Shown here: one piece after another, positions 1 through 64,000 of the stretch
How the letters are laid out: each line of letters starts with the position of its first letter
Position numbering within the stretch: position 1 is the first letter of the stretch
From: Elusimicrobiota bacterium
Lineage (GTDB): Bacteria > Elusimicrobiota > Elusimicrobia > UBA1565 > UBA9628
NCBI GenBank assembly: GCA_023249675.1
Contig: JAHFCE010000004.1
Location: 124,675 to 188,674, forward strand
Length of the DNA stretch: 64,000 bases
Direction of reading: 5' to 3'
The notes under the pieces: model-generated
Databases searched by the model: none
What the model saw: only the letters and a program-made list of their open reading frames with translations
Told to the model about the DNA's origin: nothing
Translations under genes and position numbers: made by a program

Positions 1-135
1 GTTGGGGTGATGGGCGGCCTCATTGCGGCAATTCCCCATGTCTGGATCTTATTGGCACCCCTTTTCACCCTGGCCATTTTCCTGTCAGCATTATGCACAT
101 TGGGCGCCTGGGGTGAGCGAAGGAGCCAACCTTAA
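1..135 (+). CDS. C-terminal end of a membrane protein (partial)
   Basis: An open frame enters from the left edge in frame 1 and stops at TAA 133-135, giving 44 residues. About 30 of them form a hydrophobic helix (IPHVWILLAPLFTLAIFL and following) with a short basic tail (GERRSQP), as expected for the last membrane span of an inner-membrane protein with a cytoplasmic C-terminus. The upstream part lies outside the window, so the family cannot be named. It converges with the DUF3293 gene, overlapping it by 4 bases. Confidence 0.55.
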   Translation, partial: VGVMGGLIAAIPHVWILLAPLFTLAIFLSALCTLGAWGERRSQP

Positions 136-536
136 CGCCAGTCCGCTTGGCGCGCGTTCCAGGAGCCGGCGCGCCTGAGCGGGCCGCCCGCGGCGGAGCC
201 GAGGAAGATTCGCCGCGAGGAGACCCAGTAATAGGCGCTCTGCTTAAACAGCGCCGCGAGGGCGCACGCGGCTTTGGGTGAATCCGCGACCAGGCCCCAG
301 CCGGGTTCCCGGTGCGAGCCGTCCCGGTTGCCCCCGGTGACGCGGAAGCAGGAAATTCTCATCGTCCGTAGACAGCGGCGCAGGGCCGCGTCGCGGCGCC
401 GGTTTTCGGCGCGGGGAGATATCTTGCCCATCGGGTTGTGCGCGGTGACGATGGCGAAGCGGACGGGAAGCTCTCGTCCGCGCAGATCGGCGCGAAACCA
501 GGCGCTGAAGTAGGGGGCTTTCAGGCGCTTGGCCAC
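132..536 (-). CDS. DUF3293 family protein
   Basis: 134 residues, GTG start. The N-terminal YFSAWFRAD followed by FAIVTAHNPMG, a conserved Asn/Arg region, a central Gly-rich stretch and a C-terminal FKQSAYYWV segment match my recollection of DUF3293, a small single-domain family of unknown role and usually of this length. It starts 8 bases after the stop of the small zinc-finger gene and is probably co-transcribed with it from the promoter at 825-830. No signal peptide or membrane segment, so cytoplasmic. No catalytic role can be assigned from the sequence. Confidence 0.75.
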   Translation of the reverse strand: MAKRLKAPYFSAWFRADLRGRELPVRFAIVTAHNPMGKISPRAENRRRDAALRRCLRTMRISCFRVTGGNRDGSHREPGWGLVADSPKAACALAALFKQSAYYWVSSRRIFLGSAAGGPLRRAGSWNARQADWR

Positions 537-544
537 GAGGAGTT

Positions 545-817
545 CTATTCCTGGGGCGGCGTCGTGTCGATGCCCTTGCAGCCGCGCATGTGGGTCAGGA
601 GGCTCTCGGCCTTTTCGCCGCAGCGCTTGCAGTGGCCGGGCTTATTGATGCGGCCAAGCGCGTGATCGCCCGCCGCCTTGTTCTTATGGTTGTAGCGGTT
701 GACGAGATCCTTGATGCCCTTTGCGCGGTCTTTCTTGTCCCGAAGAAGGGGGCACTCCGGCTTATGGTCGGAAAGCCTGACGACGTTGACCGTGTTGCAG
801 CGGAAGCAGATCTTCAC
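545..817 (-). CDS. Small protein with two C2HC zinc-finger-like motifs
   Basis: 90 residues, GTG start. It contains two similar metal-binding patterns: Cys4-x2-Cys7-x10-His18-x3-Cys22 and, in the C-terminal half, Cys-x2-Cys-x9-His-x3-Cys (CKRCGEKAESLLTHMRGC). The basic linker between them is rich in Lys, Arg and Asn. This would suit a small nucleic-acid or protein-binding zinc protein, but I know no named family. A TACACT box ends 7 bases before the GTG and supports both the start and the reality of the gene. It is the first gene of a pair with the DUF3293 gene. Confidence 0.65.
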   Translation of the reverse strand: MKICFRCNTVNVVRLSDHKPECPLLRDKKDRAKGIKDLVNRYNHKNKAAGDHALGRINKPGHCKRCGEKAESLLTHMRGCKGIDTTPPQE

Positions 818-824
818 CGGGTAC

Positions 825-830
825 AGTGTA
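825..830 (-). promoter_or_regulatory. -10 box of the zinc-finger gene (leaderless type)
   Basis: TACACT on the minus strand, with 7 bases before the GTG start at 817. There is no Shine-Dalgarno sequence between the box and the start, which fits transcription starting at or next to the start codon. Confidence 0.5.
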
Positions 831-884
831 GCCTATCCGTGCCCCGGACTTGACGCGCGGCGGCGATCGGGGTATAACTGGGGC

Positions 885-1142
885 ATGATCGAAGAAACGG
901 TCGCCAAGATCGAGTCCGCCATACGCGAGGCGCGCGTCGCCGACCCCAAGAACAAGGCCGCGCTCATCGCTTTGCTCGAGACGCTCAAGGCCGAGGTGCG
1001 GCGGGAGAAGCGCTCCCAGGACCTGCTCAATGCGGCGGACGCGGGCCTCAAGGACGCGGCCGTCGAGTTCGACGCGACGCATCCCAAATTGGCGGCGGTC
1101 GTCGGCGAGGTCAGCGCGATGCTCGCGAAGATCGGGATATAG
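885..1142 (+). CDS. DUF4404 family protein
   Basis: 85 residues starting at ATG 885. The first half is a charged amphipathic helix (residues about 1-45). The second half carries FDATHPKLAAVVGEVSAMLA-KIGI, which fits the DUF4404 pattern of F-E-x2-HP-x-LA near the middle and a terminal GI. Members are small helical cytoplasmic proteins of unknown function and of this size. A longer frame to 699 exists, but its extra N-terminus reads through the divergent gene and is not protein-like. TATAAC sits 6 bases before the ATG. The gene converges on the antitoxin with a 6-base gap. Confidence 0.75.
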   Translation: MIEETVAKIESAIREARVADPKNKAALIALLETLKAEVRREKRSQDLLNAADAGLKDAAVEFDATHPKLAAVVGEVSAMLAKIGI

Positions 1143-1148
1143 CCGTTT

Positions 1149-1493
1149 TTACGCGACAGCCAACGCCCGGCGCTTCGCGGGTTTAAACTCAACTTCGACG
1201 ATGTATCCGAGCGCGGCCGCCACGCGCTGCACCGTCCGCAGCGTCAGACTGTTCTCCCCTTTTTCGATTCGCGAAACGGCGTTCTGCGCCATTCCGGCCC
1301 TGTTCGCCAGTTGCTTCTGTGTCATGTGGCGTTTCTCGCGCAGCTCATGCATCTTTTCCGCGATCACCGCTTCGAGATAATGCGCCTCGAAGGCCTCGCG
1401 GAACTTGTGGTCTTTCAGGTCCCTCTGTAGACCGGCGCGCAGCGTCTCCGCACCCGCCAACAGATTCCTCGCGGAACCATTTTCCTTGCTCAT
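1149..1493 (-). CDS. XRE-type helix-turn-helix antitoxin (HigA-like)
   Basis: 114 residues from ATG 1493, chosen over ATG 1514 because GAGGGGAG lies 5-6 bases upstream of the former. The C-terminal two thirds is an XRE/HTH_3 domain (MTQKQLANRAGMAQNAVSRI, then ENSLTLRTVQRVAAALG). The N-terminal helix is typical of antitoxins that bind a RelE/HigB-fold toxin. It is the second gene after the toxin remnant, the HigB-HigA order. It probably binds the palindrome at 1738-1771 to repress the operon. Since the toxin is decayed, the antitoxin may now act only as a repressor. Confidence 0.8.
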   Translation of the reverse strand: MSKENGSARNLLAGAETLRAGLQRDLKDHKFREAFEAHYLEAVIAEKMHELREKRHMTQKQLANRAGMAQNAVSRIEKGENSLTLRTVQRVAAALGYIVEVEFKPAKRRALAVA

Positions 1494-1538
1494 GGTCACT
1501 CCCCTCGCAATCATTTCGAGTGCTCGTCGTTGCGTCTG

Positions 1539-1694
1539 TTATTGATTCTGAGCTAAATAGTCGTGATGGAATCGTTCGGCACGGGCGATCTCCCGTTCAG
1601 GGATCGCATTGTCTTTCTTTAGGAAGCCGTGGGTTAAAATAATTTTGCGCAAGAGGCAGTCCTTCGCATCTTTGCTGAGGACGACTTCGTACAT
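1539..1694 (-). CDS. Truncated HigB/RelE-type toxin (Gp49-like) remnant
   Basis: 51 residues from ATG 1694, which has GAGGGGG upstream; an in-frame GTG at 1730 is possible but badly spaced from any ribosome site. The end (IILTHGFLKK, then IPEREIARAERFHHDYL) matches the C-terminal third of phage-derived Gp49-like HigB toxins, where a hydrophobic strand, LHGFxKK and PxxEIxxA are conserved. The family is normally about 100-120 residues. Here the N-terminal half is missing and a few residues also seem lost just before KIILTHGF. The toxin is therefore very likely inactive. Confidence 0.6.
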   Translation of the reverse strand: MYEVVLSKDAKDCLLRKIILTHGFLKKDNAIPEREIARAERFHHDYLAQNQ

Positions 1695-1737
1695 GGTTGC
1701 GGCCCCCTCGGTGCCCGTCTTTCGCGTCACCCCCTTG

Positions 1738-1771
1738 TATCATATATTTATTATATCACAAATATATGATA
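1738..1771. promoter_or_regulatory. 12-bp perfect inverted repeat, toxin-antitoxin operator
   Basis: TATCATATATTT at 1738-1749 is matched by its exact reverse complement at 1760-1771, with a 10-base spacer. The stretch is strikingly AT-rich in a GC-rich genome and lies 44 bases upstream of the toxin ATG on the minus strand, where an XRE antitoxin would bind. It may also contain the promoter of the operon. Confidence 0.65.
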
Positions 1772-1991
1772 TGTCAATGGGCCGAATCAGCTGGAAGGGA
1801 TGGCTTATTTGTATATCGGCCCTTCTACTCCCCATATCTCCATAACTACCAGACGATCGAGACCCTCAAATAGTTCCCTCCTCCATTGTTCCCGGGGTGA
1901 GGAAAGAGTGGGTCTTCTGGTCCCGCCTTCGGGGACAAAAGAAGGGGGAAGGCTGGGTCCTCCGACCCCTGCGCCGCAGCCGGCCGGGCGT

Positions 1992-1997
1992 TACACT
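1992..1997 (+). promoter_or_regulatory. -10 box of the FtsH-like gene (leaderless type)
   Basis: TACACT followed by exactly 6 bases (CGAAAG) and the ATG at 2004. No convincing -35 or Shine-Dalgarno sequence. This fixes the start at the signal peptide Met rather than at the longer frame opening at 1800. Confidence 0.5.
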
Positions 1998-2003
1998 CGA
2001 AAG

Positions 2004-4682
2004 ATGGATACCATCCCACGCCACGCCGTTGCCTCCATCTTGATCCTCGTGCTGTTGACGGGCGCCTTTCCTCAAGGGGCCTCGGCTCAGCTTGCCCGCG
2101 TTACGGTCGGCAAGAACGGTTCTCTGCCCGTGGTGCCTGCCGGGATGGCGGGCGCGGGCCGAGCCTTGGCGCTCTCCAGTCCGGAGGGCGGCGCTTCTCT
2201 TTTAACCGCTCCCCTCGCCGCGCTTGCGGCTCCTGCTATTGATCTGGCACCCTCGGCCGAGCTCACGGGGCCCTTGAGGGTGATCGCCTCCGAATCGGGG
2301 CTGACCTCTACGGTCCTGCCTGCGAGCTTTGCCTCTGGCCCGGGCGTGGTCGGCGCCGGGAAGACCGCCGCTGCCTCGGGCGAGCGTGATGTCATCGAGA
2401 TACTTGCGGCCGCAGCGCCCGCGACCGCTGGCGCCGCATCGATGACGTTCGAGCGCATTTACTCCGGAGCGAAGCTCCGGCAGGACAGCGTTGTCTCCAT
2501 TGATTTGCCCGGCCTCGGCACAAAAATACCCGCTGGGGGTCCCGGTCAGCCCGGCGGCGGCGCTGAAAGCTTAAAGCCCGCGGCCAACGATGCCGAGGCG
2601 GGCGCGGTCACCCTCAAGCTCAAGGACCCTCTGTCGCGCGCCAAGCTCATCGCCCGCTTCCAGCGCCTGGCCGTCGAGGCTCCCGCCTCGGCGCTGGCGG
2701 AGGCCGCCGCTCTCTTGCGCGATCCCGCGGAACAGCGCTGGGACGTGCGCGTGAGCGCTTTGCGCGCGCTCAAGAACGCCGACGCCGGCGCCGTCGTCGA
2801 CCTGCTGGTGGAGGCGGCGCCGAATTTCAACTCCTATTCTTTGCGGCGCGAAGCCCTGATCATGCTCAATGCGCGGCTCGCGGGCCTCGCTGATCCGCGC
2901 CGCGCCCGGGCTCTGGAGTTTTTGCAGGCGGCCTCCGTGGACAAGAACTGGTCCGTGCGCGCCGCGGCGCGCGCCTTTCTCAAGACGGCCGGCGTCGAAC
3001 CGCAACCCGAACCGGTCGAAGAGCTGAAGAAAGAGGAGAAGAAACCGCTGACATTCAAGGAGCGTCTGCAAGAGCGTCTGAAAGCCAGATACGAAACGTC
3101 GAAGCCTTTGCTGGGCAAGATCGGGTTCGCTGTCATACTGGGCTGGGCGGCTTTTTTCATCTTCGCGGTGGCGCGGGGGTTCTGGCTCCAATACCATTTC
3201 CCAGACATTAAGGAGCCATTCAGTTTGGCCTTCCAGACCGTCGCGGGACCGATTGTTGTCGCGATGGTCCTTGCCATTCCCACCCTCGCTGTCATAGGTG
3301 GCGTCGCCCTCATGCAGCATATGTCCGCCAAGAAGCAATTCATGAATGTCGACAAGCCCAAGGAGCGTTTCTCCGACATCGCCGGCATCGATGAGTCGAT
3401 GGTGGAGATCCAGGAAGTCCTGAGCTTCCTGAAGAATCCGGCGCAGCACGGACAGCTCGGCGGCAGGCCGCCCCGCGGAGTCCTGCTCGTGGGCCCCCCC
3501 GGGACGGGCAAGACGCTCATGGCCAAGGCTTTGGCCGGCGAGAGCGGGGCCTCGTTCATCACGGCCACGGGCTCGGAGTTCGTCGAGATGTACGTCGGCG
3601 TGGGCGCCGCTCGCGTGCGCGCCAAGTTCGCTTTGGCCCGCCAGCATACGCCCGCCATCCTGTTCATCGACGAGTTCGACGCCGTCGGCGGCAAGAGGTC
3701 CGAGGGTCGTGACGGGGGCGCACAGGAACACCTGCAGACGATCAACGCCCTGCTCGCCGAGATGGACGGCTTCCATAACGGCCAAGCGGTGATCGTGATC
3801 GCCGCCACCAATCGGGTCGAGGCCCTTGATCCGGCGATCTTGAGGCCGGGGCGCTTCGACCGCAAGGTCCATGTCGAGCTTCCCGACATGCTCGGCCGCG
3901 AGGCGATCCTGCAGATTCACGCCGAGAAGGTGAAGCTCGGTCCCGACGTCGACCTGCGCCAGATCGCCGCTCCCACGAGAACGGGCGGCATGTCGGGCGC
4001 TTTCCTCGCCAATATCATCAACGAGGCCGCCAATATGGCCGAGCGCCGCGGCGCCAAGATCATCGAGATGGTCGATCTCATCGAGGCGTCCGACCGTGAG
4101 AGCATGGGCCAGGCCCGTTCGATTCTCATGTCTCCCGAGGAGAAGCAACTGACGGCCTACCACGAGGCCGGCCACGCCCTCGTCGAAATCGCCCAAGGCG
4201 GCGAGGTCGACAAGGCGACGATCATCCCGCGCGGCACCTCGGGCGGCCATGTCCGCGCGGCCAGCGAGGAAGACAAGGGCTACCATGCGAAGAGTGGCTT
4301 AAAAAAGCGCCTGGCCATGGCCATGGGCGGCATAGTCGCCGAGCAGATGCTCCGGGGAAAAGACGACCACACCTCCGGCCCGAGCAGCGATCTTGAGAAC
4401 GTCACGGCCACCGCCGAGGTGATGGTGACGCGCTATGGCATGGGACGGCGGACCGGCTATAGGGTGGTCGAGCCCAAACCCGGCGTGGACCGTAGCCAAC
4501 GGCTGCTGCGCGACGTCGAGCGTGACGTCCAGGACCTGATCGCCGAGGCTGAGTCGAAGGCCCGGTCCATTCTAACCAAGCGCAAGGCGGACTGGGAAAA
4601 ACTCGCCAAGACCTTGCTGGCCGAGGAGACCTTGAGCGGCGATCAGATCAAGGCCCTCCTAGACGACCGTCCGGGCTATTGA
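2004..4682 (+). CDS. FtsH-like AAA+ zinc metalloprotease with exported N-terminal HEAT region
   Basis: 892 residues. Order: signal peptide (1-29, ending ASAQ), Ala/Pro-rich stretch (30-150) ending near ERIYSGAKL, HEAT-like helical repeats (about 205-330), charged linker, two membrane spans (about 372-393 and 413-436), AAA+ domain with Walker A GPPGTGKT (497-504), Walker B ILFIDEFDAVG and second-region-of-homology NRVEALDPAILRPGRFDRKV, then the M41 peptidase with HEAGH at 720-724 and the third ligand region SSDLENVT. All catalytic elements are present, so it should be an ATP-driven membrane protease. Ordinary FtsH (about 600-650 residues) has no signal peptide or HEAT region, and its first span is at the N-terminus. 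Here three hydrophobic segments precede the AAA domain, leaving topology unclear. It could be a specialised paralogue; I give no gene symbol for that reason. Confidence 0.9.
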   Translation: MDTIPRHAVASILILVLLTGAFPQGASAQLARVTVGKNGSLPVVPAGMAGAGRALALSSPEGGASLLTAPLAALAAPAIDLAPSAELTGPLRVIASESGLTSTVLPASFASGPGVVGAGKTAAASGERDVIEILAAAAPATAGAASMTFERIYSGAKLRQDSVVSIDLPGLGTKIPAGGPGQPGGGAESLKPAANDAEAGAVTLKLKDPLSRAKLIARFQRLAVEAPASALAEAAALLRDPAEQRWDVRVSALRALKNADAGAVVDLLVEAAPNFNSYSLRREALIMLNARLAGLADPRRARALEFLQAASVDKNWSVRAAARAFLKTAGVEPQPEPVEELKKEEKKPLTFKERLQERLKARYETSKPLLGKIGFAVILGWAAFFIFAVARGFWLQYHFPDIKEPFSLAFQTVAGPIVVAMVLAIPTLAVIGGVALMQHMSAKKQFMNVDKPKERFSDIAGIDESMVEIQEVLSFLKNPAQHGQLGGRPPRGVLLVGPPGTGKTLMAKALAGESGASFITATGSEFVEMYVGVGAARVRAKFALARQHTPAILFIDEFDAVGGKRSEGRDGGAQEHLQTINALLAEMDGFHNGQAVIVIAATNRVEALDPAILRPGRFDRKVHVELPDMLGREAILQIHAEKVKLGPDVDLRQIAAPTRTGGMSGAFLANIINEAANMAERRGAKIIEMVDLIEASDRESMGQARSILMSPEEKQLTAYHEAGHALVEIAQGGEVDKATIIPRGTSGGHVRAASEEDKGYHAKSGLKKRLAMAMGGIVAEQMLRGKDDHTSGPSSDLENVTATAEVMVTRYGMGRRTGYRVVEPKPGVDRSQRLLRDVERDVQDLIAEAESKARSILTKRKADWEKLAKTLLAEETLSGDQIKALLDDRPGY

Positions 4683-4852
4683 CGGATTCGGCCCCTCCTG
4701 CTACACTGACATCGTCGGACGGTGATGTTCGACGGCCCTGTACTGCGGGACCCAAAGCGTTCGGACCCTGGTCTTCTTAAAAGCGGATCGGGGTCGCTCC
4801 TTTCTAAGGCGCGGCTCCGAGGCCTCCGAGGCGGAAACGGCGAGGAGGGTTT

Positions 4853-5653
4853 ATGTCCATCCAATCGAGCGGTGAGTACCAGGACCGTGGACTCGAGTTG
4901 CTCTTGGCGGATAACGCGGCGGCGGCGCTTGCGGTCTTTGAGGAAGGCGCGCGCAAGTTTCCCGGCGACGCGGAGTTGGATTTGGGGCGGGCGTTGACGT
5001 TGAACCGCCTGGGCGAGTTCGTCCGTGCGAGCGAAATCCTGGAGGGCCTGCGCGGGACCCCCACGCAGATCGAAGACGTGCTCACGGGGTTGGTCGAGGC
5101 GTATCTCGGGCGCGGCATGATCATGCGGGCCAAGGCGGCGGCCCAGGACGCGGCGGACGGGCCGGCCAAGCATGACGCCGAGACCTTATGCCGTTTGGGC
5201 CGCGCGTTTTACATGAAGAAGCGCTACCGCGACGCCGTGCCGTTTTACGAGAGGACCGCGGAGCTTGCCCCGCAATGGGGCGAGGCCTGGTTCGGTCTGG
5301 GCGCGTGCCAGTGGGCGTTGGCGCACCCCGCGGGGGCGGAGGCGGCGCTGCGGCGCGCCGTCGAGCTCGAGCCTACGGACTGGCAGGCCCGGCAGTTTCT
5401 CGGCTGCGTGCTGCACGACTTGGGGCGAAAGAAGGACGCGCGCGAGATGCTGGAGGCGGTGCCGTTGAACGTCTCGTGGCAGAAGCCGGCCCTGGAGCGG
5501 ATGGTCGCGATGGCCTGGTGGCCCGAGGACGCGGGCAAGCGCAGGCAGATGGAGTCGTTGTGGAAAAGAGTGATGGGCGGCGCACCGGGGTGCGGGACGC
5601 TCGATGTGCTCGAGGAAGTCAGCCGCAAGATGGAGTTCAAGCCGTCGCCATGA
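4853..5653 (+). CDS. TPR repeat protein
   Basis: 266 residues with ATG at 4853 and GGAGG well spaced upstream. At least four tetratricopeptide units are visible, for example AVPFYERTAELAPQWGEAWF and AEAALRRAVELEPTDWQARQ, each with the usual Ala and Pro positions. No signal peptide, so probably a cytoplasmic scaffold. It overlaps the next gene by 4 bases (ATGA), so the two are translationally coupled. The 170 bases upstream hold a TACACT box near 4701, so this transcript may have an untranslated leader of about 140 bases. The binding partner is unknown. Confidence 0.8.
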   Translation: MSIQSSGEYQDRGLELLLADNAAAALAVFEEGARKFPGDAELDLGRALTLNRLGEFVRASEILEGLRGTPTQIEDVLTGLVEAYLGRGMIMRAKAAAQDAADGPAKHDAETLCRLGRAFYMKKRYRDAVPFYERTAELAPQWGEAWFGLGACQWALAHPAGAEAALRRAVELEPTDWQARQFLGCVLHDLGRKKDAREMLEAVPLNVSWQKPALERMVAMAWWPEDAGKRRQMESLWKRVMGGAPGCGTLDVLEEVSRKMEFKPSP

Positions 5654-5979
5654 CCGGCCGCCGCGCGGAGCTCGACGAGGCCATCGCCCGCTTCGCCCGC
5701 GAGCGGGGATGGGGGAAGTACCACGGCCCCAAGAACCTTGCGATGGCGATGGTCAAGGAAGCTGCGGAGGTCGTCGAGATCTTTCAGTGGCTCACCCCCG
5801 CGCAGGCGAAGGCGCTGACGCCCGCCCAGCGGGCGCATCTGGCGGATGAGCTGGCCGACACTTTTATTTATCTCAAGAAAATCGGCGACCACTTCGGCAT
5901 CGACCTCATGGACGCCGCGCTCGCCAAGATGAAGAAGAACGCCCTCAAGTATCCCGCAGCGCGTTCAGCCCGTCTTTAA
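5650..5979 (+). CDS. MazG-like nucleotide pyrophosphohydrolase
   Basis: 109 residues, ATG overlapping the upstream TGA. The all-alpha NTP-pyrophosphatase signature is present: KEAAEVVEIFQW (EAAE) and, about 30 residues later, DELADTFIYLKK (ELAD), the acidic residues that bind magnesium. WGKYHGPKNLAMAMVKEA is typical of the short RS21-C6/dCTPase branch. It should hydrolyse a (deoxy)nucleoside triphosphate to the monophosphate and pyrophosphate, probably as house-cleaning; the preferred nucleotide cannot be read from sequence. Its 3' end overlaps the convergent DUF4862 gene by 35 bases. Confidence 0.88.
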   Translation: MTGRRAELDEAIARFARERGWGKYHGPKNLAMAMVKEAAEVVEIFQWLTPAQAKALTPAQRAHLADELADTFIYLKKIGDHFGIDLMDAALAKMKKNALKYPAARSARL

Positions 5980-6862
5980 TCACGGCCAGGCGCTGAGGCA
6001 CCGTCATCGTCGCGGGCTTGGTTTGGAGCTTGAGGCCGATGAGCGGGCAGTCCGGCGCCGCGGCGAGCGCCGCCTGCGCGGCCGCGGGCGTGAGCAAGGA
6101 CTGCGGACAGCTCGTCGAGAACGGCGCGTGCGAGTCGCGCCACGAGCCGAACTCGGGGTGGGCGGGGGTCACGCCGGAGAAGAACAGGGCGCCGAGCAGC
6201 TCGGACTGGCGGGCGCGGGCCAGGTGCTCAAGCGGGCCTTCGGCCGAGCGCGTCTCGAGGGCGGAGCGGCCCCAGTTGATCGCCGCGCCGATCGGCGTGG
6301 CGCCTCCGGAGAGCTTGATCGCCAGGATGTCGTCTTCAATTCGGAGGAAGCCCTTGTCCGGCTCTCGCCCGGGAGCCGCGGCGTCGCAATGCTCGACGAG
6401 GAGCGCCGCGCCCTGCCAGTCGCGACCGCGGAGTTCCGTGAGCGCGTCCGCGAAGCCCTCGAGCGAAGCCGTAGCGCCGGAACCGCCCAGGCGCGGCGCT
6501 GAATGGAGCATGACCGCGCGCACGGCGCGGCGGCCGAGCCTGCGATGAAGCGTCTCGACCGCGAGGCGCGCGGATTCGGCGAAGTCGAGGGCGCGCCTGC
6601 GGCCGTCCGGATCGGCGCTGGCCAGGCCGAAGTGCTTGTTGTCCTTGAGCCGGTCCATGACGCCGGGCAGAAGTGTCAGCGCGAGCGACCAGTCCGGGCG
6701 AATCTGTCCGATGAGCCAGCCCTCGTCGCGGCGGTGCAAAGTTCCAAAGAAAGGCTGTTCGAGTCCGGCGACGCCCAGGGCCGCGATGCCCTGGTACAGG
6801 GCGGCCTCGGCGGCCTCGTCCAAGGACGCCGAGGCGGCGTAGGCGGCGACGTGAATTCTCAC
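5945..6862 (-). CDS. DUF4862 family TIM-barrel-like protein
   Basis: 305 residues from GTG 6862; a TTG 15 bases further out is possible, but TACGAT lies exactly 6 bases before the GTG, so I prefer GTG. Matches the DUF4862 layout throughout: opening IHVAAYAASA, GLEQPFFG, TLLPGVMDRLKDNKHFGLAS, AVMLHSAPRLGG, LLVEHCDA, KGFLRIEDD, INWGRSALETR and GALFFSGV. The conserved His, Glu and Asp residues sit at strand ends, as in xylose-isomerase-like barrels, so a metal-dependent sugar or sugar-phosphate reaction is plausible but undemonstrated. Cytoplasmic. Divergent from the PLD-like gene. Confidence 0.85.
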   Translation of the reverse strand: MRIHVAAYAASASLDEAAEAALYQGIAALGVAGLEQPFFGTLHRRDEGWLIGQIRPDWSLALTLLPGVMDRLKDNKHFGLASADPDGRRRALDFAESARLAVETLHRRLGRRAVRAVMLHSAPRLGGSGATASLEGFADALTELRGRDWQGAALLVEHCDAAAPGREPDKGFLRIEDDILAIKLSGGATPIGAAINWGRSALETRSAEGPLEHLARARQSELLGALFFSGVTPAHPEFGSWRDSHAPFSTSCPQSLLTPAAAQAALAAAPDCPLIGLKLQTKPATMTVPQRLAVIKDGLNALRDT

Positions 6863-6868
6863 GGCGTC

Positions 6869-6874
6869 ATCGTA
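6869..6874 (-). promoter_or_regulatory. -10 box of the DUF4862 gene (leaderless type)
   Basis: TACGAT on the minus strand, followed by 6 bases and the GTG at 6862. It overlaps the longer TTG-initiated frame, which argues that translation starts at the GTG. Confidence 0.45.
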
Positions 6875-6956
6875 CAAGAATCGCCGTCTTGCGCCTAGGC
6901 CTTTTGCCTGACGGCGCGCTGGGCCCTCCGGGCCGCTTGCTGCCGCGGGAGTGCGT

Positions 6957-6962
6957 TAGACT
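6957..6962 (+). promoter_or_regulatory. -10 box of the PLD-like gene (leaderless type)
   Basis: TAGACT, then 6 bases, then ATG 6969, with no Shine-Dalgarno sequence. Confidence 0.45.
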
Positions 6963-6968
6963 TGGGGC

Positions 6969-8336
6969 ATGGTGAACGCGCCGAATCGATTCGCGATACT
7001 CGCCGTCGCCGTGTCGTTGGCGTCGCCGTCTTCGGCCCAGATGCGGGTCTCGGGAACCGTCGCTCCTGTGCCCGGCCTTGCCGCCCCGCTGATTCCGTTT
7101 TCTTCTTTTGCCGCGCCGGTTCTTCTGCCCGCGCTTCCCGTCGGCGTCGAGGCGGGCCGCGCCTATTTCGATGGAGCCCTCGCCAAGCCCGAGATTCGCC
7201 CGGCGGCGGCCGCTTCGGCGCGCGCTCCGCGCGGCGAGACCGTCGCGTTCAACGGTATCGTCCTTCCCGCCCGGATGTTTTCCGATCAGACGAAGATCTC
7301 GGAGCACTTGGTCCGCGCGATCGACGCCTCGCGGACCTCGATTGACATCGCGATTCACGGCCTCGCCCTGCGCGAGGTCGCGGCCGCCCTCGTGCGCGCG
7401 AAGAAGCGCGACGTGACGGTCCGCATCGTGATGAATCAGACCCACGTGTTTCCGGAAAAGCCCCGCGACACGCGCAGCCCCGAGGTGCAGCTGTTGATGG
7501 ACCAGGGTTTTGAGATGAAGATGCTGCGCGGCGGCGACATGTTCGGCGTCATGCACAACAAGATCGCAATTTTCGACAGCCAGGCTTTGGAGATGGGTTC
7601 GTACAATTGGAGCCACGCCGCCGACACCTGGCACTGGGAAAACGCGATGTTCCACGCCGAGCAGGCGCGCATCCAGGCGTACCAGGCGTATTGGGACTGG
7701 ATGTGGTCGGTCTCATCGGAGATCCCGGCCTCGGCTCCCCCGCGTCCGACGCCGATTCCCGAGGGCCAGCCGCACCCCAATCTGCCGCCCGCGCCGCAGG
7801 ACGGCGCTCGTCCGATCCAATTCAACGGCGAGGCGTTTCCGGCTCAGGCTTTCTCGCCGGGCGGCGTGACCGCGCACCTCGTGCGCGCGATCAACGTCTC
7901 GCGGGTCTCGATCGACTTGGCTAATTTCTCGTTCACCTCCGAGGTCTTGCGCGATGCTCTCCTGCGGGCGAAGGGGCGCGGCGTTGCGATCCGCATCGTC
8001 TTCGATAACGGCCAGTACAAATTTCTTCCCGAAATGCACTGGTTCGCGGAGAACGGCTTCGACGTCCTGCTTTCCCGCGGCAAGAGCGGAGAGAAGGGCG
8101 TCATGCACGAAAAGTTCGCGGTATTCGACGGCGCTTTGGTCGAAGCGGGTTCGTTCAACTGGACGCGCAACGGCGAGAAGAACAATTACGAGAATGCGAT
8201 GTTCCTCGACGCGCCCGATGACGCCGCGGCCTTTGCGGCGCAATTCCAGCGCATCCGCGATCAGGCCCGGGTGCCGGGGGCCGAGGACCATCAGGGCCCG
8301 CACGCCGCGCCCGAAGACATCAACCTCGAGCACTGA
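6969..8336 (+). CDS. Exported phospholipase D-like protein, two HKD motifs
   Basis: 455 residues: signal peptide (cleavage near SSAQ, residue 24), Ala/Pro-rich stretch, box AGRAYFDGAL (residues 62-71), then two homologous PLD domains. HKD motifs HNKIAIFD (His196) and HEKFAVFD (His380) are complete, each followed by a G-S-x-N-W segment. The two halves repeat each other (FNG-x-x-x-PA at both openings, then SIDIA/SIDLA), so the active site should form between them. A Pro-rich linker joins them (about 255-275). The substrate could be phospholipid, nucleic acid or another phosphodiester; PLD-like nucleases are equally possible. Acts outside the cytoplasm if the leader is functional. Confidence 0.9.
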   Translation: MVNAPNRFAILAVAVSLASPSSAQMRVSGTVAPVPGLAAPLIPFSSFAAPVLLPALPVGVEAGRAYFDGALAKPEIRPAAAASARAPRGETVAFNGIVLPARMFSDQTKISEHLVRAIDASRTSIDIAIHGLALREVAAALVRAKKRDVTVRIVMNQTHVFPEKPRDTRSPEVQLLMDQGFEMKMLRGGDMFGVMHNKIAIFDSQALEMGSYNWSHAADTWHWENAMFHAEQARIQAYQAYWDWMWSVSSEIPASAPPRPTPIPEGQPHPNLPPAPQDGARPIQFNGEAFPAQAFSPGGVTAHLVRAINVSRVSIDLANFSFTSEVLRDALLRAKGRGVAIRIVFDNGQYKFLPEMHWFAENGFDVLLSRGKSGEKGVMHEKFAVFDGALVEAGSFNWTRNGEKNNYENAMFLDAPDDAAAFAAQFQRIRDQARVPGAEDHQGPHAAPEDINLEH

Positions 8337-8369
8337 TCGCTCAGACCCAAGCCGACTGGCCGTAAATGC

Positions 8370-8375
8370 CATAAT
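8370..8375 (+). promoter_or_regulatory. -10 box of rnr (leaderless type)
   Basis: CATAAT followed by 6 bases and the ATG at 8382; no ribosome binding site. Confidence 0.45.
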
Positions 8376-8381
8376 GACGGC

Positions 8382-10343
8382 ATGAGAGGACGCGGTCGCG
8401 GCGGGCGCCATCCGAAGAGCGGCGGGAAGGGCTCTTCCCAGGAGGTCCTGCTTGAAGGCAAGCTCCAGCATAAGGGGCGCTTCGGCTTCCTGATTTCCGA
8501 GGTCGCCGGCACGGCGGACGCGTACATCAGCGGGCCCTCGCTGAGCCTCGCCATGGACGGCGACCGGGTGAAGGTGCGCCTCGGCGGCGAGCGCAACGGC
8601 AAGCGCATGGGCGAGATCGTGTCGGTGCTCACTCGCGCGCGCACGACCGCGATCGGCTTCCTACGCAAGGCCGGCAAGTCCTGGGCCGTCGTGCCCGAAG
8701 GCAGCGACGAGTCTTCGGCCCTGGCCGTGCTCGGTTTTGCGCCCGGTGCGGGGGAGCCGGAGCCCGGTGTCCTCGCGGCGCTCAAGATCGAGCGCTGGCC
8801 GACCGTGAACGTCCCCGCGGGCGGTACCGTCACCAAGATTCTCGGTCAGGCGAGCGAGCCCGCCGTGCGCCTGAGCGCCACGCTGGCCGCGAAGGAGATC
8901 GACACGGTGTTCCCCGAGGCGGCCACCCGCGAGGCGGAGGCCTTGCCGCTTGACCCGACGCCCGCGCAGTGGGCGGGGCGCAAGGAGTTGTTTCATCTTC
9001 CGGTCTTCACGATCGACGGCGCCGACGCGAAGGACTTCGACGACGCCGTCTCGCTCGAGGAACTGCCCGGCGGGAGCTGGCGGCTCGGCGTGCACATCGC
9101 CGCCGTCGCCGAGTACGTCAAGCGCGGCTCGGCGATCGACGCCGAGGCGGTCAAGCGCGCGACGAGCGTGTACCTGCCCGGGCGCGTGATCCCGATGCTG
9201 CCGCCGAAACTTTCGGACCACTTGTGCTCGCTGCGGCCGGACGTCCCGCGCCTGACGCTCACCTGCTGGCTTGAGCTGGATCAGCATGGCGCGCCGGGGA
9301 GGGTCGAGGTTCAGGAAACGGTGATCCGGTCGGCGCGGCGGTTCACGTATGAAGAAGTGCAGGAAATATTAAACGGCAACGAAGTCGAGCGCGTCACGCC
9401 CGCCGTCAAAGCCGTGGTTCTCAAAATGGGCGCCCTCGCCAAGAAATTAACGGCGGTGCGCATGCGCCGCGGCGCGCTCGACTTCATGACGACCGAATAT
9501 AACGTCAAGATGGACGAACACGGCTTGCCGCTGCTTGTCGTCAAGCGCCCGCGCCTCGACAGCCACCGTCTGATCGAGGAGTTCATGGTCGCGGCCAACG
9601 AGGCCGTCGCCCGCACCTTGTCGAAGACCAAGGTCCCTTTCATGAGGCGGCTGCATGAAACCCCGGACCCGGTCCGCCTCCAGCAGCTCCAGGAGGAGAT
9701 GGGCCAGCTCGGCCTTGTCGCCAAGACCTCGCTCGTCGCGCACCCCGTCGAGGGTTTGCAAAGCCTGCTCGCGGCCGCGGTCGGCCACCCCTTCGAGGAA
9801 ACGGCCAACATTCAGGTCATCCGCAGCCTCAAGCAGGCGCGCTACTCGGCCGAGGCGGGCGGCCACTTCGGCCTCGCGTCGAAGGACTATTGCCACTTCA
9901 CCTCGCCGATCCGCCGCTACCCCGATCTCGTCGTGCACCGCGCCGTCAAAGGCTTTCTGAAGGGCGATAAGACGAGCCATGTGCAGGGCATCGACTTGGA
10001 GGGACTCGCCGTGCACTGCTCTGAGCGCGAGCGCGGCGCCGCCGAGGCCGAACGCAAGGCCGTGGACATGGCGCGCGCGGCGATCCTGGGGCGCTCCGTG
10101 GGCCAGGTGTTCGAGGGCGTGGTCATCAACGTGACGACGGCTGGGGCCTTCGTGTCCTTGCCCGAGTCGGGCGCGGTCGGCCTTTGGCGGGGTGCGGCCG
10201 CGACGATAGGCCAGAAGCTCAAGGTGAAGCTGACGGGAGTGGACGAGGCCCTCGGCCGCATCGAATTCGAGCCGGTGAAGGACTCTCTGCCCAATCAGAT
10301 ACGCGTCACGCCCTGGCGGAACAAGAACAAACGCCGCCGCTGA
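8382..10343 (+). CDS. rnr: Ribonuclease R (RNB family exoribonuclease)
   Basis: 653 residues. N-terminal basic Gly/Arg tail, cold-shock-type domain (KGRFGFLI), RNB catalytic domain beginning near residue 205 with IDGADAKDFDDAVSL, whose Asp residues bind magnesium, then LPGRVIPMLPPKLSD, FTSPIRRYPDLVVHR and a C-terminal S1 domain (VFEGVVINVTTAGAFVSLPE) with a basic end. It degrades structured RNA 3' to 5' in the cytoplasm. Shorter than the E. coli enzyme (about 810 residues) because the N-terminal helix-turn-helix domain is missing and the tail is short. It stands alone; a 25-bp inverted repeat follows it. Confidence 0.95.
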   Translation: MRGRGRGGRHPKSGGKGSSQEVLLEGKLQHKGRFGFLISEVAGTADAYISGPSLSLAMDGDRVKVRLGGERNGKRMGEIVSVLTRARTTAIGFLRKAGKSWAVVPEGSDESSALAVLGFAPGAGEPEPGVLAALKIERWPTVNVPAGGTVTKILGQASEPAVRLSATLAAKEIDTVFPEAATREAEALPLDPTPAQWAGRKELFHLPVFTIDGADAKDFDDAVSLEELPGGSWRLGVHIAAVAEYVKRGSAIDAEAVKRATSVYLPGRVIPMLPPKLSDHLCSLRPDVPRLTLTCWLELDQHGAPGRVEVQETVIRSARRFTYEEVQEILNGNEVERVTPAVKAVVLKMGALAKKLTAVRMRRGALDFMTTEYNVKMDEHGLPLLVVKRPRLDSHRLIEEFMVAANEAVARTLSKTKVPFMRRLHETPDPVRLQQLQEEMGQLGLVAKTSLVAHPVEGLQSLLAAAVGHPFEETANIQVIRSLKQARYSAEAGGHFGLASKDYCHFTSPIRRYPDLVVHRAVKGFLKGDKTSHVQGIDLEGLAVHCSERERGAAEAERKAVDMARAAILGRSVGQVFEGVVINVTTAGAFVSLPESGAVGLWRGAAATIGQKLKVKLTGVDEALGRIEFEPVKDSLPNQIRVTPWRNKNKRRR

Positions 10344-10358
10344 CTGGTCCTATATTTT

Positions 10359-10424
10359 GGTGTCAGGCCTATAGTTACTTGAAATTCTTTCTAGGGGAAT
10401 TCAAGTAACTATAGGCCTGACACC
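10359..10424. repeat. 25-bp perfect inverted repeat (MITE/REP-like, or hairpin end of rnr)
   Basis: Positions 10359-10383 are the exact reverse complement of 10400-10424, with a 16-base spacer. The arms begin GGTGTCAGGCCTATAG. The repeat lies 15 bases after the rnr stop. There is no T-tract after the right arm, so it is not a standard intrinsic terminator. The length, perfection and moderate GC in a very GC-rich genome suggest a mobile miniature element of the kind moved by REP-associated tyrosine transposases. It could still stop or stabilise the rnr transcript. Confidence 0.75.
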
Positions 10425-10457
10425 GGTTGCCCGGTTGCCGGTTGACCGGTGGAAGGC

Positions 10458-10931
10458 TTAGTACGCGCCGATCTCTTTTTCGAGATCGTTCTCGGGGAGG
10501 CTGTGGTGGCGGTCCGGGCGCACCGGCCCAAGGTCATCGGAAGAGCTCTTCTCTTTCCGTTGTTTGCGGCCATCGAAGACCGTATCGAGCGTTTCGCGGG
10601 CGGCGGCGACGGAGTCTTTGGCGGCAGCGGCGTCCTGAGCGGGGGACGCGAAGCGGGTTGCCTGGAAGGCGCGTGGTATTGTGACGAGCAAGATGGGGGT
10701 CGCGGTCGTCATCGGGACGGGGGCGGGCGCCAGTGCGACGGAGGGGTTGAGCAGTGGCGAGGGCAGGCGGATGCGCTGGTTGATTGCGAAGCTGCTCATC
10801 GGGCCGGGCAAGGTCATCGGCGTGCCGATGTACAGATTGCCGCGTCCGCCGGGGAGAATCGCCGTCATCTGAGCCGAGGCCGAGCAGGCGAGAATCAAAG
10901 CGAGGGAGACGAACGTCATCTTGGTCTTCAT
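10458..10931 (-). CDS. Leader-only exported protein with FDG box
   Basis: 157 residues from ATG 10931; the frame extends to 10982, but the extension is Pro-rich and TATACT lies 9 bases before the inner ATG. Signal peptide (1-20, ACSASA then Q), a Pro/Leu/Ala-rich region (21-100), then TLDTVFDGRKQ (box at 119-121) and only about 36 further residues, very charged and ending EKEIGAY. It therefore has the same N-terminal plan as the large exported enzymes here but no attached domain. Function unknown; it may be a free form of the leader, or a remnant after domain loss. Confidence 0.7.
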   Translation of the reverse strand: MKTKMTFVSLALILACSASAQMTAILPGGRGNLYIGTPMTLPGPMSSFAINQRIRLPSPLLNPSVALAPAPVPMTTATPILLVTIPRAFQATRFASPAQDAAAAKDSVAAARETLDTVFDGRKQRKEKSSSDDLGPVRPDRHHSLPENDLEKEIGAY

Positions 10932-11024
10932 TGCCCATTCAGTATAGGCGTTGGGAGGGGGACCTCCGATGACAGGGGTCAAGCCATGTCGTTGATGCCG
11001 GTCAACTGCAATTTCGCGGTCGAA

Positions 11025-11483
11025 CTAAAACAGGTCCGTTTCGAGAATCACCGTGACGGGCCCATCGTTGACCGACTCGACCGCCATCAAGGCGCCGAAT
11101 TCTCCGGTGCGGACGGTCAAGCCCGAGGCGGCGAGCAATGCGGCCGCGCGGCGATAGAGCGGCTCGGCGGTTGCGGGGCGCGCGGCGGAGGTGAAATCGG
11201 GCCGGCGGCCGCCTTTGAGGGAGGCGCAAAGGGTGAATTGGGAGATGAGGAGCATCTCCCCGCGGACATCCACGACCGATTGATCGAGCTTGCCCTCGTC
11301 GTTCGGGAAAATCCGCAGAACAAGAATCTTGTCGACGAGCTTTTTGACGGCCGCCTCGTCATCTGCGAGATCGACGCCTAGAAGGATCAGAAGACCGGGA
11401 CCGATCGAGCGGCGATCTCCGCAATGAGCGCCGTCTCGTAAAGAGACGGAGGCGGACGACACGCGAGCGGCCACGGCCTTCAT
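11025..11483 (-). CDS. dtd: D-aminoacyl-tRNA deacylase
   Basis: 152 residues, full length. Both DTD signatures are present: LLISQFTLCASLKGGRRPDF and, at the C-terminus, VESVNDGPVTVILE, the NxGPxT loop that rejects L-amino acids. The enzyme hydrolyses D-aminoacyl-tRNA (and Gly-tRNA-Ala) in the cytoplasm and recycles the tRNA. Its start codon is only 20 bases from that of the divergent thpR; TAAACT at 11491-11496 on the minus strand lies 7 bases before the ATG. Confidence 0.95.
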   Translation of the reverse strand: MKAVAARVSSASVSLRDGAHCGDRRSIGPGLLILLGVDLADDEAAVKKLVDKILVLRIFPNDEGKLDQSVVDVRGEMLLISQFTLCASLKGGRRPDFTSAARPATAEPLYRRAAALLAASGLTVRTGEFGALMAVESVNDGPVTVILETDLF

Positions 11484-11503
11484 GAGTTATAGTTTAACTT
11501 CTT

Positions 11504-12043
11504 ATGCGCTTGTTTATCGCCGTGGCGGCGGACGACGAGATCAAATCGGCGGCGGCGGAGGCCGTCGCGCGGCTGCGCCGCGTCGGCGGCAATTTTCGTT
11601 GGGTGGACCCGCGCGACATGCACACGACTTTGCGCTACTTCGGGGCGAGGTCGGAAGATGAGCTGCCGGAGATCCAGGCCCTCATGAGGCGTGCCGCCGC
11701 TGCGACCGCGCCGTTTGAGATCGTGTACGGCGGAGTGGGCGCGTTTGACTCATTCAAAGAAGCGCGCGTCGTGTGGATCGGGCTCAGCGAAGGATTCATC
11801 CCGATGGAGCGCGCGGCCGGGCTCGTTGGGCGCGACGAGCCGCGCCCGTATTCTCCGCACCTTACGGTGGGTCGGAACCGGGGCGCTGTCGCCCCGCCTG
11901 AGTTTGTCGCAGCGCTTAGGGCTGAGCCCATCCTGAATCTGCGCCGCCCGGTGACGAGGCTCAGCCTGTACGCGAGCAAGCCCGCGCCGTTTGGCCATGC
12001 GTACGAGGTCTTGTTCGAGGCGGAGCTGACGGGCGCGGCTTAG
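11504..12043 (+). CDS. thpR: RNA 2',3'-cyclic phosphodiesterase (2H family)
   Basis: 179 residues. Opening MRLFIAVAADDEIK and the two catalytic H-x-T motifs (HTTL near residue 48 and HLTV near residue 118) define the 2H phosphoesterase ThpR/LigT. It opens 2',3'-cyclic phosphates of RNA ends, and can ligate tRNA halves in vitro in relatives. Cytoplasmic. Divergent from dtd; TATAGT at 11488-11493 overlaps the dtd promoter, so the two are likely coregulated or compete. Converges with the next gene, overlapping by 4 bases. Confidence 0.93.
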   Translation: MRLFIAVAADDEIKSAAAEAVARLRRVGGNFRWVDPRDMHTTLRYFGARSEDELPEIQALMRRAAAATAPFEIVYGGVGAFDSFKEARVVWIGLSEGFIPMERAAGLVGRDEPRPYSPHLTVGRNRGAVAPPEFVAALRAEPILNLRRPVTRLSLYASKPAPFGHAYEVLFEAELTGAA

Positions 12044-12945
12044 CCGCGCGAAAATATTTTCTGGAAGGCGCGAGCGCGGCGGATGACGGAGCGCGCGTAC
12101 GCGCGGGCCTGCGCGCGCGTCTTGGGGCTTGCGAGGATTGCGATATCCTTCTTGGCCCACTCAATGACCCGACTCATTGCCCGGATCGCCGCGTCGAGGG
12201 GAGCGATCACGTCCTGCCGGTAGGCTGTAAGCTCGCCGTTCGAGTGGCCGACGCCGCGCATCTGTTCGAGCACGCGTTTTCTTGACGTTCGCGCGCTTTT
12301 CAAGCGTTCGAGCGCCGCGCTCGACATCTTGAGGTCGGCGCGCAGGCGGTTTTCGTAGTTTCGGGAGCGCGTTTTATGGAGTTGGGCGTCCTCGGGATAT
12401 TGCTTGCGCAGAAAGCCCAGGAAGGGTTCCAGGCCCTCTTTGAACTTCGCCTGGGCGCGCGCGTCGTAGGAGCCGCGCTTCGGCTTGTCTTTCAGCTCGC
12501 GCGAGACGCGAAAATCCACCACGTAGGCTTCCAGCTCGGTTTCGAGCAGGTCCGACGGGAGAGTGAGCTCGGTCTGCAGTAGATGCTGGAGTTCGTGAAT
12601 CAACGTCGCGATGTTCGCGCGCGGGGTGCCGTTGAGGCTGGGGCGCCGCAAGCTCAGGATGCCCCAGTCGAGGTTGTAGGTTCCGCTCTCCCTCATCGTG
12701 ACGGCCTCGATGACGACGGGGCGTCCGCGGATCTCGGCCGCTTGGGCGACCGAGTCCAGCACGGCGACGGCGGTCGGGGAGGCTGAGGCCGCGCGGAGGA
12801 TGCGGGCAATCTGTGCGCCGTCGGCGGGATCGGCGACGCTCAGATACGGCGGCAGCGGCAGCCGGCCGACCTCGACGGGCGCGCGGACGACGCCGGCGTG
12901 TGCCGGCAAGGACATCAGGCATGCCAAAAGCGAGGCGGCCAGCAT
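12040..12945 (-). CDS. Exported HEXXH metallopeptidase-like protein
   Basis: 301 residues from ATG 12945, with TACAAT 8 bases upstream. The frame stays open to 13449 but that part overlaps the S41 gene and is Arg/Pro-rich shadow. Signal peptide (1-18, LPAHAG). HELQH at 117-121 followed about 15 residues later by ELEAYVVD gives the His/His/Glu set of zinc gluzincins. The C-terminal half is a long charged helical region with no match I recognise. Probably a periplasmic zinc peptidase, but the active-site assignment is by motif only. Confidence 0.75.
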   Translation of the reverse strand: MLAASLLACLMSLPAHAGVVRAPVEVGRLPLPPYLSVADPADGAQIARILRAASASPTAVAVLDSVAQAAEIRGRPVVIEAVTMRESGTYNLDWGILSLRRPSLNGTPRANIATLIHELQHLLQTELTLPSDLLETELEAYVVDFRVSRELKDKPKRGSYDARAQAKFKEGLEPFLGFLRKQYPEDAQLHKTRSRNYENRLRADLKMSSAALERLKSARTSRKRVLEQMRGVGHSNGELTAYRQDVIAPLDAAIRAMSRVIEWAKKDIAILASPKTRAQARAYARSVIRRARAFQKIFSRG

Positions 12946-12953
12946 GTAGGCTG

Positions 12954-12959
12954 ATTGTA
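12954..12959 (-). promoter_or_regulatory. -10 box of the HEXXH gene
   Basis: TACAAT on the minus strand, 8 bases before ATG 12945, with no Shine-Dalgarno sequence between. Confidence 0.4.
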
Positions 12960-13147
12960 GCGCCTTCGGGGGTCGCCCGGCGCTCTCCAGATGGGCCGCG
13001 ACCGCCGGCAGAGAGCCTAGAGAGTTTTGGGACCGAGGGCCTACGCCCCCATGTCGGCGCGCTCCCATTGACAAAAAAAGACCTTGCTGCGTTTTGAAGG
13101 CTCGGCGCGTCGTCGCCTCTGGGAATGACGCCTGCTTGATGCGCGGC

Positions 13148-15403
13148 TTAGCGGCGCGCGGCCTGGCCCTCTTGAAGCGGCGCCAGATCGGCCGCGATGC
13201 GCAAAGTCTCCTCGAGCACCGCGTCAGGCGCGTCAGGCGAGCGCTCGTAGGCCGCCTCTTCCTCATCGAGGGGGGGAGTGGGAGGCGTTGAAGCGGTCGT
13301 CGAGGAAACGGCGGGCGCCTTGCCATCGAGAATCGCCAAGGTGATGTCCTCGGAGGCGTAGGGCTTCTCTTTTCTCGCGGCGCGCTCCTTCTTGCGGGCG
13401 GCCTGGCGCTCCTCCTCGGTCTTGCTCTCGGCGAGGCGCTTCTTCTCATTGAGCGAGAGGGCCTTGTCCTTCTTTTGCTTTTCCCAACGCGCCATGTCCT
13501 CTTTGATCCACTGGAACTCGCGCGAGGCCGCGACGCGCGCCGCCGAGGCCTTGGCCAAAGACGAGAGGCGCGCCTGCAAGGCCGCGCTGCGGTCGTAGGG
13601 GGCGGCCTCGACCTCGTCGTAGGGCAGGGCGCTCGGCTGCGAGGATTCGGTGGATTCGCTGATGTCCCCGTAGAAGGGGATGTGGATGTCGGGCAGCACG
13701 CCGCGGTGCTGGGTCGAGCCGCCGGAGACGCGGTAGAACTTCTGGATCGTGAGCTTCAGCGCGCCGGGCTTGTAGGAGCGGTAGGCGGGGGGGAGGTATT
13801 GGTTCAGCTCGAGCACGGACTGCACCGTGCCCTTGCCGAACGTGCTTTTCTCGCCGACAATGACGCCGCGGCCGTAGTCCTGCAGGGCTGCTGCGAAAAT
13901 CTCGGAGGCCGACGCGGAGCCGCGCGCGGTCAGCACGATCATCGGCCCGTCGAACGCCGTCATCGGGTCGCTGTCGCGGAGGAGCTTGATCGTGCCGCGC
14001 GCGTCCTTGATCTGGACGACGGGGCCGGCGTTGATGAACAGGCCGGTCAGCGAAACGGCCTCGGACAGAGAGCCGCCGCCGTCGCGGCGCAGGTCGATGA
14101 TCAGGGAGTCCGCGCCGCGCCGTTTCATCTCCGCGATCAAGCGTTCGGTGTCGTGCGTGGCGCTCTTGCCGTCGGAGCCTCCGCGCATGTCCGCGTAGAA
14201 CGAGGGAAGGTCGAGCACGCCGACGCGCGAGGCCGCGCCGTTCTTGCCGGGCACGGTGAAGATCTTGGCCTTGGCCTCCTGGTCGGTGAGCTTGATCTCG
14301 TCGCGCACGAGCGTGATGACGACGCGCGTCGCGGGATCGATCGCGTCGGCGGGCATCACGCGCATGCGCACGGAGGTGCCCTTCTCGCCGCGGATCATCT
14401 GGACGAGGCGGTCGAGCTTCATGCCGACGACCTCGATGAACGGGCCGTCGCCCTGCGCGACGGCTTCGATCTTGTCGTTGGGCTTGAGGCGCTTGTCCTC
14501 GGCGGCGGGGCCGCCCGGAACGAGCGAGACGATGCGCGCGTAGCCGTCCTCGGAGCGCAGCACGGCGCCGATGCCGACGAGCGAAAGCTTCATGCTGATG
14601 TCGAAGTTCTCCTTCTGGGCGGCGGCGAGGTAGTCGGTGTGCGGGTCGAAGACCCGCGTGAGCGCCGAAACGAAGGTCGAGAACACGTCGATGCCGTCGT
14701 ACTCCTTGTAGCTGCGCAGGATGCGGTCGTAGCGCTGGTCGATCGTCTCCTTGGTCGACAGCTCTTTGGCCGGCGCCTCCGCGGGACCTTCCTTTTTCGC
14801 CGCGATCTTGGGAGGCTCGGCCGCGGCCTTCTCTTTCTTTTCCAGGGCCGCCTTCGCGGCGGCGGCCTTGGCTTCCTCGGACTTGAGCTTGGCCAGGCGC
14901 TCGAGCAGAACTTCGTGCTTGATGCGCAGGCGCCACAGTTCGCGGACCTCGGCCTGGCCGGCGGGCCAGCCCAGTTTGTGCCGGTCGAGGACGACCTGAT
15001 CGTCGGTCGTGAAGGTGAAGGTCGAGGAGGTCAAAGTCTTCACGAGGGCGACGCGCTCCTCGAGACGCGAGATCACGCGGTCGAAGATGTCGTAGGCGGC
15101 CTCGACGTCGCCGTCCTTGATGCGGTCGTCGAGCGTTTTGGCGTACTTGGCCTCAAACTCATCCACGTCGCTCTTCTCAAGAATCATGTGGTTGTAGTCG
15201 TAGGCGTCGAGGTAGTTGCGTAAAAATTCGACCGAGACCGCGTCGTCGATCGGACGCCGGGCGTAATGGGTCTGCTCGAGCAGGCGGCCGACGAGTTCGG
15301 TGACGATGGGGCCGCCGCCGTACTTGTCGATCGCGCAGGCGGGGACCGCGAGGACGAGTGCGAGGGTAACGGCGATAAAGCGGCGAAAGATAAAAAAGTT
15401 CAT
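13148..15403 (-). CDS. S41 family C-terminal processing protease (Prc/Tsp type)
   Basis: 751 residues. Signal peptide (1-24, LAVPACA), long helical N-terminal region typical of Prc (LLEQTHYARRPIDDAVSVEF), a Lys/Glu/Ala-rich insertion (about 175-225), PDZ domain (SLVGIGAVLRSEDGYARIVS), peptidase core with SASASEIFAAALQDYG (probable nucleophile Ser498) and STFGKGTVQ (Lys524), then a long charged C-terminal domain as in E. coli Tsp. A periplasmic protease cutting proteins from their C-terminus. It starts 6 bases after the kinase-like gene stops, so they share an operon. The initial MNFFIFRR is short but a normal signal sequence. Confidence 0.93.
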   Translation of the reverse strand: MNFFIFRRFIAVTLALVLAVPACAIDKYGGGPIVTELVGRLLEQTHYARRPIDDAVSVEFLRNYLDAYDYNHMILEKSDVDEFEAKYAKTLDDRIKDGDVEAAYDIFDRVISRLEERVALVKTLTSSTFTFTTDDQVVLDRHKLGWPAGQAEVRELWRLRIKHEVLLERLAKLKSEEAKAAAAKAALEKKEKAAAEPPKIAAKKEGPAEAPAKELSTKETIDQRYDRILRSYKEYDGIDVFSTFVSALTRVFDPHTDYLAAAQKENFDISMKLSLVGIGAVLRSEDGYARIVSLVPGGPAAEDKRLKPNDKIEAVAQGDGPFIEVVGMKLDRLVQMIRGEKGTSVRMRVMPADAIDPATRVVITLVRDEIKLTDQEAKAKIFTVPGKNGAASRVGVLDLPSFYADMRGGSDGKSATHDTERLIAEMKRRGADSLIIDLRRDGGGSLSEAVSLTGLFINAGPVVQIKDARGTIKLLRDSDPMTAFDGPMIVLTARGSASASEIFAAALQDYGRGVIVGEKSTFGKGTVQSVLELNQYLPPAYRSYKPGALKLTIQKFYRVSGGSTQHRGVLPDIHIPFYGDISESTESSQPSALPYDEVEAAPYDRSAALQARLSSLAKASAARVAASREFQWIKEDMARWEKQKKDKALSLNEKKRLAESKTEEERQAARKKERAARKEKPYASEDITLAILDGKAPAVSSTTASTPPTPPLDEEEAAYERSPDAPDAVLEETLRIAADLAPLQEGQAARR

Positions 15404-15409
15404 GTCGGG

Positions 15410-17320
15410 TTATCTTGGAGCGGCGCGCCGGTCCGCGAATTGGTTCACGAAGTCTGCGTCATTTTGTAGCGCCCAGTCCAGGTCGGCGGCGTTGAGGTCG
15501 CAGCGGGCGAGGATCGCCACGGCCTCGGCCGACGTGAAGCCGGAGACGGCGAGGTCGCTTAAGATCGCGGCCCGCGTCTCGGGTTTGGCGAGAAGGGCGC
15601 GCCACGCGCGCACGCCGGTCTGGTAGTCCTCGACGCGGTTGTGCGAAAAGCGGCTCATCCAGGGCATCTCGTACGTGATTCTTTCATCGGGGAAGCGGCC
15701 GGCGACGGGCCGGGAGCGGCCGAAGGCGTACTCGAAGTCGATGAGCCAGGGCAGGTCTTTGCCGCCCGCGGTGAATACGTTGCCGAGGTTCAAATCGGAG
15801 ATGCCGAACGTGTGGGCGAACAGAGCCATGGCCACGCGCTGCTCCCCATTGAACACGTCCTTATAGTAGGCTGGGGAACCGCGGACCTGCTCCATGACCA
15901 GATACGAGTCGTAGCCCCGCTTGACCGCGAGCGAGGCGGGCACGCGCACGTAGCGGCCGAAAAAGCGGCGTGCAAGGCGGCGCAGGGCGACCTCGTTGCG
16001 GATGATTTCCCATTTCGCGATCTTGACGACGAAGGGCGTTTTTCCCGACTCCTCGACGGCAAGGACAACCGTGTTCAGCTTGCCGGGGTCGTCGCCGTGA
16101 AGCTTGATCCGTGTTTTCGCCGACAACGGGTCGTAGCCGAGGCGCTTGGCCGCCTCGCCGGCGCTGACGATCGTGTCGTCGAGGCCGGCGGGGCCTTTCG
16201 GCGCCGGTCCGAAGACGAGGACCGGGCCCGCGGGCGCGGCGGCGTCGCGCCGCGCGAGCGCTTCCAGGGCGGGCGCTCCGGTTTTAGAGCCGCGCAGATC
16301 TTCGAGCGTCTTGGCCCACGGCGCGGAATCCGGGCCGAGGCGCGCGCGCAGTCCCGACAGGAATTCGACCGGGTCCACGCCCGCGAGGACCAGGAGATCG
16401 GGGTCCATCATCTGCTCGAGCACCGCGCGCGGTTTGCCGTCCGCCAGGCCGCTGCCGTCGACGATGACCCAGCGCCCCTCCCAGTGCTGCCACACGAGGT
16501 TGCCGCGAGCGAGGTCGGCGGTGACGCCGGCCTGGATGAGCTTGGCGGCCAACTCCGGCCAGCCTTCCGTCAGGAGGCGCGTGAACGCGCCGCGCTCGAG
16601 CAGGGCTTGAGCCGTTTCGCCCTTGATGAATTCCTTGACGAGTACTTGGCCGTCGCGGCTTTCGGCGAGGAGCTTGGCCACAGGCAGATTGGACTTGCCG
16701 ATCGCGCGCAGCGTCGCGGCTTCCTTGCGGACGCCGGAGAGATCGCGCGTGTCGGGATGCAGGATTTTAATTGCGTAGTTCTCATCGCGGGACTGCCACA
16801 CCGTCGACGTCCCGCCGCGGCCGACCACCTTGTCGAGCACCGTCTTGACCCGGCCGACGCGCACGACGTCCCCGGCCTTTCCCGGCCAGGCCGGGGCTGC
16901 CTCGCCGAGCGAGAGTAGGCCGCGGACCTTGCTCCACAGGCCGCCGGACGCGACGGCAGGCTCGGCGGCGCGCGCGCCGCTTTGGTCAAATAGGATGCGG
17001 CCCGCATCGACGTCGGCCTCAGGGAGCTCTTCCCGACGGGGGGCGGACGCGTCCATGGTCGCGGCGGCGGCGGGCTTTGCCGTCAGCGGCTGGACGAGGT
17101 TTGGGACCGGGGCCGCGACAGGCGTCGGATTCGCGGCGCTGACGCCCGTCAACGACGGCACGGTCAACTGAATCGGGATCGGAGCGCCGAGGGACGCGCC
17201 GACCGCGCCCGACTGTTTGCCGGGCGTGAGCTCTCCGGACGCAGGGAGGTCGATCTGGCCGGCCTGAAGGGGGCCGGCCAGGGCGAGCAGCAGAAAGGCC
17301 CGGACGGTGAGGGGTCTCAC
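15410..17320 (-). CDS. Exported protein with two tandem kinase-like domains
   Basis: 636 residues, GTG start. Signal peptide (1-20, PLQAGQ), Pro/Ala/Val-rich stretch, box AGRILFDQSG (FDQ at 111-113). First kinase-like domain about 155-350: Gly loop VGRGGTSTVW (166-175), Lys185 in AIKIL, catalytic loop DLARGN (Asp269, Asn274), DGS (Asp288). Second about 385-600: Lys433 in VVKIAK, Glu443, catalytic loop SDLNLGN (Asp509, Asn514), IDFEYA (Asp528). Both keep the ATP and metal residues, so both may be active. The second resembles lipid or small-molecule kinases more than Ser/Thr kinases. Being exported is odd for an ATP-using enzyme. Operon with the S41 protease. Confidence 0.75.
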   Translation of the reverse strand: MRPLTVRAFLLLALAGPLQAGQIDLPASGELTPGKQSGAVGASLGAPIPIQLTVPSLTGVSAANPTPVAAPVPNLVQPLTAKPAAAATMDASAPRREELPEADVDAGRILFDQSGARAAEPAVASGGLWSKVRGLLSLGEAAPAWPGKAGDVVRVGRVKTVLDKVVGRGGTSTVWQSRDENYAIKILHPDTRDLSGVRKEAATLRAIGKSNLPVAKLLAESRDGQVLVKEFIKGETAQALLERGAFTRLLTEGWPELAAKLIQAGVTADLARGNLVWQHWEGRWVIVDGSGLADGKPRAVLEQMMDPDLLVLAGVDPVEFLSGLRARLGPDSAPWAKTLEDLRGSKTGAPALEALARRDAAAPAGPVLVFGPAPKGPAGLDDTIVSAGEAAKRLGYDPLSAKTRIKLHGDDPGKLNTVVLAVEESGKTPFVVKIAKWEIIRNEVALRRLARRFFGRYVRVPASLAVKRGYDSYLVMEQVRGSPAYYKDVFNGEQRVAMALFAHTFGISDLNLGNVFTAGGKDLPWLIDFEYAFGRSRPVAGRFPDERITYEMPWMSRFSHNRVEDYQTGVRAWRALLAKPETRAAILSDLAVSGFTSAEAVAILARCDLNAADLDWALQNDADFVNQFADRRAAPR

Positions 17321-17326
17321 AAGGTC

Positions 17327-17332
17327 ACTATA
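17327..17332 (-). promoter_or_regulatory. -10 box of the tandem kinase gene (leaderless type)
   Basis: TATAGT on the minus strand, exactly 6 bases before the GTG at 17320; no ribosome binding site. Confidence 0.5.
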
Positions 17333-17369
17333 ACAGGAGTTCGGAGGGCGCGCCAGGGGGCTCGCGCGA

Positions 17370-18626
17370 CTAACCTGTCAGCATCGTCCACGGCAGAGCG
17401 ATGATTTTCCTTCCCATTCGTGTCACCTGTCTGCCCGTGTGAACGAGGATTGCCCCGCTCGCCTCGGGGTGATCCCGGAGGAACGCCTCAAGGCCTTCGC
17501 AGTCGGCATAGTTGGGGGATTCTGTTAACTTGACCTCGATGGCGACGATCTTGCGCCCCCACTCCAGCACCAAGTCCACTTCGTTGCCTTTCATTGTGCG
17601 CCAATAGTAGAGGCGGAGCCTCGGCGTGAAGGTCCCGGCGAGAGCCTTTAAGTGATGGAAGATCAGGTTCTCAAAGAGCGCGCCCGCTTCCCGCGAGGCC
17701 GCAATCGAAGACTCGTCATGCAGGCCGCCGAGATGGGCCGCCAGAGCCGGATCGATCCAGTGGAGTTTGGGGGCCTTGATCAATCGCGTGGTCCGGTTGC
17801 GGGCGAACGCGGGGAGCCGGTCGATGAGACAGGTCGTCTCAAGGAGGTTGAGGTAGCGGTGCACCGTCGCTTGGGAAACGTGGGAGTCGCGTGCGACATG
17901 AGTTTGATTGATCAACTGCCCGCAGCGCAGCGCCAGGACTTCCATGACCGTGCGGAAGTCGGACAGGGACTCCACCTGGGAGAGTTGCCGAAGATCGCGC
18001 TCAAGATATGTCGCCGCGTAGCCCTCCCACCAGCGCGTCCGGCTCTCTGCCGTGGGCAAGGAGAGAAGGCCGGGCATGAAGCCCCGCGCAATCGCAGAAA
18101 TCGGATCTTGTGCATGAGTCGTCAGCGTCTCTTCGCGGGGTAACTTCCCTTCCAAGATGGCCGCGACGACCGCCGGAGGGTGGCGGCGTCGAGTCTCGCC
18201 CGTCGTCATGGGAAGGAGTGTGAGATAAACCGCCCGTCCGGCCAGGCTTTCGGAGACGTGCCGCATCAAAAGAAGATTCGCGGAGCCCGACAGGACGAAG
18301 CGCATCCTGCGTGGATGCTCGTCCACGGCCTGCTTGACCGCGGAAAGAATGCCGGGAAGACGCTGAACCTCATCCAGGATCACGTGATCTGCGCCCGCCC
18401 AGAGGCTCGCGGGGTCGCGCTCCCCCTGCCGCAAGGCGTTCAAGTTGTCGAGGGTGATGTACTTCCAGCGCTTGGTCGGTTCTTCGTGCCGGAGAAGGGT
18501 GCTCTTGCCCACCTGGCGCGCTCCGGTGAGGACCACGACCGGGTGCTCGGCGACGGCCCGCCCGAATTGGCGCGCGAGCCAGCGAGGGAGAAAATTTAAT
18601 TCTTCGACTGAATCGTTTTTATTCAC
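17370..18626 (-). CDS. AAA ATPase with DUF4143 domain
   Basis: 418 residues, GTG start. Walker A TGARQVGKSTLL near residue 35, Walker B VILDEVQRLP, sensor LSGSANLLLM, then a winged-helix-like region (VARDSHVSQATVHRYLNLLE) and a C-terminal DUF4143 nuclease-like domain with GNEVDLVLEWGRKIVAIEVK, which has the E-VD-EVK pattern of restriction-like folds. The family is common in accessory regions and its role is not settled. Cytoplasmic. TATAAT lies 7 bases before the start, overlapped by a small palindrome. Confidence 0.92.
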   Translation of the reverse strand: MNKNDSVEELNFLPRWLARQFGRAVAEHPVVVLTGARQVGKSTLLRHEEPTKRWKYITLDNLNALRQGERDPASLWAGADHVILDEVQRLPGILSAVKQAVDEHPRRMRFVLSGSANLLLMRHVSESLAGRAVYLTLLPMTTGETRRRHPPAVVAAILEGKLPREETLTTHAQDPISAIARGFMPGLLSLPTAESRTRWWEGYAATYLERDLRQLSQVESLSDFRTVMEVLALRCGQLINQTHVARDSHVSQATVHRYLNLLETTCLIDRLPAFARNRTTRLIKAPKLHWIDPALAAHLGGLHDESSIAASREAGALFENLIFHHLKALAGTFTPRLRLYYWRTMKGNEVDLVLEWGRKIVAIEVKLTESPNYADCEGLEAFLRDHPEASGAILVHTGRQVTRMGRKIIALPWTMLTG

Positions 18627-18639
18627 TACGTGAATTATA
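18621..18639 (-). promoter_or_regulatory. -10 box and overlapping palindrome of the DUF4143 ATPase gene
   Basis: TATAAT occupies 18634-18639 on the minus strand, 7 bases before GTG 18626. The palindrome ATTCAC-TAC-GTGAAT (18621-18635) covers the start codon and part of the -10 box, as an autorepressor site would. Confidence 0.45.
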
Positions 18640-18697
18640 AGTCAAAACCATCTGATTTGCAAGACCGCCGACCGGGGGCGGAATTGACGGGGGAATG

Positions 18698-19156
18698 TCA
18701 GGGGTTTGCGACGAGCGCCTGCATCTTGCGCAGATACCCGACCATCGCGGCCAGGCCTTTATAGGGAACTCGAACGCCCTTCTTGGACCAGCCTTTGTAC
18801 TCCGGCTCGTCCACCCACTCGCGCAGATCGATGCCGACCGTGTCCTTGTACAGCGTGACGCGGACCACGAGTTCGACGCCCGTCTTTTTCGGCACGCGCA
18901 ACAGCTCCTTGTCCTCGCCGGCCGCGGGTTCGGCCGGAAGCTGCTCGAGAACGGGGATCGTCTCGCTGAGGACGCGCGCGTTCAACGTGACGCCCGCCTT
19001 GGTGGGGCCGGTGTAGGCGTCGCCTTTCACGAAGGTGCGGATCGAGCCGTAGCGGTGGCCTTTGTACTCGTCCACGTAGAACTTGAGCTCGCTGGTCTCG
19101 CTCAGCGCGATCGCGCCCAGCTCCTGCAGAGGCTTGAATTCCTTGGCTTCGGCCAT
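18698..19156 (-). CDS. Tandem PC4/p15-like single-stranded DNA-binding protein
   Basis: 152 residues containing two copies of the PC4 (transcriptional coactivator p15) fold. Copy 1: ELKFYVDEYKGHRYGSIRTF followed by GPTKAGVTLNARVLSETIPVL. Copy 2: RVTLYKDTVGIDLREWVDEP followed by GWSKKGVRVPYKGLAAMVGYL. Each has the strand-strand-strand-GKKGI-helix order. Bacterial PC4/YdbC proteins usually have one copy and dimerise to bind single-stranded DNA, so two copies in one chain may make a pseudo-dimer. Cytoplasmic, expected role in transcription, replication or repair. TAATAT lies 5 bases before the ATG. Confidence 0.8.
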   Translation of the reverse strand: MAEAKEFKPLQELGAIALSETSELKFYVDEYKGHRYGSIRTFVKGDAYTGPTKAGVTLNARVLSETIPVLEQLPAEPAAGEDKELLRVPKKTGVELVVRVTLYKDTVGIDLREWVDEPEYKGWSKKGVRVPYKGLAAMVGYLRKMQALVANP

Positions 19157-19292
19157 GAGTCATATTAGCAAATGGGCCCATCGTGGATTGGGTCCAAAGA
19201 CTACGATGAGCTTGCCCGGAGGACTGAGAGCGGTCCGAGGGCGATTAACTACCATGGCCTTCAGGATCGTGCTGAAAAATCGGAGGAATACC

Positions 19293-22196
19293 ATGGTGTT
19301 CAAGAAGTCCCTTGCTTCGGTCGTGTCGGCCGCCCTTCTCATGGTTGGCCCCGGACCTCTCGCGGCGCAGATGATGACGCGCGGCCCCGTCGCGGTTTCC
19401 GTGACCCCGACCATTGGGGCTGGTCTCAACAGCCCCGTTCCGGGCGCTTCCTCAAATATCCCGACCTTGGCCCCTGTCGGTGCCTTGACGGGGTCGATCG
19501 TACCGGCCGCTCCGGTCCCCGTCGCCGCCGTCCAGCTCCGGGCCCTGGCCGCATCGGATTCAGGCTCGCCTCTTGCCGTGATCCAGTCCCAAGATCCCGC
19601 GGTGGGCGTCGACAAGAAGGGCGCTGCGCTCGCGGTTCTGTTCGATCAGGCACCGGTCACCGGCTCCGAGAGCATCGCGGCGCTCGGCCAGTCCGACGGC
19701 GAGAAAATCGCGCAGGAGTTTGAGCAAGCGGTGACGAAAATAGCCGTGTATTACGAAAAGGAGGGTGTCAATCAGGAGCTTCTCTCAAAGCAAGAACTCC
19801 AGGACTTGACGTCTCAATTGAACTACGTCAGCGGCCTGCCCGACAGCCAGATCCCCGCGAAGTCCCTGGGCTATCTCGAGGGTGTCAGCATCGCCATCAT
19901 CAAGTTTCTCAAGGTAAGGAGGAATCGCAGCGAAAATGGCGTCAAAGCCGCTGGAGAGGCCGCTGAGAGGCTGCGCGCGAAAGTGGTCGCCATACCGAAT
20001 CCGACTGCCGCCAAGGCGGGCCCGACCGTCGCGGTCTCGGCGGAGGTCCAGTGGCTTAAGAAATTCAGCGACGAAAACAGAGACAAGATCCTGGGTATCA
20101 AAGGAGTCAATAGCGTTTGGGTCCGAGAGACCGCCTTGGTCGTCTACCTGAATGGTTCCGTGCCGCTGGCCAAAGTGAAGCGAGCGTTGCTGAGAAAATT
20201 CCCTGCGCTCAAAGATCACCTCGTCCAATATGAGGTGATAGGCTGGGCTTCGTTTGGGGGCGACCAGGGGTTGGCGCCGGTCGGGGCCATCCAGCCCCAG
20301 GCCCTCGCCGCAGCGGCTGACGGTCTCTCATCGGCCCAGAAGAGCCTCAGGAAATTCGAAAAAGAAAACAGCGCCAAGATTTTGAGCGTCGAAGGAGTCA
20401 ACAGCGTCGGCATTGGGTTCAGCGAAGATGGCTCCGAGAGTCTGGTCATTACCTTGGATAAATCCGCGTCGCTCGTCCAAGTGAAGGAAGCCCTGCTCAG
20501 CAAGGTTCCTGAGCTGAAGCTGTATCCGGTCAGCTACGAAGTGAGGTCGTGGAGACCCGCAGCCATCGAGAAATTCAAAAGAGAAAACAGCGCCAAGATC
20601 CTGAGTGTGAAAGGAGTCGGTAGTGTTGGAACCGGTGACGGCAAGGCCGTGGTCGTCTATTTGGATGGCTCCGTACCGCTGGCCAAGGTGAAGCAAGCAT
20701 TGCTCAGGAAAATCCCTGCGCTCAAGGATTATCCAGTCAAGTATAAGGTGATAGGTCCTGTTGTGCTTCAGGCCTCCGCGCAGTCTTCGCCGGTCGGGGC
20801 CTTGCCTCCCCATGTCGTCAAGGGTCGGGAGCAGGATCTGAAGTCCTACTTGGCCCTCCTGGGAGTCGATAGTGTTCAGGTGCGTCTGTATGCCGATGCC
20901 CCAAACGGTTTGGCCGGCGGCCCCAACGTTGTTTCCATTGAGTTGCCGGCTTCTCTCAAAATACTTTCGCTGAGTCAACAGTATGAGGAGATTGGCAAGG
21001 TCTTCCAGCTTTTGCAGACGAGCTTGCCGCAGTGGCCATGGCTGGCGGGCAAGATATTTGAAGTCGGCATCCAAACGAGGCACACTTACCGCAACGCCAT
21101 TCCCTTTCCCGGCCGACCGCTCTCCGCGAAAGCCGCCCAGGCGGTTTTGACCCAGCTGGGAAAGGCGCTCATTGCGGCCTACTCAGAGCCCGTGGCTGGA
21201 TTGTCTCCCGAGGCCCGCACGGTCGAACAACGCCCGGCTGGTTCCGAGGACGTCCTGCAATTCATCAGAAAAGGCGGCTGGGTGCTTTATGAGCGCGAGC
21301 ATACGCCGGGGCGCATTTCCGCCCAAGACTATTACCTCGTTTGGTCTGGGCGGGTTGGCCCGGCGGGATCTCGCGTGCAAGCGGTCGCCACGTCGAACCC
21401 GACTGCTCCCGCCGTCAGCGCGGCGACCAAGGCGAATGTCCACCCCCAGGTGCTTGAGGAGATTAGGCGCCATGAGCCGCGCATGGAAACCGCTCTGACG
21501 TTGTGGGGAGAGAACGGGAAGGACTTGGACCAGCCGGAAGTCTTCGCGCGCAGGGCGGAAGCCGTCCTGGCCCGTGTGGGCAAGATCGTCGGCGAGACAC
21601 CGCAGGCACATAATGTCTTCCGTCGTATGCAGAGCTTGGTGGTGGCTGCCAGTTGGCGCTACGTGGAAGAACTCCTCAAACAGCCTGAGGTGCGCAGCGC
21701 CTTGCCGAATCATCCCAACGACGTGACCAACGAGGACGTTCAAATCAAGAGCTTCAACGAAAGGTATGCTCAACTCGTGGCCATTCTCAAGATGGCCGGA
21801 TCAGTGGGCGATGCGAGTATCAGCATATCAGGTACCGATGCCGACGCACTTAAGGATTCTTGGATTATCAATTTTTTGCTACCAGCCCCGAAGGGATTGA
21901 TGACTTACATGTTGTCTTCCCCTGAGTCGACCCGGGGGCGCTCCCAAGTGTATTACGATGAAATAAAAAAATCGTATCTCTATCGCGAATCGGATATAGC
22001 AGGTTGGACAAATCTTTATGTTCAACTCAGCAATGATGGTCAACAAGTTGTGGGGTTGAAATTGGATAAGACTTTGCCTGACAGAAATGGAGTTTACACA
22101 GGCGAGGTTTATAACACAGGCCTCGTTGTGGGAACTGTCCGCGGCAAGGTGATCATTACGGACAAAAGCGGCCGGCCCATCGGCGCGCAGGGATAA
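19293..22196 (+). CDS. Large exported protein: shared leader cassette plus ferredoxin-like repeats
   Basis: 967 residues; ATG 19293 with GGAGG 7 bases upstream. Signal peptide (1-26, LAAQ), Ala/Pro/Val-rich leader and box AALAVLFDQ (117-119), nearly identical to the next gene. A helical stretch follows, then three clear repeats of about 65-75 residues, each beginning with NSAKILSV-x-GVNSVG or a close variant and containing SVPLAKVKQALLRKIPALK, with a fourth divergent copy near residue 520. The alternating strand-helix-strand pattern suggests small ferredoxin-like units. The remaining 400 residues match no family I know. Probably periplasmic or surface located. Confidence 0.8.
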   Translation: MVFKKSLASVVSAALLMVGPGPLAAQMMTRGPVAVSVTPTIGAGLNSPVPGASSNIPTLAPVGALTGSIVPAAPVPVAAVQLRALAASDSGSPLAVIQSQDPAVGVDKKGAALAVLFDQAPVTGSESIAALGQSDGEKIAQEFEQAVTKIAVYYEKEGVNQELLSKQELQDLTSQLNYVSGLPDSQIPAKSLGYLEGVSIAIIKFLKVRRNRSENGVKAAGEAAERLRAKVVAIPNPTAAKAGPTVAVSAEVQWLKKFSDENRDKILGIKGVNSVWVRETALVVYLNGSVPLAKVKRALLRKFPALKDHLVQYEVIGWASFGGDQGLAPVGAIQPQALAAAADGLSSAQKSLRKFEKENSAKILSVEGVNSVGIGFSEDGSESLVITLDKSASLVQVKEALLSKVPELKLYPVSYEVRSWRPAAIEKFKRENSAKILSVKGVGSVGTGDGKAVVVYLDGSVPLAKVKQALLRKIPALKDYPVKYKVIGPVVLQASAQSSPVGALPPHVVKGREQDLKSYLALLGVDSVQVRLYADAPNGLAGGPNVVSIELPASLKILSLSQQYEEIGKVFQLLQTSLPQWPWLAGKIFEVGIQTRHTYRNAIPFPGRPLSAKAAQAVLTQLGKALIAAYSEPVAGLSPEARTVEQRPAGSEDVLQFIRKGGWVLYEREHTPGRISAQDYYLVWSGRVGPAGSRVQAVATSNPTAPAVSAATKANVHPQVLEEIRRHEPRMETALTLWGENGKDLDQPEVFARRAEAVLARVGKIVGETPQAHNVFRRMQSLVVAASWRYVEELLKQPEVRSALPNHPNDVTNEDVQIKSFNERYAQLVAILKMAGSVGDASISISGTDADALKDSWIINFLLPAPKGLMTYMLSSPESTRGRSQVYYDEIKKSYLYRESDIAGWTNLYVQLSNDGQQVVGLKLDKTLPDRNGVYTGEVYNTGLVVGTVRGKVIITDKSGRPIGAQG

Positions 22197-22229
22197 CTGC
22201 CCGCACTTAAAACTCGGAGGAATATAGTC

Positions 22230-22997
22230 ATGTTCAGACAGTCTCTTGCTTCGGTCGTGTCGGCCGCTCTTCTCATGGTCGGCCCCGGACCGCTCTCCGC
22301 GCAGATGATGAGCCGTGGCCCCGTCGCGGTTTCCGTGACCCCGACCATTGGGGCTGGTCTCAACAGCCCCGTTCCGGGCGCTTCCTCGAATATCCCGACC
22401 TTGGCCCCTGTCGGCGCCTTGACCGCGTCGATCGTACCGGCCGCTCCAGTCCCTGTCGCCGCCGTTCAGCCCCAGGCCCTTGCACCTGTGACGGCTCAGG
22501 GCTCGCCCCTGGCCGTGATCCGGTCTCAAGACCCCGCGGTCGGCGTCGACAAGAAGGGCGCCGCGCTTGACGTGCTGTTCGATCAGTCCGCCGCCGCCGT
22601 GGATGGCACGGCCGCGGGACCCATCCTGGGACAACCCGAGCCCGCCAAGCCGTCCGCTCCCAACGCGGCCGGCATCGTGCTCGGTCTGACGGCGGCCGCC
22701 AGGGCCCTGGAGAGCAGGACCTCGGGCTACGGCAATGTTGATTTCTGGGTCCATCACCACGCCATGCGCCGAGACATAGGCAACGCGGTCGCTGACTCGC
22801 TGACGGCGATTTCCAGGGCCACGGACGACCGCTTGCTCGCGTTCGAGCTCCAGCGGCTGGCCGAGGACTTGCGCGCGGCGCCTCAGAAGGGTTACGGCAA
22901 CGTCGACTATTGGACCGATCTTTGCTCTCGCCAGGATACGGCGTTTGCGCGCATTGCCTCGCGTTTGCGCCAACTGAACGACTTGCCGCGGCCGTAA
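22230..22997 (+). CDS. Exported protein: duplicated leader cassette with a new C-terminal domain
   Basis: 255 residues, ATG preceded by GGAGG. Residues 1-119 (signal peptide to box ALDVLFDQ) are almost the same as in the preceding gene, including a 71-base run of perfect DNA identity. After the box the two proteins are unrelated. The C-terminal part has two related segments, SGYGNVDFWVHHHAMRRD and KGYGNVDYWTDLCSRQD, each followed by a helix, so it is an internal duplication with no known family. It lies 33 bases after its neighbour and is probably co-transcribed. Function unknown. Confidence 0.8.
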   Translation: MFRQSLASVVSAALLMVGPGPLSAQMMSRGPVAVSVTPTIGAGLNSPVPGASSNIPTLAPVGALTASIVPAAPVPVAAVQPQALAPVTAQGSPLAVIRSQDPAVGVDKKGAALDVLFDQSAAAVDGTAAGPILGQPEPAKPSAPNAAGIVLGLTAAARALESRTSGYGNVDFWVHHHAMRRDIGNAVADSLTAISRATDDRLLAFELQRLAEDLRAAPQKGYGNVDYWTDLCSRQDTAFARIASRLRQLNDLPRP

Positions 22998-23039
22998 TCG
23001 CGCGAGTCCGGCGTCGAGAAGGGTTATAATCCCTTCCCG

Positions 23040-24542
23040 ATGCTGATGCTGCTTGTCGCTGCCCTGATCGCCGCCAACGCGCTCTTCGTGCTCATGGAGT
23101 TCGCCTTGGTGCGCGTGCGCCCCTCGCGCATCGAGGTGCTCGCGCGCAAGGGCGGCCGCCGCGCGCTTGCGGTGCAAGGTGTGCTGGCGCGGCTTGACGA
23201 CTATCTCGCGGCCTGCCAGGTGGGCATCACGCTTCTGTCGCTGACCTTGGGCTGGCTGGGCGAGCCCGCCGTCGCGGTCTGGGTGGCGGGCGCGATCGGC
23301 GGCGCGACGCGGGCCTTGCCGCCCGTCGCCTTCCATGCCCTCGTGTTCGCGCTCTCGCTGGGGATCCTCTCCTGGTTTCACATCGTGCTGGGCGAGCTCG
23401 TGCCCCGCACGCTCGGCATCCAGCTCGCGGAGCGCGTCGCGTTGTGGGGCGTGCTGCCGTTGATCGGCTTTGCCGCGTTCCTGCGCTGGCCGGTGCTGTT
23501 TCTGTCGGCGTCGTCGAAGGCCGTCCTGCGCCTGTTCGGGGCCAAGCCCGCGGCCGAGGCCGATCACGCGGTGACGGTCGACGAGATGCGCGTGCTTCTG
23601 GGCGAGACCCAGGAGCGGGGCGCGATGCCGCTTGAGCGCCTTCTTCTTCTCGAGAACCTCTTCGATTTCGGCTCGGCGAAGGTCGCCGATGCGATGCGCC
23701 CGCGCGAGCGCACCGCCTACTTGTCGCTCGCGCGTCCGTGGGCCGAGAACCTGGCGGTGATCCGCGAGAAGCGCTATTCGCGCTACCCGCTGTGCGAGAC
23801 GGACCTCGACACGGCGATCGGCTTCGTGCACGTCAAGGATTTGGTGCTCAAGGACGTCGGAGCCGAGCCTGATCTCAAGACGCTGCGCCGCGACCTTTAC
23901 GAGGTCGGCGACGGAGAGCCGCTCGAGAAGCTGCTCAAGACCATGCCCGACAAGGGCGTGCATCTTGCGGTCGCGCGCGACGGCGCGGGCCGCTTGACGG
24001 GCCTGCTGACGCTGGAGGACATCCTCGAGGAGCTCGTCGGCGAGGTGCGCGACGAGTTCGAGAAGGTGAAGGGCTTGGCGGCCGGGGAGCTGTTCTCCCG
24101 CGCGGCCGTCGACGCGAATCTGCCCACCACGGAGCTGCGCGCGACGATCCGCCATCTGATGGACAAGATCAAGGCCGCCGACCCCGAGCTCGACGCCGAC
24201 GCGGCCTTCGCCGCGGTGTGGGAGCGGGAGCTGAAGTTCGCGAGCGCGGTCGGCCGCGGCGTGCTCGTTCCGCACGCGCGCCTGCCGGGCTTGAAAGCGC
24301 CGCTGATCGCGGTCGGCCGCTTCGCGAAGGCTCCGCCCTTGCCCACGCCCGACGGCGCGCCGCTGCGCCTCGTGTTCCTGATCCTGACGCCGCTGGAGAC
24401 GCCCGCCACGCAGCTCAAGGTGCTGCAGCGCATCGCCTCGCTCGTGACCAACGAGACCTTGCGCCGGAAAATCCTCCGGGCCAAGACCGATGAGTCCTTG
24501 CTCACGCTTCTGCGCACGGCCGACACGCTCCTCGCCACCTGA
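23040..24542 (+). CDS. CNNM-CBS membrane protein fused to a PTS EIIA domain
   Basis: 500 residues. N-terminal DUF21/CNNM transmembrane domain (about 1-175, with ISWFHIVLGELVPRTLGIQL), a CBS pair (about 195-345, SRYPLCETD, TGLLTLEDILEELVGEV), then a 140-residue domain matching type-2 PTS EIIA (PtsN-like) with the phospho-acceptor His412 in GVLVPHARLPGL. CorC/HlyC proteins usually end in a small CorC domain and are linked to magnesium or cobalt efflux; here EIIA replaces it. This suggests transport controlled by phosphorylation, but no other PTS gene is in the window. TATAAT lies 9 bases before the ATG. Confidence 0.88.
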   Translation: MLMLLVAALIAANALFVLMEFALVRVRPSRIEVLARKGGRRALAVQGVLARLDDYLAACQVGITLLSLTLGWLGEPAVAVWVAGAIGGATRALPPVAFHALVFALSLGILSWFHIVLGELVPRTLGIQLAERVALWGVLPLIGFAAFLRWPVLFLSASSKAVLRLFGAKPAAEADHAVTVDEMRVLLGETQERGAMPLERLLLLENLFDFGSAKVADAMRPRERTAYLSLARPWAENLAVIREKRYSRYPLCETDLDTAIGFVHVKDLVLKDVGAEPDLKTLRRDLYEVGDGEPLEKLLKTMPDKGVHLAVARDGAGRLTGLLTLEDILEELVGEVRDEFEKVKGLAAGELFSRAAVDANLPTTELRATIRHLMDKIKAADPELDADAAFAAVWERELKFASAVGRGVLVPHARLPGLKAPLIAVGRFAKAPPLPTPDGAPLRLVFLILTPLETPATQLKVLQRIASLVTNETLRRKILRAKTDESLLTLLRTADTLLAT

Positions 24543-24565
24543 CGGAAGTGTTATTATGAGCAACA

Positions 24566-25591
24566 GTGAACAAAAACCTGCGCTTTTTGCGCGCCTGCCG
24601 CTCCCAGCCGGTCGATGCGACCCCCGTCTGGTTCATGCGCCAGGCCGGGCGCTACATGGCGGAGTACCGCGAGCTGCGCAAGACGCATTCGATTCTGGCG
24701 CTCGCCAAGACGCCGGAGCTCGCCTGCGAAGTCACGCTCCAGCCGCTGCGCGCTTTGCCCATCGACGCGGCGATCTTGTTCGCCGACATTCTCCTCGTGG
24801 TCGAGCCGATGGGTCTTCAGCTCACGTTCGCGCCCGGCCCGAGTATCTCGAACCCCGTGCGCACCGAGGCCGACATCAAGCGCCTGAAGGCTGCGGGCGC
24901 CGCGGCTGAGCTTGGCTGCGTGTTCGAGGCTGTGCGCCTGATTCGCCGCGAGACCGAGGGCCGGCAGGCCCTGATCGGATTTGCGGGCGCGCCGTTTACC
25001 GTCGCGAGCTACATGATCGAGGGCGGGCCTTCCGATCACTATAAAATCACGAAAGCGATGATGGCCGACCGCCCCGATCTCTGGGACGTCCTGATGAGGA
25101 AAGTCCGGACCGTCACCGCCGAATATCTGGAGGCGCAGGTCGCAGCCGGCGCGCAGGCCGTCCAGCTGTTCGACTCGTGGATCGGCGCTCTCTCTCCCGA
25201 ACAGTACCGGCGCCACGTGCGGCCGCACTCGAAATGGGTTCTCGATCGCCTTGAAAAAACCGGGGTTCCGGTCATTTCGTTTGGAACGGGCACGAACGGA
25301 TTTTTGGAGGATTTCGCCGGGGCCGGTGGCTCGGTGATCGGAGTCGACTGGCGCATCGACCTCGACACGGCGCGGCGGCGCATCGGGAAAAAAGCCGTGC
25401 AGGGAAATCTTGATCCGGTTCTTTTATTTTCCGGCAAAAAAGCGTTAAAGGCCGCCGTCAAGGACATCATCGACCGCAACGGCGGTCGGAAGGGGCATAT
25501 TTTCAACCTCGGTCACGGGATCCTGCCGACAACGCCGGTGGACAGCGTGAAAAGGACGGCGGAGTGGGTCCACGAGATGAGCGCGTCATGA
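24566..25591 (+). CDS. hemE: Uroporphyrinogen decarboxylase
   Basis: 341 residues, GTG start. Signatures: PVWFMRQAGRYMAEYRELR near the N-terminus and LIGFAGAPFTVASYMIEGG in the middle, with the catalytic Asp in the ILFADILLV segment. Converts uroporphyrinogen III to coproporphyrinogen III in heme synthesis, in the cytoplasm. Its stop overlaps the start of the next heme gene (ATGA). The only other heme gene seen here is hemY. Confidence 0.97.
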   Translation: MNKNLRFLRACRSQPVDATPVWFMRQAGRYMAEYRELRKTHSILALAKTPELACEVTLQPLRALPIDAAILFADILLVVEPMGLQLTFAPGPSISNPVRTEADIKRLKAAGAAAELGCVFEAVRLIRRETEGRQALIGFAGAPFTVASYMIEGGPSDHYKITKAMMADRPDLWDVLMRKVRTVTAEYLEAQVAAGAQAVQLFDSWIGALSPEQYRRHVRPHSKWVLDRLEKTGVPVISFGTGTNGFLEDFAGAGGSVIGVDWRIDLDTARRRIGKKAVQGNLDPVLLFSGKKALKAAVKDIIDRNGGRKGHIFNLGHGILPTTPVDSVKRTAEWVHEMSAS

Positions 25592-27024
25592 GGCCCGGCA
25601 ACAGAGCTCCGGCAACGAAGCGTGTGATTATTCTCGGCGGAGGCATCTCCGGCCTCGTCGCCGCTTACGAGCTCGTCAAGCGGGGCTCTCCGATTGAGGT
25701 GACGGTGCTCGAGGCCGCGAAGACGCTCGGCGGCAAGATCCGAACGGAGACGATCGACGGCCAGGTCGTCGAGACCGGCCCCGACAGCTTCATCACCGCC
25801 AAGCCCGAGATGCTCGAGCTCGTGCGCGAGCTCGGCCTGGAGAGCGAGCTGATCGGCACCGGTCCCGATGCCGGGGTCGACATTTTGCTCGGCGGCCGCC
25901 TCATCCCCATGCCCGCGGGCATGAACTTGATCGCGCCGACGCGTCTCCTGCCGTTCGCCTTCACGCCTCTGTTTACGCCGGCCGCGAAGCTGCGCATGGC
26001 CTTTGAGCCGCTGAGGCCCGTGCGCCGCGACGGCGTCGACGAATCCTTGGCCGACTTCACGCGCCGCCGCCTGGGGGCGGAAGCTCTCGAGCGTCTCGTC
26101 GCCCCGATGCTCGCCGGCATCTACGCGGGCGATCCGGAGCGCATGAGCGTGCGCAGCACCTTCCCGCAGCTGCTCGAGATGGAGAAGAAAGGCGGGCTCG
26201 TGAAGTCCCTCTGGTGGGGGGCCAAACAGGCCCCGCGCCGCGAGGGCCTCACGATGTTCATGACGCTCAAGGGCGGCCTGTCGAAAGTCATCGACGCTTT
26301 GCAGCGCCGCCTGCCGCCGCGCTGCGTGCGCGCGGATTGTCCCGCGCAGGCCGTGCGCCGCCGCGACGGACGCTGGGAGGTCGTCACGCCGAACGCCGTG
26401 CTCGAGGCCGACGCGGTGATCGCGGCCTTGCCCGCCTCCGCCCTCGCCGACTGTCTGGAAGGCCTCGACTACGAGTTGGCGATGCGCCTGCGCGAGATCC
26501 CGTTCGCGTCCACTGCGACGTCCGTGCTGGTCTATGACGATCAAAAGGTGCCGAACCGACCGAAGGGTTTCGGCTTTTTAGCGCCTCGCGGCGAAGGCCT
26601 GACCGTGACGGCCGCCACCTATTCGTCGGCGAAATTTCCGGCCCGGGCGCTCGCGGGCCGCATGACGGTTCGCGCCTTCGTCGGGGGGGGCGGACGGGAG
26701 GGCGACGCCGAGGGCCCGATCACCCGGCTCGAGTCGCGCGTGCGCGCCGATATTGAAAAAGTGCTGGGCTTGAAGGGCGTGGTCCCGTTGGCCCAGCACA
26801 CCACGCGCTGGATCAAGGCCAACCCGCAGTACGAGGTCGGCCATTCGCGCCGCCTCGACCGCCTCGGCTCGTGCTTGAAAGGGCATCCGGGCCTCGTGCT
26901 CGCCGGCGCCTCGTACGGCGGCGTGGGCCTGCCGGACTGCGTGCGCTCCGGACGGCGCGCCGCGGAGCTCGTGTTCGCCGGTTCACGGAGGAGCCATGAT
27001 GCCGTTCGCCTCGGACTTGCTTAG
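25588..27024 (+). CDS. hemY: Protoporphyrinogen/coproporphyrinogen oxidase (HemY type)
   Basis: 478 residues from ATG 25588. The Rossmann motif VIILGGGISGLVAAYELVKRG binds FAD; GGKIRTETIDGQVVETGPDSF and the C-terminal VLAGASYGGVGLPDCVRSGR are typical of oxygen-dependent PPO/CPO. Oxidises protoporphyrinogen IX or, in the coproporphyrin-dependent route, coproporphyrinogen III; which of the two cannot be told without the downstream genes. Cytoplasmic or membrane-associated. The 4-base overlap with hemE supports coupling. Confidence 0.93.
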   Translation: MRPGNRAPATKRVIILGGGISGLVAAYELVKRGSPIEVTVLEAAKTLGGKIRTETIDGQVVETGPDSFITAKPEMLELVRELGLESELIGTGPDAGVDILLGGRLIPMPAGMNLIAPTRLLPFAFTPLFTPAAKLRMAFEPLRPVRRDGVDESLADFTRRRLGAEALERLVAPMLAGIYAGDPERMSVRSTFPQLLEMEKKGGLVKSLWWGAKQAPRREGLTMFMTLKGGLSKVIDALQRRLPPRCVRADCPAQAVRRRDGRWEVVTPNAVLEADAVIAALPASALADCLEGLDYELAMRLREIPFASTATSVLVYDDQKVPNRPKGFGFLAPRGEGLTVTAATYSSAKFPARALAGRMTVRAFVGGGGREGDAEGPITRLESRVRADIEKVLGLKGVVPLAQHTTRWIKANPQYEVGHSRRLDRLGSCLKGHPGLVLAGASYGGVGLPDCVRSGRRAAELVFAGSRRSHDAVRLGLA

Positions 27025-27637
27025 CCTTTCCGTCGCCCTCGTTTTAGGCGCCTTCATCGGTCTTGAGCGCGAGCTCAGCGACAAGGCCGCCGGCCTGCGC
27101 ACCAATATCCTCATCTGCCTCGGGTCCTGCCTGTTCGCGATCCTCTCGCGCGAGCTCGCGACGGCCGCGGGCACCGACATCACGCGCATCGCCGCGCAGA
27201 TCGTCTCCGGCATCGGCTTTCTCGGCGCGGGCGCCATCATGCGCGAGGGCGAGCATGTCACGGGCCTGACCACGGCCGCGACGATCTGGGTCGTCGCCGC
27301 GATCGGCGTGACCGCCGGTTTCGGCTTCTACGCGCTCGCGGCGGCGACCACGGTCATGACCTTGGTCGTTCAGGGGGTTTTTCCGCATCTCGACACGCTG
27401 ATCGACGAGCTGCGGCAACGGCACACCTTCAAGATCACCTCGGACCTCAACGATGACGGCCTCGAGCAGATCAAGACCATCTTTCGCAACGCCGATGTCA
27501 AAGTCCTGCGCCGCAAGCTGATGAAGCGCGAGAACCTGTACTACAGCGTCTGGTATGTCGCCGGGCCGCGCCTAGAGCAGAAGAGCGTCGTGCGCCGGAT
27601 CCTCGAGAACAAGCACGTGCGGGAGCTGACTTACTGA
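26996..27637 (+). CDS. MgtC/SapB family membrane protein
   Basis: 213 residues; GGAGGAG stands directly before ATGATG and the gene overlaps hemY by 29 bases. Four or five membrane spans in residues 1-140 with the family motifs GLERELSDKAAGLRTNILI and IVSGIGFLGAGAIMREG, then a cytoplasmic ACT-like C-terminal domain of 70 residues. The family is linked with survival at low magnesium and with membrane potential, but its biochemical role is not fixed. Its position within a heme operon gives no clear functional hint. Confidence 0.9.
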   Translation: MMPFASDLLSLSVALVLGAFIGLERELSDKAAGLRTNILICLGSCLFAILSRELATAAGTDITRIAAQIVSGIGFLGAGAIMREGEHVTGLTTAATIWVVAAIGVTAGFGFYALAAATTVMTLVVQGVFPHLDTLIDELRQRHTFKITSDLNDDGLEQIKTIFRNADVKVLRRKLMKRENLYYSVWYVAGPRLEQKSVVRRILENKHVRELTY

Positions 27638-28674
27638 TGGACGCGGTCCAAGTCCAGGCGGCCCTGACGGCTCTCGGCCAGCCGAAGTTCCGCTGGGACC
27701 AGGTGCGCCAGGCTGTCTTCGGGCAGGCCGTCTCTTCCTACGACGAGATCACGGTTCTCCCGGCCGAGACGCGCCGCGCGCTCGCGGAGAAATTTCCGCT
27801 GCTGAGCGTCCGGGAGCGCCGCGTGGACGTCTCCGGCGACGGGCGCGCGCACAAGGCGCTGCTCGATCTCGCCGATGGCCGCATCGTCGAGACCGTGCTG
27901 CTGCGGCCGTCGCCCACGCGCTGGACCACCTGCATCTCCTCGCAGGTCGGCTGCGCGGTGGCCTGCACGTTCTGCGCGACGGGGCTCATGGGCCTGACGC
28001 GCAGCCTCACGCCGGAGGAAATCACGGACCAGGTTCTCTTTTGGCGGCAGTATATGATGAAGAAGGCTCTGCCGGGACGCTTGGACAACGTCGTTTACAT
28101 GGGCATGGGAGAGCCGTTCGCGTGCTACGATCAGGTTTCAACAAGCTTAAAGATACTGATCGACCAGAAACAGTTCGGCATCGGGGCGCGCCACATCTCG
28201 GTCTCCACCTCCGGCGTCGCTCCTAAGATAGCGTTGTTTGGCCGCGACTTTCCGCAGGTCAACCTTGCGATCTCCCTTCATGCCGGGACCGATGAGCTGC
28301 GCACGCGCCTCGTGCCGATGAATAAGGCGTTCAATCTGGCGGCACTTGCCCAGGCGCTCAGGGACTATATCCAGTCCGCAAACCGCAAGATTTTCTTCGA
28401 GTATGTCCTGCTCAAGGGAGAAAACGACCGTCCGGAGGACGCCGACGCGCTCGTACGCTGGCTCGACGGTGTGGGTCCGAAAGAACTGCTGCACGTCAAC
28501 TTGATCGTTTTCAATCAAACCAATACGCCGCATCAGCCGACCGATGAGAACGACGCGCGCGTCTTTCAGCAGCGCATGCTCGCGGGCGGCTACAAGTCCA
28601 CGGTCCGTCAGAATCTAGGGCGCGACATCGACGGCGCCTGCGGCCAGTTGGTCGTCTTGGAGAAGGATCAATGA
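27637..28674 (+). CDS. rlmN: 23S rRNA (adenine2503-C2)-methyltransferase
   Basis: 345 residues; ATG shares a base with the upstream TGA. Radical-SAM cluster motif CAVACTFCATG, SAM-binding region YMGMGEPF and the family segment HISVSTSGVAPKI identify RlmN, which methylates A2503 of 23S rRNA and A37 of some tRNAs. It lacks the Cfr-type features. The conserved C-terminal catalytic Cys is expected in RDIDGACGQL. Cytoplasmic, part of the hemE-to-GAF operon. Confidence 0.96.
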   Translation: MDAVQVQAALTALGQPKFRWDQVRQAVFGQAVSSYDEITVLPAETRRALAEKFPLLSVRERRVDVSGDGRAHKALLDLADGRIVETVLLRPSPTRWTTCISSQVGCAVACTFCATGLMGLTRSLTPEEITDQVLFWRQYMMKKALPGRLDNVVYMGMGEPFACYDQVSTSLKILIDQKQFGIGARHISVSTSGVAPKIALFGRDFPQVNLAISLHAGTDELRTRLVPMNKAFNLAALAQALRDYIQSANRKIFFEYVLLKGENDRPEDADALVRWLDGVGPKELLHVNLIVFNQTNTPHQPTDENDARVFQQRMLAGGYKSTVRQNLGRDIDGACGQLVVLEKDQ

Positions 28675-29153
28675 GCGACGAGAACAGACGCGAGCAGGCC
28701 ATGAAGGACATCCGCGAGCGTCCCTCCCGCGCCCGCTACGACAAGATCAAGTCGACGCTCGACTTGAAATGGCGGCGCCGCGCCCTGCAAAGCGAACGCA
28801 TGACGCGCGAGCTTGCCGATGCGCTGTGGGATTCCTTCGAGAATCCGTGGACGTGGTGCGGCTTCTGGCTGCTTCAGCCCGATGGCAAGGCCTTTTCGCC
28901 CGGTCCCGCGCGTCCGGAGCCCGCGCCCGCCGTAATTCCGGCCGAGGGGGCGATCGCGGAGGCTCTGCGCACCGGCGACTCGAGGTCAGGCGCAACGACG
29001 ATTTTCGTGCCTGTCTTCGACAAGAGCGCCCGCGTGTGGGCGGTCTTCGAGGCGCGCTCGGCCGCGCCGTTCGACGATATGGACGCGCGCTGGATCGAGC
29101 GCCTCTTTAAGCCGTTTCAGACGATCGAGAAGCTTCCTCCCCCAGTCCTGTAA
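28671..29153 (+). CDS. GAF-like domain protein
   Basis: 160 residues, ATGA overlap with rlmN. A basic N-terminal helix of about 45 residues precedes WTWCGFWLLQPDGKAFSPGP, then IFVPVFDKSARVWAVFEARS and PFDDMDARWIERLF, which follows the strand order of small GAF domains. It does not show the catalytic Cys set of free-methionine sulfoxide reductase, so a ligand-sensing or structural role is more likely. Last gene of the operon; a strong hairpin follows. Confidence 0.65.
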   Translation: MSDENRREQAMKDIRERPSRARYDKIKSTLDLKWRRRALQSERMTRELADALWDSFENPWTWCGFWLLQPDGKAFSPGPARPEPAPAVIPAEGAIAEALRTGDSRSGATTIFVPVFDKSARVWAVFEARSAAPFDDMDARWIERLFKPFQTIEKLPPPVL

Positions 29154-29157
29154 AATG

Positions 29158-29190
29158 GCCCGCCCGGAGCCGTATAGGCTCCGGGCGGGC
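29158..29190 (+). terminator. GC-rich 14-bp hairpin after the heme/rlmN operon
   Basis: 29158-29171 (GCCCGCCCGGAGCC) pairs perfectly with 29177-29190 across a 5-base loop, 5 bases after the stop of the GAF-like gene. No T-tract follows, so it may work with Rho or as an RNA-end protector rather than as a classical intrinsic terminator. The remaining 130 bases before the next gene show only a CATACT box near the next start. Confidence 0.6.
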
Positions 29191-29324
29191 GCTCCTGGCG
29201 GGGTCGACGCGGACCGTTGTCGTTTAAGAAAGCCTTGCTGCCGCGTCTTGGGAAGAGCGTAGCCGGACGCCGTTTCAGATTTATTGCGGCCGCGTGGAAG
29301 ATTCAGAGAAGATAAGCCATACTA

Positions 29325-30173
29325 ATGAAGATGCGGCGCGCCCAAAAACTCGGTCCTCTCTTTGTTCTCGCGCTTTTGTCGAGCTGCGGCGAAGTGACGG
29401 TGCGCAGCGATATCCCCTCGGCGTACGGCGCGCCGGCCCCCGGGACGTCGCCGCTGGCTCCCGGCGAGACTAGGCTCGACCCCGCGATCTCGACGATGCT
29501 CATCAAGCTCGCCGAGGACCGCCGCAGCCTCAAGCGCGACCTGACCAAAATCGAGGGCACGCCGGTCGCGGACATCCTGAGCGTCGGCTCGCCGATCGGA
29601 TATGCCCTGCGCAACCGATTCCTCGATGTCGGCATCCCCCTCGGCGAGGCTTTCGCCAACAGCACGGACCCCGCCTTCCGCGCCCAGCTGCTCGAGCTCT
29701 CGCGCTGGGACCGTGACGGCGAATCCCGCGCCGCGGCGCTGATCGCGCTGGCGCGCACGCACGACCTCAAGTATCTCCAGGTGTTCAACGAGGCCCTGAT
29801 CCACCTCGATCCGGCCGTGCGCTTCGGTGCGCTTGAGGCGCTGGTCGTCTTCGAGCACCCGCGCGAGGCGATGCCGCTGCTGGCCGCGGCCTCCGAGCGC
29901 GACACCGAACCCCTGCTGCGCGTCTACGCGGCCGCGGGCCTGGCGCGCATGGGCGACGTCGCAGGCCTGCACCGCGTGCGCGCCTTCCTTGACAATCCTT
30001 CGTGGGTGGTCAAGGCGTTGGCCGCCAAGTATCTCGGCGAGCTGGGTTCGGCCGAGGACTACGACACCTTGCTGTCCCGGGTGGACCGCGAGGTCGGCAA
30101 CGACTTCGTCGTCGCGGAGTACTGCGTCTCGGCGTTGAAGCTATGGCCCAAGAAGAAGGCGGCAGGCAAATGA
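29325..30173 (+). CDS. HEAT-repeat lipoprotein
   Basis: 282 residues from ATG 29325; a second in-frame ATG at 29331 is favoured if the CATACT box at 29318-29323 drives a leaderless transcript (7-base spacer). Lipobox LLSSC gives a lipoprotein signal peptide. The C-terminal 150 residues are HEAT repeats (AALIALARTHDLKYLQVFNE, VRFGALEALVVF, VYAAAGLARMGD, VKALAAKYLGELG). First gene of an operon with a paralogue and ExbB-ExbD-TonB, so it may be a periplasmic scaffold of that system. Confidence 0.82.
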   Translation: MKMRRAQKLGPLFVLALLSSCGEVTVRSDIPSAYGAPAPGTSPLAPGETRLDPAISTMLIKLAEDRRSLKRDLTKIEGTPVADILSVGSPIGYALRNRFLDVGIPLGEAFANSTDPAFRAQLLELSRWDRDGESRAAALIALARTHDLKYLQVFNEALIHLDPAVRFGALEALVVFEHPREAMPLLAAASERDTEPLLRVYAAAGLARMGDVAGLHRVRAFLDNPSWVVKALAAKYLGELGSAEDYDTLLSRVDREVGNDFVVAEYCVSALKLWPKKKAAGK

Positions 30174-31006
30174 AAAAAATTCTGCGCGCCGCCCTGCTGT
30201 CGCTGCCTCTCGCCGCCCGCGCGGCCCCGGTGCCGGTGAATCTGAGCGCCGACGCGGGGCTGTGGTTCGCGCTCGAGCCGCTGACGATCACGGCCCCGCG
30301 CGTGAAGCAGGAGGATCTTATCGATCCGCGCATCAACGCCCATCTTCTGCGGCTGCTGCAGCAGCGCATGGACGCGCGCCCCGACACCCTCGCCGCGAGC
30401 GACGCCTCGATCTTCAACTTGAGCCGCCTGTCCACCTTGACCGGCTACTCGCTCAAGACGCGCTACACGGAGATCGGCTTCCTGCTCACCGAGGGCCTGG
30501 CGGGCACTAAAGATTACCAGCTCCAGCGCGAGCTTGAAAACGCGGCGCGCCTGGCCAAGAACGTGCAGACGCGCGCGGCCGCTCTCGTGGCGCTCGCCTA
30601 TGCGAAGGACATGCGCTACCTGACCCTCTTCCAAGGAGCGCTCGTTGATCCCAGCGCGACGGTGCGCTTTGCCGCGCTCGAGTCTTTGCTCATTCTCGGC
30701 GATCGGTCCGTGCAGCTCCAGCTCGCGGGCAGCGCGCGCAACGACTCGTCCGTGGCCGTTCAGATCTACGCCGCGGCCGGCCTGTGGCGCATGGGAGACG
30801 GCTTCGGCAAGGAAATCCTGCTGCGTTTTCTCGACCACCAGGATTGGTTCGCACGTGCGATGGCGGCGTATTACCTCGGCGAAATGGGCGGCGGTTACGA
30901 GTACCGCCGCCTCATCCAATATTTGGGCCGCGAGACGGACCCGTCGGCGCAAGCGGAGCTGGCGGCCGCGCTGATGAAACTCCACCCGAAAAAGGACGAA
31001 CCGTGA
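30170..31006 (+). CDS. Exported HEAT-repeat protein, paralogue of the preceding gene
   Basis: 278 residues from ATG 30170 (ATGA overlap). Signal peptide of about 20 residues (LPLAARA). It aligns with its neighbour along the whole length: both have a GYxL-(K/R) segment, AALVALAYAKDMRYLTLFQG, VRFAALESLLIL, IYAAAGLWRMGD, AMAAYYLGEMG and a final LHPKK/LWPKK. It lacks the lipobox Cys, so it is probably soluble in the periplasm. Tandem duplication followed by divergence. Partner or substrate of the adjacent TonB system is an inference from position only. Confidence 0.8.
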   Translation: MKKILRAALLSLPLAARAAPVPVNLSADAGLWFALEPLTITAPRVKQEDLIDPRINAHLLRLLQQRMDARPDTLAASDASIFNLSRLSTLTGYSLKTRYTEIGFLLTEGLAGTKDYQLQRELENAARLAKNVQTRAAALVALAYAKDMRYLTLFQGALVDPSATVRFAALESLLILGDRSVQLQLAGSARNDSSVAVQIYAAAGLWRMGDGFGKEILLRFLDHQDWFARAMAAYYLGEMGGGYEYRRLIQYLGRETDPSAQAELAAALMKLHPKKDEP

Positions 31007-31596
31007 ACCATAGCCCCTTGATGGCGTTAGCGCTCACCGGCGGCGGCTGGGTCATCTGGGCCCTGATCGCAAGCTCGATCGGCGGGGTCGCCGTGGCCTA
31101 CGACCGCTGGAACCTGCTGAAGGAGGAAGCGACAGCACTCGCGTCTTTGCGCCCCGTGTTCCTCGCCGCACTCGCCGCCGAGGACATCGCCGCCGCCGAC
31201 AAGGCCGTCAAGGCGAACCCCGGCAGCGCCGCCCGTGTCCTCTCCGAACCGGACAATCTTGCCGCGGCGCTGTCCGATGAGAAGCGCCACCTCGAGGGCC
31301 GCCTGCTGTGGCTCGGCACGCTCGGCAACAACGCGCCCTTCGTCGGCTTGTTCGGAACCGTGCTCGGCGTGATCAAGGCCTTCCATGACCTGGCCGAGTC
31401 GGGTGCTGGCCCCGAGGTCGTCATGGCGGGCTTGTCCGAGGCCTTGGTCGCCACCGCCGTCGGCCTGCTCGTCGCCATTCCGAGCGTGCTCGCCTTCAAT
31501 TTCCTGCAGAAGAAGCTGCGCGACCTGCTCTCCGAAACGGAGGCGCTCGGCCAGCGATATTCCGCCGTCCGGGCTCCCCATGCGCGCCGAGGATGA
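31003..31596 (+). CDS. exbB: ExbB/TolQ-type proton channel subunit
   Basis: 197 residues, GTG start overlapping the previous TGA. One N-terminal span (about 14-33), then a cytoplasmic domain, then two spans with the family signature: LGTLGNNAPFVGLFGTVLGV and ALVATAVGLLVAIPSVLAFN. With ExbD it forms the inner-membrane motor that uses proton flow to energise TonB. ExbB is chosen over TolQ or MotA because TonB follows directly. Confidence 0.9.
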   Translation: MNHSPLMALALTGGGWVIWALIASSIGGVAVAYDRWNLLKEEATALASLRPVFLAALAAEDIAAADKAVKANPGSAARVLSEPDNLAAALSDEKRHLEGRLLWLGTLGNNAPFVGLFGTVLGVIKAFHDLAESGAGPEVVMAGLSEALVATAVGLLVAIPSVLAFNFLQKKLRDLLSETEALGQRYSAVRAPHARRG

Positions 31597-31981
31597 CGCC
31601 GACGGCCCCATCACCGGGATCAACGTCACCCCGCTCGTCGACGTGGTCCTCGTCGTTCTGATCATCTTCATGGCCACCGCGCCGATGATCGCGCGCCGCG
31701 CGATCCGCGTCGAGGTCCCGCGCGTGGCCAAGTCCGACAAGAGCGCCACCGACGCGCTGGCCGTGGCATTTAACGGCCGCCGTGAACTTACTTTGTCGGG
31801 AAAGGCGATGACGCTTGAAGATTTAAAAAAGGCGCTGTCCGCCGCGACGGCGGCCAAGCCCGACCAGCCCGTGACTTTGTCCGCCGACAAGACCCTGCCG
31901 TACGGCGACGTCGCCGAGCTTCTCGACGCGGTGCGTTCTGCCGGCGTCAAGAAGGTTGGGTTGGAGGTGCGCCGCAAGTGA
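31580..31981 (+). CDS. exbD: ExbD/TolR-type motor subunit
   Basis: 133 residues from ATG 31580, overlapping exbB by 17 bases. GINVTPLVDVVLVVLIIFMA is the diagnostic single span with the proton-carrying Asp (PLVDV). A periplasmic domain follows, ending in the LPYGDVAELLDAVRSAG segment common to ExbD. It works with ExbB and TonB. The next start (GTG) overlaps its stop by 4 bases. Confidence 0.93.
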   Translation: MRAEDDADGPITGINVTPLVDVVLVVLIIFMATAPMIARRAIRVEVPRVAKSDKSATDALAVAFNGRRELTLSGKAMTLEDLKKALSAATAAKPDQPVTLSADKTLPYGDVAELLDAVRSAGVKKVGLEVRRK

Positions 31982-32736
31982 CGACGCAGGCCGCGCGCGG
32001 GCGTCCGCCCCAGGCGCCGCCCCTGCGGCGGTCGGTCGGGGTGTCCGCGGCGATGCACGCGCTGTTTTTCGCGGCGCTGTGGATTCTGCCGCGTTTGAGC
32101 TGGAACTCTCCGCCGCCGTTCGAGGTCGAGATCACGAGCCCGTTTCTCGGCGACGGACCCGCGAAGCTGGGCGCCCCGAAGGCCTTCGTGCCGGGCGTTC
32201 CCGCCAAGGTCAACGTCACGCCCGACGTTCCCGTCGCGCCCCAGCCCGTCTTGAAGGCGCCGGAGCCCGCGAAGGACTGGACTCTTCCCGGACCGAACAC
32301 GAAGATCGTCGAGACGCCGGCGCCTCCCGCCGCGACGCCCGGCGGTGCCGTCGGCGGCACGGGCACCGCGGCCAAGATCGGCGGTTCCGGCGAGGGCGCG
32401 GACGACGGCGTGCCCGGCGGGACCGGCCACGGCGGCACGCCTCTAAAGGAACTGCCGCGCCTGCTCAACCGCGATGAAGTCTTGGCCGGCCTCAAGCGTC
32501 TCTACCCGGAAAGCGAGCGTCAGGCGGGCCGCGAGGGCGCTGTCGTCATCACGATCCACCTCGGCGTAGACGGCCTGGTGTCGTTCTCCGACATCGCGCG
32601 GCCGGCGAGCCCGGCATTCGACGAGGCGGCTAAGAAGGTCGGCGCGCTGATGCGCTTCTCGCCCGCGATCGGCCTCAACGGACGCCCCGTGCCGGTGCGC
32701 ATGCCCCAGGAAGTCCGCTTCCGGCTGACGGACTAA
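31978..32736 (+). CDS. tonB: TonB family energy-transducing protein
   Basis: 252 residues, GTG start. One N-terminal span (about 22-38, SAAMHALFFAALWIL), a Pro/Gly/Ala-rich periplasmic linker (about 50-150) and a C-terminal TonB-like domain (YPESERQAGREGAVVITIHL, then GVDGLVSFSDIARP and a FDEAAKKVGALMRFSPA helix). It should carry energy from ExbB-ExbD to an outer-membrane transporter. No TonB-dependent receptor is in the window, so the cargo is unknown. End of a five-gene overlapping operon. Confidence 0.88.
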   Translation: MTTQAARGRPPQAPPLRRSVGVSAAMHALFFAALWILPRLSWNSPPPFEVEITSPFLGDGPAKLGAPKAFVPGVPAKVNVTPDVPVAPQPVLKAPEPAKDWTLPGPNTKIVETPAPPAATPGGAVGGTGTAAKIGGSGEGADDGVPGGTGHGGTPLKELPRLLNRDEVLAGLKRLYPESERQAGREGAVVITIHLGVDGLVSFSDIARPASPAFDEAAKKVGALMRFSPAIGLNGRPVPVRMPQEVRFRLTD

Positions 32737-32778
32737 GGCGTCTGAGACCCTGACGCGACTTCGGCGAGTCTTATCGGC

Positions 32779-33252
32779 TTAGTACGAGAGCCTCATCAAG
32801 ACCCCCCAGACGAGGCCGACGGCCGCCCCGATGACCGCGCCGGAAACGACTGCCGCGGCGATCGCGGGCGCGCCGAAGGTTCCGATGATCACGCCGACGA
32901 CCGCGCCGGCAGCGCCGAAGGCGGCGACCTCGCCCAAGAGCTCCTTGGCATCCGTTACGAATCTGCTTTCGCGCCGAGCGCCGGTCTTTTGCGTCATCAC
33001 GAACCGGCCAGCCTTGTTCACGGATGCGGGCCGGAGCGTTCGCGCGCCCTTCGAAGAGACGGCCAAGGATCCGACCCCGCGTCCCCCGCGAGAGGCAGCG
33101 ACGGTCGAAGTCTCGTCGTCCTGCGCGCGCCCGCCCGTGTAGGCCGAGTCGATGCGCGTCGGGTCACCATGCATCGTTTGGAGCGTCTCGAGCGGATCGG
33201 CGTGCGACAGGCCGGCGAGGGACAGTCCGATCAAGGTGATAATCAGTTTCAT
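32779..33252 (-). CDS. Exported glycine-zipper protein, copy B
   Basis: 157 residues with GGAGG 8 bases before the ATG. Signal peptide (1-18, LSHA then DPLETLQTM), a polar middle with the conserved TSTV-x-ASRG and VGSLAVSSK segments, and a C-terminal Gly/Ala-rich hydrophobic region (AAGAVVGVIIGTFGAPAIAA, AVVSGAVIGAAVGLVWGVLM) that looks like a pair of glycine-zipper helices. Closely related to the next upstream gene, 22 bases away. Such proteins often sit in or on membranes; the role here is unknown. Confidence 0.75.
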   Translation of the reverse strand: MKLIITLIGLSLAGLSHADPLETLQTMHGDPTRIDSAYTGGRAQDDETSTVAASRGGRGVGSLAVSSKGARTLRPASVNKAGRFVMTQKTGARRESRFVTDAKELLGEVAAFGAAGAVVGVIIGTFGAPAIAAAVVSGAVIGAAVGLVWGVLMRLSY

Positions 33253-33274
33253 TGAGGTTTCCTCCGTTTGAGTC

Positions 33275-33760
33275 TTATCGGCTCCACTCCGAGAGCATTC
33301 CGAAGATCCCGAAGACGAGACCGACGCTCGCTCCGATGACCGCGCCGGAAACGGTGGCCGCTACGATCGCGGGCGCGCCGAAGACTCCGATGAGCAGGCC
33401 GACGACCGCGCCGAGAGCGCCCCAGCCGGCGACGTTGTTCACGAGCGTCATGATGCCATCACCGAAGTGCTGTCCGCGTCGAGCGTCGCTCCCTTTTATC
33501 ACCGCGAACCCGACGCTGCGCATCTTGTTCACGGACGTGGGCCGCTTGCGCAGCTCTTTCGAAGAGACGGCCAAAGATCCGACCTTGCGTTCCCCGCGGG
33601 AGGCGTCGACGGTCGAAGTCTCGTCGGTCTGCGCGCGCGCGCCCGTGTAGGCCTTGTCGATGCTCGCCGGGTCGCCGTCCATCGTCTGGAGCGTTTCGAG
33701 CGGATCGGCGTGCGCAAGGCCGGCAAACGACAGTCCGATCAAGGCGATAAGAAGTTTCAT
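33275..33760 (-). CDS. Exported glycine-zipper protein, copy A
   Basis: 161 residues; GGAG precedes the ATG. Same plan as copy B: signal peptide (LAHADPLETLQTMDGDPASI), polar middle (TSTVDASRGERKVGSLAVSS) and Gly/Ala-rich hydrophobic end (AVVGLLIGVFGAPAIVAATV, SGAVIGASVGLVFGIFGML). The two are a tandem duplication, well conserved in the signal peptide and the hydrophobic end, with more change in between. First gene of the pair. No function can be assigned. Confidence 0.75.
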   Translation of the reverse strand: MKLLIALIGLSFAGLAHADPLETLQTMDGDPASIDKAYTGARAQTDETSTVDASRGERKVGSLAVSSKELRKRPTSVNKMRSVGFAVIKGSDARRGQHFGDGIMTLVNNVAGWGALGAVVGLLIGVFGAPAIVAATVSGAVIGASVGLVFGIFGMLSEWSR

Positions 33761-33952
33761 TGAAGTTTTCTCCGTTGCGGAATCGATAGGGATATTTTAC
33801 CGGGGACGGCCTTCGGGCGCATGGGGCTTACGTCCCCCCAGTTCCCCGCTTTCGGCCCAGTTCCGCCTGGGTCCTTGGCCTGGGGTGAAAACGCCCGTAA
33901 CGGCACGTTGAATGGAACTTTTTCGGGGGGCCAATCGTCTGATAGGGACGGC

Positions 33953-33978
33953 AAAAACTGTTGTTGACAACAGTTTTT
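33953..33978. promoter_or_regulatory. 11-bp perfect inverted repeat before the HNH-family remnant
   Basis: AAAAACTGTTG (33953-33963) pairs with its exact complement at 33968-33978 across a 4-base loop. It ends 2 bases before AGGAG, the ribosome site of the next gene. It could be an operator or an RNA hairpin that affects translation. The A- and T-tracts would also allow a weak terminator in both directions. Confidence 0.6.
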
Positions 33979-33990
33979 AGGAGTGAACCT

Positions 33991-34755
33991 GTGGACACTG
34001 TGGATATCTCCCGGCTGACCGCCGAGGAATTGTGGGCGCGGCTTCTCCATCTCGCAAGGATGGAGCGCGGCGCGATCTGCGACCTCGTCGAGACCTTGGC
34101 CGAGATCGACCGGCGCGGGCTTTACAAGGATCACGAGTACGTCTCGCTCTTCGAGTGCTGCGTGCATAAGCTCGGTCTTTCGGAGGCGGCGTCCTACCGG
34201 CGCATCCGCGCGGCCCGCGCGATCAAGCTTTTCCCGCCGATCGGCCCTCTCCTGAGGCAAGGGCGGCTCACGCTTGAATCCGTCGCCCTGCTGCATCCTT
34301 TCCTGAATGATATCGACGCCGGGACATTGGTGGCGCAGGCCTCGGGCAAAAGAGTTTGGGAGGTCGAGCGCCTGGTCGCGATGCGACGCACGGAGGCGCC
34401 TCGCCGCGACGTCGTTCGCTTCGTGCCGACCATGGCGCTCGAGACGACTCCTTCCCAGTCGCTTCCCGATGCGCCGCTCCTGAATTCATTGGAGGCTGTC
34501 CCAACTTCCCCGCCGCAAACCGCGTCCGTGACGCCCCAAGCCGCGCCGGCTTCCCCCGGCGTGCGCATCGCCTTCACTGCCGACGAAGAATTCTTCAAGC
34601 TCCTGCGCCAGGCGCAGGCGGTGATGCGCCATAAGTATCCGAACGGCCGGTTGGACGGAGTGTTTCGCGACGCGCTTCAAGCATTGCTGCGGAAAAAGAC
34701 CCCCTGGGCGTTCAGGCAAGGCGCAGCCCGGAATAGGGCTCACTCAGGTGACTGA
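33991..34755 (+). CDS. HNH-endonuclease family protein lacking its HNH domain
   Basis: 254 residues from GTG 33991, with AGGAG 7 bases upstream; the TTG at 33961 lies inside the hairpin. The N-terminus (RRGLYKDHEYVSLFECCVHK, LGLSEAASYRRIRAARAIKL) and the middle (FTADEEFFKLLRQAQAVMRH) match the helical DUF222-like part of a very widespread HNH protein group, which normally continues to a C-terminal R-R-D-x2-C, FHH and RCRxHN nuclease domain. Here the protein ends just where that domain should begin, 14 bases before the MFS gene. It is probably a truncated, nuclease-dead copy. Confidence 0.7.
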   Translation: MDTVDISRLTAEELWARLLHLARMERGAICDLVETLAEIDRRGLYKDHEYVSLFECCVHKLGLSEAASYRRIRAARAIKLFPPIGPLLRQGRLTLESVALLHPFLNDIDAGTLVAQASGKRVWEVERLVAMRRTEAPRRDVVRFVPTMALETTPSQSLPDAPLLNSLEAVPTSPPQTASVTPQAAPASPGVRIAFTADEEFFKLLRQAQAVMRHKYPNGRLDGVFRDALQALLRKKTPWAFRQGAARNRAHSGD

Positions 34756-34769
34756 TCTTAATGAGGTGG

Positions 34770-36449
34770 TCACAATTTGCAACTACCTTGTTTGATGCGG
34801 CGCGAGGCGAAGAACACGGCCGCCGCGAGCGCGGCGATGCCGCCGCAGATCCAGGGCAGCGCCGGGCCCATGCCGAGCGCATCCATGAGTCCGCCGAGCG
34901 CGAAGGATGCCGCGGCCGAGCCCAGCACGAAGGAGCCGTACAGGAAGCTCAGCGCGCGCGGCTGGTCCTTCTCCGCGATCGTGCGCTGGACCTCGGAGCG
35001 CAGGCTCAGGTCGCTCGCCGCCCAGGAGAGGCTCGAGGCCAGGATCAGCGGCAGCAAAATAGGCAGCGCGGTCGTCGCGGCGAGCGTCCAGATGAGGAGC
35101 AGGCCGAGCGCGCCGTACTTGACCCAGGCGGTCGGCCCCTGGAAACGGGCGGCGAACTTGAGCAGGAGGACCGCGCCGAGAAGCTCGCCGAGGTTCGAGG
35201 CCGTGAGCAGCCACGCCGAGGATTGGGGCGCGTGGAGAATCGTCTTGGCGAAGACGGGGATCAGCAGGTTTTCGAAGATGCGGTGCACGATCTGCGGGAG
35301 CACGAAGGCGAGGGCGACCCAGCGCAGGCGTCCGTCGCCGAGCACGAGCGCGGCGCCCGCCTTCACATCGCCCAGGTATTCCTTGATCTTGCCCAAGACG
35401 CGGCGTCTGGCCGCAAACGAGGCGGGGCCGGCGTCCGCGGGTTTGTCGTGGCGCACGCGCAGGAAGAAGTACGAAGCGAGCACGTAGGCGGGCGGCTGGA
35501 TCAGCATGGAGTAGAGCGGACCTATGAGGCCGATGAGAGCGCCCGCGGCCAACGCGCCGGCCACCCCCGCGCTTTCGTAGGCGATGTGCAGGCGCGCGTT
35601 GTATTGATTGAGCGCGTCGCCGTCCTGGCCGAGGATCAGCGCCGCGATCGAGTGGCGCGTCGTCTCCGCGATGCCGACCGCCCCGCCGATGAGAATGTAA
35701 AGAGGCAGCAAGGTCGCGGCGCTGAGCGCGGAGACGGCCCCGAGAGCCACGATGGCGCCGACCAATATCGCCTGCGCCACAACGGCGCCGGCGAGCACGG
35801 TGTGCGCGGGGAAGCGGTCCGTGAGCGAGCCGGCCGCGCCCGCGAAGACGGCCTGGGAGACGCCGTAGGCCACGACCAACGCCGCGACCATCGAGGCGCC
35901 GCCGAGCGTGGTGAGCGCGAGAATCGGGACGCTGAGCGTGACCGTTTCCATGCCGCTTTTCATCGCGGCGGTGCCGAGCATCATGCGGCGGACATTTTTC
36001 GCGGCCGTGGGATTCGGGGCGCGCGGCGCGGGGGGAGGAAGGGAGGGCGGGTCCGATGCCGCGGCGGCGGACAGAACGGCGTCGGTCCCAGCGCCCAGAA
36101 TCGGAGCCTCGCCGGTCAGGAGGGCGAAGCTTTGGGCCGCGGCTTTTGGAGCGGCGCAGGCGGGGAGGTTCGCGAGGGACCGCGTCAACGCCTGAGCGGC
36201 TTGGACGCGGGCGGACAACGGCTGCGGCTGGGCGGCGGGCGCGACGACGGTCGGACTAACGGACGCAGAGAGAGCGGAAGGGGGAAAAGAAAACGACGGC
36301 GCCGGCAACGGGTCGGCGCCCATGGGGGGAAGAACGCCGGGGGAGCCGGCGAGAGGCTTGACGGAACGGATTTGGGCGACGGCGTCGGTCGGCAATGAGG
36401 CCGCGATTAACAGGAAAGAAACGGCGAGTCGGACAGCGCGCGCCTTCAT
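34770..36449 (-). CDS. MFS-type transporter with an exported-style N-terminal leader
   Basis: 559 residues from ATG 36449 (TATACT 9 bases upstream). Signal-peptide-like segment (1-26, TDAVAQ), Pro/Ala/Ser-rich stretch (27-150, with QSFALLTGEAP near 106-116), then a 12-span MFS core from about residue 155. The loop 2-3 motif GSLTDRF identifies the family. Substrate unknown; the second half resembles broad efflux carriers. MFS proteins normally start in the cytoplasm, so a 150-residue exported leader before span 1 would invert the protein if real. The leader may instead remain inside or be cut off. Confidence 0.85.
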   Translation of the reverse strand: MKARAVRLAVSFLLIAASLPTDAVAQIRSVKPLAGSPGVLPPMGADPLPAPSFSFPPSALSASVSPTVVAPAAQPQPLSARVQAAQALTRSLANLPACAAPKAAAQSFALLTGEAPILGAGTDAVLSAAAASDPPSLPPPAPRAPNPTAAKNVRRMMLGTAAMKSGMETVTLSVPILALTTLGGASMVAALVVAYGVSQAVFAGAAGSLTDRFPAHTVLAGAVVAQAILVGAIVALGAVSALSAATLLPLYILIGGAVGIAETTRHSIAALILGQDGDALNQYNARLHIAYESAGVAGALAAGALIGLIGPLYSMLIQPPAYVLASYFFLRVRHDKPADAGPASFAARRRVLGKIKEYLGDVKAGAALVLGDGRLRWVALAFVLPQIVHRIFENLLIPVFAKTILHAPQSSAWLLTASNLGELLGAVLLLKFAARFQGPTAWVKYGALGLLLIWTLAATTALPILLPLILASSLSWAASDLSLRSEVQRTIAEKDQPRALSFLYGSFVLGSAAASFALGGLMDALGMGPALPWICGGIAALAAAVFFASRRIKQGSCKL

Positions 36450-36546
36450 GACGGGGCCAGTATAGCCAACGCGCGAAGGACTCCTGCGGGCCAAGAGGGC
36501 ACAAAGGAGGCGGCAGGGTAGCCTACGGAGAAGGGGGCCCTAGGTC

Positions 36547-37713
36547 CTACGCCGTCTTGCCGCTGGCGCGGACGGTCGCCACGACCTTGAGGATGTCCTC
36601 GCCGTAGCGGCTGCGTTTGAGGTCGGAGAGGGGGCCTAGGAGATCTCCGCCGTTGCCGCGGCAGGCGTGGATCGCGAGCAGGCGCAGATTTTCGGTCGTC
36701 ATGATGACGACGGGCTCGATGGCGTCCTTCTCGGAGCGGCTCTTGCGCCAGGCGCGCAGGGCCTCGAAGGTGCGCCACTCGAGATCGGATAGGCGCTTGC
36801 GCGCCGAGGGAGCGGAGGGGGGCCGCGTGATCGGCGGACTCGCCTTGCCGCGCTCGACGGCGGCGAGGAGGCCGGAGCCGAAGCGCTCCAAGATGTAGGG
36901 CGACATGCCGTGAACCGCGGCGAGCGCCTCACGCGTCTCCGGCATCGCCGAGGCGATGCGCACCATCAGGTGCTCGGGCATCACGCGAAACGGCGCGCGG
37001 TCGCGCGCCTGCGCCTGCTGTTCGCGGTACAGCCAGATTTCCTTGAGGACGGCCATGGGACGGCCGCCGATGTCGTCGCGGCCGACGAGCTTCCAGAAGC
37101 CGTCCTGGTCGAAGGTCTTGAGATTGGGCTCCAGGGCGGCGAGATCGGCGAAGGATTCCTTCGCGTCCGCCATGCGGCCTTTCTCCTCGAGCAGCTTCTT
37201 CTGGATGTCGGCCAGGCGCATGAGAAAATGGGTATCGCCCTGCGCGTAGCGGAGCATCTCGTGCGTCAGAGGACGCTTGCCCCAGTCGGCGCGCTGGAGC
37301 TTCTTCGAGATAACGAATCCGAAGTGGCGCTCGATCGCGGCGGCCAGGCCGAGCTCCTTGGTGCCCAGGATGCGCGCGGCGATCATCGTGTCGTAGAGGT
37401 TGGCGAACGTGAAGCCGTAGTCGCGCTTGAGGCAGAGCACGTCGTACTCTCCCGCGTGGAACAGCTTCTCGATGCCCGGGTCGGCGAACAGCGGGGCCAG
37501 GGCGGAGATGTCCTTGAACGCGATCGGGTCCACGATGAAGTCCTCGGTCGGCGAGGAAATCTGGATCAGGCAGACCTTTTCCGTGTGCGCGTAGAAGCCG
37601 TTCGACTCGGTGTCGAAGGCGAGGCGATCGCACTTGGCGAGCTCGACGCATACCTCCGCCAAGTGCTCTTTGGCGGTGATCAGTTCGGCGGTTTTAATTT
37701 GGTCGAGCGGCAT
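36547..37713 (-). CDS. rnd: Ribonuclease D
   Basis: 388 residues. DEDD exonuclease domain: LAFDTESNGFY (first Asp and Glu), FHAGEYDVLCLKRDYG (second Asp) and YAQGDTHFLMRL (YxxxD). Two HRDC-type helical regions follow (near residues 215-290 and 305-375), as in E. coli RNase D of similar length. It trims the 3' ends of tRNA and other stable RNAs in the cytoplasm. Monocistronic, between two divergent or separate units. Confidence 0.93.
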   Translation of the reverse strand: MPLDQIKTAELITAKEHLAEVCVELAKCDRLAFDTESNGFYAHTEKVCLIQISSPTEDFIVDPIAFKDISALAPLFADPGIEKLFHAGEYDVLCLKRDYGFTFANLYDTMIAARILGTKELGLAAAIERHFGFVISKKLQRADWGKRPLTHEMLRYAQGDTHFLMRLADIQKKLLEEKGRMADAKESFADLAALEPNLKTFDQDGFWKLVGRDDIGGRPMAVLKEIWLYREQQAQARDRAPFRVMPEHLMVRIASAMPETREALAAVHGMSPYILERFGSGLLAAVERGKASPPITRPPSAPSARKRLSDLEWRTFEALRAWRKSRSEKDAIEPVVIMTTENLRLLAIHACRGNGGDLLGPLSDLKRSRYGEDILKVVATVRASGKTA

Positions 37714-37812
37714 GATTCCGTATCAATAAAAAACCGGAGCGCCCCAGCTCGGCGTTCCGGGTGGACGACCCCCAGTTTATAACAGGTCCGGGACGAGCCG
37801 TCAAGGCGACAT

Positions 37813-39135
37813 CTAGAAAAACTGCGCGAGCGGCGCGCCGACGGAGAAGCCCCACGTCGTCGCGAAGTGGGTGTTCGCGCGCCAAGAGAGGTAGTTCAGT
37901 TCGCCGAACCAGCGCCCGCCATACCGGACCCACAGATTTTGGTAGCGCTTCGAGGTGCCGGGCTGCAGGAACAGGCCGCCTGACAGCGACCTATTCTTGA
38001 AGCCGAAGGCGTGGGGGTAGGAAAGCTCGAAGCCTTGGGGCGCGATCACCTCATTGTAGGCCGGACGGGCGAGGCCCTGCGGCGCGAAGGTCACGGTCTG
38101 CGCGCCGAGCAGGATGGTCATGATCAGGCGCGAATCCGCGGCGCGCACGGCGTCGTAGGCGAAATAGAGGCCGAGATTGTTGAGGAAGGATGTGTGCACC
38201 GGGCTTTGCCCGATGGCGGCCTCAAACGCGCGCAGCGAAAGATTGTCCTCGGTGCGTAGGCGAAAATTTCCGTACAACATGAGCGCGCCGGCCGGGCCGT
38301 TGCCGGAGCCGGCGCTGGACGACAGGCCGTAGGGGCCGCCGCCCCAGGCGAGCCGCAGGCGGTGCAGGCGCTGCGGCACGCTCGCCGAGAGCGCGACGAC
38401 GCGGCTCTTGCCGTCCGGCCCGATCATAGTCGTGCGCGCCGGGCGGCCGTCGCGCAGATCAGCGGTCAGCGGCGGGGCGCCGCCATCCGGCAAGGTCACG
38501 CCCGCCGCCGACCAGCGGACCTCGAGCAGGGCCTCTTCCGAGCCGATCCGGCCGATGGGAATCATGCGGCAGCTCATCGACAGGTAGGCGTCATCGAGGC
38601 CGGCGACCTGGACGCGGTAAGCCGAGCAGGTGTGGTCGATCGCGTGGCGCGCATTCGCGGCGCCCGCGGAGGCGGCTCGGGCAGATATCTTGATGCGCGA
38701 GGCCGGCCGGCCGTCCACCTCGAGGCGCGCCTCGCCGCCGTCGAGCAGGGGGACGAAGATTTCCGCCGAAGCTCCGTCCGGCCCGGCCTGGAACTGCACC
38801 GCGCGGCCGCGCCAGCGCAGCAGCAGGCGCTCGGGCGCCGCCTGGACGGCGACGCGCAGGCGCGCGCGCGGCACGGGCAGGCCGTCCTTGGCGCGGACCC
38901 ACCTCACGGACTTCGCGACCCAGCGCGCCTCGACGGCGACCGAAGAGTCCTCGACGCTCACGGGGAAATCGGCGAGGTCTGGAGCGGGATGGTCGTCACC
39001 CGTGATCACGAGGGAGCCGACCGCGACGCGCGGGGCGCGCACGGCGTCATCGAGGGGGTCGCCGGATTCGGACTCGGCGCGGGCCGCGCCCGTGAGGACC
39101 ACGCCCGCGAGCAGTGCGGCGGCCAAGCGCCTCAT
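37813..39135 (-). CDS. Exported protein with barrel-like C-terminal half
   Basis: 440 residues from ATG 39135, which overlaps the proC stop by 4 bases. Signal peptide (1-19, LTGAARA). The N-terminal half is strand-rich with no family I recognise. The C-terminal half alternates aromatic and polar residues (ALMLYGNFRLRTEDNLSL, FLNNLGLYFAYDAVRA, YQNLWVRYGGRWFGELNYL) and the chain ends in LAQFF, with a terminal Phe as in outer-membrane barrels. I infer a surface or outer-membrane protein with an extra periplasmic domain. Coupling to proC is positional only. Confidence 0.65.
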   Translation of the reverse strand: MRRLAAALLAGVVLTGAARAESESGDPLDDAVRAPRVAVGSLVITGDDHPAPDLADFPVSVEDSSVAVEARWVAKSVRWVRAKDGLPVPRARLRVAVQAAPERLLLRWRGRAVQFQAGPDGASAEIFVPLLDGGEARLEVDGRPASRIKISARAASAGAANARHAIDHTCSAYRVQVAGLDDAYLSMSCRMIPIGRIGSEEALLEVRWSAAGVTLPDGGAPPLTADLRDGRPARTTMIGPDGKSRVVALSASVPQRLHRLRLAWGGGPYGLSSSAGSGNGPAGALMLYGNFRLRTEDNLSLRAFEAAIGQSPVHTSFLNNLGLYFAYDAVRAADSRLIMTILLGAQTVTFAPQGLARPAYNEVIAPQGFELSYPHAFGFKNRSLSGGLFLQPGTSKRYQNLWVRYGGRWFGELNYLSWRANTHFATTWGFSVGAPLAQFF

Positions 39136-39956
39136 TCGGCGAACAGCCTCGACAATTCCTGCGAGCGCTTCGTCGCGGCCTCGACGCCGTCGATGAGCAC
39201 GGAGCGCAGGCCCTTGCTTTCGAGAACGTGGATCGCGGTGATCGCGCACCCACCGGGGGTCGTCACCTCATCTTTGAGAACGGCGGGATGCTTGCCGGTC
39301 TCTAAAACGAGCTTGGCTGCGCCGAACACCGTCTGCGCGGCGAGCTTGGCCGCGATCGCGCGCGGGATTCCCATTTTGACGCCGCCATCGGTCATCGCCT
39401 CGATGACCATGTAGAGGTAGACCGGGCCCGAACCCGAGAGGCCCGTCACGGCGTCAAGAGCCGGCTCGGGCAAGGTCACGACCAGGCCGACGGAGCCGAA
39501 GACGGCCTCGGCGCGAGCGAGGTCGGCCTCGTCCGCATGGGCGCCGGCGGCGATGGCGGTGGCTCCCGCGTCCACCAGACAGGGGGTGTTGGGCATCGCG
39601 CGCACGACCGGACCGTCCACGCGCAGGGCCTTGCTGATGGCGGCCGTCGTGACGCCGGCCATGATCGAGATGACGAGGTGGCCGGGGCGCACGGAGCCGG
39701 CCAGTTCCTCCATGACGGTCTTGGCCATCTGCGGCTTGACGGCCAAAATGATGATGTCGGCGAGGGCGACCGCCTTCTTGTTGTCGGTGGATGTGCGCAC
39801 GCCCCACTTTTTTTGGAGCTCGATGAGCGCGTTGGCGCTGCGGCGGGCGGCGATGATGCTCTTGCCGCGCACGAGTTTGGAACGGACCATGCCTCCGATG
39901 AGCGCACCCGCCATGTGCCCGGCTCCAATCACCGCGATGGCCTGATTTTTGAGCAT
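39132..39956 (-). CDS. proC: Pyrroline-5-carboxylate reductase
   Basis: 274 residues. N-terminal NAD(P)-binding motif AVIGAGHMAGALIGGM, then ILAVKPQMAKTVMEEL, RAMPNTPCLVDAGATAIAAG and the C-terminal family signature near GLSGSGPVYLYMVIEAMTDG with DEVTTPGGCAITAIHVLE. It makes proline from pyrroline-5-carboxylate in the cytoplasm. First gene of a pair with the exported barrel-like protein. Confidence 0.97.
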   Translation of the reverse strand: MLKNQAIAVIGAGHMAGALIGGMVRSKLVRGKSIIAARRSANALIELQKKWGVRTSTDNKKAVALADIIILAVKPQMAKTVMEELAGSVRPGHLVISIMAGVTTAAISKALRVDGPVVRAMPNTPCLVDAGATAIAAGAHADEADLARAEAVFGSVGLVVTLPEPALDAVTGLSGSGPVYLYMVIEAMTDGGVKMGIPRAIAAKLAAQTVFGAAKLVLETGKHPAVLKDEVTTPGGCAITAIHVLESKGLRSVLIDGVEAATKRSQELSRLFAE

Positions 39957-40069
39957 AGGACAGATATATAACAGCCGCCGGAGGCGGCGTCAAGGACGGT
40001 GACCGAGGTCACCGACAAGAATTCGCAGGGATGTAACAGGTTTGTCATGGCATTTTCCGGCGGAGGGGG

Positions 40070-40075
40070 TATACT
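40070..40075 (+). promoter_or_regulatory. -10 box before a 49-residue ORF (leaderless type)
   Basis: TATACT, then exactly 6 bases (GCGGGC), then ATG 40082. The same geometry is seen before well-supported genes in this window. Confidence 0.4.
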
Positions 40076-40081
40076 GCGGGC

Positions 40082-40231
40082 ATGAAACTCGCGCTTGCGG
40101 CAAAGCTGACGATCGACCCCCAGAGGCTCCTCGCGAGCCGCTGGGTTCACGACACGGCTCATGTGCTGGTTTCCTCGGTGAGAAAAGCCAAGGACGCGGC
40201 CGGGCGGCGCGGGCGGCCGCGCAGGCAGTGA
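40082..40231 (+). CDS. Possible 49-residue basic protein
   Basis: A short frame from ATG 40082 to TGA 40229-40231 between proC and the exonuclease gene. The product is helical at the start (MKLALAAKLTIDPQRLLASR) and strongly basic at the end (GRRGRPRRQ). The only support is the well-placed TATACT box; there is no family match. It could be a nucleic-acid-binding microprotein, or chance in a GC-rich gap. Confidence 0.3.
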   Translation: MKLALAAKLTIDPQRLLASRWVHDTAHVLVSSVRKAKDAAGRRGRPRRQ

Positions 40232-40241
40232 CGTCCGAAAA

Positions 40242-40775
40242 CTAGATTTTGACGCCCTTCTTTTGGGCGGCGATCACGATGTTCGCGCAGGCCTCGGCGT
40301 CGGAGAGGGCCTCATGGTGGTTGAGCGCGATGCCGAGCTTCTCGCAGACGTTGGGGAGCTTGGTCGGATAAATCTTCCAGACCTCGCGGGCGAGGCGCAC
40401 GGTGCAGACGAAGCGGTGCGCAGGTTTGGGGATGCCTGCGGCTGCGCAGCAGGCGGTCAGCACGCCGTTGTCGAAGGGCGCGTTGTGCGCGGCGAGGAAA
40501 TGCGCTCCTTCAAGGATCGGAGCGAGCGCGGGCCAGGCCTGGCCGAAAGTCGGCTGATGGGCGACCATGGCGGGTTTGATGCCGTGGATGTAGGTGAACT
40601 CGAAATCGGGCGGGGCGGGGCTAAAGAGATCTCCGCTGTCGATGCGGGGCGGCTGGATGAGCTGCACGGCTTTTTTCGTGATCAGGCCGCGCTCGACGCG
40701 CACGAGGCCGACCGAGCAGGCGGAGTCCTGGCCGCGGTCCGCCGTTTCGAAGTCGATGGCGACGAAGACGGACAT
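40242..40775 (-). CDS. DnaQ-like 3'-5' exonuclease
   Basis: 177 residues. All three exonuclease motifs of the DEDDh group are visible: VAIDFETAD (Asp, Glu), LAAHNAPFDNGVL (Asp) and HHEALSDAEACA (His, Asp). It begins right after the lysC stop with no gap. Single-domain proteins of this kind act as proofreading-like or RNA-trimming nucleases; it is too short to say whether it is a DNA polymerase III epsilon homologue. Probably the last gene of the threonine operon by position. Confidence 0.9.
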   Translation of the reverse strand: MSVFVAIDFETADRGQDSACSVGLVRVERGLITKKAVQLIQPPRIDSGDLFSPAPPDFEFTYIHGIKPAMVAHQPTFGQAWPALAPILEGAHFLAAHNAPFDNGVLTACCAAAGIPKPAHRFVCTVRLAREVWKIYPTKLPNVCEKLGIALNHHEALSDAEACANIVIAAQKKGVKI

Positions 40776-42014
40776 TTATCTTTTGCCTTTGGCGAGACCG
40801 TAGGCCTTGTGCAGCGCCTTCAGCGCCGACTCGCCCTGGCCCAAATCCACGACGCAGGACACCCGGAGATCGGACGCCGAGATCATGTGAATGTTGATCT
40901 TGTGCGCGGCCAAAGCCGCGAACATCGTCGCGGCGATTTTTGGATTGTGGCGAAACCCCGTCCCAATGGCGGAGATCTTCGCCACTTGTTCATTCAGATC
41001 CACGCGCTCGGCCCGCAGTTGCTTCGCGACGCCCTCCAGGGTTTTCTTCGCCTTGGCCGCGAACGCCTTCGGCGTCATGAAGGACATGTCGTTGACGCCG
41101 CGGTGGCTCGGCGCCGATTGGATGATCAGGTCCACCGGAATATCGGCGGCGGCAAGCGCCGTCAGGACTCGCGCCGCGACGCCCGGTTGATCGGGCACCC
41201 CGACGATGGTCAGGCGCACCTCGCTTTTGTCGAGGGCGAGGCTTGAGACGAACGCTTTTTCCAGCATAAGCTTCTCCTTGGCGACTATTAAGGTTCCGGC
41301 CGTAGGCCGGAACGCGGAGCGGACGTGGATCTCGATGCCGAAGCGCTCGGCGACTTCCATCGAACGGGCCTGCATGACCTGCGCGCCGGAACCCGCGAGT
41401 TCCAGCATCTCCTCGAAGGAAATGCGGGACAGTTTGCGCGCGTCGTGCACGATGCGCGGGTCGGCGGTGTAGACGCCCTTCACGTCCGAGAAAATCTCGC
41501 AGCGCCCGGTTTTGAGGAACGCGGCGAGGGCCACCGCGGTGAGGTCGGAGCCGCCGCGGCCGAGCGTGATCGTGTCGCCGTTGGGCGCCAAACCCTGGAA
41601 GCCGGCGACCGCGACGATGCGGCCCGCGGCGAGATGCTTCAGAATGACGCGCGCGCGGATGCGGCGGATCTGTGCGCGCGAGGCGTCGCCGATGGCGTCG
41701 ATGCCGGCTTGCGGCCCGGTGAGCGAGATCGCCGCGGCGCCGCGGGCTCGGCAGGCCATCGCGAACAGCGCGATGCCGACCTGTTCGCCGGTCGCGATCA
41801 GCTGATCGAGCTCGCGGTCATCGGGCCGAGGCGTGATGCGCTCGGCCAAGGCGATCAGTTCATCGGTCATGTCTCCGGGCGCGGAGACCACGACGACGAC
41901 GCCAAAGCCCTTGCGGCGTTCGCTGATCGCGCGCTCGGCGGCGCGCTGGATCTTCTCGGGGTCGGCGACCGAGGTGCCGCCGAACTTCATGACGATGATT
42001 TTTTTCGTGGTCAT
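40776..42014 (-). CDS. lysC: Aspartate kinase
   Basis: 412 residues. IVMKFGGTSVADPEKIQRAA opens the kinase domain; LGRGGSDLTAVALAAFLKTG and FSDVKGVYTADPRI are family signatures. Two C-terminal ACT domains (VRLTIVGVPDQPGVAARVLT and a second near AKISAIGTGFRHNPKIAA) suggest feedback control by lysine and/or threonine. It phosphorylates aspartate at the head of the lysine, threonine and methionine routes. Overlaps thrB by 4 bases. Confidence 0.96.
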   Translation of the reverse strand: MTTKKIIVMKFGGTSVADPEKIQRAAERAISERRKGFGVVVVVSAPGDMTDELIALAERITPRPDDRELDQLIATGEQVGIALFAMACRARGAAAISLTGPQAGIDAIGDASRAQIRRIRARVILKHLAAGRIVAVAGFQGLAPNGDTITLGRGGSDLTAVALAAFLKTGRCEIFSDVKGVYTADPRIVHDARKLSRISFEEMLELAGSGAQVMQARSMEVAERFGIEIHVRSAFRPTAGTLIVAKEKLMLEKAFVSSLALDKSEVRLTIVGVPDQPGVAARVLTALAAADIPVDLIIQSAPSHRGVNDMSFMTPKAFAAKAKKTLEGVAKQLRAERVDLNEQVAKISAIGTGFRHNPKIAATMFAALAAHKINIHMISASDLRVSCVVDLGQGESALKALHKAYGLAKGKR

Positions 42015-42937
42015 GACGAACGCTCGACGCGCACCCCTTGATGATCGACGCTTAATTCAAGCGAGCGGGACTTCACGCGCTGGGCGGCGAAGGCGCGGCG
42101 GAGGGCCTCGCCGACGCGGCGGCCGGAGCCGCCCGCCACGAGTGCCAACACCGAGGGGCCGGAGCCGGAGAGCGCCGCGCCCGCCGCGCCGGCCTCGACC
42201 GCGGCGGCGAGCGCGTTCGCAAGGCCGGGAACGAGGCGCGCGCGATAGGGCTGGTGCAGGCGGTCGGCCATCAAGCCGTTGAGGCCGCGCGTGCGTCCCG
42301 TCTCGAGGGCGCGCACGAGCAGGATCGCACGCGAGACGTTGAACACGGCGTCGTTCAAAGGAACTGTCTTTGGAAGAGCGGCGCGGGCCCTCTTCGTCGC
42401 GAGTTCGAACTCGGGCACGCCGACGACGGCGGAGAACGAGGGGTGGATGTTGAGGCGTTGGGCGCTGAAGCGTCCGTTCTCGACGAGGCTCGCGGTGAGG
42501 CCGCCATGGACGCAGGGCGCGACGTTGTCGGGATGGCCCTCGAGCTTCACGGCCAGGGACTCGAGCTCGTCCTCGGAACAGCGCAGCGTGCCGAACAGGT
42601 GCGCGCCCGCCCACAGGCCCGCGATCGCGGCGGCGGCGGATGAGCCCAGGCCGCGCGCGAGCGGGATGCGGTTGACGGCCTTGAAGAGGAGGCGGCCGGG
42701 CAGGCGCTTGGGAAGGATCAGGCGGGCGGCTTGGACGATCCGGTTGCTCTCGCCGCGCGGCAAGGTCGCCGCGCCTTCGCCTGCGACTTCGATGAGGGCG
42801 CTTCCACTGCCCTCGACCAATTCCAAGGTCAATTCATTGCGCAGGTCGAGGGCCAGGCCCAGGCAGTCGAAGCCGGGCCCGAGATTGCTCGTCGAGGCGG
42901 GCACGGACACCGTCACGCGCGCGAGGATCTTCGTCAC
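42011..42937 (-). CDS. thrB: Homoserine kinase
   Basis: 308 residues. GHMP kinase with [20 protein letters not shown] at the N-terminus, ATP-loop [20 protein letters not shown] and the C-terminal [17 protein letters not shown]. Phosphorylates homoserine for threonine synthase, in the cytoplasm. Overlaps both neighbours by 4 bases, so translation is coupled through hom-thrC-thrB-lysC. Confidence 0.96.
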
Positions 42938-43947
42938 AGCTTGATCCTTCCCCCGGCTTTCACGCGGCGGATCTTCGGCGCGAAGCGCGCGGCGATGCCC
43001 GGGTCCTTGAGGCCGTTGCCCGTCAGAACGCAGACGGTGACGCCGCGCGGCGCCCGGCCGTTTTTGCCGAGCTTGATCAGGCCCGCGACCGAGGCGGCGG
43101 ACGCGGGTTCGCAGAAAATACCCTCGGCGCGGCCGAGGAAACGGCAGGCGGCGAGGATCTCGGCGTCCGTGACCTTGCCGATGGCGCCTCCGGATTCGTC
43201 GCGGGCGGCGATGGCGCCGTTCCAGGAGACCGGGCGGCCGATGCGGATCGCGGTGGCGAGGGTCGTCGGGTTCGCGACGGGCCTGCCCGACACGAGGGGT
43301 GCCGCGCCTGCGGCCTGCCAGCCGAACATACGGGGCTTCGCCCCGCCCTCTTGATAACCTTTCCAGTAAGCGGTGATGTTTCCGGCGTTGCCGACCGGGA
43401 TGAAATGGTTGTCCGGCGCGCGGCCGAGCTGCTCGAGGATTTCGAAGGCGGCCGTTTTCTGGCCTTCGATGCGGAATGGGTTCGAGGAGTTGACGAGGGC
43501 GAAGCCCCGCGTCTTCGCGGCCTCGTTGGCCAGGACGAGGGCCTGGTCGAAGTTGCCGGCGACCTCGATGATCTCAGCGCCGTGCATCACGGCCTGCGCG
43601 AGCTTGCCCGCGGCGACCTTGCCCCGGGGCAGGAACACGATGCAGCGCAGGCCCGCGCGCGCGGCGTACGCCGCGGCGGAGGCCGAGGTGTTGCCCGTGG
43701 AGGCGCACAGCACGCCGCGCGCGCGCGCCTCGACGGCCTTCGAGATCGCGAGCGTCATGCCGCGGTCTTTAAACGATCCTGTCGGGTTCATGCCCTCGAT
43801 TTTGAGGAACACGGAGCCGGGAGGAAGATTGGCCGCCTTCGCCACGCGGTCGGCCCGCACCAGCGGCGTATTACCCTCGCCGAGGGTGATGATGGGAGTG
43901 CGGGCGGTCACCGGCAGACGCTCGCGCCAGCGCTCGATCAAAGACAT
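42934..43947 (-). CDS. thrC: Threonine synthase
   Basis: 337 residues from ATG 43947, which overlaps the hom stop by 4 bases; the frame extends 8 codons further but without support. Fold-type II PLP enzyme: [20 protein letters not shown] contains the PLP Lys, followed by [17 protein letters not shown] and a phosphate-binding loop [14 protein letters not shown]. Converts O-phosphohomoserine to threonine. Short compact form, as in many bacteria and archaea. Confidence 0.95.
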
Positions 43948-45245
43948 CAGGCCATCATCCGCATCGCGCAATGAGCGGGCTTCACCGAGGAGAGCGACAG
44001 GATGCGCTTGCGCGCTCGCTCGAAGCGTCCGCGCTCGGCTGGATGCGTGATGATCATCACGGGCACCGAGCGCCGTCCGGAGGCCGGGTCTTGGTGGATG
44101 GCGGAGATCGAGACGCCCGCGTTTGCGAGCGCGTCGGCGATGCGGGCCAAGGCGCCGGGCCGGTCGAGGACCTCGATGCGTAGGTAATAGGAGGAGACCG
44201 CGTGGTCAGGGGAGGTCAAGCGCAGGCGCCGCGAAGCGGCCGCGGCGCCGGGCAGGCCGCCTTGGATGTCGCGCGCCAGCACGAACACGTCGGCGAGAAC
44301 CGCCGAGGCGGTCGGCCCGGCACCCGCGCCCTGGCCGTAGAACATCAAGTCGCCGGCGGACGCGGTGTGGACGAGCAGGGCGTTGTACTGGCGGCGCACC
44401 GCGGCAAGCGGGTGGCCGAGAGGCAGCAAGGTCGGGGCGACGGCGGCCGCGACCGCGGGCGCGGCCGGCTTGCCGGAAAAGCGCAGAGAGGCGACGAGCC
44501 TGACGGCCATGCCCAGGCGCTCGCGCGCGAAGGACAGGTCGCGCGCGGTCACGGACTCGATGCCCGCGACGGGAAACGCCCCCGGCCTGAGCCAGCCGCC
44601 GGTGACGAGGCCGGCGAGCACGGAGAGCTTCTGCGCGGAGTCCCGGCCGGAGAGGTCGAGGCGCGGGTCTTTCTCGGCGAAGCCGAGGGTTTGCGCTTCG
44701 GCGAGCGCCTGTTCGGGGGTCGCGCCTTCCTCGCCGCGCGAGAGAATGTAGTTGGTCGTTCCGTTGAGGATGCCGTCGAGGCCGAGCACGCGGTCGCCCG
44801 AAAAGGACAATTCGAGCGCTCTCAGGACCGGGATGCCGCCGGCGACGCTGCCCTCGAACGCGAGACGCGCGCCGCCGGCGCGTGCGGCGTGCGTGAGAGC
44901 GGGCCAGGCGTGGGCGAGCAGGCGCTTGTTGGCCGTGACAAGCGCCTTGCCGCGGCCGAGGGCGGCGAGCGCGAAGCGCTTGGGCGTCTCAAGGCCGCCG
45001 AGAAGTTCGACGAACAGGTCGGCCTCGGCGCGCCGGACCATGTCGAGCGGATCGCGGTAGCGGACGACGGAAGCGGGCAAGCCCAGCGCGCGGGCCTCGC
45101 GCTCGGCGGCGCGGTCGGCGACAGCGACGAGGCGCAGCTCGGCCCCGAGGCGTTCCTTGAGTTCTGCGCGCCGCGCGCGCAGCAGGCGGACGGTCTCCCG
45201 GCCGACGGTGCCGAGCCCGGCCACGGCGATGTTGATGGCGTTCAC
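43947..45245 (-). CDS. hom: Homoserine dehydrogenase with ACT domain
   Basis: 432 residues, GTG start. NAD(P)-binding [15 protein letters not shown], substrate region [30 protein letters not shown] and a C-terminal ACT domain ([20 protein letters not shown]), so likely threonine-regulated. Reduces aspartate semialdehyde to homoserine. TAGAAT lies exactly 6 bases before the start, so the operon has its own promoter inside the end of the lipoprotein gene. Confidence 0.97.
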
Positions 45246-45249
45246 CCGT

Positions 45250-46110
45250 CTATTCTACTAAAGGGGGCGGTGCTGCCTGCGCTGGAGCGGAGGACAATTC
45301 GACTCCCCCCGGCGGAGCCGCTTCGATCGCGATGGGCGGCGGCGGCGGGATCAGCCCGGCGTCCCGCGCGAGACCGGCCGCGATGCGATCGGCGAGCGGC
45401 GCGGACAGGGCGTAGAGACGGTCCGTCAACTCTGCGGGGGCGGCGCGGAACTCCGTCAGCGTCGAAGACGAGGTCGTGTCGCTTAGGCGCTCCTCGCGGC
45501 TCCACAGCATGCGCGCGGTGTCGGCGCGGTAGGCGCGCGAAGCGGCGGAGAGCAGGGGCACAGTCCGGTCCTGTTCGTCGGGCTCGAGGCCGAAGGAGAG
45601 GTTCACATCCAAGATGACCGCGTCATCGAGCGCGAGCAGCTTCGAGTAGTCGCGCGGGGAGATTTTGCCCGCGTCGGTGAAGTAGTATTTGCGGCGCCAG
45701 TCGAGCTGGTCGGCGGCGGCGTTCCAGCCCTTGCGCTGCAGCGGGGGGATGCCGGCCTCGGCCGCGGTCTGCACGGTTCCGTTGTGCGCGGCCTTGAGTC
45801 CCTTGATGAGCTCCGCCTCGACGGCCTGGTCGTAGCGCGGGCGGGGGAGATAGGGCTGGATCTCCTTAGAAAGGTCGTTGATTCGGTCCTCCTGGACGCC
45901 CTGCAGGAAGGTGCCCAGCGGCATGAGTTTTAGAGCTGTTTCCGCCTTGGAGTCGGGGTCGGCGACGATCCAGGGGCCCGGGGATTGATACACCATGACG
46001 ATCAGGCGCTGTCCGGGCTTGACCGCACCGCGCGGATTGGGGGGCGCTTCAACGGTGACGCAGGACGCGAGGAGCAGGGAGAGACCGACGAGGGCGAGAG
46101 ATCGGCGCAT
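45250..46110 (-). CDS. Lipoprotein of unknown function
   Basis: 286 residues; signal peptide with lipobox LLASC at about residues 13-17. The mature part contains GQRLIVMVYQSPGPWIVADP and LDDAVILDVNLSFGLEPDEQ, mixed alpha/beta, and a Pro-rich end. No family recognised. It is divergent from the cyclophilin lipoprotein with only 30 bases between start codons. Since hom starts 4 bases after its stop, read-through into the threonine operon is possible. Confidence 0.75.
   Translation of the reverse strand: MRRSLALVGLSLLLASCVTVEAPPNPRGAVKPGQRLIVMVYQSPGPWIVADPDSKAETALKLMPLGTFLQGVQEDRINDLSKEIQPYLPRPRYDQAVEAELIKGLKAAHNGTVQTAAEAGIPPLQRKGWNAAADQLDWRRKYYFTDAGKISPRDYSKLLALDDAVILDVNLSFGLEPDEQDRTVPLLSAASRAYRADTARMLWSREERLSDTTSSSTLTEFRAAPAELTDRLYALSAPLADRIAAGLARDAGLIPPPPPIAIEAAPPGGVELSSAPAQAAPPPLVE
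45252..45257 (-). promoter_or_regulatory. -10 box of the hom-thrC-thrB-lysC operon (leaderless type)
   Basis: TAGAAT on the minus strand, 6 bases before GTG 45245, just past the stop of the upstream lipoprotein gene. Confidence 0.45.
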
Positions 46111-46128
46111 GGGTTGATCCTAAGGATA

Positions 46129-46134
46129 TATAAT
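46129..46134 (+). promoter_or_regulatory. -10 box of the cyclophilin lipoprotein gene (leaderless type)
   Basis: Perfect TATAAT, then exactly 6 bases, then GTG 46141. With only 30 bases between the two divergent start codons there is no room for an untranslated leader on this side. Confidence 0.6.
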
Positions 46135-46140
46135 CGGGGC

Positions 46141-47862
46141 GTGCGCGCGCTTGCTCTCGCCGGTCTCATCGTCCTGTCGGCCTGCGGCACGGCGCCGCGT
46201 AAAGCTCCCGCGACTTTGGCGGAAGCTCGCGCCGCCCTGCAGTCCGACGACGCCGCGGCGCGCGCGAGGGCCGCGTGGGACTTGGGCCAGATCGGCCTGG
46301 CCGAGAGGGACGAGGGCGCGCCCGAGCCGGCCACCGCGATTTCACTGCGCGGGGCCGCGGTCGCGGCCTTGATTCCCAGTGTCTTGGACCCCGAGGCCCC
46401 GGTGCGGCGCGCCGTTGTCGGTGCGCTGGGCAAGGTCGGCGGCCCCGAGGTCGAGGACGCGCTGCTGTCCGCGGGCACCGACGTAGACGCAGGCGTGCGC
46501 GGAGAAATCGCCTTGGCGTTGTTTCGGCGCCGGTTTCTCAAGCGCGTGCCCGAGTACTCGACCGCGAGCGTGAATAAACTTTTGACGCTGGCCGCTGATC
46601 CCGATCCCGAAGTCCGTTGGCGCGCGGTGTATGCCTTCACGCGTTTCCCCGATGTCCGGGCGGAGAAGATGTTGGCGGCCGCGGAGAGGGACGCCGACGC
46701 GGCCACCCGCCTTTTTGCCGTTCGATCCCTTGCAAAGCTTGGCCGTTCCGCGGATCCGGCTGTGCTTTCGGACCCCGATCTCTACGTCCGCGCCGAGGCC
46801 GTCGCTTCGTTCGGCGCCGCCAAGGCCGCCGCGGATCTGCCCATTTCTATTTTTTCCGATCCGTCCGCTCATGTCCGCGCCGCCGCGGCCGACGCCGTCG
46901 CCGCGACGGGCGCATCCAGGCTCGCGGACCGTCTCGAAAAAATGGCGGATGGAGATAGCCCAATGCCGCGCGGCCGCGCCTTGCTCGCGCTGGCCAAGCT
47001 TCGCGGCGGCGCCGAAGCCGCGCGTCTTGCGCGCGCGCGCCGGAACCCGCATTGGTGGATTCGCTCCAAGGCCTACGAAGCGAGCGCCGCTTTGCCGGAC
47101 GCCGCCGCGATCCTCAACGCGGGCGTCGCGGATGCGGACGCGCGGGTCGCCGCGCAGGCGCTTGACAGTTTGGCCGCCTCGACTTCACCGCTTGCCGCCG
47201 CCGCGATCGAGAGAGTCCTGCGCGATCCGCAGTCTCAACTGGAGCTTCTGGGCACGGCCGTCGACGCCGCGGGCGAGCGCAAGTCTGCGGCGTTCGCCGC
47301 GGCCCTGCGCATGGCGCGGCGGCGCGGGGATCTCACCGCGGAAATTCGCGACGCGCTGCGCCAGGCGCTCAAGGCTTCCGGCGTCAAGGTTTCGGCCGGG
47401 TCCGCGCTCGACGCGCCGAAGACGTTCGCGCCGCTGTCCGCGCCGCAAACCTTAATTCTGGACACCGAAAAAGGCACGGTCGAGCTTCTGCTCGATGCCG
47501 CGGCCGCGCCCAACACCGCCGCCGCGATCGCGGCGATGGCGCGCCGGGGCGTCTACGATGGGACGATCTGGCATCGCGTCGTGACCGCCTTCGTCGTGCA
47601 GGGCGGCGATCCGCGCGGGTCGGGTTGGGGCGACGCCGGCTTTCGGCTCGCGGACGAGGTCAACCCGGCGCCTTTCCTGCGCGGAACGCTCGGCATGCCC
47701 AAGGCCGGGCCGGACACGGGCGGCTGCCAGTTGTTCGTGAGCCTCGTGCCCGCGCCGCATCTCGACGGCCGCTACACCGCCTTCGGCCATGTGGTCTCGG
47801 GCATGGACGTCCTCGACGTCCTCGAGCCGGGCGACAAGATACTAAGAGCGCGTCTTCGCTAA
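46141..47862 (+). CDS. HEAT-repeat lipoprotein with C-terminal cyclophilin-type prolyl isomerase
   Basis: 573 residues from GTG 46141, fixed by TATAAT 6 bases upstream. Lipobox LSAC at about residue 14. Residues about 20-430 are HEAT repeats (AAWDLGQIGLAE, VRRAVVGALGKVG, VRWRAVYAFTRFP and more). The last 140 residues are a cyclophilin domain: LILDTEKGTVELLLD, NTAAAIAAMARRGVYDGTIWHRV, FVVQGGDPRGSGWG, GTLGMPKAGPDTGGCQLFVS, DGRYTAFGHVVSGMDVLD. It probably assists folding at a membrane surface, with the HEAT part as docking surface. Ends in a convergent overlap of 21 bases. Confidence 0.9.
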   Translation: MRALALAGLIVLSACGTAPRKAPATLAEARAALQSDDAAARARAAWDLGQIGLAERDEGAPEPATAISLRGAAVAALIPSVLDPEAPVRRAVVGALGKVGGPEVEDALLSAGTDVDAGVRGEIALALFRRRFLKRVPEYSTASVNKLLTLAADPDPEVRWRAVYAFTRFPDVRAEKMLAAAERDADAATRLFAVRSLAKLGRSADPAVLSDPDLYVRAEAVASFGAAKAAADLPISIFSDPSAHVRAAAADAVAATGASRLADRLEKMADGDSPMPRGRALLALAKLRGGAEAARLARARRNPHWWIRSKAYEASAALPDAAAILNAGVADADARVAAQALDSLAASTSPLAAAAIERVLRDPQSQLELLGTAVDAAGERKSAAFAAALRMARRRGDLTAEIRDALRQALKASGVKVSAGSALDAPKTFAPLSAPQTLILDTEKGTVELLLDAAAAPNTAAAIAAMARRGVYDGTIWHRVVTAFVVQGGDPRGSGWGDAGFRLADEVNPAPFLRGTLGMPKAGPDTGGCQLFVSLVPAPHLDGRYTAFGHVVSGMDVLDVLEPGDKILRARLR

Positions 47863-49320
47863 ACCCGACTCGAGCGCGCGTCGGCGCGCCTTTTCGAGAT
47901 ACTGCCGGGCAAGCTCCGGGTCGGAGGAACGAAAACGCCGCGCGAGAAGGCTATATCCCTCGACGCTCAAGGCCGGCATGCGCGCGCGCTGATCGGCGAG
48001 GACCTGGCGGTAGTAGCGGGACTCCGTGTGAGCGAACAGCGCATAGGTGGCGGAGGAATCGTCGACCCTTGATTCGAGGTAGGCGTCCAGGTCGTCTAGG
48101 AAGAGGCTATAGTTGGACAGGTCATACACGGCAGCCAGCGGGTCGGCCCGGAGCTTCTCATGGACATACAGTCGGTCGGCGATGTTGGCTTCGTACTCGA
48201 GCTCCACGGTCAGGTAGCGGTGGAGCTGGCGGGGAAAGCGCTCGAGCTGGCCGGGCTGGATGACTTTGCGGAACTGAAGGGCGTGAAACAGTTCGTGGAA
48301 GAGCAGCTCGTCCGCCTCGCGTGCCAGCTGCCCCCGCTTTTCCGGGGTCGCGAGGAACTCCTTCACGGTCCAGCCGCGGGACGTGATCACGGCAGGATCC
48401 AGGAAAACGCCGTTGAGCACCGGGAAGGAAAAGCCATCCGCATTGTTCAGGCGCGCGATGAAGAATTTCGGCGGCCGCAGGACGCCGAAGCGATCTCTGA
48501 GGCCGTCGAGAAGCTTGCGTCCTTCGCTGTTCTTGGAGAGCACCGCGACGACCTCACGGCCGAAATCGGGATCGACGGCGCGCACCTCGCGGCTCGGGAC
48601 GACGAGGCGCGCTCCCGTCTCGATGATGTCGCGCGAGAACAAGAGAGGGGTGATCCCCAGGACGACGCCCAGGAGCAGGCCGAAGCCCGTCATCGCGGCT
48701 TTTGCGCGACGAGGGCGGTTCTTGGCTGGGCCCGTCGTACGGCGCGCCGCGCGGCGCGCCACGGCGTTGATCGCCCACAGCGCGCCGGCTCCGGCGGCGG
48801 CGGCCGCCGCCGTGTAGACCATCATGAGAGCCGGCGCCGCCTGGAGAACGACCGGCGCGGCGATCGCCGCGGCGGCGCCCGCGGCGACGGCGGTCTTGAA
48901 GCGGACCTTTTCCGTCCGGGCGAGCTGAGAGGGTCGCGGCGTGGAGGGCGGCGCGGATTCGCCGGGGAGAGCCGGGGCGCTTTCCGGTCGCGCGCCGTCG
49001 AAGCGCAGGCGGGCGCCAGGCTCCGGCTTTGCATCGGCGGAGAGCCCCGCGAGGCTTTCGAGGGGCGTCTCGGGCACCCGCCCCGGGTTGGGGATTGCAG
49101 CGGGCGTCGCGGGAATGGGCGTCGGGAGAGCGGCCGGCACGCCCGCGATGGAGGGCGCGGCCGGGAAAACCGCGGGTTCGGCCATGCGTGCCGAGAGCGG
49201 AGCCGGCGCGGAGGGAATGCTTCGGGGCGCCTCCGGCCGCGCGATCGGCGTCGCCGCCCGGGCGACCTCTCCCGAGACGAGCAACAACGAAAGAAGCGCC
49301 GCTGCGGCCTTTCTGATCAT
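47842..49320 (-). CDS. Exported membrane HEXXH metallopeptidase-like protein with leader box
   Basis: 492 residues; TATAGT lies 6 bases before the ATG. Signal peptide (1-22), Pro/Ala-rich stretch, box GARLRFDGAR (FDG at 107-109). Two hydrophobic segments (about 140-190 and 205-225) precede the catalytic part: HELFH at 342-346 in LFHELFHALQFRK and a Glu in VELEYEANIADRL about 25 residues later, the zinc-peptidase set. The C-terminal 120 residues are helical. Likely a membrane zinc protease; family not identified. Confidence 0.78.
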   Translation of the reverse strand: MIRKAAAALLSLLLVSGEVARAATPIARPEAPRSIPSAPAPLSARMAEPAVFPAAPSIAGVPAALPTPIPATPAAIPNPGRVPETPLESLAGLSADAKPEPGARLRFDGARPESAPALPGESAPPSTPRPSQLARTEKVRFKTAVAAGAAAAIAAPVVLQAAPALMMVYTAAAAAAGAGALWAINAVARRAARRTTGPAKNRPRRAKAAMTGFGLLLGVVLGITPLLFSRDIIETGARLVVPSREVRAVDPDFGREVVAVLSKNSEGRKLLDGLRDRFGVLRPPKFFIARLNNADGFSFPVLNGVFLDPAVITSRGWTVKEFLATPEKRGQLAREADELLFHELFHALQFRKVIQPGQLERFPRQLHRYLTVELEYEANIADRLYVHEKLRADPLAAVYDLSNYSLFLDDLDAYLESRVDDSSATYALFAHTESRYYRQVLADQRARMPALSVEGYSLLARRFRSSDPELARQYLEKARRRALESGLAKTRS

Positions 49321-49326
49321 TCCCTG

Positions 49327-49332
49327 ACTATA
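49327..49332 (-). promoter_or_regulatory. -10 box of the 47842-49320 gene (leaderless type)
   Basis: TATAGT on the minus strand, exactly 6 bases before ATG 49320; no Shine-Dalgarno sequence. Confidence 0.5.
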
Positions 49333-49523
49333 ACGGGCAGAGAGCGCGATTCTCAGGACCGAATGGCGCTAGGGGGAGTCGCAAGAGTCCTAGGAAAAAT
49401 GAGGCCTTTCGACCCAGTGTTTTCAGCGTTGGAAGTATTGGGGATAATTCCCGGCGCCACGATGAAGCGTGAGGGGAGCCATCCGACGTCGGCCCGGGAT
49501 AGTTGTTTGCTACATTCTCCGCC

Positions 49524-50240
49524 ATGTCTACCGCGGAAGAGCCGGTCAAATCGATCACGTATCAGTTCAAGCTGGCGGGTGGCGTTGAAAAGGAATTCAC
49601 GGTTCGCCTGAGATCTCCCAGCATGAGTCTGGAGGTCGTCCCCCGGGAGCGTTATCCCGAATGGACCAAACTGGAGTTCCATCAGTGCCCCAACTGTCCG
49701 CTCAAGGCCGCGCAAAGTCCCCGCTGCCCCGTCGCCGTCAATTTGATGGACATCATGGAGTTCTTCAAGGACTGCGTTTCGAGCGATGTCGCGGAGATCA
49801 CCATCATCAGCGAGAACCGGGAATACCGGAAACAGGCGTCGCTTGCGCAGGGGCTGAGTTCCTTGATGGGCCTGACGATGACCACCAGCGGCTGCCCCAT
49901 CCTCGACAAGCTGCGGCCCATGGTGTATACGCATCTTCCCTTCGCGATTCTTGAAGAGACGAGATATCGGGCCATTTCCATGTATCTGGTCGCGCAGTTT
50001 CTATTGCAGAAGCAGGGAAAAACGCCGGACTGGGATCTGCAGAAGCTCGCGGCCATTTACGATGAGGTCAAGAAGGTCAACCGGCATTTCAGCGAACGTC
50101 TGCGGAGCATCAACCAGGAAGACGCCGGCATCAACGCCTTGACCATCCTCGACTGTCTGGCCAATTTCACCCAGCTGTCGATCAAAAAGACATACATCGC
50201 GGAACTGGAAACTTTGTTCGCGCCCTACCTGAAGGATTAG
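49524..50240 (+). CDS. Conserved Cys-motif protein of unknown function
   Basis: 238 residues from ATG 49524 (TACATT 7 bases upstream). N-terminal strand-rich region (VKSITYQFKLAGGVEKEFTV), then HQCPNCPLKAAQSPRCPVAV with Cys-x2-Cys-x9-Cys, a helical middle with MTTSGCPILDKLRPMVYTHL, and a helical C-terminus. The Cys cluster and the SGCPILDKLRP motif look like metal or redox sites. I recall similar proteins annotated only as hypothetical in several Gram-negative phyla. Cytoplasmic; stands just upstream of secA with a 38-base gap. Confidence 0.75.
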   Translation: MSTAEEPVKSITYQFKLAGGVEKEFTVRLRSPSMSLEVVPRERYPEWTKLEFHQCPNCPLKAAQSPRCPVAVNLMDIMEFFKDCVSSDVAEITIISENREYRKQASLAQGLSSLMGLTMTTSGCPILDKLRPMVYTHLPFAILEETRYRAISMYLVAQFLLQKQGKTPDWDLQKLAAIYDEVKKVNRHFSERLRSINQEDAGINALTILDCLANFTQLSIKKTYIAELETLFAPYLKD

Positions 50241-50278
50241 ACCCGGCTCGTCGAATTGCTACACTCTGAATTCGAGCC

Positions 50279-53020
50279 ATGATCAAAGCTCTTTTCGAGA
50301 AGATTTTCGGCACGCCGAGCGAACGCACGCTCAAGCGCTTTGCCCCGATGCTGGACAAATGCAACGCGTTCGAGGCCGAGATCCAGGCCCTGCCCGACGC
50401 CGATTTCCCATTGCGCACCGCCGCGCTCAAGGTCCGCGTGGCCGAGCTTTTTTCCCGTATCACGGTTCCCGAAAACGACGACGACAAGCGCGAGGAGCGC
50501 AAGCAGGCCGAGATCGCGGCTTTAAACGAGGTTCTGCCCGAGGCTTTCGCCCTGTGCCGCGAGGCCGCGCGGCGCTCGATCGGCCTGCGCCACTTCGACG
50601 TCCAGCTGCTGGGCGGGATGGTCCTGCACAACGGCTCGATCGCCGAGATGCGCACGGGCGAAGGCAAGACGCTCGTCGCCACGGCCCCGGCGTATCTCAA
50701 CGCCCTCGTCGGCAAAGGCTGCCATATCGTGACCGTCAACGATTATCTCGCCAAGCGCGACAGCGAGTGGATGGGGCCGGTGTACCGCTTCCTCGGCCTG
50801 AGCGTCGGCTGCGTCCAGCACGACGTCTCCAATGCGGACCGGCAGAACGCCTATCGCTGCGACATCACCTTCATCACGAACAACGAGCTCGGCTTCGACT
50901 ACCTGCGCGACAACATGGTGGTCCGCAAGGAAGAGCGCGTGCTGCAGCACCTGTATTACGCGATCATCGACGAGGTCGACTCGATTTTGATCGACGAGGC
51001 GCGCACGCCGCTGATCATCTCCGGCGCGGCCGAGAAATCCACCGAGCGCTACGCGATCGTCAACAAGCTGATCCCCCATCTTCGAGTGCGAATCATAACG
51101 GAGGAAGACGAGATCCAGGCGAAGTACAAGGGCACCGATCTGCAGAAGGGCTGGGACGCGATCGTCGATGAGAAGAATCATACCGCGATCCTCACCGAGG
51201 AGGGCGTGTCGAAGTGCGAGGCGCTGCTCGGCCTGAGCAACCTCTACGACGACCTCGAGGGCGAGTGGGTCCACCACATCACGCAGGCGCTGCGCGCCTG
51301 GCACCTCTATAAACGCGACGTCGAGTACGTCGTCAAGGACGGGGAAGTCATCATCGTCGATGAGTTTACGGGCCGCCTCATGCCCGGCCGGCGCTGGTCC
51401 GACGGCCTGCACCAGGCCGTCGAGGCCCATGAAAATCTCGCTCCAAAGGAAGAAAACCAGACGTTGGCGACGATCACCTTCCAGAACTTCTTCAAGATCT
51501 ATAAAAAACGCGCGGGCATGACCGGCACGGCGATGACCGAGGCCGACGAGTTCCAGGAAATCTACGGGATGGAAGTCCGCGAGATTCCGACCAATCGCGT
51601 CACCTGCCGCCAGGATCTGTCCGACCTCGTCTACAAGAGCGAGCGCGAGAAGTTCAACGCGATCGTCGAGGAGGTCATCGGGCTGTGGAAACTCGGCCGG
51701 CCCGTCCTCGTCGGCACGCGCTCGATCGAGAAGTCGGAGAAGATTTCCGCGATGCTGCGCGGCAAGGGCGTGCCGTGCCAGGTCCTCAACGCGAAATACC
51801 ACGAGATGGAGGCGGACATCATCGCGCAGGCCGGCCGCAAGGCCGGCGTGACGATCGCGACGAACATGGCGGGCCGGGGAACGGACATTCTCCTCGGCGG
51901 CAATCCCCAAGACGCGGCCGAATACGAAGCGGTCAAGAGTCTCGGCGGCCTTCATGTTCTTGGAACCGAACGGCACGAATCGCGCCGCATCGACAATCAG
52001 CTTCGCGGCCGCTGCGGCCGCCAGGGCGATCCCGGCTCAACGCGTTTTTATCTCGCGCTCGATGACGAGCTGATGCGCCTGTTCGGCTCGGACCGCATCG
52101 CGCCCTTGATGGAGAAGCTCGGCATGAAGGAGGGCGAGGTCATCGAGTCCGGTCTCGTCTCCTATCAGATCGAGAACGCCCAGCGCCGGGTCGAGACCCA
52201 TAACTTCGACATTCGCAAACAGCTGCTCGACTACGACAACGTGATGAACAAGCAGCGCGAGGTCGTCTACAAGCTGCGCGACGAGGTGCTGTTCGGCGAG
52301 TCCGTCAGCGGGCAGATCAAAGCGATGATCCAGGAAGACGTGGCCGAGCAAGTGGACGCCGCGTTCGCCAATGAGACGGATTACCAGGCCTGGAACCTGC
52401 TTGAGCTTTCCGCCTATCTTGAGCGCACATTTGGTATCGCCTGGAACCCGACGCCTGAGGAGGCCTCGCGGCTGTCCAAGGAAGGCCTCAAGCGCGACCT
52501 CCTTGCGGCCGCGATGGACGTCTACGCGCGCCGCCCCGCCGATTTCACGGGCTACGATTTCCGCGAGGTCGAGAAGATGGTCATGCTGCAGATGATCGAC
52601 AAGGCCTGGAAGAACCATCTCTACGACCTCGACCACCTCAAGAAGGCGATCTTCCTGCGTTCCTACGCGCAGAAGGACCCGAAGGTCGAGTACCAGAAGG
52701 AATCTTTCCGCTACTTCGAGGCCCTGCTCGGCCGCGTGCGCGAGCAGACCGTCGAGTATGTCTTCCGCGTCGAGGCGCCCAAGGCTCCTCTTCCGCCTCC
52801 GCCGATCATCGCCGTCCATCCCGAGGCCGTCGCGGACGGCCCGGCCGGCGGAGTCGTTGAGGAGGCCGCGCGTTTAGCGAAGCCCGCGGCCCCGAAAAGC
52901 CTGCTGTCGAGCGGCGTCGCGGCGCCCAACGGCCTGCAGAGCATCGGCCGCAACGATCGCTGCTACTGCGGCTCGGGCAAGAAGTACAAGAAATGCCACG
53001 GGGCCGACTCGCCTCACTGA
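50279..53020 (+). CDS. secA: Protein translocase ATPase SecA
   Basis: 913 residues. Walker A MRTGEGKTLVATAPAYLNAL, DEAD-like IIDEVDSILIDEARTPLIIS, GRLMPGRRWSDGLHQAVEAHE, TNMAGRGTDILLGGNP and QLRGRCGRQGDPGSTRFYLA are all present. It ends with the zinc-binding SEC-C motif CYCGSGKKYKKCHG. Drives export of unfolded proteins through SecYEG, which fits the many signal peptides in this window. Overlaps lnt by 28 bases. Confidence 0.98.
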   Translation: MIKALFEKIFGTPSERTLKRFAPMLDKCNAFEAEIQALPDADFPLRTAALKVRVAELFSRITVPENDDDKREERKQAEIAALNEVLPEAFALCREAARRSIGLRHFDVQLLGGMVLHNGSIAEMRTGEGKTLVATAPAYLNALVGKGCHIVTVNDYLAKRDSEWMGPVYRFLGLSVGCVQHDVSNADRQNAYRCDITFITNNELGFDYLRDNMVVRKEERVLQHLYYAIIDEVDSILIDEARTPLIISGAAEKSTERYAIVNKLIPHLRVRIITEEDEIQAKYKGTDLQKGWDAIVDEKNHTAILTEEGVSKCEALLGLSNLYDDLEGEWVHHITQALRAWHLYKRDVEYVVKDGEVIIVDEFTGRLMPGRRWSDGLHQAVEAHENLAPKEENQTLATITFQNFFKIYKKRAGMTGTAMTEADEFQEIYGMEVREIPTNRVTCRQDLSDLVYKSEREKFNAIVEEVIGLWKLGRPVLVGTRSIEKSEKISAMLRGKGVPCQVLNAKYHEMEADIIAQAGRKAGVTIATNMAGRGTDILLGGNPQDAAEYEAVKSLGGLHVLGTERHESRRIDNQLRGRCGRQGDPGSTRFYLALDDELMRLFGSDRIAPLMEKLGMKEGEVIESGLVSYQIENAQRRVETHNFDIRKQLLDYDNVMNKQREVVYKLRDEVLFGESVSGQIKAMIQEDVAEQVDAAFANETDYQAWNLLELSAYLERTFGIAWNPTPEEASRLSKEGLKRDLLAAAMDVYARRPADFTGYDFREVEKMVMLQMIDKAWKNHLYDLDHLKKAIFLRSYAQKDPKVEYQKESFRYFEALLGRVREQTVEYVFRVEAPKAPLPPPPIIAVHPEAVADGPAGGVVEEAARLAKPAAPKSLLSSGVAAPNGLQSIGRNDRCYCGSGKKYKKCHGADSPH

Positions 53021-54549
53021 TCCTCGCGGCTTTCGGCGGGGCGCTCGCGGCTTTGGGCCTGCCCTCGCTCGGGCTGTGGGTTTTCGCCTGGTTCGGCCTC
53101 GTTGCGATGATTGTGGCCGCGAACGCGGCGCCCACGGCTCGCCGCGCGGCCCTGTTCGGCTTCGGCGCGGGCTTCGCCTACCACGCCGTCGCCTTGCACT
53201 GGATGTATGCGACGTGCCGTTTCGCGCAGGTGCCGGCCGTCGCGTCGGCGCTTGCCGTGATCGCGCTCTCGGCCATTCTCGGCGCGAGCTGGGCCGCCGT
53301 TGCCGCGCTTGCGCGTCATCTCTCCGAGGGCTTTCCGCGCGCCGCGCGGCCCTGGCTGTGGGCGCTGTGCTGGACGGCCGTCGCCTCCGCCGCGTCGCGC
53401 TTCACGCCGCGCTTTGGTGTCGACCTGCTCGGCTACACGCAATGGCCGAATCTGGGCCTGCTGCAGGCCGGGTCCTGGGGCGGCCCGCATCTGCTCGACT
53501 TCGTTCTGCTGTTCTTCAACGCGGCCCTAGCCGAGACGTGGCTCGACGCCCGGGAACGGAGGGCGCTTGTCGTGGCGTCGGCGCTCGCGGCCGGCGTTTG
53601 GGCGCACGGAGCGGCGGTTCTCGCCGCGCGTCCGCAGTCGCGCGGGCCGTCCGCGCGCGTTGAAATACTCCAGCCGCGCGTGGATCAGTACCACAAGTGG
53701 GACGACTCCTGGATCCAGGAGATCCTCGCCGGCTACGATGAGCTCCTCGCGCGTCCGCGGCCCGCGCCGCCCGCGCTCGTCGTCTGGCCGGAGACCGCGA
53801 TTCCGCGTTGGTCGCGTCGCGGCGAGCCCGTGCCCGAGGCCGCGCGTTGGGCGGTCAAACTCGGCGCGCCGCAGCTCGTGGGGATCATCGCCGCCGCCGA
53901 CCGCGACGGCGGCCCGGCCAACGCGGTCCAGCTGATCGCGCCGGACGGGAAGATCGACGGCTCTTACGCCAAGCGCCAGCTTGTGCCGTTTGGCGAGTTC
54001 GTGCCGCTGCGCCGGTTCGTGCCGCGCTTCGTCGTGGACCGCTGGCTCATGATCCTCGACAATTTGGGCGACCTCGAGGCGGGATCGCCGCGGCAGCCGC
54101 TGCTGGAGACCGCCTGGGGGCCGACGGCCGTCACGATCTGCTACGAGGCGATCTTTCCGCGCTGGCCGCGCTTTGACGCCGCGCGCGGCGCGCGCCTGCT
54201 CGTCAACATCACCAACGACGCGTGGTACCTCGACACCTGGGGTCCGCGCCAGCATTACCGCGTCAATCGCTTCCGCGCCATCGAAAACCGCCTGAGCGTG
54301 ATCCGCGCCGGCAACAACGGCGTCTCGGCCGTCATCGACCCGTGGGGCGTGACGACGGCCGAGCTCGGCCTCAACGCGCGCGGCCGTCTCGACGCCGAGG
54401 TGCCGCTGGTGGACGCCTTCCCGGCGCGTTCTTTTTATAGCCGCCACGGAGATTGGCTGGGCGCTCTGTGCCTGCTCCTTGTCCTTCTCGCCGCCCTAAG
54501 GCGCGGGCCTGCGGCTATCCTCAAGGATAGTCGCGGCTCTAAGACATGA
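52993..54549 (+). CDS. lnt: Apolipoprotein N-acyltransferase
   Basis: 518 residues. About six N-terminal spans in residues 1-210, then a nitrilase-like domain with the catalytic triad Glu in VVWPETAIPRW, Lys in SYAKRQLVPFGEFVP and Cys in VTICYEAIFPRW, followed by LLVNITNDAWYLDTWGPRQH. It adds the third acyl chain to lipoproteins on the outer face of the inner membrane, supporting a diderm envelope with mature lipoproteins. The first codons overlap the 3' end of secA. Confidence 0.95.
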   Translation: MPRGRLASLILAAFGGALAALGLPSLGLWVFAWFGLVAMIVAANAAPTARRAALFGFGAGFAYHAVALHWMYATCRFAQVPAVASALAVIALSAILGASWAAVAALARHLSEGFPRAARPWLWALCWTAVASAASRFTPRFGVDLLGYTQWPNLGLLQAGSWGGPHLLDFVLLFFNAALAETWLDARERRALVVASALAAGVWAHGAAVLAARPQSRGPSARVEILQPRVDQYHKWDDSWIQEILAGYDELLARPRPAPPALVVWPETAIPRWSRRGEPVPEAARWAVKLGAPQLVGIIAAADRDGGPANAVQLIAPDGKIDGSYAKRQLVPFGEFVPLRRFVPRFVVDRWLMILDNLGDLEAGSPRQPLLETAWGPTAVTICYEAIFPRWPRFDAARGARLLVNITNDAWYLDTWGPRQHYRVNRFRAIENRLSVIRAGNNGVSAVIDPWGVTTAELGLNARGRLDAEVPLVDAFPARSFYSRHGDWLGALCLLLVLLAALRRGPAAILKDSRGSKT

Positions 54550-55427
54550 AGCCCCGGGTCGTGTATTCGCCGAAGTACGAGGTCGACTACGGGGAGCATC
54601 AGTTCTCGACGCGCAAATTCCGCTTGGCCGCCGAGATGAGCCGATCTTTTGCCGTGCTGGTCGAGCCTTCGGAGCCGTCGCGCGAAGATCTTTTGCTGGC
54701 TCATGGCTCCGACTGGGTGGAGAAGCTCATGACCGGCGTTCTGAGTCCGGCCGATACTGCCCGCTTGGAGCTTCCTTTTTCGCCCGACATCGCGCGCGCG
54801 CACCGCTTGGCGGCGGGGGGAACCTTGCTGGCGGCGCGGCACGCCCTGGAGACCGGCGTCGGCCTTCATGCGGGCGGAGGCTCGCACCACGCTTTTCGAG
54901 ATCACGGAGAAGGATATTGCGCCGTCAACGACATCGCCTTCGCGATCCTCAAGCTTCGCGCCGGGGGCATGGCTGTGCGCGCGGCGGTCGTGGACCTCGA
55001 CGTGCACCAGGGCAACGGGACGGCGTCGATCTTCGCGAATGATCCGGACACGTTTACGTTCTCGATGCATCAGTACGGTCTGTATCCCGAGGTCCGGCGC
55101 CGAAGCTCCCTTGACGTCGAGCTCGCGCCCGGGACGGGCGACGCCGAGTATGACGACAAGCTCCGCCGCGGGCTCAAGGCCGTGATGGACTTTAGTCCCG
55201 ACCTTGTCGTTTACCAGGCAGGCGTCGACGTGTGGGAGAAGGACCGTCTCGGTGGGCTCAAGCTCACGGAGCCCGGCATTCTCAACCGTGATCGGGCGGT
55301 CTACGAGGCCTGCTTCGCACGCCGCGTCCCGGTCGCGGTCACTCTCGGCGGCGGCTATGGCCCCACGCCCGAGGACACCGCGCGCCTTCACGCCGCAACC
55401 CTGAAGCTTTTCTCCCGGATTTCCTAG
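54546..55427 (+). CDS. Histone deacetylase family protein
   Basis: 293 residues, ATGA overlap with lnt. HDAC-fold signatures: [20 protein letters not shown] (two active-site His), [18 protein letters not shown] (metal Asp and His) and [20 protein letters not shown] (metal Asp), then GGGYG near the end with the loop before the final helices. Bacterial members remove acyl groups from small amides or proteins; acetoin utilisation (AcuC) and polyamine deacetylases are known relatives, and the substrate here is unknown. Cytoplasmic. Confidence 0.93.
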
Positions 55428-55430
55428 AAT
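55425..55430 (+). promoter_or_regulatory. -10 box of prfB (leaderless type)
   Basis: TAGAAT, then 7 bases, then ATG 55438, inside the short gap after the HDAC gene; no Shine-Dalgarno sequence. Confidence 0.4.
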
Positions 55431-55437
55431 ACCACCG

Positions 55438-56574
55438 ATGTTCACCGAGACCGCCAACAAAATCGACGCGATGCGGGCCCTGCTCGCCAAGATCGGCAAG
55501 CTTCTCGACCTGCCCAAGCTGCGCAAGGAAGTCTCCGCGCGCGAGGCCGAGGCGGGGGAGCCGTCGTTTTGGGCGGACTCGGTCAAAGCCAAGAAGAAGT
55601 CGAAGGAGCTCAACGACCTCAAGAAGACCTTGGCCGAGCACGACAAGGCCGAGAAGACCCTCGATGACCTGAAGGCGCATTGCGAGCTTGCCAGCGAAAT
55701 CCAGGATGAGGGGGAGATTAAAGAGGCCGCTCAGGGCATCGCGCAGGCCGAGAAGCTTCTGCGCGCCATGGATCTGCGCCTCAAGCTTTCCGGCGAGTTC
55801 GACAAGGACGACGCGATCGTGAGCGTGCACTCGGGCGCGGGCGGCCTCGAGGCCTGCGACTGGGCCGAGATGCTGTGGCGCATGTATGCGCGCTGGTGCG
55901 AGAAGAACGGCTACGAGGTCGTCATCACCGAGATCGCCAAGGGCGACGGCGCCGGCCTCAAGAGCCTGTCCGCCTTCATCCGCGGTCCCAACGCCTACGG
56001 CCTGCTCAAGGGCGAGATGGGCGTGCACCGCCTCGTGCGCATCAGCCCCTTCGACGCGAACAAGCGTCGGCACACCTCGTTCGCCTCTTTGGACGTGGTC
56101 CCCGATATCGAGGACGAGATCGACATCCAGGTGAACGAGGCCGACATCGAGCTCGAGACCTTCCGCTCCGGCGGCGCCGGCGGCCAGAACGTCAACAAGG
56201 TCGAAACCGCGGTGCGCATCCGCCACAAGCCCTCCGGCCTGGTCATCGCCTGCCAGACCGAGCGCTCGCAGCTGCAGAACCGCATGAACGCGATGCGCAT
56301 GCTCAAGGCGAAGCTGTACCAGATCGAACTCGACAAGAAGCGCTCGGCCGTGGAAAAGCACTACGGCGAGATGGGCGACATCGCCTGGGGCCACCAGATC
56401 CGCTCGTACGTGTTCATGCCCTACCAGATGGTCAAGGACTTGCGCACCGGCGAACAGACTTCTCAGATTGGGAGCGTCATGGACGGCGACCTGGACCCCT
56501 TTCTCGAGGCCTACCTGGCCTGGCTCGCCGCCGGCAAACCGCCCCGCGTCAAAGCGGGGGCGGAGGAGGAGTAA
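55438..56574 (+). CDS. prfB: Peptide chain release factor 2, without programmed frameshift
   Basis: 378 residues in one uninterrupted frame. RF2-type stop-codon motif [16 protein letters not shown] (SPF) and the catalytic GGQ in [19 protein letters not shown]. Reads UGA and UAA and triggers peptide release. Many bacteria control RF2 by an in-frame TGA and +1 shift near codon 25; here [20 protein letters not shown] reads straight through, so that control is absent. Confidence 0.97.
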
Positions 56575-56581
56575 CCTCTCT

Positions 56582-59047
56582 ATGTCCACCCAGGAACCGA
56601 CGAGCGCTCGGGTCGTCATTATCGGAGGCGGGATCATCGGCTGCTCGATCGCCTACCACCTCAGCGAGATGGGGTGGACCGACGTGGTCGTCCTCGAGCG
56701 TTCCCGGCTCACCCTCGGTTCGACGTTTCACGCCGCGGGCCTGGTGGGCCAGCTGCGCTCCTCCTTGAATATCACGCGGATGCTCGGCCACTCGGTCGAG
56801 CTGTACTCCAAGCTCGAGGCGCTGACCGGACAGTCCTCTGAATGGAAGGCCAGCGGCGGCCTGCGAGTCGCGTCCTCGAAGGATCGCTTGACCGAGCTGA
56901 AGCGCCAGGCGACTTTGGCCCGCAGCTTCGGCCTGCCCTTTGAAATCCTGGGGCCGGACGAGGCGGTCAAGCTCTTTCCGATCATGAAAAAAGACGGCAT
57001 CGTCGGGGCGGTGTTCCTCCCCACCGACGGTCAGGTCAACCCCTCGGGCGTGACCGTGGCCTTGGCCAAGGGGGCCAAAAGCCGCGGGGTGCGCTTTTTG
57101 GAGGGCGTCAACGTCACCGGCTTCACGATCGAAAAGGGCCAGGTCCGGGAAGTCGTCACCGAGCAGGGCCGCATCCAGTGCGAGGTCGCGGTCAACGCCG
57201 CGGGCCTGTGGGCTCGTGAGATCGGCCTGATGGCCGGAGTCTCGGTTCCCGTTCAAGCCATGCAGCACCAATACCTCGTCACCGACGTCCACCCCGATAT
57301 CCCCAAAGACCTGCCGACCATGCGCGACCCGGACCTTCTCGTCTACTTCAAGGAAGAGTCTGGAGCCCTCGTCATGGGGGGCTATGAGCACGATCCCTTG
57401 CCTTGGGCGCAGGGCGGCATTCCCCGCGACTTCAACGGCAAGCTCCTGGACCCTGACTTCGAGCACTTCGAGCCCCTCTCCGAGCTGGCCATCCAGCGCG
57501 TGCCTCTTCTTGAGAACATCGGCATCAAGCGTCTCATCAACGGCCCCGAGGCGTTCACTCCCGACGGCACCTTCATCATGGGCGAGGCTCCCGAGGTGCG
57601 TAAATTTTTCGTGGCCGCCGGCTTCAACGCCCACGGCATCGCCGCCGCGGGCGGGGCGGGCAAGGCCGTCGCCGAGTGGATCATCAACGGCGAACCGTCT
57701 CTGGATCTGTGGGCGGTCGACATTCGGCGCTTCAGTCAGCACCACAGAAGCCCGAAGTTCCTGCTTGACCGCACCCTCGAGGCCTACGGCAAACACTATG
57801 CCATCGCCTGGCCGGACGAGGACTGGAAGTCCTGCCGGAACCTCCGGCGCAGCCCTCTCCATGAGACTTTGAAGCGCCAGGGCGCTTGCTACGCCTCCAA
57901 ACAGGGATGGGAGCGGCCCAATTGGTTCGCGCCCGAGGGGGTCGAGCCTGTCGAGATCATGGGCTGGGGCAGGCCCAACTATTTCCCTTACGTCGCGCAA
58001 GAGCACAAGGCCGCGCGGGAAGCCGTGGTGCTCTTCGACCAGACGCCCTTCTCCAAGTTCGAGATCAAGGGGCGCGGCGCGCTGAAGGCCTTGAATTTTA
58101 TCTGCGCCAACCAAATCGACAAGCCCGTCGGCTCTTTGACCTACACGCAGATGTGCAACCAGAAAGGCGGCATCGAGTGCGACCTGACCGTGGCACGGGT
58201 GGGGGAGAATGAGTTCTATGTCGTGACCGGGACCGCTTTCGCCGTTCATGACAGCGCCTGGATCAAGAAGAACCTTCCTCGGGATGCCGACGTCGCCGTC
58301 AGCGAGGCGACCTCGGCCAAGGCGGTCATCAACGTCTGCGGCCCCCGCTCCCGGGAACTCCTCCAAAAGGTCGCCGCCGGAGACCTCTCCAACGAGGCTT
58401 TCCCCTTCATGCAGTGCCGGGAGCTTTCCATCGGCTGGGCCCCGGTCCTGGCCCTGCGCGTCACGTATATCGGCGAGCTCGGCTACGAACTGCATGTGCC
58501 GAGTGAATGCGCCCTGTACGTCTACGAGACTTTGTGGGCGGCGGGCCGGGAGCTCGGCGTCAAGAATGCCGGTTATCGCGCCATCGAGTCTTTGCGCTTG
58601 GAAAAAGGCTACCGCTATTGGAGCGCGGACATCAACGGCGACTACAATCCCTTTGAGGCGGGCCTGGGATTTGCGGTCAAGCTCGACAAGGGCGACTTCA
58701 TCGGGCGCGCGGCGCTCCAAACGATCAAGGCCAAAGGCCTCGCGCGCAAACTTTGCGCGTTCACGTTGGAGAAAGCCGAGACCATGCTTTTCGGCAACGA
58801 GACCCTCTATTGCGGCGATACGATCGTCGGCCGCGTCACCTCGGGCGGTTATGGCCACACGGTCAAACAGTGCATTGCCTACGCTTATGCGTCCGGCCCG
58901 GGTTTGGAGTATGCGCGCGCGGTGGAGGCGGGCAAGCGCTCCGCGGAGCTCGGGGACTTCAGCGTGGAGGTTCTGGGCGAGAGAATCCGGGCGCGTTTTG
59001 AGAGCAAGCCCCTCTACGATCCGTCCAGAAGTCAAATGGTGGCGTGA
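56582..59047 (+). CDS. FAD-dependent oxidoreductase fused to a GcvT-like aminomethyltransferase domain
   Basis: 821 residues from ATG 56582; the frame extends upstream into prfB but without support. N-terminal FAD Rossmann motif VVIIGGGIIGCSIAYHLSEM, HAAGLVGQLRSS, substrate region NAAGLWAREIG and FNAHGIAAAGGAGKAVAEWI (about 1-400), then a GcvT-type folate domain (about 420-820) with NQKGGIECDLTVAR, YIGELGYELHVPSE, ESLRLEKGYRYWSADI and the C-terminal barrel. This is the architecture of dimethylglycine and sarcosine dehydrogenases, which demethylate N-methyl amines and pass the one-carbon unit to tetrahydrofolate. The exact substrate is not certain. Operon with the next two genes. Confidence 0.92.
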   Translation: MSTQEPTSARVVIIGGGIIGCSIAYHLSEMGWTDVVVLERSRLTLGSTFHAAGLVGQLRSSLNITRMLGHSVELYSKLEALTGQSSEWKASGGLRVASSKDRLTELKRQATLARSFGLPFEILGPDEAVKLFPIMKKDGIVGAVFLPTDGQVNPSGVTVALAKGAKSRGVRFLEGVNVTGFTIEKGQVREVVTEQGRIQCEVAVNAAGLWAREIGLMAGVSVPVQAMQHQYLVTDVHPDIPKDLPTMRDPDLLVYFKEESGALVMGGYEHDPLPWAQGGIPRDFNGKLLDPDFEHFEPLSELAIQRVPLLENIGIKRLINGPEAFTPDGTFIMGEAPEVRKFFVAAGFNAHGIAAAGGAGKAVAEWIINGEPSLDLWAVDIRRFSQHHRSPKFLLDRTLEAYGKHYAIAWPDEDWKSCRNLRRSPLHETLKRQGACYASKQGWERPNWFAPEGVEPVEIMGWGRPNYFPYVAQEHKAAREAVVLFDQTPFSKFEIKGRGALKALNFICANQIDKPVGSLTYTQMCNQKGGIECDLTVARVGENEFYVVTGTAFAVHDSAWIKKNLPRDADVAVSEATSAKAVINVCGPRSRELLQKVAAGDLSNEAFPFMQCRELSIGWAPVLALRVTYIGELGYELHVPSECALYVYETLWAAGRELGVKNAGYRAIESLRLEKGYRYWSADINGDYNPFEAGLGFAVKLDKGDFIGRAALQTIKAKGLARKLCAFTLEKAETMLFGNETLYCGDTIVGRVTSGGYGHTVKQCIAYAYASGPGLEYARAVEAGKRSAELGDFSVEVLGERIRARFESKPLYDPSRSQMVA

Positions 59048-59850
59048 GCGTCCTCCCCGTCCCCGCCGCCGACAGCCGGGCTTTCCACCGCGCGATCCGG
59101 TCTTTCGCGGCCCTCTCCCGGCGCGTCATCCTGCGCCGCCGGGTGAGGGGCTTTCGCAAGCGTCTTAAACCCGACGGGAGCTACGTCACCGACGCCGATC
59201 TGGAGGCGGAGCGCGTCCTGCGCGCCGCCATCGCCAAGCGCTTCCCCGACCACGGCATCTTGGGCGAGGAGCTGCCGCCGCGCAACCCCGACGCGGAGTT
59301 TCAATGGATCCTGGATCCCATCGACGGGACGTTGAGCTTCACCCACGGCATTCCCTTCTACGGCACCATCATCGGCCTTCGGCGCCGGGGGCGGCCCGTG
59401 GCCGGCCTCATCGATCATCCCGGCCTGGGGCTTTGCTACAGCGCCGCCGTCGGCCAGGGCGCCTACCGCAACGAGCGGCGCTTGCGCATCCGCGACCTGG
59501 CGTCGCCGGCCGACCTCGAGCGCGAGGTCATCGCCGTGGGTGATCGTTCCCGCTTCGTGATCTGCGGCGCGCAGCGCCCCTTCGACGCCTTGATGCGGCG
59601 CTATCCGGTGGTGCGCGGCTATGCCGACTGTCTGGGCCATACCCTCGCGGCCGAAGGGTCCGTGGCCGCCATGGTGGACTATGGCATCAAGCTCTGGGAT
59701 ATTGCGGCTACGCAGGTTCTCTGCGAGGAGGCGGGGGGAGCTTTCCGGGTCGCCTATAAGCAATCGCGCAAGGACGGGCCGACCCACTACGGCATCGTCT
59801 GCGGCAAGCCTCGGGCCGTGGCGGCCTTGAGCCGCCTTTTTTCCCGATGA
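59044..59850 (+). CDS. Inositol monophosphatase family protein
   Basis: 268 residues, GTG start overlapping the previous stop. Metal-binding motifs of the family: LGEELPP (Glu), WILDPIDGTLSFTHGIPFYG (DPIDGT) and IKLWDIAATQVLCEEAGG (WDxAA). Hydrolyses a phosphomonoester such as inositol phosphate, histidinol phosphate or an aminoalcohol phosphate. Position between a methylamine-type oxidoreductase and a choline-kinase-like gene suggests that a phosphorylated amino alcohol might be its substrate, but this is inference. Confidence 0.92.
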   Translation: MSVLPVPAADSRAFHRAIRSFAALSRRVILRRRVRGFRKRLKPDGSYVTDADLEAERVLRAAIAKRFPDHGILGEELPPRNPDAEFQWILDPIDGTLSFTHGIPFYGTIIGLRRRGRPVAGLIDHPGLGLCYSAAVGQGAYRNERRLRIRDLASPADLEREVIAVGDRSRFVICGAQRPFDALMRRYPVVRGYADCLGHTLAAEGSVAAMVDYGIKLWDIAATQVLCEEAGGAFRVAYKQSRKDGPTHYGIVCGKPRAVAALSRLFSR

Positions 59851-60749
59851 CGCCGGAAGTCGCACGTTGCCTGCGCCGCGCGCGTCTTGATCCGCTCACG
59901 GCCTCGGTCCGCGCGCTGTCCGGCGGCATCACCAATCGCAACTACCGGGTGGACGCCGCCGGGCGCTCCTACGTCTTGAGGTTGGGGGGCAAGCACGCGG
60001 CGGAGCTGGGCATCGACCGCCGGCGCGAAGCCGCCTGCGCGCGCATCGCGGCCCGTTTGGGTTTGGGGGCGGAGATCGTGGCCTTCCTGCCCAGCCAAGG
60101 AGCTTTGCTGAGCCGCTATCTCCCGGGCCGGCCCTTGAGCCGGGCCGAGGCGCGCCGACCGCGAACGCTCTTGCAGGTGGCCCGAGCTTTGCGCCGGCTG
60201 CATGCGGGGCCGGCCTTTCCAGGGCGGTTCTGCGCCTTTGCCACCGTGGAGCGCTACACCGAGCTGGCGCGCCGCCGCGGCCTGTTCCTGCCGTTGGGAC
60301 TGGACGAGGCCAGGCGCAGACTGGCCCGCATTAAGGAAGCGGCCGGACAAAGGCCTGCCCGCCCCTGCCACAACGACCTTCTGGCCGGCAATCTTATCCT
60401 CGCGGGCCCGCGCCTGAGCCTGATCGACTGGGAATACGCCGGCATGGGAGACCCCTTCTTCGACCTGGGCAATTACGCGGCCAATCAGGAGCTGGGTCCG
60501 GATGCCGCGAGCGCTTTTTTGCGCGCCTACACCGGGCGCGAGCGTCCCCAAGACCAGGCGCGCCTGGAGCTGATGCGCCTGGCCTCGGACCTCCGGGAAG
60601 CCTGCTGGGGCTTTTTGCAGGCCGGCGTGTCCGAGCTTGCCTTCGACTTCAAAGGCTACGGCAAAAAATATCTGGAGCGTTTCCTGAGGCGTTCCTCGGG
60701 CCCGCGCTTTTTCCGCCTGCTCGCGGCTGTCGAAGGTGCGGGGTCCTAG
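59847..60749 (+). CDS. Choline/thiamine kinase-like phosphotransferase
   Basis: 300 residues, ATGA overlap. ALSGGITNRNYRVDAAGRSY is the nucleotide loop, YVLRL the following strand, PCHNDLLAGNLI the catalytic loop (Asp, Asn) and SLIDWEYAGMGDPFFDLGNY the metal-binding segment, as in LicA-type choline kinases and ThiK. Phosphorylates a small alcohol using ATP. The three-gene set (oxidoreductase, phosphatase, kinase) is tightly coupled, so one pathway is likely. The start of this kinase defines the last overlap of the operon. Confidence 0.9.
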   Translation: MTPEVARCLRRARLDPLTASVRALSGGITNRNYRVDAAGRSYVLRLGGKHAAELGIDRRREAACARIAARLGLGAEIVAFLPSQGALLSRYLPGRPLSRAEARRPRTLLQVARALRRLHAGPAFPGRFCAFATVERYTELARRRGLFLPLGLDEARRRLARIKEAAGQRPARPCHNDLLAGNLILAGPRLSLIDWEYAGMGDPFFDLGNYAANQELGPDAASAFLRAYTGRERPQDQARLELMRLASDLREACWGFLQAGVSELAFDFKGYGKKYLERFLRRSSGPRFFRLLAAVEGAGS

Positions 60750-60763
60750 CAATACAACGGGCC

Positions 60764-60793
60764 TTGACAAAACAAGGGGGCGGGGCCTACACT
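60764..60793 (+). promoter_or_regulatory. Canonical -35/-10 promoter of the 60818 gene
   Basis: TTGACA (60764-60769), 18-base spacer, TACACT (60788-60793). Transcription would begin near 60800, leaving a short leader with GGAG before ATG 60818. It contrasts with the leaderless geometry elsewhere. Confidence 0.65.
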
Positions 60794-60817
60794 TCGGGTG
60801 TCCCTGTGGAGAACCCC

Positions 60818-63181
60818 ATGAAAACGCTTTCCGCCCTCCCATTACTCGTCCTTTTCGCCGCTTTCCCCGTCGCGGCCCAGGACGCAGGTCGTGACCCGGC
60901 TCCCCCGGCTGGACCCGTGGGCCCCGCGCCGACGTCGGATCCCGCGACTCCCCCCGCCGCCGCTCCCGCGGCAGCGCCTCACGAACGCTGCAAAACGGCC
61001 TTCCTTGAAGATGTCGTCAAGCGGTTTACCGGCATCGGCAGCTTTGTCGGGGACGGGCGCATCGGGAAGGCCAACCGCACCATGAGCAGCGGGCTGCAGG
61101 CCGGCGAGATGTACGAAGTCGGCGTGTTGACGTTTGGCGACTTCAGGCTGTGCGACGCCGGGACGTGGCGGCATCTGGCTTCCGGCGGGGCGCCCGACTG
61201 GCGCAACGCCGAGGCCAAGAAATACTGGGACGCCGGCAGCGCTAAGCAGCAGGCGGCCCTCCTTCTCATTGCGGACGATTTCTTCAAGGCGTTCGACCCG
61301 AAGGCCCTTGCGGTCCTGACGGCGGCCGACAAAGTCATCGAGGCCGGCGTCCGTCTCGGCATCGTCGCGACGAGCGACTCCGACAAATCTCTGTCCGAGA
61401 CGCTTCCGGGGGCCGTCGGCGGCCCGTTCATCGCCCTCAAGCCGAAGACGGTGAGGTTCACCTTGGAGGGGGAGCACACGGCGAGTGTTTCGCCCGAGCA
61501 GCTTGGTCCGACTTTGCGCTTGCTCGTCGATGAAAGAGACGAGTCCAATGGCGGGGGCAAGGCTGTCATGAGCTTCCGGCTGGCCGTGCTGGCGCTCCAC
61601 GCGGAGCTCTTTCGTTTGGGCGTCTCGGACGCCGCGGTCATCAAGCGCCTGGGCGCGGCCCTCCCCGGCGTGCATGACTTCACGCCTGGCTTACCGAACA
61701 GCCGCGCTTTTTACAGAGTCGAGGAGGCCGTTGCCCGAGACGACGCCAAATTCCGCAGGGTTGTGGCGGCCCTGACCGGCGAGGGACCCACGCCGGCGCT
61801 TGACGATGCCGCGCCGCGCGCGGACGCGCTGCTCGAATCGGTCGACCTCGGCGTGCGCAACCTCGTCGCGATCCGCGCCCAGGAGGTCAATGAGATCGTT
61901 GCGGTGGCGAAGGCGCGTCTCCTCAAGGACAAGACGATCAGCCAGCTCGAGGTCTCTGCACGCGCGGCGGCGGCGGTCAAGGATATGCCGACGAACTCCC
62001 TGCCCGCGGCCGTGCTCCAGCGCCTGGCCGAGACGCCGGAGTATGCCCGGCTTGACGCCCTCTACGAAAATCGGAAGCGGGGCCCGGGCGGCGACTCTTG
62101 GGTCAGCTCGCCCCAGGGCCAGGCCATGGCCGCGGAGCGCGACACGCTGAAGGCCGCGGCGCTCAGCGCCGGCATCGAGACGGTGGACGGCCGCAAGGCG
62201 ATTGTTTTCACCCAGGGCGGCAAGAAGACGGTGCTGGGAAGCATCGTGCCGGAGAGCGTGGAGGGCGATCCCTCTGCGCGCGCCAACACCGCCGCGGTCA
62301 TCTCGAACTTCATCACCGAGGGAGCTCTTGGCGACGCCAAGTACCAGGCCGTCGTGGCCGCCATCCGCGGCGGCCGGCCCGTGCGGCCCATTCTCAAGCC
62401 GGCGGAGATCGCCGTCGCGAAGGACGTCCCGCCCGGGACCAAGAAGATCACGGAGGGTGCCGCCGGCTGCGAGAACCCCAAGGATCTCATTCGCAACGAC
62501 TACGAGACGTACGCCGCGCGTCAGCGCGCCGCCGCGGCCGCGATGGCCGGCGCGAACGTGCGCTCCCGCAAAGACGTCGAGAAGGAGCGCCTGAAAGCCC
62601 TGGCTACCTCCGAGGTCGCGTGCAAGAAGAAGAAGGCCGCCGCCGCGGCGATCAGGGGGGACTATTTCGACGACACCCAGGCAAAGGCCGTGGCCAAGGT
62701 CGATGCTGAGTGCAAAGCGGATATAAAGGCCATCAATGACGCTGCGGAGGCCAAGATCGCTGCGCTTGCGGCCCAAGAGGCTGGGGACCGGGATCCCGGG
62801 AAGCTGCGCGCCCAGGCTGACGCCGATCTGGCCGTCGGCTTCGGCGTGGCGATCGTCGGCTCCATCGCGACGTTGAGACACGACTACACGACGGCCGGAA
62901 GCCCGCGCTTGCGCAGGCTTTCCCGAGTCACCGGCGACAGTCCGCGGCTTACGACGTTCACCGCAAGCTGGTTCGCGCAGGAATGGCCTCAGGACGTCGC
63001 GGGACGGCCGAAGCTGAAAGCCGCGATCGACGCCTGCGCAAGCGCTCTGGGTTTTGGCGGCAAGAAGATCTCTTACCACAACCCCGAAAATCCCGGCAAC
63101 GTGGACAATTATTGCAAGGTCAACGAGCAGCTGACGGCGTACATCGTCGGCCTCAAAGGCTCGACCAAGTTGGTCCCCTGA
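60818..63181 (+). CDS. Large exported protein of unknown function
   Basis: 787 residues from ATG 60818 with GGAG upstream. Signal peptide (1-19, FPVAAQ), a Pro/Ala-rich stretch (20-50), then a long helical, Ala/Lys-rich chain. Recognisable points: four Cys spread over the protein, a Lys/Ala/Glu coiled-coil-like region near 590-680, and a C-terminal globular-looking part (FTASWFAQEWPQDVAG, NYCKVNEQLTAYIVG). No family match and no FDG-type box. Followed after 10 bases by the RDD gene, probably one transcript. Confidence 0.75.
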   Translation: MKTLSALPLLVLFAAFPVAAQDAGRDPAPPAGPVGPAPTSDPATPPAAAPAAAPHERCKTAFLEDVVKRFTGIGSFVGDGRIGKANRTMSSGLQAGEMYEVGVLTFGDFRLCDAGTWRHLASGGAPDWRNAEAKKYWDAGSAKQQAALLLIADDFFKAFDPKALAVLTAADKVIEAGVRLGIVATSDSDKSLSETLPGAVGGPFIALKPKTVRFTLEGEHTASVSPEQLGPTLRLLVDERDESNGGGKAVMSFRLAVLALHAELFRLGVSDAAVIKRLGAALPGVHDFTPGLPNSRAFYRVEEAVARDDAKFRRVVAALTGEGPTPALDDAAPRADALLESVDLGVRNLVAIRAQEVNEIVAVAKARLLKDKTISQLEVSARAAAAVKDMPTNSLPAAVLQRLAETPEYARLDALYENRKRGPGGDSWVSSPQGQAMAAERDTLKAAALSAGIETVDGRKAIVFTQGGKKTVLGSIVPESVEGDPSARANTAAVISNFITEGALGDAKYQAVVAAIRGGRPVRPILKPAEIAVAKDVPPGTKKITEGAAGCENPKDLIRNDYETYAARQRAAAAAMAGANVRSRKDVEKERLKALATSEVACKKKKAAAAAIRGDYFDDTQAKAVAKVDAECKADIKAINDAAEAKIAALAAQEAGDRDPGKLRAQADADLAVGFGVAIVGSIATLRHDYTTAGSPRLRRLSRVTGDSPRLTTFTASWFAQEWPQDVAGRPKLKAAIDACASALGFGGKKISYHNPENPGNVDNYCKVNEQLTAYIVGLKGSTKLVP

Positions 63182-63191
63182 GGAAAATCCC

Positions 63192-63983
63192 ATGAGCCAA
63201 GATCAAATCGTCTCCCGCAAAGCCGAATTCTCCGAGCGCGCTTTGGCCTTTGCGGCCGACTCCGCGCTGTTCGCCGGACTTTGGGTGCTCATCCTCCGAG
63301 TCCTCGACCCCGGCCTTCCGGTCCTGCTCAATGAGAAGGGGAGCGCCGTCATCATCTTTTTAGCGGCGCTGTTCGTCGTCTACCAGGCGTTTTTCTCCTG
63401 CGATGGGCGCATCAGCATAGGCAAGCGCCTGCTCGGCCTGCGCGTGGCCGACGCGGAAGGCGAGCCGCTCGATTTTGGGCGGGCCGTCATGCGCGCGCTG
63501 TCGTATCTGCCCAGCTCGTTCTTCACGCTTGGCTTTGCCTGGGCGCTGTTCGATTCGCAGGGCCGCGCCTGGCATGACCTCGCGGCGGGCAGCTGCGTGC
63601 TCAGCGACCGTCCGGCCGGAGGCTTGCGCGCGCACGCCCTGCGCTTTGCGGCGTGCACGCTCGTCCTCGCGCTTGCGCTGGCCGCGGGCTGGAACGGCAT
63701 CTGGGAGCCTCGATACCTTAAGCTGATGACGGTCGCGCACGCGCAAGCGGGTCTTGTCGAGGTGCAGGTGTTGCAGGCCGCGTACCACCAGCGCAACGGC
63801 CGCTACGCGTCGAGCCTCTACGCGCTGGCCGAGGTGTCCGTGGATCCGCGCGGCTTCCTGCGCGACATGGCCGTCCTCTACGATGTGAGCAGCTTCCGCT
63901 TTAGGGCCGGCGAGGCTGCCTACGCGGTCGCCACCCGCGCGCGCGACGTGGACTCAACCTTGGTCGCGATCAGCGGACCGTAG
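63192..63983 (+). CDS. RDD membrane protein with pseudopilin-like C-terminal domain
   Basis: 263 residues with AGGA before the ATG. RDD domain in residues about 10-140: two spans, ISIGKRLLGLRVADAEGEPL, then a third span and GRAWHDLAAGSCVL. A further span (about 150-170) is followed by 90 residues of a pilin-like pattern: AGLVEVQVLQAAYHQRNGRY, SSLYAL and a strand-rich end (FRFRAGEAAYAVATRARD). In pseudopilins such a domain follows an N-terminal helix; here it is anchored by an RDD protein. Function unknown. Confidence 0.8.
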   Translation: MSQDQIVSRKAEFSERALAFAADSALFAGLWVLILRVLDPGLPVLLNEKGSAVIIFLAALFVVYQAFFSCDGRISIGKRLLGLRVADAEGEPLDFGRAVMRALSYLPSSFFTLGFAWALFDSQGRAWHDLAAGSCVLSDRPAGGLRAHALRFAACTLVLALALAAGWNGIWEPRYLKLMTVAHAQAGLVEVQVLQAAYHQRNGRYASSLYALAEVSVDPRGFLRDMAVLYDVSSFRFRAGEAAYAVATRARDVDSTLVAISGP

Positions 63984-64000
63984 CGCTCGTAGCTAGGCGG

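What the first reader, a model, noticed from the sequence alone, without database searches (positions are those of the whole stretch)
15410..17320. Exported protein with two complete kinase-like active sites
Both domains keep the nucleotide Lys, catalytic-loop Asp/Asn and metal Asp (Lys185, Asp269, Asn274, Asp288; Lys433, Asp509, Asn514, Asp528), yet the protein carries a signal peptide and leader box. Extracytoplasmic kinases in bacteria are rare. It might act in the cytoplasm before export, use exported nucleotide, or be an AMPylase or other non-classical kinase-fold enzyme.
Basis: partly seen in the sequence, partly recalled or inferred. Interest (0 to 1): 0.7.

Follow-up and report, generated by a model that had tools for sequence, protein, structure and literature searches.

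The report
Exported two-domain kinase-like protein
An uncultured Elusimicrobiota bacterium appears to send outside its cytoplasm a protein made of two kinase-shaped domains, one of which keeps a complete active site in every relative examined, which is puzzling because kinases need ATP and ATP is thought to be scarce there.

Summary
Window 15410-17320 (-) encodes a 636-aa protein with a Sec signal peptide and two kinase-fold domains; all eight named residues are as stated. Models are confident (pLDDT 88.8, 90.5). Domain 1 is closest in fold to Bud32/PRPK, domain 2 to PI4K-II/PI3K and RIO2.

The sites are not equal. In 19 orthologues domain 2 keeps Lys/Glu/Asp/Asn/Asp in 19; domain 1 keeps its four named residues in 9, lost at least twice.

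Export is well supported by inference. No helix leads back to the cytoplasm, whereas five canonical kinases of the same genome have one before the kinase. The two domains hold 1 cysteine in 9402 residues, against 60 in 6309 for 16 presumed cytoplasmic window proteins. The gene lies beside prc in 12 of 22 fetched loci.

Relatives join such leaders or domains to GGDEF or HD-GYP domains, also cysteine-free. I propose an envelope phosphotransferase working through domain 2, with domain 1 a partner drifting to pseudokinase. Substrate and nucleotide source are unknown.

The parts
15410..17320 (-). CDS of the exported two-domain kinase-fold protein (636 aa, GTG start), called KIN here
   Evidence: 19 full-length orthologues aligned
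17261..17320 (-). Sec-type signal peptide, residues 1-20 (cleavage near LQA/GQ inferred)
   Evidence: simple rule; no twin arginine; no SignalP available
16931..17260 (-). Pro/Ala/Val-rich leader, residues 21-130, fast evolving
   Evidence: dN/dS 0.51-0.86 in four pairs; first 86 residues 69% identical to the leader of a GGDEF protein elsewhere in the genome
16982..16993 (-). leader box LFDQ, residues 110-113
   Evidence: F111 and D112 19 of 19; FD[GQ] box found behind a signal-like stretch in four other window ORFs
16235..16867 (-). kinase-fold domain 1 (about residues 152-362), Bud32/PRPK/APH-like; K185, E200, D269, N274, D288
   Evidence: model m15d907113102, best fold match PRPK Z 15.1; named residues intact in 9 of 19 orthologues
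15413..16225 (-). kinase-fold domain 2 (residues 366-636), PI4K-II/PI3K/RIO-like; motif LHxDDPGKLNT 407-417; K433, E443, D509, N514, D528
   Evidence: model m3f73bcca466e pLDDT 90.5; PI4KII-alpha Z 12.6; K, E, D, N, D 19 of 19
17327..17335 (-). TGTTATAGT, an extended -10-like element 6 bases before the GTG; start may be leaderless (inferred)
   Evidence: TGTTATA[GT]T before the GTG in window, L033-L036, L043, L002, L028, L029; one base differs in L024
13148..15403 (-). prc/tail-specific protease gene, starts 6 bases after the KIN stop; likely same operon
   Evidence: TSP_NTD 1.3e-45, Peptidase_S41 2.8e-44; adjacent in 12 of 22 fetched loci
18698..19156 (-). PC4-like gene, conserved neighbour on the other side
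   Evidence: PF02229 1.4e-11; found near KIN in 7 of 22 fetched loci
17370..18626 (-). AAA_14/DUF4143 ATPase gene lying between the PC4-like gene and KIN in the window
   Evidence: no match in the 22 loci fetched

Best explanation
KIN is made with a Sec signal peptide, crosses the inner membrane and folds in the periplasm or at the cell surface (supported by inference). There domain 2, a PI4K/RIO-like atypical kinase, is the working phosphotransferase, which uses a nucleotide to modify an envelope component, possibly a lipid, sugar or protein (inferred). Domain 1, a Bud32/APH-like kinase fold, is a partner or regulator that can still be an enzyme in this genome but has lost its site at least twice elsewhere, much like a pseudokinase paired with an active kinase (inferred). 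Expression next to Prc, a periplasmic protease, suggests a shared role in envelope maintenance (inferred).
For: Signal peptide in 14 of 15 orthologues with complete N-termini. No membrane helix between signal peptide and kinase domains, whereas five canonical kinases of the same genome have a membrane helix ahead of the kinase domain. Cysteine exclusion: 1 in 9402 residues of domains 1+2 from 19 orthologues, 18 with none, against 60 in 6309 for 16 presumed cytoplasmic window proteins and 1 in 2109 for five exported window proteins. Domain 2 catalytic set 19 of 19, domain 1 9 of 19, at least two changes on the tree. Purifying selection on both domains. Confident kinase folds. Adjacency to prc in 12 of 22 fetched loci, kept in L053 although prc is turned round.
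Against: No activity, substrate or localisation was measured. ATP is not expected at useful concentration outside the cytoplasm (recalled). The prc link is absent in the f2 lineage, where a ceramidase-like gene follows in the one locus tested. The +2 position of the domain 2 catalytic loop is Asn, not the Lys of protein kinases or His of PI3K (both recalled). Fold matches rank families only loosely (Z 12.6 for a 271-residue model).
Confidence: 0.45

Rival explanations
1. KIN is an exported effector: released from the cell and acting inside another cell, where ATP is available.
For: Distant domain 2 relatives sit in toxin-like architectures: L087 (3254-aa frame, open at its N end) has FHA, GGDEF and a C-terminal EndoU nuclease domain, and EndoU is described as a frequent polymorphic-toxin domain (PMC3482391, passages). 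L098 carries domain 2 ahead of a long C-terminal region that I read as ADP-ribosyltransferase-like by eye (no Pfam match). It would solve the nucleotide problem.
Against: KIN itself is single copy, vertically inherited, syntenic with prc and lacks any recognised toxin domain; no delivery module or immunity gene was seen next to it.
Confidence: 0.2
2. The domains are no longer enzymes; KIN is an exported binding or scaffold protein that uses two kinase folds to bind nucleotides, glycans or lipids.
For: Domain 1 has lost catalytic residues in 10 of 19 orthologues; nucleotide supply outside the cytoplasm is doubtful (recalled).
Against: Domain 2 keeps the Lys, Glu, Asp, Asn, Asp set 19 of 19, and the set is mostly kept in distant relatives (printouts), which a pure binder would not need.
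Confidence: 0.2
3. KIN acts in the cytoplasm: the signal peptide is inefficient, or the enzyme works before export.
For: ATP is there; cytoplasmic kinases are the rule (recalled; no call).
Against: Sec substrates cross unfolded (established knowledge); 14 of 15 orthologues keep the signal peptide; near-total absence of cysteine.
Confidence: 0.1

Closest known systems
Type II phosphatidylinositol 4-kinase / PI3K-PI4K catalytic domains (PF00454)
   Same: Best fold match of domain 2 (PI4KII-alpha Z 12.6, rmsd 4.2-4.6, 211-219 aligned; VPS34 Z about 10-11.5). Distant relatives of domain 2 in L090, L091 and L098 show GDMH or SDLH in the catalytic loop, as I recall PI3K's GDRH.
   Different: Sequence match is weak (PF00454 in 3 of 22 members, best 0.043); catalytic loop GDxNxGN with DFE; exported; no lipid substrate known.
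RIO2 atypical kinase/ATPase
   Same: Best Foldseek hit (1zar 6.2e-5) and best sequence-profile hit in the PDB for domain 2 (0.0015); loop GDFNEFN and IDFPQ resemble GDxNxGN and IDFEQ (alignment).
   Different: Cytoplasmic ribosome-biogenesis factor (recalled); query TM-scores of RIO2 rows only 0.31-0.36.
Bud32/PRPK (KEOPS kinase) and APH phosphotransferases
   Same: Best fold matches of domain 1 (PRPK Z 15.1, APH Z 11-12.5).
   Different: Cytoplasmic enzymes (recalled); domain 1 is exported and loses catalytic residues in many orthologues; no NCBIfam cut-off reached.
Fam20A/Fam20C secretory pathway kinases and bacterial CotH
   Same: Kinase-fold proteins outside the cytosol; Fam20 pairs a secreted pseudokinase with an active kinase (PMC7948968, passages); CotH is a Fam20C-like spore-coat kinase (PMC12189002, passages).
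   Different: No match to either family in the Pfam scans or among the shown fold rows; two kinase folds in one chain; whether this bacterium makes spores was not examined.

Membership tests
Protein-kinase-like fold superfamily (domains 1 and 2) | two-lobed kinase fold | tested here: met
Protein-kinase-like fold superfamily (domains 1 and 2) | Lys, helix-C Glu, catalytic Asp, +5 Asn, metal Asp | tested here: met
   window protein has both sets; domain 2 19 of 19, domain 1 named residues 9 of 19
PI3K/PI4K (PF00454) | score over the family's curated cut-off | tested here: not met
   weak matches only, 3 of 22 members, best E 0.043
PI3K/PI4K (PF00454) | kinase fold of the PI4K type | tested here: inconclusive
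   best Z 12.6, but RIO2 leads in Foldseek
PI3K/PI4K (PF00454) | phosphorylates inositol lipids | not testable with these tools
   needs enzyme assay
RIO kinases (PF01163) | score over the family's curated cut-off | tested here: not met
   RIO1 model matches 7 of 22 members at best 0.0036; not listed for the window protein at E up to 1 or up to 10
Bud32/PRPK | score over the NCBIfam cut-off | tested here: not met
   20.2 bits against cut-off 188
APH phosphotransferases (PF01636) | score over the family's curated cut-off | tested here: not met
   weak matches in 6 of 22 and 4 of 17 members; PF01636 not listed for the window protein; NCBIfam APH_3p 20.3 bits against cut-off 205
CotH, Fam20C, SelO, HipA | fold or sequence match | tested here: inconclusive
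   not among the rows shown nor among Pfam matches; absence of a row does not exclude
Sec-exported proteins | signal peptide and no later membrane helix | tested here: met
   rule-based, not SignalP

The most novel reading that the evidence does not exclude
Elusimicrobiota run a nucleotide-dependent signalling or modification suite outside their cytoplasm: exported kinase-fold, GGDEF and HD-GYP domains, sharing a leader of the same type, free of cysteine and with no helix leading back to the cytoplasm. KIN is one member; another in the same genome joins a near-identical leader to GGDEF domains, and in relatives domain 2 is fused to an HD-GYP domain (L020) or to two GGDEF domains (L100).
Probability: 0.3. 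Interest if true: 0.85.

Novelty: new variant of a known kind. Interest (0 to 1): 0.62.

Why it matters
Kinases are expected only where ATP is. A conserved bacterial family whose kinase-fold site is strictly kept while the protein is exported and cysteine-free makes a sharp question testable: is there usable nucleotide outside the bacterial cytoplasm, or do these enzymes act in another cell? The domains are well conserved and cysteine-free, which should help expression and assay.

Tried and rejected
Chance resemblance: rejected by profiles, models and orthologues. Return helix to the cytoplasm: none found. Twin-arginine export of a folded protein: no RR in the signal peptide. Paralogue-rich expansion in this genome: only one copy plus the leader-sharing gene. 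Phage or defence origin: PHROGs gave only scattered weak matches for domain 2, and PADLOC only weak matches for the window protein, all in domain 1 (PD-T4-6, 5e-6). Relation of domain 1 to the kinase-like stretch before the GGDEF of L002: not supported (hhalign probability 0.3%). Domain 1 against domain 2: aligned over the stretch leading to the catalytic site only, E 2.1e-5, probability 77%. HD-GYP and GGDEF controls of the own genome contain cysteine. SelO, CotH and HipA rows were absent from the fold lists shown; this is not evidence against them. Literature: of nine searches I read listings only, except passages of PMC9758233 (and one section), PMC12189002, PMC3482391, PMC7948968 and PMC12453122; none of the listings showed a bacterial exported GGDEF or this protein, and one search listed 15 of 105 papers.

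Rows dropped: of the loci the full-length alignment used 19; left out were one gene split over two contigs (L013/L029), one frame-broken copy (L015/L030), fragments and single-domain relatives (L024-L028, L031, L032), the leader-sharing gene (L002, L003) and matches without a locus. A1 also left out L017 and L023 (stop in the matched stretch); A2 and A3 left out L043 (frame-broken). The 16 cytoplasmic proteins were my choice of window ORFs without evident export signal; they were not all annotated.

Full report
What is there. The ORF at 15410-17320 on the - strand encodes 636 residues from a GTG. The genome is an Elusimicrobiota assembly by its relatives; of the 22 fetched loci most are named Elusimicrobia or Elusimicrobiota, three only 'bacterium'. 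The chain begins MRPLTVRAFLLLALAGPLQA, a Sec-type signal peptide, followed by about 110 Pro/Ala/Val-rich residues holding an LFDQ box, then two kinase-fold domains.

Fold. AlphaFold2 on residues 120-636 with 21 related sequences gave pLDDT 88.8 and pTM 0.86. The best structural neighbours span domain 1: PRPK/Bud32 Z 15.1, APH Z 11-12.5, then protein kinases. Domain 2 modelled alone gave pLDDT 90.5, pTM 0.90. Its neighbours differ: PI4K-II alpha Z 12.6 (211-219 residues aligned), VPS34 and other PI3Ks Z about 10-11.5, with RIO2 first in Foldseek at 6.2e-5 and first by sequence profile at 0.0015. By sequence, domain 1 resembles protein kinases (Fyn 2.4e-7, PknA 1.6e-6). No Pfam or NCBIfam cut-off was reached by the window protein. 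So the protein joins two different subclasses of kinase fold.

The two sites are not equal. In 19 orthologues domain 2 keeps K433, E443, D509, N514 and D528 in 19 of 19, together with LHxDDPGKLNT before the Lys (G413, K414, L415, N416, T417 19 of 19). Domain 1 keeps K185, D269, N274 and D288 together in 9 of 19, and a tree of domain 2 needs at least two changes. Domain 1 is nevertheless under purifying selection in close relatives (dN/dS 0.30-0.48, domain 2 0.33-0.44, leader 0.51-0.86, prc 0.21-0.24; four pairs). Relatives with domain 1 alone (L024, L031, L032) keep its site.

Is it exported? Four signs. First, 14 of 15 orthologues with a complete N-terminus pass a simple signal-peptide rule. 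Second, there is no hydrophobic segment in KIN that could return the chain; in some relatives Ala/Pro-rich leader stretches just pass the threshold. Of six canonical Pkinase proteins of the same genome, five have a membrane helix ahead of the kinase domain, three of them with a signal-like N-terminus too; the sixth (L112) has its kinase domain at the N-terminus. Third, cysteine: 1 in 9402 residues of domains 1+2, 18 of 19 orthologues with none; 60 in 6309 for 16 presumed cytoplasmic window proteins; 1 in 2109 for five exported window proteins; 5 in 1202 for the five canonical kinase domains. At the cytoplasmic rate about 89 would be expected. Cysteine exclusion is in print for Gram-positive bacteria (title seen in a reference list; paper not held). 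Fourth, the neighbour Prc is itself signal-peptide bearing.

Context. prc starts 6 bases after the KIN stop. Of the 22 loci fetched, prc lies next to KIN in 12: 11 downstream on the same strand and one (L053) turned round but still adjacent. A PC4-like gene is nearby in 7 of 22. The AAA_14/DUF4143 gene between PC4 and KIN matched in none of the 22. Some of the 22 contigs end close to KIN, so absences are partly unknown. In the f2 lineage prc is not seen and the next gene in L046 is a neutral ceramidase-like secreted protein (Ceramidase_alk 2.4e-12); by eye the same gene follows in L047, and traces in others were not tested.

Family. Domain 2 was found in 29 of 340 Elusimicrobiota genomes at E up to 1e-4; a scan of one genome for each of 84,980 species returned only the 22 loci listed (exact pattern pre-filter, so distant members would be missed). 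Distant members occur in large proteins: L087 (3254-aa frame with FHA, GGDEF and a C-terminal EndoU domain) and L088 (DnaJ, RamC_N). Catalytic residues are mostly intact there, with exceptions (L092, L100 degenerate; L096, L097, L099 with Asp for the Asn; L093 with Ala) read by eye.

A wider pattern. The own genome has one other gene with a near-identical leader (69% over 86 residues), followed by GGDEF domains (PF00990 4.3e-18) and 0 cysteine in 779 residues. In L020 an HD-GYP domain (HD_5 1.4e-33) precedes both KIN domains behind a signal peptide (0 cysteine in 928); in L100 two GGDEF domains precede domain 2 (0 in 984). Three other GGDEF and two HD_5 proteins of the own genome have 1-3 cysteines each. 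Not all relatives are cysteine-free: L088 has 10, L090 4 and L091 5. The GGDEF motifs of the exported ones are imperfect (GGEEI and GGKEF in L101), so activity is uncertain. This motivates the novel case: nucleotide enzymology outside the cytoplasm, or delivered to other cells.

How it most likely works. Shown by sequence and models: fold, export signal, conservation pattern, synteny. Inferred: location outside the cytoplasm; domain 2 as the enzyme; domain 1 as partner; envelope substrate; link with Prc. Not shown: nucleotide source, substrate, chemistry. Fam20A/Fam20C gives a precedent for a secreted pseudokinase helping a secreted kinase (PMC7948968, passages), and CotH for a kinase fold in a spore coat (PMC12189002, passages); neither is shown to be related.

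Verdict. A genuine, conserved and puzzling exported kinase-fold protein; a new variant of a known kind (extracytoplasmic kinase-fold enzymes).

Noticed in passing
window 16982-16993 (-); also ORFs at 6969-8336, 19083-22196, 22230-22997, 47842-49320: A short box (x-F-D-G/Q, often LFDQ) follows the signal peptide and an Ala/Pro/Val-rich leader in five exported window proteins (aligned), two of which (19083 and 22230) share a leader; F111-D112 of KIN is invariant in 19 orthologues. Could be a sorting or processing signal.
   Followed up: partly
window 17327-17335 (-) and loci L002, L024, L028, L029, L033-L036, L043: TGTTATAGT-like element just before the GTG start, shared between KIN orthologues and the GGDEF leader gene: suggests leaderless transcripts and copying of promoter plus leader as one cassette.
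   Followed up: partly
L101 3156-5702 (+), L028, L100 2542-5613 (-), L020 226-3084 (+): Signal-peptide proteins with GGDEF or HD-GYP domains, no clear return helix and no cysteine (the L028 GGDEF was read by eye).
   Followed up: partly
L087 3-9764 (+): Giant protein (3254-aa frame, N-terminus beyond the contig) with PVEPGGK-type repeats, FHA, GGDEF, a domain 2 relative and a C-terminal EndoU nuclease domain, resembling a polymorphic toxin.
   Followed up: partly
L088 6024-10694 (-): Signal-like N-terminus, DnaJ, RamC N-terminal domain and a domain 2 relative in one chain, reminiscent of class III lanthipeptide synthetases but with 10 cysteines.
   Followed up: no
L046 1573-3081 (+): A secreted neutral ceramidase-like gene follows KIN in place of prc in the f2 lineage.
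   Followed up: partly
window 17370-18626 (-): AAA_14/DUF4143 ATPase gene lies between the PC4-like gene and KIN here but matched in none of the 22 loci: probably an insertion.
   Followed up: no
window 19083-22196 and 22230-22997 (+): Two adjacent exported proteins with near-identical leaders (SLASVVSAALLMVGPGPL, GVDKKGAAL.VLFDQ), apparently a leader duplication.
   Followed up: no

Follow-up and report, generated by a model that had tools for sequence, protein, structure and literature searches.

The two neighbouring genes described here raise the question of how proteins that are unrelated over most of their length have come to share a nearly identical N-terminal leader, and what such a leader may do. 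Both genes lie within a 64,000-nt stretch of DNA (the window; G000:C33:124675-188674) belonging to a 2.6-Mb Elusimicrobiota MAG of 54 contigs, and they are located on the same strand, 33 bases apart. The features of this gene pair, given in window coordinates, are as follows.

19272-19292, plus strand: shared upstream stretch with the Shine-Dalgarno site (CGGAGGAATA) of gene 1; the duplicated unit starts here
19293-22196, plus strand: gene 1, 967 codons, open reading frame confirmed
19293-19649, plus strand: leader of gene 1, with a signal-peptide-like start, a low-complexity P/A/V linker and the block GSPLAVIQSQDPAVGVDKKGAALAVLFDQ
19383-19453, plus strand: 71-base exact match to 22317-22387, within a low-dS tract (codons 29-54)
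19641-19649, plus strand: FDQ box of gene 1
19650-22196, plus strand: body of gene 1, about 849 residues, unrelated to gene 2, with three diverged repeats of about 65 residues
19706-20275, plus strand: module common to gene 1 and gene c of contig C25 (81% DNA identity, 579 nt); the leader of C25 gene c belongs to a different branch
22206-22229, plus strand: shared upstream stretch with the Shine-Dalgarno site of gene 2
22230-22997, plus strand: gene 2, 255 codons, open reading frame confirmed
22230-22586, plus strand: leader of gene 2, 87% identical to that of gene 1
22317-22387, plus strand: 71-base exact match to 19383-19453, in gene 2
22500-22601, plus strand: leader block 2 of gene 2, predicted from a structure model to be a helical hairpin (residues 91-124)
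22578-22586, plus strand: FDQ box of gene 2
22587-22997, plus strand: body of gene 2, 136 residues, predicted to be helical, with the motif GYGNVDxW occurring twice

Comparison of the two genes at the nucleotide level revealed a direct repeat of 278 nt (19272-19549 and 22206-22483; 90% identity) and a second repeat block of 100 nt (19563-19662 and 22500-22599; 83% identity). The encoded leaders share 87% protein identity over 119 residues, in agreement with an earlier note on this DNA, which had reported a near-identical leader of about this length, and the 71-base run of perfect identity that it described lies exactly where it had been placed. The breakpoints were mapped at the DNA level: the similarity does not start with the ATG but approximately 20 bases 5' of it, at the Shine-Dalgarno site, and effectively ends at LFDQ. 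The copied unit therefore carried its own ribosome-binding site. The remainders of the two genes, which had also been described as unrelated, showed no homology in unfiltered comparisons at E 0.001, and thus the C-terminal similarity that would have indicated an ordinary gene duplication was looked for and not found between the bodies at this threshold. Neither body matched anything in protein family libraries, gene 2 had no matching solved structure, and searches of 19 genomes of the genus with its body gave no credible relative, the matches being at chance level. The three diverged repeats of gene 1 (at about 20050-20250, 20341-20550 and 20560-20760) have the consensus KILSVxGVxSVG...VYLDGSVPLAKVKxALLRKxPALKDYPV, and one repeat of this type recurs in C25 gene c and, as a distant version, in G018c.

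The leader is not confined to this pair. Searching the genome for other copies of the cassette retrieved at least five further leader genes and one internal leader fragment; the copies are spread over four contigs and include tandem arrays on the same strand, of two genes in the window and of three (f, d and c) on C25. In a profile search, 10 of the 19 genomes of the genus contained the leader and no other genus of the family gave a match at E 0.01, while a wider profile added one more gene in this genome (on C24) and a few marginal matches elsewhere in the order (e.g. in G045, with a similar start and the sequence ...AALDSLFTGS). The relatives with leader matches are Elusimicrobia/Elusimicrobiota MAGs, including GWA2_66_18 and JAD_PAG50586_1. 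Pairwise comparison of 20 family members revealed homologous leaders in 181 of the 190 pairs and related downstream parts in 40 of 190. According to Pfam, the bodies behind the leader comprise PspA/IM30 proteins with transmembrane modules, WD40 proteins, an animal-type haem peroxidase with a caleosin domain and several orphans (the downstream domains include PspA_IM30, WD40 and An_peroxidase). The leader itself matched no Pfam or NCBIfam entry, and searches of the literature turned up no account of a leader of this kind in Elusimicrobiota.

Could this distribution result from ordinary paralogy, i.e. from the duplication of whole genes followed by divergence or deletion that made the C-terminal parts unrecognizable, with a leader that remained conserved and did not need to recombine? 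Members of the family do occur in tandem, some pairs retain weak similarity past the box, and C25 genes c and d share both the leader and a later ARxDKGxVAGAIP module, hence d may have arisen from a gene resembling c by the loss of an internal part. However, at a leader dS of 0.3 the time elapsed is too short for bodies of 849 and 136 residues to have lost all similarity by substitution, and the histories of leader and module are in strong conflict. The module that gene 1 shares with C25 gene c (68% protein identity over 217 residues) is 81% identical at the DNA level, yet the leader of gene 1 is 87% identical to that of gene 2, which does not contain the module. In the maximum-likelihood leader tree, leaders of the same genome pair up (window genes 1 and 2 with support of 100/99, C25 c and d with 93/94, as well as G018 a and b and G007 a and b), and a clade uniting the leaders of gene 1 and C25 gene c was rejected (p-AU 7e-93) despite their common 579-nt module. 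The contradiction between the leader tree and the module relationship indicates that recombination has uncoupled the leader from the body. Paralogy of this kind is thus unlikely, and an ordinary tandem gene duplication was rejected, as whole-length homology is lacking, the bodies are dissimilar and leader and module disagree. Of the earlier proposal that the leader is a mobile or recombining module, the second half holds: the leader recombines independently of the bodies, as seen from the unrelated bodies and the leader/module conflict.

The copy event had also been called recent, which is an overstatement, since the two window leaders differ with a dS of 0.32 (dN 0.066). The resulting dN/dS of about 0.2 shows, on the evidence of the codons, that the leader is under purifying selection. 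The dS is unevenly distributed, with 0.09 in codons 29-54 and 0.29-0.56 elsewhere, and when the 42 differences were placed randomly with the third-position bias kept, a run of this length arose in 0.17% of trials. Constraint at the DNA level is an unlikely cause of this run, as in other leader pairs the synonymous sites of this part do differ. The pattern, although the call of the tract rests on few synonymous sites, suggests a short gene conversion in codons 29-54, and so an older copy followed by later conversion rather than a single recent event; the tandem arrangement of the leader genes favours unequal recombination. Intragenomic gene conversion leaves tandem paralogues closer to each other than to their orthologues, with a short tract of low dS. 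The window leaders are likewise closest to each other and contain such a tract, but differ from that picture in that only the 5' part has been homogenised and the bodies are unrelated.

The earlier note had further claimed that the similarity stops straight after LFDQ, making the box the boundary of the cassette. This describes the window pair in effect, but not strictly, since the similarity fades (6 of the next 18 aligned residues match) and a remnant, LGQ, is found about 20 residues past LFDQ. As a general rule the claim fails: C25 sister genes c and d stay similar for 20-25 residues past the box, most members of the leader family continue beyond it with the pattern LF[DE][NQ]S..xG.E.LE.LGxSAA, and a 59-nt piece of leader block 2 (GSPLSVISSQDPMVGDAEKG) without the box occurs inside a third gene, C25 gene c, directly preceding the module also present in gene 1. 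The latter fragment and the comparison of c and d rule out the box as a strict recombination end, and together with the family-wide similarity they mark it as a common place near the leader end and not a fixed recombination end. These observations also bear on the idea that a dedicated recombinase or element moves the leader as a mobile cassette and recognizes the box DNA as the end of that cassette. This idea would fit the abrupt drop in similarity behind LFDQ in the window pair and the presence of several copies on four contigs. Nevertheless, the breakpoints vary between copies and the box itself is variable (FDQ, FEN, FDN, FDD). Moreover, the neighbouring genes encode a DUF4143 AAA ATPase, a PC4-like protein, a CNNM/CBS protein and uroporphyrinogen decarboxylase (hemE), with no recombinase or transposase families among the immediate neighbours of genes 1 and 2, no flanking repeats, inverted ones included, around the duplicated unit, and no leader copies in plasmid records or IMG/VR viral contigs. 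Mobility in this sense, as put forward in the earlier note, is highly improbable.

Clues to the role of the leader come from its structure. Its start combines a charged beginning, a hydrophobic core and an A-x-A/AQ site (rule-based scan with a simple hydrophobicity rule). In the AlphaFold2 model of gene 2 (17-row alignment, mean pLDDT 65.7) the leader is disordered except for residues 91-124, which form a helical hairpin (pLDDT about 86-92 up to residue 120) with the box within its second helix. Residues A112, L113 and F117 are near-invariant across the leader family, and with the modelled hairpin and the dN/dS value this makes the hairpin look like a small functional element.

The box extends beyond the cassette family. 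Within about 511 kb of this genome, the motif F[DE][GNQ][SAG], located 30-160 residues past the signal peptide, was found in 13 of 47 rule-predicted secreted proteins with a low-complexity leader (0.4 expected by shuffling), 6 of these 13 being members of the cassette family, while seven scrambled or substituted control motifs gave 0-2 proteins each. In untargeted stretches alone, F[DE][GNQ][SAG] occurred in 3 of 22 proteins versus 0.2 expected (p 0.001) and F[DE][GNQ] in 5 of 22 versus 0.5 expected (p 1e-4), these p-values being optimistic because the motif was defined after examples had been viewed. No box was found in low-complexity leaders in 100-kb samples of four other genera of the family. 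Bodies behind the box outside the cassette family include a fused BatA/VWA/TPR/DUF58 protein, endonuclease I, a PLD protein and a fused ABC exporter, and in relatives site-2-protease-like and endonuclease/phosphatase-like box proteins were recognized (motif judgement by eye). Three further box-bearing genes lie in the window:

6960-8336, plus strand: PLD-family protein with a signal-peptide-like start, a P/A leader and an FDGA box
15410-17320, minus strand: signal-peptide-like start, P/A-rich leader, LFDQS box and kinase-like body (motifs by eye, no family match)
47842-49368, minus strand: membrane-type protein with a signal-peptide-like start, a P/A leader and an FDGA box

In the light of these data, the leader is probably an export leader of the Sec type that includes a small docking helix, carried by unrelated envelope proteins and spread by tandem duplication and gene conversion. 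Its parts would be, from the N-terminus onwards, a signal peptide of the Sec type with ...A-A-Q at its end, a disordered linker that is rich in P/A/V and varies in length, and a small helical hairpin that closes with the box (putative consensus LF[DE][QN], more widely F[DE][GNQ][SAG]). A tandem duplication or an unequal recombination event would have copied the leader together with its ribosome-binding site between the neighbouring window genes, and gene conversion may later have partly homogenised the copies. We infer that the signal peptide would export the protein and then be cleaved, that the linker might span part of the envelope, and that the hairpin may dock to an envelope partner, so that the attached domains would be held in the same place.

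Alternatively, the box could be a protease site and the leader a propeptide, with an envelope protease cutting F-[DE]-[NQG]/[SAG] and freeing the body. Its position between the disordered leader and the body in unrelated proteins, at a rather uniform distance from the start (66-187 residues, mostly 100-150), and the small residue directly after it are compatible with cleavage. However, the box lies inside a confidently modelled helix, which is unfavourable for cleavage and makes proteolytic removal at this place less likely, and in many members conservation extends past the box; we regard this explanation as improbable. An export leader as simple as a secretion signal is in turn a poor fit for some box proteins, which are of types normally embedded in the membrane with the N-terminus inside, or are ATP-dependent (the ABC exporter, the kinase-like protein, the Bat/VWA/DUF58 fusion). 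Tentatively, and with considerable doubt, the hairpin and the F[DE][GNQ][SAG] box might constitute an undescribed, lineage-specific sorting or anchoring signal, read by a dedicated envelope partner and gathering dozens of unrelated enzymes and membrane proteins, even normally cytoplasmic or inner-membrane types, at one place, in the manner of PE/PPE domains in type VII secretion.

In the PE/PPE proteins of mycobacteria, secretion depends on a conserved N-terminal domain of about 110-180 residues, which bears a short motif close to its end (YxxxD/E in PE) and is followed by very different C-terminal parts, and enzymes are thought to have become substrates of this type via recombination with pe/ppe genes (PMC7028111). 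The leader described here resembles them in being a constant N-terminal part, with a short motif near its end, ahead of very different C-terminal parts, but it has a predicted Sec-type signal peptide and a disordered linker, no tyrosine, no sequence relationship and no shown type VII system. Membership of PE/PPE was rejected, as the leader lacks the YxxxD/E motif and has a hydrophobic, signal-peptide-like start ending in AAQ. Polymorphic toxin systems also combine a constant N-terminal trafficking region with exchangeable C-terminal modules made by recombination (PMC3482391), a likeness that extends to the leader and its exchangeable downstream modules. The Elusimicrobiota bodies with a family match differ from these systems in not being recognized toxin domains (at the Pfam cutoff the bodies gave no toxin families, only PspA, WD40, peroxidase or, for the orphans, nothing), and no immunity-gene pattern was seen. 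What emerges is a bacterial lineage in which one and the same probable export leader serves many unrelated proteins and shows clear signs of having been swapped and homogenised. Through the box it may become possible to predict which proteins make up the envelope in a phylum that is almost uncultured, and to seek a new sorting signal. Were the leader no more than a signal peptide region in decay, the interest would be modest.

Several box-bearing and leader proteins have unusual architectures. BatA-like, VWA, TPR and DUF58 domains are usually encoded by separate genes; at L115:8564-16915 they form a 2773-residue fusion behind a box-bearing leader. The N-terminus of an ABC exporter is normally cytoplasmic; a 1389-residue fused double ABC exporter (L122:2821-6996) carries a signal-peptide-like leader and an FDG box. 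A tail-specific protease (TSP_NTD, PDZ, S41; window 13148-15403, minus strand) is encoded 6 bases downstream of the box-bearing gene at 15410-17320, on the same strand, and is a possible candidate for an envelope processing partner. Animal-type haem peroxidases are found behind the leader at L077:4390-8400 (with a caleosin-like domain), L189:657-4157 and L190, the assignment of the latter two resting on resemblance to L077, and the box variants in these leader proteins are FWTN, FYAG and FWSN. A short linker (KKDG[AVI]NGG, DDKGxxGG, DKGQAGG) recurs in many leader proteins, where it connects the modules of a string, each module being followed by transmembrane segments or a PspA/IM30-like coil. 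Proteins of this build were identified at:

L009:13694-19000 (continuing at L010:1-494), L009:7127-10435, L063, L064, L065 and L066: linker-string leader proteins

In about 1.1 Mb of sampled sequence this repeated linker was seen only in the leader family, where it could serve as punctuation or as a processing site.
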